A stretch of 24,028 nucleotides of DNA from the IMG/VR virus record IMGVR_UViG_3300044630_006828, positions 1 to 24,028 of that record. One strand, 5' to 3'. The notes below the pieces were generated by a model. It saw nothing but the letters and a program-made list of their open reading frames with translations, was not told the origin of the DNA and made no database searches. Numbering within the stretch: position 1 is the first letter of the stretch; every line of letters begins with the position of its first letter. Made by a program: the position numbers and the translations under genes. The DNA comes from a virus. Shown piece by piece: positions 1-24,028 of the stretch.

Positions 1-27
1 AAGCAATTCACGTTCAAAAATTGAGAC

Positions 28-744
28 TTAAAGATTAAGTTTCAATTGATTTAATTTATAATAATCTAATTTATTATAACTAACACTTTTTACTTTCTCG
101 ATCGTTTCATTCAATTTAATTTTTGTAACGTCATCAGATTCGGTTTCTAATAAGGTGTCTAACTTCTCTAAAACATCTTCTTTAATAATTTCAAATCTAA
201 CTTTTAAATCTTTGTCGGATTTAGACAATATCTTATTTAATTCTTTTTGTTCTGACTCGTTGAGGGATGAGATATATGTTTTAACAGTTTTGTTTGCTAC
301 GTCAACCATTTCATTTAAAGATGCTTTAATGATTGGTTTAGGTTTTTCAGTATTTTTCATTAAAGATTCTGCAATTTGATTTTTGCTAACAACTTTATTA
401 ATCATGTCGGTAACATTCTTTGAAAACAAATTGTCTAAATCTGCATATCTATTTTTTGTGTTTTGGGAACCAACCCAAAGTTTGATTTCGTTAATATTTT
501 CACTAGAAATTTTGTTCACTAAATTTTCATACAATGTAATAGACTGGTTGATCAATTCATTTGCCAATTCTTTTGACAAACCTTTGTTAGTTGAAAGTTC
601 TTCATATAAATAATATAATTTAGAGAGGTTTTTGTTTTTTAATATAAGTTCATCAAAAACAAACATGTCTCTTTTTAATGTATCATTTTTATATGACTCA
701 ATTAAAAGATCTTCTATTTTAGTTTTAAGAATACCAAATTTCAT
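28..744 (-). CDS. Unknown 238-aa protein downstream of the portal gene
   Basis: I do not recognise a family. The protein is Lys/Glu/Asn-rich and looks almost entirely helical, with no membrane segment or signal peptide. The first 16 residues form a short amphipathic segment ending in LLIE before Ser-17, which fits the (L/I)xE cleavage rule of T4-type prohead proteases. It is therefore a candidate internal or scaffold head protein (inference). It follows the portal gene on the same strand by 21 bases. A phage-type TATTTAT motif lies 14 bases before its ATG, so it may have its own late promoter. Expression and coding are credible; function is unknown. Confidence 0.8.
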   Translation of the reverse strand: MKFGILKTKIEDLLIESYKNDTLKRDMFVFDELILKNKNLSKLYYLYEELSTNKGLSKELANELINQSITLYENLVNKISSENINEIKLWVGSQNTKNRYADLDNLFSKNVTDMINKVVSKNQIAESLMKNTEKPKPIIKASLNEMVDVANKTVKTYISSLNESEQKELNKILSKSDKDLKVRFEIIKEDVLEKLDTLLETESDDVTKIKLNETIEKVKSVSYNKLDYYKLNQLKLNL

Positions 745-758
745 AATAATTTTTTATT

Positions 759-765
759 ATAAATA
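759..765 (-). promoter_or_regulatory. TATTTAT phage promoter motif before the 238-aa gene
   Basis: The sense strand reads AATATTTATAA and ends 14 bases before the ATG at 744, immediately after the portal stop codon. It belongs to the recurrent TATTTAT class and has no -33 box. Confidence 0.45.
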
Positions 766-2586
766 TTATCTATTTAATAATTTTGATAATTCTTCCTCAA
801 TTATACCTAATCCATTTCCTGCTTTAGATAAATCAACAAAAGAATCACCTAATACATCATCACTTTCCAAAAGTATTTTTAAGTTGTCTTTTTTCTCACC
901 CTCAGGTAATCCCCCTGGTCCTTCACCTGGTGGTGGCGGAGGAGGTGGTCCCCCACCTCCCAGTAATCCTGGAGGAGGTCCTGATGGTCCTCCCGGTCCA
1001 CCCCCTTCTGGTGGTGTTTCTGTACTTCCTGTAACTTGTTTATACAACTTATCTACATTGTCGAATAAACCAGTATGAGTAATTACAGTAGGAGTATTTG
1101 CCAATTCGGCAGCAACCGCTCTTTCTAATCTTTGTTGTTGGATATCGAGTTTGATTTCTTCATCAGAAAAACCAAAAATATGTTTTTTCGCCCAAGTCGC
1201 TGAAGTAGGTGCCAAAGAGTTTGGAATTTCAGTTACAAGATCTTTATAAAGTAATACTTTTTCTTTCCAAACATCTACCATTAATAAGTCCGCTTGTTTC
1301 GACGGATTTGTTAGACCAAGGGTGAAATTTTGTAATTCATCTTCAAACCCCAATAAAAACAAATGGACGATTGCAATCTTATTCAATTCTGCAATCATTG
1401 CTTTTTGTATTTTATTAATAGTTCTTGCAAATCTAATATCTTGTAAGGACAGATTTTTTCCATCACCTACAACTTCTTCGAAACCTAAATATGCTTTTGG
1501 TACCCTAAGAGCCGTAACCAGTTTTTTCTGAATATATTCAATATCTGCAATTTCAGAAAGGTTAGTACCACCAGGAAGAGTTGTTATCGGTTCTGGGGCT
1601 GCCATATCTCTAACTGGAACAAAATAATCTTGATCTACCGCCATTTGATTAAATCTTAAATCAACATTTCCTGTATTTTTATCTACAATTTGATCTCGTT
1701 TGAATTTATTTGCAACTCTTTGTACGTATGGTTCAATATCTTTGTCATCCATATTTCCAACAAAAACTTTAAATATCCTTCTTTCGGGTGCTCTTGATGT
1801 ACGATAAATTAACATTGCATCTTCTGATAACATTAATTGTTTCCAAATTCGTCTGGCTTTTTCTAACATCGAGGTTCCATAAGGTAATTTCCTATCATCA
1901 CCCAACAAACGAAAGTGGGCGATCTCGAAAGAATTGAACTCCATATTTTTTGCTTTCCAATTGAACTTCAAACCTTTTGATTTAGGGTCTACTTCAGCAT
2001 TTACTGATTTTGCTTCCATTCCTCTTTCCAATCGTTCAATTTCAATATTTGGTAATTGCATACATCCAACAATACCTCTTTCAGGATCCAATTTTAAATA
2101 AACAAAATTATCTCCATACTTACAAGTGTTTCTTGTCCACATTTGTAAATTAGTATTGATGTCCAGTGCATTATCGAACAAGTCAGTTAGTATTTGTCTG
2201 ATCCTTTTGGACTCGGAATAAATTTGTAGGATTCTACCGTCTTGGTCTGCTGTTGTGGATTCTTCCGCATATATATCTAATGCTGTTGATATTTCTGGGG
2301 TAAACTCCATAGATTCATAATCATAAAATGAGGCTAATCTTGTTGGTTCGTAATAAACCGCTTGAGTATAAAGATTATTTTCAATTTTAGTCCATTGACC
2401 GGATAAATATAAAGATTGTTGTGCTTGAAGTTTTTCTCTTTCGTATTCTTGTTTATCTGTTGTCCTAAGAAGAGTTTTTTTATCAATATTGTATGTTGGT
2501 AAATCCTGATTCAACATAGAATTTGGTCCTAGAGTTTGGGACAATCTTTGCCATAGAGTCAGATTCTGATTATTATTATTTTCCAT
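766..2586 (-). CDS. Portal protein (T4 gp20-like)
   Basis: This is the dodecameric vertex protein through which DNA is packaged and ejected. At 606 aa it has the length and layout of T4-type portals. The typical N-terminal core includes the PEISTALDIYAEEST segment (about residues 97-111), a stretch ending in KYGDNFVYLKLD, and GVVGC-like ligand strands. The central stem region contains the VPKAYLGFEE-like motif (about residues 364-373). The C-terminal about 100 residues are unusual: a long Gly/Pro-rich linker (about 525-560) is followed by an acidic helix containing KILLE before Ser, a possible prohead-protease site. It lies 49 bases after the small Thr-Pro-tailed gene and downstream of the terminase, the normal packaging order. 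A TATTTAT motif lies 21 bases before the ATG. Confidence 0.93.
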   Translation of the reverse strand: MENNNNQNLTLWQRLSQTLGPNSMLNQDLPTYNIDKKTLLRTTDKQEYEREKLQAQQSLYLSGQWTKIENNLYTQAVYYEPTRLASFYDYESMEFTPEISTALDIYAEESTTADQDGRILQIYSESKRIRQILTDLFDNALDINTNLQMWTRNTCKYGDNFVYLKLDPERGIVGCMQLPNIEIERLERGMEAKSVNAEVDPKSKGLKFNWKAKNMEFNSFEIAHFRLLGDDRKLPYGTSMLEKARRIWKQLMLSEDAMLIYRTSRAPERRIFKVFVGNMDDKDIEPYVQRVANKFKRDQIVDKNTGNVDLRFNQMAVDQDYFVPVRDMAAPEPITTLPGGTNLSEIADIEYIQKKLVTALRVPKAYLGFEEVVGDGKNLSLQDIRFARTINKIQKAMIAELNKIAIVHLFLLGFEDELQNFTLGLTNPSKQADLLMVDVWKEKVLLYKDLVTEIPNSLAPTSATWAKKHIFGFSDEEIKLDIQQQRLERAVAAELANTPTVITHTGLFDNVDKLYKQVTGSTETPPEGGGPGGPSGPPPGLLGGGGPPPPPPPGEGPGGLPEGEKKDNLKILLESDDVLGDSFVDLSKAGNGLGIIEEELSKLLNR

Positions 2587-2607
2587 GTATTAAAGTTAAG
2601 TTCTTAA

Positions 2608-2614
2608 ATAAATA
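2608..2614 (-). promoter_or_regulatory. TATTTAT phage promoter motif before the portal gene
   Basis: The sense strand reads AAATATTTATTTAAG, 21 bases before the portal ATG and downstream of the preceding gene's stop codon. Confidence 0.45.
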
Positions 2615-2635
2615 TTTCAATAGTTTAAACATAAA

Positions 2636-2842
2636 TTATACTCTCGTGGGTGTTGGTGTGGGTGAGGGTATTGGAGTTGGAGTTGGTGTGGATGAGGGTG
2701 TCGGGGTGGGATAAACTCGATTTTCCCTTGTATCTTTTTTTAAATCGGGAGGAAATATTTTGGAAGGATATGGGGGCACACCTTCCACGATTAACTTGGA
2801 GTTAAGTAAAATGTTTGTTCTCCTTCTAAATGTTAATCCCAT
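2636..2842 (-). CDS. Small protein with Thr-Pro repeat tail
   Basis: This 68-aa protein has a basic N-terminus and a C-terminal third made of TP/SP dipeptides (about residues 44-66). The DNA there is a G/T-rich imperfect repeat with clearly different base use from the surrounding AT-rich sequence. It starts 5 bases after the terminase stop and ends before the portal promoter motif, so it is co-transcribed with terminase. No family is recognised. A short protein with a stiff TP tail placed between terminase and portal could be a small head or packaging accessory protein, but that is only context. Confidence 0.65.
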   Translation of the reverse strand: MGLTFRRRTNILLNSKLIVEGVPPYPSKIFPPDLKKDTRENRVYPTPTPSSTPTPTPIPSPTPTPTRV

Positions 2843-2847
2843 ATCTA

Positions 2848-4620
2848 TTAATTTTTACCAAATAACCAACCATATTTTTCATAGTCTTGTCTGCTTGGTC
2901 CACTATTATTTCTGTTATATCTATCGTTACTGACGTTCATGTTAGGAATTGCCGGATCAAAATGCATTTGTTTAGAAACATTATCATTTGAACTTATTGT
3001 CCAAGACTCCAACATAACTTTTGTTTGTTCAGTAACTTTTTCTAATTTTGCAAACGACGATTCACCAACATAAAGTGCCATTGATATTCCCATTATCAAG
3101 TCGTCATGTTGACCTTTTTGATGATCTGGTCTTCCATTTACATATACAAAGGTGTTCATTTCATTGTAAAGTCGAACACTTCTAATTTTAAATTTGTGTC
3201 TGACAGATTCTTCAAATGCCGCAATAATTTGAACTCTTTTAGAATTAAAATTAATTCCTGGGATTTTTTCTCCGACTCTTGGATTATAAGACCAAGGATT
3301 GAGAGTGTCAACCCCATCTATGTATAGATTTTTATACCCTAATTCTTGAAGTTTTCTTACTGTGGTGATTCCCATCCCCCCGGTAATATCAACTACGATA
3401 AAAGTACTATACATAACGCCCCATTTATATGCTATTTCCGCCAATGTGTCCGGGGGTATTTTTCCAACGTATTCTAAAACTTGTTCTCTATCGTCAAAAT
3501 CAACTATCTGAATTGAGGAAAAATCTTCACTATCACCACGAGAAACATCAATACCCATTATATATCGATGTCCTTGTATTGGTTCTTTCCAAATCCAAAG
3601 AGAATTACCCATTAATTTAGTTGTGGGTTCTTGTAATGAATCGTTTTTTATTTGGTCTAATTGAAGTGCGTCGAAAACATTATCCCCAGAACCTAAAAAT
3701 TCACAATTTAATTCTTGGTTTATTTTTCTTTTATCATATTTAAGTTTTTTGACCATTTTTTCATACCATGTAGAACAAGGTTTGTATCCTTGACTGAAAA
3801 AATGTTGTAATTCTTCATAGTCTCTTTCATAAGCACTTACATGGGAAAATGAAATATTTTTTGACTCATCATAATCTTCTCTATTCAAAAGGTAATGAAC
3901 AATGTCATCTGTAGGTACAAGATAAAGGTCTTTTGTATATCTTGGATCCCTGTACCAGAACATTTCAGAAATCTTAAATTGATTCATTCCCTTTAATGCC
4001 TGATCATAGATTTCGTAATAAATTGGATCATATCCATTTGGAGTAGAAATAACAATTACTTTACCCCCTGTTGATAATGATGCCATACACGCAGCCCAGA
4101 AATCATTGTCGGCCTCGATAAAAGCGGCCTCATCGAAAACTAGAATAGTTGGTGTAAAACCACGTAAAGCGTCTTTTGAGGTTGCAACTGCCTTAACTTC
4201 AGATCCATTAACCAACTTATAATGTCTTTGTGAATTTTTTTCGGGTGCAAAACCAGCACCAACCCAACTTGGCCATTGGTCAATAAAGGCTCTGATTTTA
4301 TTTGCCATTTCTTGTGAAGTGTCAAGTTTGTTTGCAATAATCAGAATTTTTTCTGGTTGTATTTTTTTTGCAAATACCAACCTTTTTGAAATCCAAGCCG
4401 CGGTTACGGTCGAAACACCTGCTTGCCTATATTTCAATGCAATATTTTCTTCATATTCCTCATAATCATTCAATAATGATACCTGATCTGGAAAAAGTTC
4501 TAATGGTACATAACGAGAAACCGTATTATCATAAGTTTGTAAATACGTTCTTAATGCGTAAGGTGTATTTTTCATACACTTCGCATATTCTAACATTACT
4601 TGTTCTTTAGATAAACCCAT
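2848..4620 (-). CDS. terL: Terminase large subunit (T4 gp17-like)
   Basis: This is the DNA-packaging motor ATPase and headful nuclease. The 590 aa carry both domains. The ATPase has a Walker A-type RQAGVST (65-71), Walker B ILVFDE (159-164) with the catalytic Glu, and the coupling motif STPNG (192-196). The C-terminal RNase H-fold nuclease has GIDVSRGDSEDFS (Asp-358), VVDITGGMG (Asp-411) and HDDLIMGISMAL (His-505, Asp-506, Asp-507), giving the acidic triad. The small terminase subunit is not identified nearby. The gene follows a strong hairpin, and a TATTTAT motif ends only 5 bases before its ATG, so its mRNA may be nearly leaderless. Confidence 0.96.
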   Translation of the reverse strand: MGLSKEQVMLEYAKCMKNTPYALRTYLQTYDNTVSRYVPLELFPDQVSLLNDYEEYEENIALKYRQAGVSTVTAAWISKRLVFAKKIQPEKILIIANKLDTSQEMANKIRAFIDQWPSWVGAGFAPEKNSQRHYKLVNGSEVKAVATSKDALRGFTPTILVFDEAAFIEADNDFWAACMASLSTGGKVIVISTPNGYDPIYYEIYDQALKGMNQFKISEMFWYRDPRYTKDLYLVPTDDIVHYLLNREDYDESKNISFSHVSAYERDYEELQHFFSQGYKPCSTWYEKMVKKLKYDKRKINQELNCEFLGSGDNVFDALQLDQIKNDSLQEPTTKLMGNSLWIWKEPIQGHRYIMGIDVSRGDSEDFSSIQIVDFDDREQVLEYVGKIPPDTLAEIAYKWGVMYSTFIVVDITGGMGITTVRKLQELGYKNLYIDGVDTLNPWSYNPRVGEKIPGINFNSKRVQIIAAFEESVRHKFKIRSVRLYNEMNTFVYVNGRPDHQKGQHDDLIMGISMALYVGESSFAKLEKVTEQTKVMLESWTISSNDNVSKQMHFDPAIPNMNVSNDRYNRNNSGPSRQDYEKYGWLFGKN

Positions 4621-4625
4621 TTTCT

Positions 4626-4632
4626 ATAAATA
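4626..4632 (-). promoter_or_regulatory. TATTTAT phage promoter motif before terL
   Basis: The sense strand reads TATATTTATAGAAAATG; the motif ends 5 bases before the ATG. It directly abuts the T-tail of the preceding hairpin, so termination of the upstream operon and initiation of terL are packed together. Confidence 0.55.
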
Positions 4633-4636
4633 TAAA

Positions 4637-4667
4637 ACCCCCTAATTATTTTTAAATAAAAGGGGGT
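4637..4667 (-). terminator. Hairpin terminator between the 462-aa gene and terL
   Basis: ACCCCCT and AGGGGGT pair perfectly, with a second inner TTATTT/AAATAA helix. On the minus strand the stem is followed by TTTTATAT. It lies after the stop of the 462-aa gene. The plus-strand side also has a T-run, but there is no plus-strand gene to terminate. Confidence 0.6.
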
Positions 4668-4705
4668 CCTGTTTTTTTATTTATTAAATTTTTTAGACAA
4701 ATCTT

Positions 4706-6094
4706 TTAGTAATCGTTTTCTTCATCATCTTGACCATAACTATCATAAATTCTTACCGCTTCATCATAGAATTCTCTAAATTGTTTTTTTGCACGTTCAT
4801 TATCCGAAGGATTTTCAGACATAATATTATTTACAAGTTTGTGAAATGCCTCCACTTCCATACCATAAAACAATTTTTTGAAATCTATAACATATTTGAA
4901 ACCTTGAGGTTCTCCTAGTTCTGTTGGTATTAAAACATTTAGTTTTTGTTGTAATTTCATCAACCTGAAATTCATGGGTTCATTTTGTAATGTATCAGTT
5001 TGCGAAATAATATCGGTCGCAGTTCCGGGATCCATATCTTTCCATTGACTTCTAGCGGGTAGCATTTCAAAAACCTTAAAAAGTTCATGTAATAAAATTG
5101 GAAAAATTAATCCATTTGCTTCCCAGGTTTGGATACCCTCTCTAGAATCTTGTTCATCTTCATCTTCATCCTCATCATCAGAATCTGGTAAATTAATATT
5201 ATTTAATTTTTTCGCCGAACCAGAGGCATTTCCACCTAACATTTCTATTAAATCTTCATTCATAAAATACATTAAATCATTTGCCGACATAATTTTATTA
5301 TATAAACTAAAAAGTTCAGGATTAATTGCGTCTAATTGATTTTTGTAATAGAGATAGTAAAATTGACCTCTCTTTCCAGCAGCACCAATGAAAATATTAA
5401 TTACATTCCTTTTATCAATTTCTAATTGTTTTTTTTCTTCTGGAGTTAACTCATCAATATCGAAAGAAAAATTTGGTGGTATAGGGAGTGGTGTATTTTC
5501 TTTTGGTGTCATTTGGAATTGTTCGGGTGAAATGGGTTGTTCAGAACCAAAATATGTTAAAAGATTAATATCAGGTAACAAATACAATTTTCCCCCCTCA
5601 TAATCCATTTTTTCAATAGTTCCGTCTTCCAAACCTTGTTTGAGAGTGACTGGGTCATTCGCATAAAATATTACGTTACCATTTTCATCCTTGATGTCTT
5701 CTTGTCTAACCGGCATCCATCCTTGGAATGTAGAAGCAATCTCAACTGCCAAATCACGTAATTTTTCTTTATTTCCAGATTCGATTGATAAGACTCGTCT
5801 TAAAGCGGATTGAAAATCAGTCATGATTGCGGAAGTTAAAGTAGTCCCTCTGAAATCTCCTTGGATATTATAATATTCTTTTACTTTATCAACCACTTCT
5901 TTGAACCTTTCTGAAGCCAAGTTTTCAACATCTGAAATACCTCTTTTAAATGATTTGTTTTTAGCATATATTCCCTCTGGATCTTCAATTTTTTGTTGGG
6001 ATCTTGGGTGTGGTCTTTCTTGATAGTCACCAAAATCCATCGGTGCCTCCAACATCACTTTTCTAATCGCTCTTCTAATTCTTGCGTTCATCAT
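4706..6094 (-). CDS. Unknown 462-aa protein, probably head or packaging related
   Basis: No family is recognised. The first 16 residues are strongly basic and amphipathic and end in KVMLE before Ala-17, a good match to T4-type prohead-protease or capsid-targeting leaders. The rest is a mixed helical protein with a very acidic linker (Asp/Glu run near residues 304-315) and an acidic C-terminus. It overlaps the upstream 246-aa gene by 20 bases, showing translational coupling, and is followed by a terminator. Position just upstream of terminase suggests a virion or assembly role (inference). Two consecutive ATG codons open the gene; either may be used. Confidence 0.82.
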   Translation of the reverse strand: MMNARIRRAIRKVMLEAPMDFGDYQERPHPRSQQKIEDPEGIYAKNKSFKRGISDVENLASERFKEVVDKVKEYYNIQGDFRGTTLTSAIMTDFQSALRRVLSIESGNKEKLRDLAVEIASTFQGWMPVRQEDIKDENGNVIFYANDPVTLKQGLEDGTIEKMDYEGGKLYLLPDINLLTYFGSEQPISPEQFQMTPKENTPLPIPPNFSFDIDELTPEEKKQLEIDKRNVINIFIGAAGKRGQFYYLYYKNQLDAINPELFSLYNKIMSANDLMYFMNEDLIEMLGGNASGSAKKLNNINLPDSDDEDEDEDEQDSREGIQTWEANGLIFPILLHELFKVFEMLPARSQWKDMDPGTATDIISQTDTLQNEPMNFRLMKLQQKLNVLIPTELGEPQGFKYVIDFKKLFYGMEVEAFHKLVNNIMSENPSDNERAKKQFREFYDEAVRIYDSYGQDDEENDY

Positions 6095-6815
6095 AACCTA
6101 AATTTTTAAAAACATTATTTAATGCAAACATGAAATCATTTTTTTCAAGTCCAGAATCTGTTTCAGACATTTCTTTACCCATAGAAAAAACTTTTCCAAT
6201 TGGTTTTTTCATTTTCTGAGTTTTACCAATTTTATTCTGTATCGAAGACATAATTTCTTTTTTGGACATTTTAGGTGTAAGATAACTTTCAACCATTTCC
6301 ACAATAGAATCTTCCAAAAATTTTTCAGTAACCTCATCTTTGTTCTGAGGCATTGTCTCATAATCTTTTTTAGTTGTTTTACTAGAAAATTCTTTTGCTA
6401 ATGAACACCACTTACAGTTTTTATTTTTACACTTGTTACAACGTGCCCAAAATAAACCTTGTTGATCTTTAGATTGGAATTTTTCTGTTACCTCATTTTT
6501 ATTTGAATCCATTGATAAAGCGACTGCTGTATTGGGATCTATCTTACCGGATGCCTCTAAACCCACGGCTAAGTCTTCCATACCATTTTCTTCCAAATTC
6601 GTTTTGACATTACCGGCATCGTCCATAATCCCTTGATTTTTTGCAAAAGCAACATCTTTAGGATTTTTTGGGTCAATTTTTATTTCAACCTCGTTTCTTT
6701 CTTTTTTAGAATATTTTTCCGATAAAAGTTTTATTTGGTTCACATTTAACTTGGAAACAAAACTCAGAGGTAACCCACCCTCCAAAAGAATTTTTATACT
6801 ATTTTTAATGTTCAT
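6075..6815 (-). CDS. Unknown 246-aa protein with a four-cysteine knuckle
   Basis: No family is recognised. The N-terminus NIKNSIKILLE before Gly-13 is another basic leader ending in (L/I)xE. A CxxCxxxxCxxC cluster (Cys-126, 129, 134, 137) surrounded by Lys and Trp looks like a small zinc-binding knuckle. Two short related segments, NEVTEKF (about 107-113) and DEVTEKF (about 159-165), flank the knuckle. It overlaps the preceding gene by 11 bases and the following gene by 20 bases, so it sits inside a tightly coupled operon with putative head proteins. It could be an internal protein that binds DNA or RNA, but this is only inference. Confidence 0.8.
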   Translation of the reverse strand: MNIKNSIKILLEGGLPLSFVSKLNVNQIKLLSEKYSKKERNEVEIKIDPKNPKDVAFAKNQGIMDDAGNVKTNLEENGMEDLAVGLEASGKIDPNTAVALSMDSNKNEVTEKFQSKDQQGLFWARCNKCKNKNCKWCSLAKEFSSKTTKKDYETMPQNKDEVTEKFLEDSIVEMVESYLTPKMSKKEIMSSIQNKIGKTQKMKKPIGKVFSMGKEMSETDSGLEKNDFMFALNNVFKNLGYDERKN

Positions 6816-7212
6816 ATACTACTTTTTTTTCAAATTCTAAGACAATGTCTCTTTCATAAAGTTTATCTTTTATTTGTTGTTCTTCCTCGCCAAAGTGAAA
6901 AACTAGTCTTTTTGTTATCGAAAAATCAAGATTATCGTTTTCTTTTTCCCAACCCAATGCTAATACACCATCCATACAATCAACAACAGAAAAAACATCA
7001 GAATCTTGAACTAAATCAAAGGATATACCCCCCTTATTTAGTACGCCCACTCTAGTAATGTATTCAATGTCAGGTGGATGTGGATATCCATTCGCTGGTC
7101 TAGATTCCCAATTTTCACCCCACACTTCTTTAGTTTCTGAAAATATAAATTCATAAATGTTGTCACCTTTAAAATTAGGACCAAGTCCATTTATGTATAT
7201 TAAATAATTCAC
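6805..7212 (-). CDS. Unknown 135-aa protein
   Basis: No family is recognised. It is a compact, soluble, acidic protein with mixed strand and helix character and no targeting sequence. The start is GTG, overlapping the upstream stop as GTGA, a classic translational-coupling junction. It ends inside the start of the next gene. Its location between the scaffold-like 503-aa protein and the Cys-knuckle protein makes it part of the head-assembly operon; role unknown. Confidence 0.75.
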   Translation of the reverse strand: MNYLIYINGLGPNFKGDNIYEFIFSETKEVWGENWESRPANGYPHPPDIEYITRVGVLNKGGISFDLVQDSDVFSVVDCMDGVLALGWEKENDNLDFSITKRLVFHFGEEEQQIKDKLYERDIVLEFEKKVVYEH

Positions 7213-8720
7213 AAAATATTTCCTTTGGGGGTTATTTTAAATTCTCTGTTACTAGTTCTAAAAACTAAATTATTTTTGTTAGTTTTCCCCATGAATGTTG
7301 CGTGTGGGAATTTTTCCATCAATTTAATCGCATTTCTTTCTTGGGACACACTTTCAGATAATTGTTGAATTCTATTTTTTTGTTTATCTGTGTTATCAAA
7401 ATATTTGGAAATTATTGAGTCAACTGTAGTTGATTCCATGAATCTATTTTTCTCGAATGTGCGATTCCTTTTTCTAGCCCCATGTTTAATGTGTTGTTTT
7501 TCACCAGTACCTTCACACCAATCACACATTGCATCTGTTTTTTCATCATGACCTGAACCATTACAATGATCACACACATCTACTTCAAAATCACCAAATT
7601 CATCTAATTCACCCATTTTTTTCATCATCTCACCTTGGTGTTTCATAGACACTGACTTACCAATTGCACTACCCAAATTCATAGTTTCCATCATTTCACC
7701 ACCTGTGGGGGGAGTTGGTATTGGTGGTGTCACCGAACCATCGAGACCTAATTTTGACATGTCATAATCCATATCTTCTTCTGGTACTTTTCTTGAATTT
7801 TCCGTATCTTCAATTCCTTCTTCACTAGAGAACTCGTCGTCAGAATCTGATTCTTCATCATTACCTTCTAATTTATTTAAGATATCATCAACATCATCAT
7901 CAGATAACTTAGTTAAATCCAAAGAAGATAATACTGAGTTAATAACCCACTTTACATTATCTGTCGTCATTGCTTCTTCATCCTCAGAAGAAAATTGTCT
8001 AATTTTCTGAGTCAATTTACCAACCATTTTTTGAATGGATTTATAAGTAACAACTTCTTCACCCTCGTTTGATCCCATCTCGGAACTATCCGGTTCTGGT
8101 GTTTCAAAATCAAAATCAGTTTCTTCGGTATCAGTTGTTTCTTCCGTACCTATTTCTGATCCTAAATCTGTTCCCATATCTGTTCCCATTTCAGGAGATG
8201 GTGTTGTGTCCATCGCTGGTTCTGGTGCGGGTGCTGGAGGAGCAGGAACTGGAGGTGGAACTTGTGCTTGTGGTTGGGGTTTTGGTTTAGGAGTTGGTGC
8301 TCCTTGTTCACTCATTTCAGATTTTTTATATTTTAAAAAATATTTGTTTTTTTGACGTTCCTCAATTTCGTTTTCAAAAATGTTTGTACCGACAGTATTT
8401 TCATTAACCATGTTTAACTCTTTGGCCATGAAATTTAATTTTTTAAGTGCGGTTGAGTAAGAACCAAAGTATTCCCTATTTTTCATTGGGGATATATATT
8501 CACTATGCGATTCGTTTAATTTTCTTTTAATAACATAACCACCTTTTTCTTTTTCAATTTGGTATGTGTTTCCGTCCGCTAATTCTACAGAATAATTGAC
8601 AGAACTTGATTCATTTACATTTTGTGGAACGTTCTCATTGTATCGTGCAATTTGCATAATACGATTAATTTTTTCCATTCCTTGAAGTTTTTCACTTCCT
8701 ACAGGTCTAAATCCTCCCAT
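7209..8720 (-). CDS. 503-aa scaffold-like protein with a DnaJ-type zinc motif
   Basis: This is a modular protein of unknown family. Residues about 40-110 form a small folded domain. Residues 141-170 are a Pro/Ala linker. Residues 171-320 are dominated by Asp/Glu/Ser/Thr, resembling the acidic scaffolding cores of phage heads. Residues 383-406 contain CDHCNGSG and CDWCEGTG, two CxxCxGxG repeats as in DnaJ zinc fingers but only half the usual four. The last about 70 residues are basic, with a final beta-rich segment. It is the first gene of a four-gene overlapping operon. Two tandem TATTTAT motifs lie 35-53 bases upstream. A scaffold or co-chaperone-like assembly role is inference. Confidence 0.82.
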   Translation of the reverse strand: MGGFRPVGSEKLQGMEKINRIMQIARYNENVPQNVNESSSVNYSVELADGNTYQIEKEKGGYVIKRKLNESHSEYISPMKNREYFGSYSTALKKLNFMAKELNMVNENTVGTNIFENEIEERQKNKYFLKYKKSEMSEQGAPTPKPKPQPQAQVPPPVPAPPAPAPEPAMDTTPSPEMGTDMGTDLGSEIGTEETTDTEETDFDFETPEPDSSEMGSNEGEEVVTYKSIQKMVGKLTQKIRQFSSEDEEAMTTDNVKWVINSVLSSLDLTKLSDDDVDDILNKLEGNDEESDSDDEFSSEEGIEDTENSRKVPEEDMDYDMSKLGLDGSVTPPIPTPPTGGEMMETMNLGSAIGKSVSMKHQGEMMKKMGELDEFGDFEVDVCDHCNGSGHDEKTDAMCDWCEGTGEKQHIKHGARKRNRTFEKNRFMESTTVDSIISKYFDNTDKQKNRIQQLSESVSQERNAIKLMEKFPHATFMGKTNKNNLVFRTSNREFKITPKGNIL

Positions 8721-8755
8721 AATGTTTTTTTGTTTTTTAGATTAATTTTTTCTTT

Positions 8756-8774
8756 ATAAATATAGCGATAAATA
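8756..8774 (-). promoter_or_regulatory. Tandem TATTTAT promoter motifs before the head operon
   Basis: Two full TATATTTAT copies (cores at 8768-8774 and 8756-8762) lie in sense direction, separated by 5 bases, 35 bases before the ATG. This is the only doubled copy in the window, in front of its longest overlapping operon. Confidence 0.55.
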
Positions 8775-8797
8775 TAATTATGTGGATATGTTAGATA

Positions 8798-9556
8798 TTA
8801 TTGTTTCATGGACAATTTTTTATCTATCATTTTAGTTGGGTAATCATAGAGTTTTTCAATGTAACCGTTTCTCCTAAGAACTTTGAAAACTAAATTTTCT
8901 AAACTCATCTCCCCACCTTTTTCAAGACCACAGTTCCTGAACTTTTTTAATTTTTCTTTATATTTTTTAATCAAGTCCTTAATTTCCTCTGGGTCCTCAT
9001 CCTCAATATTATCCAAAACACCATCAATTATAGACATCCATTGTCTTGATTTTTCCTTCAAAAGTTCGAAATCAATTTGGTCAGAACTTTCTTTTTTTGG
9101 AACACTAATCCATTCGTCAAATAATATAGAATAAACCCCACTACTGAACGTTGTTTCTTTTTCGCTCTGAACAAAACATTCAACGTCATAACCAAAAAAT
9201 TTAATATTGTGTTTTTGATTGAAAATAACTTTTTTGAGATCAAAAAATTCCACGTAAAGTTCCTTTTGGTTTTCAGCAAATTGATCATAATCAACAACCA
9301 CATGAAGATCTATATCGGAATATTCGGACCAATTGTAATTTACTAAAGATCCGATAATAATTAAATCAGAAATTACAACGTCAACTCCCAAAAATGAAAT
9401 AAATTGATTTGAAATTTCTAATAATTTTTCTCTTACTTCGGGTCGTATTTTATAATTTTCCGCACTATCTGTTTTAGAACCTTTTTTATCGAGATACCAA
9501 ACTTTGGAATTTAGGTCTTTTTTTGGTATAAAACTTTTAAGCAATTCTTTTTCCAT
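8798..9556 (-). CDS. Polymerase-beta-type nucleotidyltransferase
   Basis: The sequence IIIGSLVNYNWSEYSDIDLHVV (split here as IIIGSLVNY and SEYSDIDLHVV, about residues 66-87) is the GS-x-DxD signature of the nucleotidyltransferase superfamily, with Asp-81 and Asp-83 as metal ligands. A downstream GYDVECFV strand supplies the likely third acidic residue. Such enzymes move a nucleotide onto RNA, proteins or antibiotics; the substrate here is unknown. The C-terminal about 90 residues are helical. I chose the ATG at 9556 over a TTG one codon earlier, because a TATTTAT motif ends 5 bases before this ATG, the same spacing as at terL. No antitoxin-like partner is adjacent. Confidence 0.82.
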   Translation of the reverse strand: MEKELLKSFIPKKDLNSKVWYLDKKGSKTDSAENYKIRPEVREKLLEISNQFISFLGVDVVISDLIIIGSLVNYNWSEYSDIDLHVVVDYDQFAENQKELYVEFFDLKKVIFNQKHNIKFFGYDVECFVQSEKETTFSSGVYSILFDEWISVPKKESSDQIDFELLKEKSRQWMSIIDGVLDNIEDEDPEEIKDLIKKYKEKLKKFRNCGLEKGGEMSLENLVFKVLRRNGYIEKLYDYPTKMIDKKLSMKQ

Positions 9557-9561
9557 CAATA

Positions 9562-9568
9562 ATAAATA
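9562..9568 (-). promoter_or_regulatory. TATTTAT phage promoter motif before the nucleotidyltransferase gene
   Basis: The sense strand reads GGTATTTATTATTG followed by the ATG, with 5 bases between motif and start. Confidence 0.5.
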
Positions 9569-9580
9569 CCAAAATATTCA

Positions 9581-9826
9581 TTAAGTTAATTTTTTGTACT
9601 TAAAAGTTTTTGATATTTCCTTATTAAAAAAGTTTCCATGAGATTTTGCACTTCTAAATGAAGTATAAAGTTGGTGCGGTACTTCATCATATTCATACCT
9701 TATCCCATTCTTAAATTCTACAACTAATTTTTTAGTGATTGTATCATATTCTGTTTTCACTAAATTTGAAGATTCAATTTCATTAATAATCTTCGTACCC
9801 AAAATAATTTCTTTTAGTATTGCCAT
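9581..9826 (-). CDS. KTSC-domain small protein
   Basis: This 81-aa protein matches the KTSC fold. A short strand with a Ser is followed by YDTITKKLVVEFKNGIRYEY, then VPHQLYTSF, AKSHGNFFN and a final basic FKYKKL. The domain is common in bacteria and phages; its biochemical role is not established, though a similar module is found near lysyl-tRNA synthetases. The reading frame continues 14 codons further upstream, but that earlier start lies inside the hsp20 terminator stem, so the ATG at 9826 is preferred. It lies between the nucleotidyltransferase and sHsp genes, all on the minus strand. Confidence 0.75.
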   Translation of the reverse strand: MAILKEIILGTKIINEIESSNLVKTEYDTITKKLVVEFKNGIRYEYDEVPHQLYTSFRSAKSHGNFFNKEISKTFKYKKLT

Positions 9827-9853
9827 GTTTTTTATTTTAAAAATATGAACTTT

Positions 9854-9883
9854 AAAAAAAAAATCCACCCTATAGGTAGATTT
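9854..9883 (-). terminator. Rho-independent terminator after hsp20
   Basis: On the minus strand AAATCTACC pairs with GGTGGATTT over a 5-base loop, followed by a run of seven or more T. It lies 21 bases after the small heat-shock gene stop. Confidence 0.78.
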
Positions 9884-9904
9884 AATAATTGGGATATATA
9901 TTTT

Positions 9905-10261
9905 TTATTTAAGTAAATTGATTACTTTTTTTTCTTTTTCTTTTTTAAAAGGAAAAAATATTTCTAAAATCCCATCTCGAAGATCTGCTTTAATTTTTTC
10001 CTGATCATATTTTTCCCCAATTGTATATTTTTTTGAAATTGTGGACTTTGAAACCGGGGATCCGGACTCAAAATTTAGTTCCCTTTCCCCCTTAATTAAA
10101 AGATGATTGTCCTTGACCTCAACACTAAGGTTATCTTTATTATATCCAGGAACTTCAATACTAAAATAACTCCCCGACTCCGAATGATGAAGTTCGGGTG
10201 TATTCAAGTTTTTTAAATTTTGACTCATTTGATAAAAGTCATCATAAAATAATTTAAACAT
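9905..10261 (-). CDS. Small heat-shock protein (Hsp20/alpha-crystallin)
   Basis: This is an ATP-independent holdase that keeps unfolding proteins soluble for Clp or DnaK machines. The 118 aa contain a short N-terminal arm, an alpha-crystallin domain (about residues 27-108) with FSIEVPGYNKDNLSVEV, HLLIKGER and the terminal IKADLRDGILEIFFP strand pair, and a short Lys-rich tail. The usual C-terminal IxI/V anchor is represented only by VINLL. It is transcribed divergently from the clpC-like gene across 161 bases that contain a perfect palindrome, which suggests shared control. sHsp genes are known in T4-like cyanophages. The identification is firm. Confidence 0.92.
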   Translation of the reverse strand: MFKLFYDDFYQMSQNLKNLNTPELHHSESGSYFSIEVPGYNKDNLSVEVKDNHLLIKGERELNFESGSPVSKSTISKKYTIGEKYDQEKIKADLRDGILEIFFPFKKEKEKKVINLLK

Positions 10262-10323
10262 TTTTTTTTATTTTTAGGTTTATTTTGTTATTTTTGTTCT
10301 CGAAAATTGTTCCATTGTGTGGA

Positions 10324-10342
10324 AAGTGTCATATTGACACTT
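10324..10342. promoter_or_regulatory. Perfect palindrome between hsp20 and clpC-like gene, possible operator
   Basis: AAGTGTCA-tat-TGACACTT is an 8-bp perfect inverted repeat in the divergent intergenic region, with further GTGACA and TTGACA half-site-like words 15-30 bases on. It is not the CIRCE element. Neither flanking gene shows the TATTTAT or TTTG/TAnnTTTG promoter, so these two stress genes may be controlled separately. Confidence 0.45.
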
Positions 10343-10422
10343 ATATTCTTATTTCAGTGACAAATTGACAAATATGGACTTTATTAATATTTTAATTTAT
10401 ATTTAAAAAAAAACAAAAAATT

Positions 10423-12477
10423 ATGATTGAGTTAGGTGATGAAAACGAGAAAAGAAATAAAAAAAGTGAATCAGGTACACCAGTACTAGATAATTTTAGT
10501 AAAGACCTGTTGAAGTTGGCAGAACAGGGTAAATTGGATCCTGTAATTGGAAGAAAGTCTGAGATTTTACGAATTGCACAAATTCTATCAAGAAGAAAGA
10601 AAAATAATCCAATTATTATCGGTGAACCTGGGTCGGGAAAAACAGCAATAGTTGAGGGTCTCGCGATGTTGATAAAAGAGGGTGAGTGTCCCAAAAATCT
10701 TTTAGATAAAAGAATTCTTTCCTTGGATATTAATTCATTAGTTGCTGGTACCAAATATCGTGGTCAGTTTGAAGAAAGAATGAAAGTAATTATCGAGGAA
10801 CTTAATCAAAATCCTGATATTATAATTTTTATTGATGAGATTCACACCATGGTTGGAGCCGGAAATAGTTCTGGTTCTTTGGATGCCTCCAACATCTTAA
10901 AACCGGCACTCTCAAGAGGTGAAATTCAGTGTATTGGTGCAACAACACTTGACGAATATAGAAAACATTTTGAAAAGGATGGTGCTTTAGACAGGAGATT
11001 CCAAAAAATTATTGTAAGTCCATCCACTAAAGATGAAACATTTGAAATTTTGAAACAAAGTAAATTAAAATATGAAGATCATCATAAAGTCACATATGAT
11101 GATAATACTTTACGATTATTTGTTGAACTTGCGGATCGTTATATCACTGATCGAGAGTTTCCGGATAAAGCGTTCGATATCTTGGATGAGGTTGGTGCTA
11201 GAATGCAAATAGATATCAAACTTCCTGAGGTTATCGAAAATCTTAAACAAGAGGCATCCGACATCAAAAAACAAAAAATGGATGTCATCAAGAAACAAAA
11301 TTACGAACAAGCGGCGGAGTTACGTGATAGAGAAAGACAAGTTTTAGGTTTGTTGGATGAAGAAAAAAAGAAATTCGAACAACAACTTAAAAATAGTAAA
11401 AGACCTATCGGAGAGGAATTAGTCTATGAAGTAGTCTCCAATATGACTAAAATTCCGGTTTCTAAAATTAACCTGGATGAGAAAAAATCTTTAGTTGATC
11501 TTGATAAAAATTTAAATGGAAAAGTTATAGGTCAGGAAGATGCAGTAATTAAGATTACCAAATCCATCAGAAGAAATAGAATTGGTATAAAAGATCCAAA
11601 TAAACCAATTGGTTCTTTTATATTTTTAGGATCCACCGGTGTAGGTAAGACATTTTTAGCAAAACAACTTGCCAAAGAAATATTTGGAAGTGAGGAAAAT
11701 CTAATAAGAGTTGATATGAGTGAATATCAAGAAAAACATACTATTTCAAAGTTGATAGGATCACCACCAGGATATGTAGGTCATGACGAAGGCGGACAGT
11801 TAACAGAACAAGTTAAAAATAAACCTTATTCAGTAATTTTGTTTGACGAAATAGAAAAGGCACATAAAGACATTTTCTCAACTTTGTTACAAATATTAGA
11901 TGACGGACATGTAACCGATTCTTTGGGTAGGAAAATTAATTTCAAAAACACTATGATTATTATGACATCCAATATCGGTGTTAAAAAACTTCAAGATTTC
12001 GGAACGGGTGTTGGATTCAAAAGTTCGAATAGTGAGGCAGTGCAAGAAGAACATAGAAGAGATGTTCTTAAAAAAGAATTAAGTAAGTTCTTTGCCCCTG
12101 AATTTTTGAATAGAATTGATGACGTTGTTATTTTTAATTCGCTTAGAAAAGAACATATTGATGTTATTACTAAATTGGAGATCGATAAACTATTAGAAAG
12201 AGTGACTTCTAAAAATTACTTTTTCTCTTACGATCAAAATGTAATTGATTTAATATCTGAAGTGGGGTTTGATGAAACATTTGGTGCCAGACCCATCAAA
12301 CGAGCAATTCAAGATAAAATTGAAGATTTGATTTCAGAAAAAATCCTCACGGATGAAATTGTGGAAAATCAAGAATATGTTTTAGTTGTGGAGGGTGAAA
12401 AAGAAAATAGAAAAATTTCAGTCTTAACTAAAGAGATTCCTAAAACAACCAAAAAGAGGACATCAAAAATTAAATAA
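10423..12477 (+). CDS. clpC: ClpC-type AAA+ unfoldase without the N domain
   Basis: This hexameric ATP-driven unfoldase feeds proteins to ClpP. The first AAA+ module has Walker A GEPGSGKT (67-74), pore loop KYRG (111-114) and Walker B FIDE (136-139). A middle segment contains a UVR-like NYEQAAELRDRE (294-305), characteristic of ClpC rather than ClpA or ClpB. The second module has GSTGVGKT (404-411), pore loop GYVG (451-454), LFDE (474-477), arginine-finger region FLNRID (562-567) and sensor 2 GARPIKR. A VGF tripeptide (531-533) sits where ClpC carries its ClpP-docking loop, so it probably works with host ClpP. The normal about 150-residue Clp_N substrate/adaptor domain is absent; only a charged 20-residue tail precedes the ATPase. 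It is divergent from hsp20 and 2 bases from the convergent OmpA-like gene. Confidence 0.93.
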   Translation: MIELGDENEKRNKKSESGTPVLDNFSKDLLKLAEQGKLDPVIGRKSEILRIAQILSRRKKNNPIIIGEPGSGKTAIVEGLAMLIKEGECPKNLLDKRILSLDINSLVAGTKYRGQFEERMKVIIEELNQNPDIIIFIDEIHTMVGAGNSSGSLDASNILKPALSRGEIQCIGATTLDEYRKHFEKDGALDRRFQKIIVSPSTKDETFEILKQSKLKYEDHHKVTYDDNTLRLFVELADRYITDREFPDKAFDILDEVGARMQIDIKLPEVIENLKQEASDIKKQKMDVIKKQNYEQAAELRDRERQVLGLLDEEKKKFEQQLKNSKRPIGEELVYEVVSNMTKIPVSKINLDEKKSLVDLDKNLNGKVIGQEDAVIKITKSIRRNRIGIKDPNKPIGSFIFLGSTGVGKTFLAKQLAKEIFGSEENLIRVDMSEYQEKHTISKLIGSPPGYVGHDEGGQLTEQVKNKPYSVILFDEIEKAHKDIFSTLLQILDDGHVTDSLGRKINFKNTMIIMTSNIGVKKLQDFGTGVGFKSSNSEAVQEEHRRDVLKKELSKFFAPEFLNRIDDVVIFNSLRKEHIDVITKLEIDKLLERVTSKNYFFSYDQNVIDLISEVGFDETFGARPIKRAIQDKIEDLISEKILTDEIVENQEYVLVVEGEKENRKISVLTKEIPKTTKKRTSKIK

Positions 12478-12479
12478 AA

Positions 12480-13220
12480 CTATACGTCTTTTTGGGTCCA
12501 GGTTATTTTATTTTTTGTTTCTTTAGCCATTTGATTCATGTGATTTTTAAATGAATTGTAGAAACTTGTAGGTATTGTTAAACAAATCTTTTTCTTTTTA
12601 ACTTTACCTTTTGGTACATTTCTAAATAAATCTCGTCTATCTACATTTGTATTATCCCCAGCGACACCTTGTATTTGGTAATTTGTGGTTTTTTCTCCAG
12701 TTATTGCTGCAGAAACGTATTGTTCTTTTACTGCTTCAGGACTATTCATTACTGTTGCTTTACCGACTTTAGTTGTCCCTGCGGTAATTACTACTCTAGG
12801 GTCTGTAATGTTTTGTTTGATATAAGTAATTAAATTATCCCGTCTTCTTGCCGCTAATGCATTATTATCATATCCAGATGTTGTCCCAACGGCTGATGCA
12901 CCACCACCAACAGTAACATAAACTTTTCCTTTAGTCTCCTTTAAAAGATCCTTAATTGTTTGAATTATATCTTTGATTTTTGGATCGTTAGGATTTATTG
13001 TATCAACACCATTAGCAAATGTAGTTGAACCATTCGAAACTATGTTGTAAGATACATTATATCCATTTGGATATCTTGCCTTTAATCTTTCGATACTACT
13101 GAGTGCAGGACCACCGAGTGCCTCAGAAATAACAATATTACGTGTTGTACTAGATCCGTGAAGATTTAAAATTCTAAACTTTTCGTCTTCGGTAATAAAC
13201 GTTTTTTGACTCATGGACAT
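12480..13220 (-). CDS. OmpA-like domain protein with virion-type leader
   Basis: Residues about 55-150 resemble the OmpA C-terminal (peptidoglycan-binding) fold. A VYVTVGGGAS strand is followed by GYDNNALAARRRDNLITYI, matching the family's N-x-x-L-(S/A)-x-x-R-A helix, and then a VVITAG strand. The usual TD pair before the helix is not conserved, so ligand binding is uncertain. The N-terminus carries ITEDEKFRILNLHG, a motif shared with two other proteins in this window, and then NIVISE before Ala-34, an (L/I)xE-type cleavage site. There is no signal peptide, which argues for a virion component rather than a secreted protein. It is convergent with the clpC-like gene. A TATTTAT motif ends 7 bases before the ATG. 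Confidence 0.72.
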   Translation of the reverse strand: MSMSQKTFITEDEKFRILNLHGSSTTRNIVISEALGGPALSSIERLKARYPNGYNVSYNIVSNGSTTFANGVDTINPNDPKIKDIIQTIKDLLKETKGKVYVTVGGGASAVGTTSGYDNNALAARRRDNLITYIKQNITDPRVVITAGTTKVGKATVMNSPEAVKEQYVSAAITGEKTTNYQIQGVAGDNTNVDRRDLFRNVPKGKVKKKKICLTIPTSFYNSFKNHMNQMAKETKNKITWTQKDV

Positions 13221-13227
13221 TTTTATA

Positions 13228-13234
13228 ATAAATA
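13228..13234 (-). promoter_or_regulatory. TATTTAT phage promoter motif before the OmpA-like gene
   Basis: The sense strand reads ACATATTTATTATAAAA then ATG; 7 bases separate motif and start. It lies in the 31-base gap after the peptidase stop codon. Confidence 0.5.
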
Positions 13235-13251
13235 TGTCCTTAAAAAAAAAA

Positions 13252-14037
13252 TTAATGTTTAGAACATCCTAACTCCTCAATTATTTTTTTTCCGATAGAA
13301 ATTCCATTATAAGTGTCTTCTAACACAACGTATTCTTGTCTTGTGTGATACCGGTAGTATCCGATAGAAAGATTGAAACAGGATAATCCAAAGTTTTGAT
13401 TTAAAGGGAATATGTCAGTGTAAGGATGATATTGATATAGTGGATCACTAGGGAAATTTTCACAAATTAATCTATTCCCAACTTCAAAAAACTTACTTTC
13501 TCGATTAAACATTTTCTTTCCCATCAGGTATTCTGATATCATATTGTTTTCCGGTGCGTCAAATTGAATGCAGTACCCAACGTTTGAAAAAAATTCTGGG
13601 TCTGCCGCTTTAGAACCGTGACACCCGGTTTCTTCAGAAACAAAGAATGCCGATTTAACATTATCGAGTTCCAATAAAGAAACCATGCAGGCAAATACAC
13701 CACATTTATTATCACCACCAATACCTGTGGGATCACCCTTGTCATTAAGAGCCCTCCAGGATTTTTTCAGTTCACCCTGGGCGTTGGGTAACATTTCCTC
13801 AATAATATTAATTGGTTCAATGTTATGTACTGTATCGGTGTGTGCGATCACACAAGGAAAAAAATCAACGTCCTGGGAGGTTTGCTTTGTTGCATAGATG
13901 TTTTTCATCTTATCAACATAAAAAGGTATTTTATTTTCCTCTAACCAATCACAAATAAACTTAACAAGTAAATCTTCTTGATAAGTTTTTGAAGGTACTG
14001 AAAGTACACTTTTTAAAAGTTCTAAATTATTCATCAT
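13252..14037 (-). CDS. Compact M20/M42-type metallopeptidase (PepT-like)
   Basis: This is a predicted di-zinc amino- or tripeptidase. All expected metal and catalytic residues are visible in order: HTD (His-66, Asp-68), GGDNKCG (Asp-109), SEETG (Glu-135, Glu-136), FDAPENN (Asp-160) and a C-terminal YHTRQE (His-231). At 261 aa it is about 140 residues shorter than PepT and other M20 enzymes. The spacing shows that the inserted dimerisation/lid domain is missing, leaving only the catalytic core. Peptidases of this group finish degradation of peptides released by ATP-dependent proteases, which fits the neighbouring clpC-like gene and tmRNA. A host-type promoter lies 4 bases before the first ATG, back to back with the tmRNA promoter. 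Confidence 0.85.
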   Translation of the reverse strand: MMNNLELLKSVLSVPSKTYQEDLLVKFICDWLEENKIPFYVDKMKNIYATKQTSQDVDFFPCVIAHTDTVHNIEPINIIEEMLPNAQGELKKSWRALNDKGDPTGIGGDNKCGVFACMVSLLELDNVKSAFFVSEETGCHGSKAADPEFFSNVGYCIQFDAPENNMISEYLMGKKMFNRESKFFEVGNRLICENFPSDPLYQYHPYTDIFPLNQNFGLSCFNLSIGYYRYHTRQEYVVLEDTYNGISIGKKIIEELGCSKH

Positions 14038-14041
14038 GGTA

Positions 14042-14073
14042 CAAATTTACAACGTTTTATTTTATCTACCAAA
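14042..14073 (-). promoter_or_regulatory. Bacteroidetes-type promoter for the peptidase gene
   Basis: The sense strand has TTTG, exactly 20 bases, then TAAATTTG, matching the Bacteroidetes -33/-7 consensus TTTG/TAnnTTTG. The -7 box ends 4 bases before the ATG, implying a leaderless or nearly leaderless mRNA. Confidence 0.7.
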
Positions 14074-14076
14074 AAA

Positions 14077-14109
14077 TTTGACTCATTAAAAAAGTTTTTT
14101 TATATTTAT
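14077..14109 (+). promoter_or_regulatory. Promoter for tmRNA, host -33 box with phage TATTTAT
   Basis: TTTG (14077-14080), 20 bases, then TATATTTAT (14101-14109). The -33 box and spacing are host-like while the -7 box is the phage motif, so it looks like a hybrid. It precedes the mature tmRNA 5' end by 42 bases. Its -33 box is 3 bases from that of the divergent peptidase promoter. Confidence 0.6.
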
Positions 14110-14151
14110 GTCTGTAAATAGTTCATTGAAAACACACCGTACAAAATATAT

Positions 14152-14570
14152 GGGCCTATATTGGATTTGACGGGCGTTGGTTGGATTAAAGGAGCATGTC
14201 GGGTCTGAATTAAACTCGTTAAAAACTGATTCGAACAACAACTGGCAATGTGCTAAACAAAATGGAAACTCTTGGTTTACTAAGAGGTTCTGAAGTTACT
14301 GTAGCCTAATAGGTTTACGGAAACGGAGGGTCGATCAGACAGATACCTAGTAACAGAAGTCGTAGATGAGTTGGTTTTCACTCTAAAAGAAAACAACGGT
14401 CTCGTTCAGAGGGCTACCGTAACAAAAGTGAACTCGACACAGTTTTTGGTAACAATGTCAAAATAGGAACCAAATATTTTGGAAGATATGAAAAATCTTA
14501 ACCTAAACATGTAGTTGTCTTTTTGACAAAACGAGCCGGACGAGGGAGTCGGAGCCCTCTAGGTCCACCA
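14152..14570 (+). ncRNA. ssrA: tmRNA (SsrA)
   Basis: This RNA rescues stalled ribosomes and adds a degradation tag. The 5' GGGCCTA pairs with 3' TAGGTCC to give the 7-bp acceptor stem, including a G3-U pair, the alanine identity mark. It is followed by the typical TTGGATTTGACGGG. The T-arm GAGGGAGTCGGAGCCCTC (loop AGTCGGA) and an encoded CCA close the tRNA-like domain. The likely tag frame starts at GGC after an AACAACAACT context, as in Bacteroidetes tmRNAs. It reads GNVLNKME... to ...GSEVTVA and ends with tandem TAA TAG (21 codons). That is longer than the usual ALAA-ending tags of this phylum. A second frame (AKQNGNSW...) is possible but ends in charged residues and a single stop. Confidence 0.93.
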
Positions 14571-14574
14571 ATTG

Positions 14575-14606
14575 ATCCCATCATTTAATTATGGTGGGAT
14601 TTTTTA
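14575..14606 (+). terminator. Terminator of the tmRNA
   Basis: ATCCCATCAT pairs perfectly with ATGGTGGGAT (one G-T pair) and is followed by TTTTTT on the plus strand, 4 bases after the CCA end. Confidence 0.85.
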
Positions 14607-14813
14607 TTTATCCTTCATGTTAAAATTAAGAGTATGGTTGATTGTAACTGTTATTTGATTAGTATCGAAATGACGTATTTTACCATCTTCAAAAGAAGAA
14701 CATACCCATATGGTATTTCTATGTATCCCATAATCTATTATAAATAAAACCTGGGCTTCTCCAAAAGGTGTGTTCACTGTTATAACTTGTTGTACTTCAT
14801 GAATTGAGGTCAT
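14604..14813 (-). CDS. Small unknown protein, 69 aa
   Basis: No family is named with confidence, though the compact beta-rich core (GEAQVLFIIDYG, NTIWVCSSFEDGKIRHF) resembles small conserved proteins of T4-like marine phages. The frame runs on to a GTG at 14867. The ATG at 14813 is preferred because a TATTTAT motif ends 4 bases before it and the upstream extension overlaps the neighbouring gene's promoter. It is transcribed toward the tmRNA terminator and is divergent from the transferase-like gene. Confidence 0.72.
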   Translation of the reverse strand: MTSIHEVQQVITVNTPFGEAQVLFIIDYGIHRNTIWVCSSFEDGKIRHFDTNQITVTINHTLNFNMKDK

Positions 14814-14817
14814 ATTG

Positions 14818-14824
14818 ATAAATA
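14818..14824 (-). promoter_or_regulatory. TATTTAT phage promoter motif before the 69-aa gene
   Basis: The sense strand reads CATATTTATCAATATG; 4 bases separate the motif from the ATG. Confidence 0.5.
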
Positions 14825-14853
14825 TGAATATTATAAAATTATCACAGGTTAAA

Positions 14854-14860
14854 TATTTAT
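14854..14860 (+). promoter_or_regulatory. TATTTAT phage promoter motif before the transferase-like gene
   Basis: The sense strand reads AAATATTTATGATTCACAT then ATG; 9 bases separate the motif from the start. It lies 29 bases from the divergent copy at 14818-14824. Confidence 0.5.
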
Positions 14861-14869
14861 GATTCACAT

Positions 14870-15538
14870 ATGAAAATATATTTCGATCATATTAATGGTT
14901 TTGGTAAAATAAGTGATTTCGAGGTAATAGTTAACTGTGCCTATGGAATTCAAGAAAAAGAAGATAACCCATCCGAGTTGATGAATCAAGGGTGGATTCC
15001 CTGGAAAGATAGATGGTATAATGAAAGAAGTACAAGAATAAATCTTACAAACTATAAACCAAGTAAAACGACAAAAAGACTGTCAAATAAAATTACTACC
15101 AGAAAAGGAGACATAAAAAAATATATAGAGATTTACAAGGAAATTCATCAAAAATACTCCACTCATAAATCATTTCAGAGAAATATAAGTCTTGATACAT
15201 TTTTAGATTGTGAGATAATAGAATATTGGAAAGATAATCTTATTGCTCTGTCTATTTATAAAATGATCGGAAAGGATATGATTGCATATCAATTTATTTG
15301 GGACTATGAAGATCCAAAATTGTCTATGGGAAATGTTGCTCAGATGTTTGAGTGTGAACAAGCAAGGTTAAATCAATGTGACTATGTTTACCTTATGGGT
15401 GGATATGAAAAATGTTGTGAATACAAATCGGAATTTTCTGGATTTGAGTTTTGGACTGGTCTTGAATGGTCTTCCGATGTTGACTTATATAAAAATCTTA
15501 TAAGTCGAGATCAAAAAGTTATAATACAAAATATATAA
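14870..15538 (+). CDS. Arginyl/leucyl-tRNA-protein transferase-like (ATE/Bpt) protein
   Basis: The C-terminal half resembles the GNAT-fold domain of ATE1/Bpt enzymes, which move Arg or Leu from tRNA onto protein N-termini to create N-degrons. The order matches: LIALSIYK (124-131), a YQFIWDYEDPKLSMG strand-loop (140-154, family form YxFxDPxxxxxSLG), EQARLNQCDYVYLMGGY (163-179, family LGxxYVYLGYW), then EYKSEFSGFEFWTGLEW (184-200, family YKxxFxPxE...W). The N-terminal part has GWIPWKDRWYNERSTRINL (41-59) and YKPSKTTKRL, corresponding to the ATE_N region. However, the CxxC...CC cluster that binds Fe-S or heme in cellular ATE is missing. At 222 aa it is close to Bpt length. It follows the tmRNA locus. 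Transfer activity and the donor tRNA are unproven. Confidence 0.62.
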   Translation: MKIYFDHINGFGKISDFEVIVNCAYGIQEKEDNPSELMNQGWIPWKDRWYNERSTRINLTNYKPSKTTKRLSNKITTRKGDIKKYIEIYKEIHQKYSTHKSFQRNISLDTFLDCEIIEYWKDNLIALSIYKMIGKDMIAYQFIWDYEDPKLSMGNVAQMFECEQARLNQCDYVYLMGGYEKCCEYKSEFSGFEFWTGLEWSSDVDLYKNLISRDQKVIIQNI

Positions 15539-15559
15539 AAAAAGGGACAGACTGTCCCT
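15537..15559 (-). terminator. Terminator of the large structured RNA
   Basis: On the minus strand AGGGACA-gtc-TGTCCCT is followed by seven T. The stem is perfect (7 bp). It starts one base from the stop of the convergent plus-strand gene and marks the 3' end of a minus-strand transcript that contains no ORF. Confidence 0.85.
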
Positions 15560-16520
15560 AATATTTTACCGGTGGCTCCATTAAAAGAAACGCTGAGATT
15601 ACACGTTTTTGTGAGAACCTTTAGAGTCATTATTGTTTCTACTCTTATCCACTTCCTTTTGGAAAGTATTTCTCAGTGACGGTCTTTTAGGTTTACCACT
15701 CCTTAAGGTTTGAATTACTCTCATCCTAATCTACTCTTTTCGAGGATGCCTCCCCAACTCGTCCTTGCGGGACTAAAGGTTTTTCGGATAATTACACTCA
15801 GACTTGGGATCTTTGTGTGCAATGAACGGCTCATTACTATGTAGTCACCTTTCATCCAAACCTGACGGACACTTTTCCTTATTTTTTATTAATTATTGGA
15901 ATAATCAACTTCCATAAGTTTTGTGTTGTGGATTGTGAAAGTAGTGGTCCGCCAACCAAGCCAACCCATCTTTTGAACGAGTCGATACTCAACTACTCTC
16001 TGAAATGTCCCCATTTCCATATTTTTAGACTACTTCGAAACAAATCTTTTGGTAAAGATTCATTAAGGTTCATAACAGCACCACCTGTACATAAACATAC
16101 CTTTCGGTTTTAAGTATCCTATAATATTGGAATCCGTAATTATAAAGTTGGATAACTCTATTTCTTACATAATTCCTACGGGTTATTCCTATCGGTGTTC
16201 CCACCTCAACTAGACGACCCACATCGCCCAATCGTCAAACCACTTTCCTTACAGCGTTGCCCTCAGTACTAAAGGTTTAACGGTATCCCGCTTGCATACT
16301 CGACCTCGAATGTCCGAAGACAAACAAGACGCAAACCAGTTACACTTCTGATTCACTTTATCCCACTTTCGTGGTTTATTTATTGACCATATGCGGCCAA
16401 ATATCTTTATTACTCAAAGGAGAGAATTACATCTCTATTATCGGTCAAATAATCTGACCGGACTTTTTTGTAAAAGGATAATTCAATTTTTCAAAGAACT
16501 TTTCGGACGTTTCCGAACTG
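15541..16520 (-). ncRNA. Candidate giant structured RNA (GOLLD/ROOL-like or new class), about 1 kb
   Basis: About 1,030 bases lack any credible gene yet end in a clean minus-strand terminator. Minus-strand hairpins include CCAC-GAAA-GTGG (16363-16374), GGTG-GGAA-CACC (16194-16205), GAAATG-GGGA-CATTTC (16002-16017) and TGTC-TTCG-GACA (16311-16322). Others are AATCTTT/AAAGATT (16043-16060), CGGTCA/TGACCG (16442-16460), AGAGA/TCTCT (16421-16436), GACGA/TCGTC (16213-16236) and GTCC-CGCAA-GGAC. GNRA loops appear only on this strand, which fixes the direction. The 5' end is not defined; ATACTTAT at 16525-16532 is a one-mismatch relative of the phage promoter motif. Size, phage context and closeness to tmRNA fit the known GOLLD/ROOL giant RNAs; I cannot confirm a family. 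RNase P hallmarks were not found. Confidence 0.68.
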
Positions 16521-16524
16521 TTTG

Positions 16525-16532
16525 ATAAGTAT
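16525..16532 (-). promoter_or_regulatory. Possible promoter of the large RNA
   Basis: ATACTTAT in sense direction differs by one base from ATATTTAT and lies about 65 bases before the first strong hairpin. It is weak and has no -33 box. Confidence 0.25.
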
Positions 16533-16575
16533 ACGAGTAACATTTGAAAAAGTCAACTCGAAACGAAAATTTTTT

Positions 16576-16722
16576 TTAAAAACTTTCAACGTAAACTTTA
16601 TCGGTCCCAAAAAAGTTTGCTCTTTCCCGTGCAAAACCTAAATTTGGGGTATAAAATTTAAGACCTCTCTCATTAAAGTAATAATAAATTTCAATTTTTT
16701 CGACTGTGATTTCTTCTGTCAT
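16576..16722 (-). CDS. Small unknown protein, 48 aa
   Basis: A short ORF with its own promoter encodes 48 residues beginning MTEEITVEKIEIYYYF and ending DKVYVESF. It is acidic at the front, aromatic-rich and apparently a small beta/alpha fold. No family is recognised. A full host-type promoter (TTTG-N20-TAATTTTG) lies 23 bases upstream of its ATG, strong support that it is real. It sits between the endolysin gene and the start of the large structured RNA, and could share its transcript. Confidence 0.7.
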   Translation of the reverse strand: MTEEITVEKIEIYYYFNERGLKFYTPNLGFARERANFFGTDKVYVESF

Positions 16723-16745
16723 AGTTTCTATTAATTAATTTGATA

Positions 16746-16777
16746 CAAAATTAGGTAAATTTAAATTAAAAAACAAA
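16746..16777 (-). promoter_or_regulatory. Bacteroidetes-type promoter for the 48-aa gene
   Basis: Sense strand TTTG, 20 bases, TAATTTTG, located between the endolysin stop and the 48-aa ORF. This could also drive read-through into the large RNA region. Confidence 0.65.
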
Positions 16778-16782
16778 TTTTT

Positions 16783-17931
16783 TTATAAAATTTTTGAAAA
16801 AATATCCAGAATTCTATTTTTTTCTTCTGAAATTTTTTTGTTGGGATACATTGTGGCGTTCTGTTTGTTTAATTCTGCCTCAATATCATCAAGTTTTTTA
16901 GTTCCGGTTGAAAAAAAATCTTCTAATGCCTTTTTTATTTTTTCTTTATCAACTTTTACTACATTGAACTCTACTTGTTCTGGTGCTTCTTCTTCTGAAG
17001 GTACTTCTGGAGCATTCTTGATATTACCCTCCTTATCCATAAATTCAAAAATATCTTTTCCTTGATCCGTTCCTATGTGTACGTGGCTTGAACTTGGATA
17101 GGAAGGCCACTCTGTTATTTTCCCAATGAAATCACCAGGTTTTACTTTGTCTCCGGGTTCTAACTTTACAGAATCCAAATGTGTGTAAAAAACACTTGGA
17201 TCACCATTTTCACCAGAAATGGACAACTGAGTCCCGAAAATATTTTTTTTCTTTTTACTAGATTCGTGTTTTTTTGCCACTTTTCCATGTGTCAAAGAAT
17301 AAACTGAAGTGCCTATTGGTGCTTGTATATCCCAAGCATGTCTGGATGACCAATCTGGTGTGGATCTTTTGGCATGATCACTTGGTGTTGATATAATTTT
17401 TATTGGGTTTCCTCCAGAAAAAAAAGTCTTAGATTCCATTTTTGGAACTTTTTTCTTTTGTGCTACGGTCATTGTGACTGTCTCTTTATTACCGATTTCA
17501 CCACTTACTATTTCCGCCCCAGATAGATATTTCTCAGGATTTACCCAATTTCCAGATTCTGATTTTCTAATTTCAAAATGTAAATGTGGCCCAGTTGACT
17601 TACCACCACCACCTTCTAAACCTTGTCCACCACCAGATTCGGCAATTTTTTGACCCTGTTTAACTTTATCACCCACATCAACAAGTCTTTGAGTTAAATG
17701 TGCGTAGGCTGAATAGAAATTTTCTCCATCAACATTATGTTTGATTATTATAAAATTACCATAACCACGTTTATTTCTCATGTCGGATCTAACAACTTCA
17801 CCATCTGCAACTGAAATCACATCAGAACCATCAGGTATGGCAATGTCAATACCATTATGATGTTTTCCCCATCTAGGACCAAATCCAGAGGTCTTAGTTC
17901 CTTTTTTAGATAATGGATAAACTAATTTCAT
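16783..17931 (-). CDS. Tandem M23 (LytM) peptidase, probable endolysin
   Basis: This is a zinc endopeptidase predicted to cut peptidoglycan cross-bridges. The first M23 domain (about 1-135) has HNGID (His-25, Asp-29), AHL (His-78) and HLHFE (His-116, His-118), a complete active site. A second M23-like domain (about 170-300) has the P-x-G-T-S-V-Y strand, YTHLD (His-251) and HVH (283-285). Its first motif reads RHAWD, with His-to-Asp spacing one shorter than usual, so its zinc site may use His-186 or be degenerate. The C-terminus ends with a helix containing KISEEKNRILDIF, shared with other phage proteins here. There is no signal peptide; export would rely on the holin, or it acts in the virion. 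It starts 2 bases after the previous gene's stop. Confidence 0.9.
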   Translation of the reverse strand: MKLVYPLSKKGTKTSGFGPRWGKHHNGIDIAIPDGSDVISVADGEVVRSDMRNKRGYGNFIIIKHNVDGENFYSAYAHLTQRLVDVGDKVKQGQKIAESGGGQGLEGGGGKSTGPHLHFEIRKSESGNWVNPEKYLSGAEIVSGEIGNKETVTMTVAQKKKVPKMESKTFFSGGNPIKIISTPSDHAKRSTPDWSSRHAWDIQAPIGTSVYSLTHGKVAKKHESSKKKKNIFGTQLSISGENGDPSVFYTHLDSVKLEPGDKVKPGDFIGKITEWPSYPSSSHVHIGTDQGKDIFEFMDKEGNIKNAPEVPSEEEAPEQVEFNVVKVDKEKIKKALEDFFSTGTKKLDDIEAELNKQNATMYPNKKISEEKNRILDIFSKIL

Positions 17932-17933
17932 AT

Positions 17934-18422
17934 TTACATAAATACTTCATTCTTTGAAAACCACTCAGGTATATTTCTATTTTTCCACACGGCAAAATTC
18001 TTTTTCGATCCCATGTAGTAATTTCTGTAAGATTCTACCACATCGATAACTTTGTATTCATCTGGCATTGCTTTAGGAGGAGTTGTAAAATCAATGTCCG
18101 GTATTTGTGGTTTGTTAATCATACACCACTCAATAACTTGTTGGGACTTGTGTCGTTTACCGTAACGATAAGTATACTCTTTACACAACTCCAATCCGAG
18201 ATCACAAAGATAAAGATAATTAGATAGTGATTCTCGAGCCCAAATCGCACAGGGGTGATTTTTGTGAGATAACTTGTAGGGAACTTGAGGGGTAACTTGG
18301 GGGGTCATATGATGAACACCACATAAAAGTTGTGCTGTTTCAAGGATCATTTTTACTACGTGCTTATCACAATGATATTGAGCACATTTTTTCGTGTTGT
18401 AATCTAAAATAAAAATATTCAT
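17934..18422 (-). CDS. Conserved phage protein of unknown function, 162 aa
   Basis: The opening MNIFILDYNTKKCAQYHCDKHVVKMILE and the later HPCAIWARESLSNYLYL and EYTYRYGKRHKS segments look like a conserved family seen in T4-like marine phages. The family motifs are rich in His and Cys and suggest an enzyme. A distant likeness to pyrimidine-dimer glycosylase-type proteins (HP-x-x-x-W-x-R plus an EY-x-x-R-x-G-K-x-H stretch) is noted but unproven. There is a host-type promoter 4 bases before the ATG, so it may be expressed early, and the endolysin gene follows with a 2-base gap. Confidence 0.75.
   Translation of the reverse strand: MNIFILDYNTKKCAQYHCDKHVVKMILETAQLLCGVHHMTPQVTPQVPYKLSHKNHPCAIWARESLSNYLYLCDLGLELCKEYTYRYGKRHKSQQVIEWCMINKPQIPDIDFTTPPKAMPDEYKVIDVVESYRNYYMGSKKNFAVWKNRNIPEWFSKNEVFM
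17938..17944 (-). promoter_or_regulatory. TATTTAT phage promoter motif before the endolysin gene
   Basis: The sense strand reads AGTATTTATGTAAAT then ATG; the motif ends 6 bases before the start and overlaps the end of the upstream gene. This allows late expression of the endolysin separate from its upstream neighbour. Confidence 0.45.
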
Positions 18423-18426
18423 ACCA

Positions 18427-18458
18427 CAAAGGTATAAAATTTTTTTTATTGTGCCAAA
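18427..18458 (-). promoter_or_regulatory. Bacteroidetes-type promoter for the 162-aa gene
   Basis: Sense strand TTTG, 20 bases, TACCTTTG; the -7 box ends 4 bases before the ATG, as at the peptidase gene. Confidence 0.7.
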
Positions 18459-19057
18459 TATGTCATTAGAACACCACCGATAGATGATGCGTGAACCTGG
18501 AGGTGATTAATAGACTCCATGTCCAGATTTGTTTTTCTACGAGTAAAATCAATTGCTAATACACCAATAAACCGTCCCTCAATAGTCTTAATTGCAAACA
18601 AATATGATGATTTAGATCCACATTCTTCTGCAATATATTTAAGTCCGAAGGTTGCAATTGTTTCATCTTTGAAGTCGGAAATTTGAATTATGTCATTTTG
18701 ATAAAGTTCATTTATTGCTCTTGAAAATAACTGAACCGGTATATTTTTGAAATTAGATTGTACTGATTGAGTACTAGCACCGACTGTTTCATACATTATT
18801 GAGAATTTAGCCATCGATTTACCTGTTGGATAAAAATTACCACCATTATGAAATTGAGAGATCCAAACTCGGTCCGCTTTAAATTCGTCTTTGATGTGAT
18901 CAATTTTTTGATTTATTAATTCACTTACTCTAAGCGTATCCATGACCATATCTGGTTTAACTTTTCTTTTCTCTAAAAAATCTCTAATGTAAATTATTAA
19001 TACTGGTCCTAATACCCCGGTGATAAATGCGACTGCAATAGTTACAAAATTCTCCAT
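18446..19057 (-). CDS. Membrane-anchored GAF-like domain protein
   Basis: One N-terminal membrane segment (about residues 4-24) is followed by a basic helical linker and a GAF-like domain (about 45-200). The core RVWISQFHNGGNFYPTG (about 63-79), the central YETVGAS region and the terminal FIGVLAIDFTRR strand match the fold used in sensor proteins to bind small molecules. No output domain is attached. It lies between the holin terminator and the 162-aa gene, near lysis genes. A role in sensing the envelope or controlling lysis is speculation. Confidence 0.72.
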   Translation of the reverse strand: MENFVTIAVAFITGVLGPVLIIYIRDFLEKRKVKPDMVMDTLRVSELINQKIDHIKDEFKADRVWISQFHNGGNFYPTGKSMAKFSIMYETVGASTQSVQSNFKNIPVQLFSRAINELYQNDIIQISDFKDETIATFGLKYIAEECGSKSSYLFAIKTIEGRFIGVLAIDFTRRKTNLDMESINHLQVHASSIGGVLMTYLAQ

Positions 19058-19071
19058 GTTATGTAATATTT

Positions 19072-19101
19072 AAAAACCCCCCAGAAATAAACCCGGGGGG
19101 T
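19072..19101 (-). terminator. Terminator after the holin gene
   Basis: CCCCCC and GGGGGG pair (plus an A-T pair) around a 12-base loop; on the minus strand the stem is followed by TTTTT. It lies 10 bases after the holin stop. Confidence 0.78.
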
Positions 19102-19110
19102 GAAAAAATT

Positions 19111-19284
19111 TTATGAGTTGTTTTTTTCGATTATGGACCAGATAGTTCCTGTTAATGTGATTACTCCACCGATGATTTCAGTTAATGTTTTTTCGTCAAC
19201 AATACCTTTCATTACCAAAATACCACCAACAAATGTTAAAGAATGTCTCACAATTCCTAATATTTGTTCTTTTGTAAGTTTCAT
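19111..19284 (-). CDS. Small holin, Pam3-gp28-like
   Basis: The 57-aa product (begins MKLTKEQILGIVRHSLTF, ends IWSIIEKNNS) has the layout of the small Pam3-gp28-type phage holins. These have a conserved RH near the front, a GGILVMKG segment, a (D/E)xxTLTEIIGG turn and a second hydrophobic stretch ending in WSI. Holins open the inner membrane so that the endolysin can reach the wall. The two hydrophobic segments (about 15-27 and 36-52) are short. A plus-strand frame across the same bases is only a shadow. It is preceded by a TATTTAT motif and followed by a strong terminator, so it closes a small operon. Confidence 0.8.
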   Translation of the reverse strand: MKLTKEQILGIVRHSLTFVGGILVMKGIVDEKTLTEIIGGVITLTGTIWSIIEKNNS

Positions 19285-19314
19285 AATTAATTTAGTTAAA
19301 AGTTTATTTACTAA

Positions 19315-19321
19315 ATAAATA
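19315..19321 (-). promoter_or_regulatory. TATTTAT phage promoter motif before the holin
   Basis: The sense strand reads ACATATTTATTTAG, 30 bases before the holin ATG and after the stop of the tiny membrane-protein gene. Confidence 0.45.
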
Positions 19322-19348
19322 TGTAAACAAAAGTAAAATTATATATTC

Positions 19349-19447
19349 TTACTGATGATTTTGTTTTTTGTCAATTAGAAACAAAATTAAAATCCATACA
19401 AATAGACCCATAGGAATAGAGAGAGAAATAATTTCAGATATTTTCAT
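19349..19447 (-). CDS. Tiny single-span membrane protein, 32 aa
   Basis: This ORF encodes 32 residues: a short MKISEIIS front, one hydrophobic span (about residues 8-25) and a charged DKKQNHQ tail. Its start overlaps the end of the 77-aa membrane-protein gene by 14 bases, suggesting coupling. It precedes the holin. Single-span peptides next to holins often act as second holins, antiholins or spanin parts; nothing here decides which. Confidence 0.55.
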   Translation of the reverse strand: MKISEIISLSIPMGLFVWILILFLIDKKQNHQ

Positions 19448-19667
19448 TATTATTTTTTTTTTGAATTTTTTTACTTATAAATCTTCTGTACCTTTTTAGA
19501 ACATAAATTTTGGACTTATTAAAATAATTTTCACCAATTACAGAATACCAAATTACTGTCATAAAAATCAATGGAAGTCCGGACAATGAAGTACCAAAGT
19601 AAATTGCCCATTTTATGTATAAAAATGTGATGACCAGGTCAAATAAATAATTTAAAAATTTTAACAT
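19434..19667 (-). CDS. Two-span membrane protein, 77 aa
   Basis: No family is recognised. Hydrophobic spans lie at about residues 8-26 and 30-47, followed by a strongly basic C-terminal tail (KRYRRFISKKIQKK) expected in the cytoplasm. It begins 14 bases after the tRNA-Leu 3' end, so it is probably on the same transcript. With the following 32-aa and 57-aa genes it forms a run of three small membrane genes, consistent with a lysis cassette. Confidence 0.65.
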   Translation of the reverse strand: MLKFLNYLFDLVITFLYIKWAIYFGTSLSGLPLIFMTVIWYSVIGENYFNKSKIYVLKRYRRFISKKIQKKNNNENI

Positions 19668-19681
19668 TGTAATTTAAATTG

Positions 19682-19793
19682 TAATCGAAAAAGGGTTCGA
19701 ACCTTTACTACTGTTTTTAACTCAGCATCTCCGTTTAACTGGATAGCGTCTACCACATCAAGTACCTTCGTACTGTCATTTCGCCATTCGATT
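19682..19793 (-). tRNA. Unusual tRNA-Leu(UAA)-like gene with D-loop insertion
   Basis: The acceptor stem AATCGAA/TTCGATT is perfect, with discriminator A and no encoded CCA. The T-arm AAAGG-TTCGAAC-CCTTT is canonical. A 5-bp variable arm (TGCTG/CAGTA) makes it class II. The D-arm begins TGGCGAAAT and ends TGGTAGACGC as in tRNA-Leu, but about 22 extra bases sit between these halves and form their own hairpin (AGTAC-GAAG-GTACT). The anticodon arm is also odd. The canonical register leaves three mismatches; a one-base shift gives four of five pairs but an 8-base loop, AGTTAAAC, with TAA as likely anticodon. Length is 112 bases against about 85 normally. It may be functional with an odd shape, a tRNA-like decoy or decaying. 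Confidence 0.7.
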
Positions 19794-19800
19794 AATCTTT

Positions 19801-20106
19801 TTAATCATTCTTAATTGTGACTAAATTTAGTCTAGTCGGAATAATCTCAATACATTTTTCTTCCACAATCTCTCCTCGGGAGTAGACAATTAAGTCATAA
19901 ATCCCGACTTGTAAATTCCAAAATTTTATATTTTTTACTTTATCCATTCCGATGGGTGGAAGATAAAACCCATCATTATAAGTGATTACAACACTATCAG
20001 AAACTGCGCTTCTGATAGGAATATTTAATCTTGTTTTATTTGTCATTAACATATCCTGTCCATAAATCATGGGAGATATAAAAAGAATCCAAAAGAACTT
20101 TTTCAT
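19801..20106 (-). CDS. Secreted small protein, 101 aa
   Basis: The first 17 residues (MKKFFWILFISPMIYGQ) form a typical signal peptide with a Gly-Gln end common in flavobacteria. The mature part is a beta-rich 80-residue protein without cysteine pairs of note; no family is recognised. It starts directly after the stop of the upstream two-span membrane gene and is followed by the tRNA-Leu. Export to the periplasm suggests an effect on the host envelope, for example superinfection exclusion, but that is inference. Confidence 0.65.
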   Translation of the reverse strand: MKKFFWILFISPMIYGQDMLMTNKTRLNIPIRSAVSDSVVITYNDGFYLPPIGMDKVKNIKFWNLQVGIYDLIVYSRGEIVEEKCIEIIPTRLNLVTIKND

Positions 20107-20313
20107 TTATTTGTTTTTTTTGTTAAGAAAATTTGAAATTTCAGTACTCCAGTATTCATAAGCGGGATAAAGTATTAATACTCCCAAAATCACTAAAATC
20201 ATTGATAATATAGAAACATCATTATAGAAATAATAAGATACCATGAATGAAGATATCAGAACAATCATTGTCCCAATAAAAATTGATAAAAACTCTTTAA
20301 ATTTTTCTAACAT
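20107..20313 (-). CDS. Two-span membrane protein, 68 aa
   Basis: The protein starts MLEKFKEFLSIFIGTMIV and has two hydrophobic spans (about 9-27 and 33-50), then YWSTEISNFLNKKNK. The frame extends five codons to a TTG at 20328, but that TTG is the end of the promoter -7 box, so the ATG at 20313 is chosen. The next gene follows without a gap. The layout resembles small class II holins, yet the family is not recognised. Its promoter overlaps the end of the upstream 180-aa gene. Confidence 0.65.
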   Translation of the reverse strand: MLEKFKEFLSIFIGTMIVLISSFMVSYYFYNDVSILSMILVILGVLILYPAYEYWSTEISNFLNKKNK

Positions 20314-20325
20314 AACTTTTTTATT

Positions 20326-20356
20326 CAAAGATAGTAAAAAAAATTAAAAAGTCAAA
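20326..20356 (-). promoter_or_regulatory. Bacteroidetes-type promoter for the membrane/secreted gene pair
   Basis: Sense strand TTTG, 19 bases, TATCTTTG, 12 bases before the ATG at 20313. It sits immediately after the stop codon of the 180-aa gene. Confidence 0.68.
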
Positions 20357-20899
20357 TTAATTAAATCCGAAATTGGGGTCATTGTCTCGGTTAAACCTAT
20401 CACTAAAAGTATCTACCGTTCTTCTTAATGAACCGGAAAAATCACTTAAAAACTCTAAAATCGATGAAGTTTCTTCAACCAAATAATTAAAATCAATATT
20501 GTAAGACTCATAATCTGAAACATCCATTTGATCCAGCATGATAAATTTATCTTTTAATTTTCCAAGTTTTTTGATTAAAACTTTGGATTTTTCTCTGAGT
20601 TCATCCTCAGTAAAATCTCCTAGTATTTTATCCAACCTAAAAATTACTCGTTCTAGTTTCATTGCGATCGACTCAAAAAACTCTTTCTTTTCCACATTAT
20701 CGAAGTCTGTATCCAGTAATAAGGAAATTATTTTTGCCATCATCAAAGATAATTCACTTATCATTTCTAATGAATTACTAAAAACATGTCTTCCGTGTGA
20801 AGCCATAACAAACGGGTCATCATACCCACCAATTTCTAAAATTACCTTTTTAACGATATTTCGAAGTTGAGATTCTGAAAGTCTAATTACTTTTTTCAT
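20357..20899 (-). CDS. Unknown helical protein with virion-type leader, 180 aa
   Basis: No family is recognised. The first 22 residues, VIRLSESQLRNIVKKVILE after MKK, form a basic amphipathic helix ending in ILE before Ile-23, the best example here of a leader with an (L/I)xE cleavage site. The remainder is strongly helical with heptad-like Leu/Ile spacing and an acidic balance, consistent with a packaged internal protein (inference). A TATTTAT motif ends 6 bases before the ATG, so it probably belongs to the late class, unlike the host-type promoters on both sides. Confidence 0.72.
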   Translation of the reverse strand: MKKVIRLSESQLRNIVKKVILEIGGYDDPFVMASHGRHVFSNSLEMISELSLMMAKIISLLLDTDFDNVEKKEFFESIAMKLERVIFRLDKILGDFTEDELREKSKVLIKKLGKLKDKFIMLDQMDVSDYESYNIDFNYLVEETSSILEFLSDFSGSLRRTVDTFSDRFNRDNDPNFGFN

Positions 20900-20905
20900 A
20901 TTATA

Positions 20906-20912
20906 ATAAATA
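20906..20912 (-). promoter_or_regulatory. TATTTAT phage promoter motif before the 180-aa gene
   Basis: The sense strand reads GATATTTATTATAAT then ATG; 6 bases separate motif and start. Confidence 0.5.
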
Positions 20913-20920
20913 TCACCAAA

Positions 20921-21475
20921 TCAAATAAGTTCAAACCCTAACTCAACGCAACTATCCATTTTTAAGATTTCATATTTTAAACCGAACTCCTCTATCACCG
21001 CAAAACTTAATTTGGCAGAATCCCTTCCTCTATTGTTTACCTCGAAAAATCGTTGTTTTTTCGAGCGTTCAACATTGAAAAAATTTTCAAAATTACTATC
21101 ATAAAATATTTTTATAACAAACACTAATCTACCTTTTGGCGTAAATAATCCACAATAAGTGTCTTTTTGATCATGTGGGGTGTCCATATTGATCCTACCT
21201 ATCTCACCTAATGACTTAGATTTTGTTATCCTGAATTTATTTTCAGAATTGGGTTCGATCTTCGAACTCTTTAAAGAGTATAGTTGTGAATCTGGACCAT
21301 TAATTCTTTTGTTTTGATTATTTTCTATGTTCAAAAAATCTCTCAAAGAAACCTCCCTATACTTGTCATTAAATAAAAATTCCAAAGGTAAAACTTTATC
21401 TATAAAATCTAACTTATCACCTAATGTTTTTTTATTCAAAAAACAAACTATTATTTTTTCAAAAATTTTTTTCAT
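20921..21475 (-). CDS. Unknown 184-aa protein
   Basis: No family is recognised. It is a basic mixed protein with several short strands (CGLFTPKGRLVFVIKIFYDS, about residues 108-127) and no membrane span or signal peptide. A full host-type promoter lies 19 bases before the ATG, suggesting early or middle expression. It is divergent from the plus-strand virion-type genes and followed, 9 bases before its neighbour's promoter motif, by the 180-aa gene. Confidence 0.7.
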   Translation of the reverse strand: MKKIFEKIIVCFLNKKTLGDKLDFIDKVLPLEFLFNDKYREVSLRDFLNIENNQNKRINGPDSQLYSLKSSKIEPNSENKFRITKSKSLGEIGRINMDTPHDQKDTYCGLFTPKGRLVFVIKIFYDSNFENFFNVERSKKQRFFEVNNRGRDSAKLSFAVIEEFGLKYEILKMDSCVELGFELI

Positions 21476-21494
21476 ACATATTTCTAAACTTTCA

Positions 21495-21526
21495 CAAAAG
21501 TAAAAAAAACAAACTTAAATGTCAAA
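21495..21526 (-). promoter_or_regulatory. Bacteroidetes-type promoter for the 184-aa gene
   Basis: Sense strand TTTG, exactly 20 bases, TACTTTTG. It is 19 bases before the ATG. Confidence 0.7.
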
Positions 21527-21532
21527 TTTTAA

Positions 21533-21539
21533 TATTTAT
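21533..21539 (+). promoter_or_regulatory. TATTTAT phage promoter motif before the 100-aa gene
   Basis: The sense strand reads AATATTTATATAATAT then ATG; 7 bases separate motif and start. Its divergent neighbour, 7 bases away, is of the host type, so the two promoter classes face each other here. Confidence 0.5.
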
Positions 21540-21546
21540 ATAATAT

Positions 21547-21849
21547 ATGACACAAGTTATTGTTTCTTCAGTAATAGGAGGTACTTTTCCCATTTTCATC
21601 TATGCTTGTGATAGTTTTGGAAACAATTGCTCATTGGTTGCTAGTGTAACGTCTGTAACACCTTTACCATATATTATAACTCTTCCCCCACAATTTGATA
21701 CAGCACCTCAAATAATGTTAAAATTTGTTGATGCAATCGGTTGCGAACATTCTGAAATTCTTCTATGTACTCTGGATGAAAAAATATTCGAAGATGGGGT
21801 TACCTTTTTATTTATGGATGGAATTACTTTTATTTTTCAAGATCAATAA
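21547..21849 (+). CDS. Small beta-rich protein, probable virion surface component
   Basis: The 100-aa product is rich in Val, Ile, Thr and Phe and appears to be a beta sandwich (VIVSSVIGGTFPIFIYACD, PYIITLPP, IMLKFVDAIGC). No signal peptide or membrane span is seen and no family is recognised. It shares direction and promoter type with the following fibre-like gene, 25 bases away, which suggests both are late virion proteins (inference). Four cysteines in the first 80 residues are unusual for its neighbours. Confidence 0.65.
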   Translation: MTQVIVSSVIGGTFPIFIYACDSFGNNCSLVASVTSVTPLPYIITLPPQFDTAPQIMLKFVDAIGCEHSEILLCTLDEKIFEDGVTFLFMDGITFIFQDQ

Positions 21850-21855
21850 TTGTTA

Positions 21856-21862
21856 TATTTAT
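21856..21862 (+). promoter_or_regulatory. TATTTAT phage promoter motif before the fibre-like gene
   Basis: The sense strand reads TATATTTATAATATATAAATT then ATG; 12 bases separate motif and start. Confidence 0.5.
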
Positions 21863-21874
21863 AATATATAAATT

Positions 21875-22630
21875 ATGTCTCAAGAAAAACTAACAGACCG
21901 AACTTTAGCAACTGGAGTTACTTTGAATGATTTATTTCATATTGTAATTACGGGAGACACAACGCAGAGTAGTGATGGATCATCATACAAGGCTACAATT
22001 CAGCAATTAGCAACTGCAATCTCTGGTGGAACAAGCGGAACCAACGGAACAAGCGGAACCAACGGAACAAGCGGAACCAACGGAACAAGCGGAACTTCTC
22101 CTGTCAGTCCATACCCATATGTTTATGGTTTATTTTCACAAACTGGAAATAGTGTAACTGTATCAGGCACTACTTCAGAAACAACGATTATTGGCCCTGG
22201 TATTGGTTCTCTAACAGTATCTGCAAATACTTTTAGTGTTGGTGATTCATTCACAATTAAACTTTTTGGTGACATGGGGTCTCAGAACAACGACACTTTA
22301 CAAATAAAAATTAAAAGTGGAAGTGTGATATTAGGAACCACAGGTTCATTAACAATGCCATCAGTAACCAATTCTCATTTCATGTTAAATGTCGGGTTTA
22401 CAATAAGATCTACTGGAACTACAGGCGTGGCATCAATAGTCTCCTCTGGATTTTTTACATACACTCAAAACGCATCAGGTAATCAAGAAGGGGGTAGTTT
22501 TAGTACTTTGAATAATACTACTTTTGATACAACATCCTCAAACACTCTCGATATAACGGCACAGTTCAATTCTACAAACTCAGCGAATTTTATCTATTCT
22601 GAATTTTTTGTATTAAACAAAGTTTATTGA
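21875..22630 (+). CDS. Fibre-like protein with a collagen-like GTSGTN repeat
   Basis: The N-terminal about 50 residues (including LATGVTLNDLFHIVITGDTTQSSDGSSYKATIQQL) resemble the virion-attachment part of phage fibres and baseplate-decorating proteins. Residues 52-74 are a GTSGTN repeat, collagen-like in Gly spacing. The last about 170 residues are a Ser/Thr/Asn/Gly-rich beta domain typical of receptor-binding heads. The gene probably encodes a short tail or head fibre. It overlaps the end of the convergent 32-aa ORF by 7 bases. Base composition is higher in G+C inside the repeat. Confidence 0.72.
   Translation: MSQEKLTDRTLATGVTLNDLFHIVITGDTTQSSDGSSYKATIQQLATAISGGTSGTNGTSGTNGTSGTNGTSGTSPVSPYPYVYGLFSQTGNSVTVSGTTSETTIIGPGIGSLTVSANTFSVGDSFTIKLFGDMGSQNNDTLQIKIKSGSVILGTTGSLTMPSVTNSHFMLNVGFTIRSTGTTGVASIVSSGFFTYTQNASGNQEGGSFSTLNNTTFDTTSSNTLDITAQFNSTNSANFIYSEFFVLNKVY
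22028..22095 (+). repeat. 18-bp tandem repeat inside the fibre-like gene
   Basis: GGAACAAGCGGAACCAAC occurs three times perfectly, followed by the first 14 bases of a fourth copy. The unit is a multiple of three, so copy-number change keeps the frame and only lengthens or shortens the GTSGTN rod. Confidence 0.9.
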
Positions 22631-22722
22631 TTTAATTCCGATAAATAAAGTTCGTAAAGATAAACGAAATAATCTTCAGAATTTATAAATTCTTCGTGAA
22701 TTGTTTGATGAATATCTTCCAT
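22624..22722 (-). CDS. Tiny acidic protein, 32 aa
   Basis: The ORF encodes 32 residues, MEDIHQTIHEEFINSEDYFV... ending YLSELNQ, an acidic single helix. It begins 12 bases after the tRNA-Arg 3' end and so is likely on the same transcript. No family is recognised. Its last bases overlap the end of the convergent fibre-like gene. Coding is supported by acidic amphipathic composition and start context only. Confidence 0.5.
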   Translation of the reverse strand: MEDIHQTIHEEFINSEDYFVYLYELYLSELNQ

Positions 22723-22734
22723 ATTTTTAATTAG

Positions 22735-22807
22735 TATCCCTATCAGGGCTCGAACCTGAATGATTTCTTTAGAAGAGAAATATGTTATCCAGTTACATCA
22801 TAGGGAC
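22735..22807 (-). tRNA. tRNA-Arg(UCU)
   Basis: Reads arginine AGA (and AGG by wobble). Acceptor GTCCCTA/TAGGGAT pairs over 7 bp (first pair G-T), discriminator A, no encoded CCA. The D-stem is ATGT/ACAT with loop AACTGGATA. The anticodon stem TTTCT/AGAAA encloses CTTCTAA with anticodon TCT. The T-arm is TCAGG-TTCGAGC-CCTGA. All arms are canonical. It lies between the glycosyltransferase gene and a 32-aa ORF. AGA is the main Arg codon in AT-rich phage genes, so it probably supports phage translation. Confidence 0.93.
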
Positions 22808-22813
22808 AAGACT

Positions 22814-22839
22814 ATTATAAGTAAAAAAAAACTTATAAT
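22814..22839 (-). repeat. Perfect inverted repeat upstream of tRNA-Arg
   Basis: ATTATAAGT and ACTTATAAT form a 9-bp perfect stem with an 8-base A (minus strand: T) loop, between the glycosyltransferase stop and the tRNA 5' end. With no T-tail after the stem it is more likely a processing or stability hairpin than a terminator. Confidence 0.5.
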
Positions 22840-22844
22840 CAACT

Positions 22845-23960
22845 TTATCTATGAAATTTATTTCCAATAACAAAATTTGCTGATTTATAATCTTTATTAT
22901 TTTTGGCTTGAGGTTTTGGAATTTCGTTCGATGGTTTTCTTAAAACTTCTCCGTTTTGATTGATTGAATCCGTTTTTGTTTGGTTTGGTAATACAATTCT
23001 ACTTTTATTGAGTAATCTATCTGTAATTGATCTATCCGCAACTCTGTTGTACTTATCTGGTCTATGTGACTCAACCACTTTTCTTACAGGTTTGTTGATG
23101 ACAGAATTAATATTATTAATTGCATTTTGTTTTTTTTCTAAAAAAGAATTTTCAATGAAAGAATAGTCAATCATAGAATCAAAATAGGTATAGTTTCTTG
23201 TGTTCAATATTTCTGGATTACCGGACCCTTTTTTAGATTTCATAATTTTGAAATAGTGATGTCTTAATACTGACCTCATACCAGTATCTCTATTAGTAGT
23301 CAAACTATTCGAGTGAATTCTTCTCTTAAACAGTGGTTTTTTGCTGAAATTAATTTTTGGATTTGATTTATACAGTCTTCCCATAAAATCTGAATCAGCA
23401 GCACACATCCATGGTTCAAAACCATTCATATTCAAAAAAACATCTTTTTGTATTCCAAATACTCCCTCACCATAGTTATTTAAACCTTTAATTTCGGTGT
23501 TTGTTAAGTTATCAAAATTTAACATTCTTGGTTTGATACAAACAAAATGATCTAATTTTTCATTCATGTAGGTAATCATATCTTTTAACATTAAGTCGTC
23601 CGAATCAAAAAAAATTAATTTGTTACTTTTTGATATTGATGCCAAGGTATTTTTAATAGAATAAGGTCCATTATTCTCATCAAAGTAAAATATCTTTACG
23701 TTTGGTCCAATTGCTCTTTTAGTAAAATGTTCCAGAGTATTAATACACCCATCAATTCCGATCAATATCTCAACATTTTGATTTAAAGACGAAAATTCAA
23801 CAGATGACAAACAATCGTCAATAAAATCAACATTATTGTAAGTTGGTATTATTACTGATAATTCTGGTTTTTCAAGATCATAGGGGTATAAAGAACAATG
23901 TTCATTTTTTAAAATTAATTCATTTTCTGATAAAATTTGATAAAATTTTGTGATGGTCAT
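22845..23960 (-). CDS. Family 2 (GT-A) glycosyltransferase
   Basis: This enzyme transfers a sugar from a nucleotide-sugar donor. The N-terminal GT-A domain has LSVIIPTYNNVDF (34-46), EILIGIDG (64-71), the KIFYFDENNG strand-turn (89-98) and the metal-binding FFDSDD (117-122). It then has a GEGVFGIQK segment and CAADSDFMGRL, where the ED/D motif of acceptor binding usually lies. About 130 C-terminal residues are basic and low-complexity. Host-surface or virion glycosylation are both possible. The frame stays open upstream of the ATG at 23960 to the window edge with plausible coding, so the true start may lie outside the window. Confidence 0.85.
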   Translation of the reverse strand: MTITKFYQILSENELILKNEHCSLYPYDLEKPELSVIIPTYNNVDFIDDCLSSVEFSSLNQNVEILIGIDGCINTLEHFTKRAIGPNVKIFYFDENNGPYSIKNTLASISKSNKLIFFDSDDLMLKDMITYMNEKLDHFVCIKPRMLNFDNLTNTEIKGLNNYGEGVFGIQKDVFLNMNGFEPWMCAADSDFMGRLYKSNPKINFSKKPLFKRRIHSNSLTTNRDTGMRSVLRHHYFKIMKSKKGSGNPEILNTRNYTYFDSMIDYSFIENSFLEKKQNAINNINSVINKPVRKVVESHRPDKYNRVADRSITDRLLNKSRIVLPNQTKTDSINQNGEVLRKPSNEIPKPQAKNNKDYKSANFVIGNKFHR

Positions 23961-24028
23961 TTCTGTAATTTTATCAACTATTTTTTCTTCTCGTCTTTTT
24001 CTTATAATTGAGAAATATTTTTGTCTAA

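Follow-up and report, generated by a model that had tools for sequence, protein, structure and literature searches.

The closest described relative of the RNA considered here is GOLLD env-38, an 833-nt RNA whose structure is a hollow 14-chain cage of D7 symmetry (Kretsch et al. 2025, PMC12286853). As far as the consulted sections of that paper go, the 5' domain forms the cap half of the cage and carries a conserved GAAA loop (L11a), the linker is disordered inside the cage, and two of the features described are a kissing pair of L20 with J13/15 (bridge B7) and an L21a loop, self-complementary and alternating between GC and CG (bridge B8). A ribosome pull-down is also cited there in connection with GOLLD, and the parts consulted of PMC6582537 and PMC9569102 place mycobacterial GOLLD in tRNA clusters. 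Phage-encoded tmRNA has been noted in huge phages (PMC7162821), and PMC5643018 employs tmRNA as an expression control, again from the sections consulted. The word tmRNA is absent from the main text of PMC12286853 in a text search, and within the parts of the literature on GOLLD, ROOL, RNA nanocages and tmRNA that were searched we found no report of the two RNAs being paired; within that literature the convergent GOLLD-tmRNA pair described below is unreported.

We analysed a stretch of viral DNA of 24,028 nucleotides (IMG/VR record IMGVR_UViG_3300044630_006828, positions 1 to 24,028; hereafter the window), in which the minus strand from 16521 to 15543 is, with near certainty, a GOLLD RNA. The family was already known, and the window adds one well-preserved copy. 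An Rfam search at curated thresholds matched RF02032 (GOLLD) on the minus strand at 15590-16000 with 317.5 bits against a cut-off of 150 (E 1.6e-90), the match spanning model positions 1-416 of 416 with neither end truncated. Across the whole window this search gave three matches, namely GOLLD, tmRNA (RF00023) and one tRNA. A first-pass annotation had proposed a giant structured RNA at 15541-16520 beside a tmRNA locus, and had suggested comparing it by Infernal with the GOLLD, ROOL, OLE, HEARO and RNase P models. The RNA proved real, with size and strand in agreement and coordinates nearly exact, and the neighbouring tmRNA was recovered as well. ROOL, OLE, HEARO, RNase P and introns were matched neither at curated scores in the window nor at E values up to 1 within 14000-16800, where the sole extra row was a Qrr match far under its own cut-off. 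Of the identities that had been offered, a giant phage RNA of the GOLLD or ROOL sort thus stands in its GOLLD form, and because the full RF02032 model is matched at twice the gathering score, neither a divergent member nor a new class is supported.

Features of the window discussed in the text (coordinates on the window; strand and basis of each assignment as available)
Feature	Position	Strand	Basis or remark
ClpA/C-type unfoldase	10423..12477	+	AAA_2 E 3.6e-69, phrog_4871 E 9.6e-235; in block shared beyond tmRNA
tmRNA gene, convergent with GOLLD	14152..14570	+	RF00023, 74 bits, cut-off 47
Putative aminoacyl-tRNA-protein transferase (ATE_C), between tmRNA and GOLLD	14870..15538	+	PF04377, E 4.2e-9, 37.5 bits, cut-off 25
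Full GOLLD transcript, inferred, about 979 nt	15543..16521	-	Promoter and terminator placement; homologues alignable across span
Intrinsic terminator of GOLLD, with T run	15543..15559	-	Sequence scan
3' domain, RF02032	15590..16000	-	317.5 bits, full model
Variable linker	15879..15922	-	26-50 nt across 90 sequences
5' domain, about 521 nt	16001..16521	-	Carried by 135 of the 156 sufficiently flanked loci, among the matches listed
GNRA loop GAAA	16108-16099	-	GAAA in 80 of 90 sequences
GNRA loop GGAA	16205-16194	-	GGAA 87, GGGA 3 of 90
cUUCGg hairpin	16321-16312	-	UUCG 9, CUUCGG 6 of 90, mostly something else
GNRA loop GAAA	16374-16363	-	Kept in 90 of 90 non-redundant sequences
Promoter-like pair TTGACT-17-TATACT, sigma-70-like	16528..16556	-	Consensus scan; ends 7 nt before inferred RNA start
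tRNA (tRNA-Arg)	22735-22807		Only tRNA found in window; 6.2 kb from GOLLD

The stretch had been described as gene-free, in keeping with a single ORF of at least 60 aa inside it, one of 61 aa; a coding gene at 15541-16520 was rejected on this ground. Folding of 15541-16520 showed the signal to be restricted to the minus strand, as anticipated, with -272.3 kcal/mol against a shuffle mean of -233.4 (n=20; z -4.4; none of the 20 shuffles as good) compared with z -0.5 on the plus strand, where 8 of 20 shuffles were as good. The three GNRA loops, the cUUCGg hairpin and the terminator that had been listed were all located on the minus strand. Among them the UUCG loop is seldom kept in the 90 aligned sequences, and is therefore no family feature. 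Promoter-like sites exceed chance only slightly in the scanned 3 kb (16 against 11.6), so that the argument for a dedicated promoter is carried by position and recurrence: of the 90 sequences (window included), 59 have a looser promoter pair immediately before the aligned start, compared with 9 of 87 for a control stretch taken farther upstream. From the placement of promoter and terminator we infer an RNA running from 16521 to about 15543, or 979 nt. GOLLD RNAs are recognised by a size above 800 nt and a less conserved 5' domain preceding the 3' domain, and both are found here with the inferred ends. A rise in expression as lysis approaches is a further mark of the family. The segment at 15879-15922 presumably represents the published GOLLD linker.

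Homologues were collected with two distinct exact-match patterns from the 3' domain, which fetched 98 and then at least 92 further viral records (at least 190 in total), giving 191 3'-domain loci with the window; Rfam confirmation of GOLLD covers 20 of the 190 pattern records (7 and 13 tested, all 20 confirmed). Sufficient flanking sequence was available at 156 of the 191 loci, window included. Both domains were carried by 135 of these, and the 21 lacking a 5' domain were dropped; clustering at 97% left 90 sequences including the window, to which the other 89 are 65-87% identical. The second pattern gave no hits in cellular genomes; as the pattern is exact, this is no evidence of GOLLD being absent from prophages. 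Two loci, L129 and L181, sit on very long branches of the GOLLD tree and may be divergent or false matches.

Over the 90 sequences, an RNAalifold consensus comprised 246 base pairs with 95.3% of cells canonical. A lack of covariation among homologues had been named beforehand as grounds for abandoning the RNA, and the opposite was found: at least two double changes occur in 156 of the 246 pairs, compared with 41-68 in six slid controls, and sliding the 3' partners by 1-3 positions lowers the canonical share to 37-44%. As the consensus structure derives from the same alignment, it is favoured over its slid versions in these comparisons; a mutual-information scan free of any structural assumption likewise puts canonical pairs at the head of its ranking, with 40 among the top 50. 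Both halves of the molecule contribute, with 136 pairs in the 5' domain (94% canonical; two or more double changes in 90) and 102 pairs in the 3' domain (97% canonical). The helix 24-31/816-823 contains no pair with double changes and was not relied on. The two-domain fold is thus supported by covariation.

We also examined positions that may correspond to contacts between chains in the published cage, using a numbering (p) that runs from 16521 downwards. From their positions in the Rfam model, we infer that p644 and p645 with p716 and p715 represent the L20-J13/15 contact (B7), that the loop at p753-757 represents L21a (B8), and that the GAAA loop at 16374-16363 represents L11a. The p644-p716 pair is G-C in all 90 sequences, and its neighbour p645-p715, joining linker and loop, is G-C in 58, C-G in 31 and U-C in one. 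The p753-757 loop reads CGCAA in 77 sequences (window included), GUCGA in 10 and CAUAA in two, and is missing from one; each form contains GC, CG or AU, the CG form lying one alignment column off. The AU form (2 of 90) retains a self-complementary dinucleotide and represents a variant beyond the GC and CG given in the consulted parts of PMC12286853. Both mapped inter-chain sites are therefore kept, and vary in a pairing-compatible fashion. Covariation in the 5' domain and at the mapped contacts of this full-length alignment (90 sequences, window included) supports cage formation across the aligned set, and the product is probably a closed 14-chain RNA cage, judging by homology.

Two other accounts of the RNA itself were weighed against an intact GOLLD. 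That it might represent a giant RNA class unrelated to GOLLD draws on the Rfam model being limited to the 3' domain, which leaves the 5' half outside it; we consider this reading practically negligible, given that the 3' domain matches RF02032 at full strength, that the same 5' domain recurs in the 135 of 156 loci fetched by 3'-domain pattern (window included, among the matches listed), and that part of the 5' domain aligns with the sequence directly preceding RF02032 in two huge phages. A decayed, non-functional relic of GOLLD, for which no supporting point was found, is scarcely tenable against the 244 of 246 consensus pairs that remain canonical in the window, the full-length model match, and the presence of both a promoter-like site and a terminator.

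The tmRNA of the window lies downstream of GOLLD on the opposite strand, with 972 bp, one gene and a terminator between them. It was not called by ARAGORN on the window, and it ends in ACCA. Among the tmRNAs of 82 loci, window included, 79 have G3-U70 and 61 end in CCA. An open tag frame of 21 residues, GNVLNKMETLGLLRGSEVTVA, ending VTVA, can be read in the window tmRNA (our own reading of the frame); among eight other loci in which the frame was read, it is nearly the same in seven related ones and recognisable in the distant L114.

The pairing of GOLLD with tmRNA recurs widely. Among the matches listed, 96 of 190 GOLLD-pattern records carry a tmRNA; in 94 of them it lies downstream of GOLLD and in 91 on the opposite strand. 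The other 94 records show none that passes the cut-off. In the first set, 57 of 98 records had a tmRNA over the cut-off, always on the opposite strand (57 of 57), downstream in 56 and within 5 kb in 55. The second set, among the matches listed, gave 39 of 92, with 38 downstream, 34 opposite, and 32 both opposite and within 5 kb. Where first-set records longer than 40 kb held both RNAs, 23 of 30 had them within 3 kb, compared with 1.9 expected under uniform placing. At least 5 kb of downstream sequence was available in 22 of the 41 tmRNA-less records of the first set and, among the matches listed, in 32 of the 53 of the second. Redundancy was reduced by clustering the 3' domains at 95% (179 of 191 used, 12 dropped), which gave 99 groups, 15 of them unjudged for short downstream sequence. 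The 84 judged groups, among the matches listed, comprise 53 convergent, 3 same-strand, 1 far and 27 without tmRNA. On a quick GOLLD tree with several long branches these states need 16 changes.

A second layout, in which the tmRNA lies downstream on the same strand at 1.6-2.5 kb, was found in L107, L114, L153, L154 and L175, or 5 of the 39 tmRNA records of the second set among the matches listed; L107, L114 and L154 group together on the tree. Neighbouring tRNAs were also recorded: 50 of 191 loci, among the matches listed, have one within 2 kb of the GOLLD ends, as do 13 of the 82 loci with tmRNA. In L002, L049 and L091, which have no tmRNA over the cut-off, a tRNA lies about 560 nt before the 3' domain, and hence at or just upstream of the GOLLD 5' end. 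The GOLLD of the window retrieved ten GenBank records, of which four were examined. These come from two Acinetobacter phages and two huge phages lacking annotation; in each, GOLLD has tRNAs close by and no tmRNA reaches the cut-off. Under stricter filters, GOLLD was absent from the huge-phage record LR756508, in which two tmRNA matches passed the cut-off, and neither RNA was seen in a Flavobacterium phage or a Microcystis phage.

A further set was selected by terminase, from which 35 of the best 80 of 395 relatives were searched, nearly all of them contigs above 20 kb; no dereplication was applied, and the pattern sets share 13 of the 35 records. GOLLD was identified in 19 of the 35, all 19 with a convergent tmRNA. 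Three records contain the tmRNA alone, 0.1-0.8 kb from the contig end on the expected GOLLD side, and 13 contain neither RNA. A rule by which phages would hold both RNAs or neither was dropped, since these 13 offer at most 0.5-10.6 kb of room each, compared with a GOLLD-terminase distance of 9.1-13.8 kb in the 12 measured of the 19 positive records.

By portal and terminase the phage is T4-like; in GenBank its portal is closest, at 38-39% identity, to those of Flavobacterium phages, a Microcystis phage and an uncultured phage. Between the portal and terminase genes, low-complexity ORFs (GVGVG / PTPTP) overlap on both strands at 2523-2842. The gene separating tmRNA from GOLLD encodes a putative aminoacyl-tRNA-protein transferase; enzymes of this type tag protein N-termini for degradation. 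A search of PDB sequences up to E 0.01 and a tblastn search of the phage collection at E 0.001 both left its ORF without a match, and a single-sequence fold prediction gave a mean pLDDT of 33. Within the first set the transferase occurs in 1 of 98 GOLLD records, a 187-kb contig from the same phage as the window, on which the M23 peptidase and terminase of the window recur at 100%; as a general partner of GOLLD it was rejected on this count. The transferase gene lies 2.4 kb from the Clp unfoldase gene, so that an unfoldase and two routes of protein tagging share one stretch.

Taken together, these findings are best explained as a whole by an intact GOLLD gene of a T4-like phage, encoding a non-coding RNA of about 979 nt that would form a 14-chain cage, a reading to which we assign a probability of about 0.85. 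Judging from sequence signals, transcription would start at a dedicated promoter (16556-16528, minus) and stop at the terminator at 15559-15543; the RNA would fold into the covariation-supported 5' and 3' domains, and then, by homology, assemble without protein into the closed hollow cage. The cage may serve the takeover of translation by the phage, holding or docking ribosomes, tRNAs or the tmRNA machinery. Such a translation-linked role is suggested by the tRNA neighbourhoods of the family, the ribosome pull-down cited in the consulted parts of PMC12286853, and the tmRNA pairing found here; it is the most likely function, held tentatively and at somewhat under even odds. A narrower version, in which GOLLD and the phage tmRNA would form one working unit, the cage handling ribosomes or tmRNA complexes made by a phage rescue system to which an N-terminal tagging enzyme and a Clp unfoldase would have been added in this phage, strikes us as unlikely.

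The tmRNA neighbourhood could also be without functional meaning if a single large phage lineage has simply inherited the order Clp unfoldase, peptidase, tmRNA, variable genes, GOLLD. At least one of three protein families on the tmRNA side (Clp unfoldase, peptidase and a small protein) recurs in 61 of 82 tmRNA loci, with 48 occurrences of the unfoldase family alone in the 4 kb that follow the tmRNA on that side, and 17 of the other 21 loci hold at most 1.1 kb there, which makes shared descent a serious rival. The GenBank records with tRNAs rather than tmRNA near GOLLD point the same way. Against this, the gap between the RNAs varies from about 65 to 5578 bp among loci with both, with different gene families inserted and orientation mostly kept; on starred branches of the quick, partly long-branched GOLLD tree, no fewer than 12 changes are required for the convergent state; and the same-strand layout exists. 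On balance, shared descent is slightly favoured as an account of the neighbourhood, may explain the tmRNA pairing, and represents the main alternative to a functional link. An interaction of the two RNAs through convergent transcription or antisense pairing would fit their opposite strands in 91 of 96 records (among the matches listed), a distance between the genes estimated at 65-130 bp for 25 of 82 loci, and a predicted duplex of the window GOLLD with its own tmRNA that beats those with 8 of 8 other tmRNAs. Conversely, the window pair is separated by a gene and a terminator, and over 37 pairs the predicted duplexes show no excess of GOLLD-tmRNA base-pairing (own duplex -172.1 compared with -169.9 kcal/mol for eight random others, own better in 0.55 of comparisons), which leaves this interaction highly improbable. 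For a GOLLD cage whose structure is solved, a convergent tmRNA in about half of the viral records examined provides a concrete hypothesis, that the cage works with ribosome rescue. The recurrent convergent tmRNA may hint at the function of an RNA cage and offers a testable lead.

Compared with known systems, the window RNA resembles GOLLD env-38, as described in the consulted parts of PMC12286853, in its two-domain layout, its 5'-domain GAAA loop, its phage origin and a 3' domain that is a full-length RF02032 match, and, by position-based mapping onto B7 and B8, in a loop-linker pair that covaries and a self-complementary dinucleotide within a loop. It differs in length (about 979 nt compared with 833 nt) and in that its near RNA neighbour is a tmRNA, the sole tRNA found lying 6.2 kb away. 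ROOL, according to the same sections, is likewise giant, phage-encoded and cage-forming, the cage of the window RNA being predicted by homology, whereas the ROOL Rfam model finds no match in the window. Finally, the window tmRNA is akin to the phage tmRNAs of PMC7162821, in the sections consulted, in being a full-length match with an Ala-type G3-U70 acceptor, and is set apart from them by its convergence with GOLLD and its own VTVA-ending tag frame.
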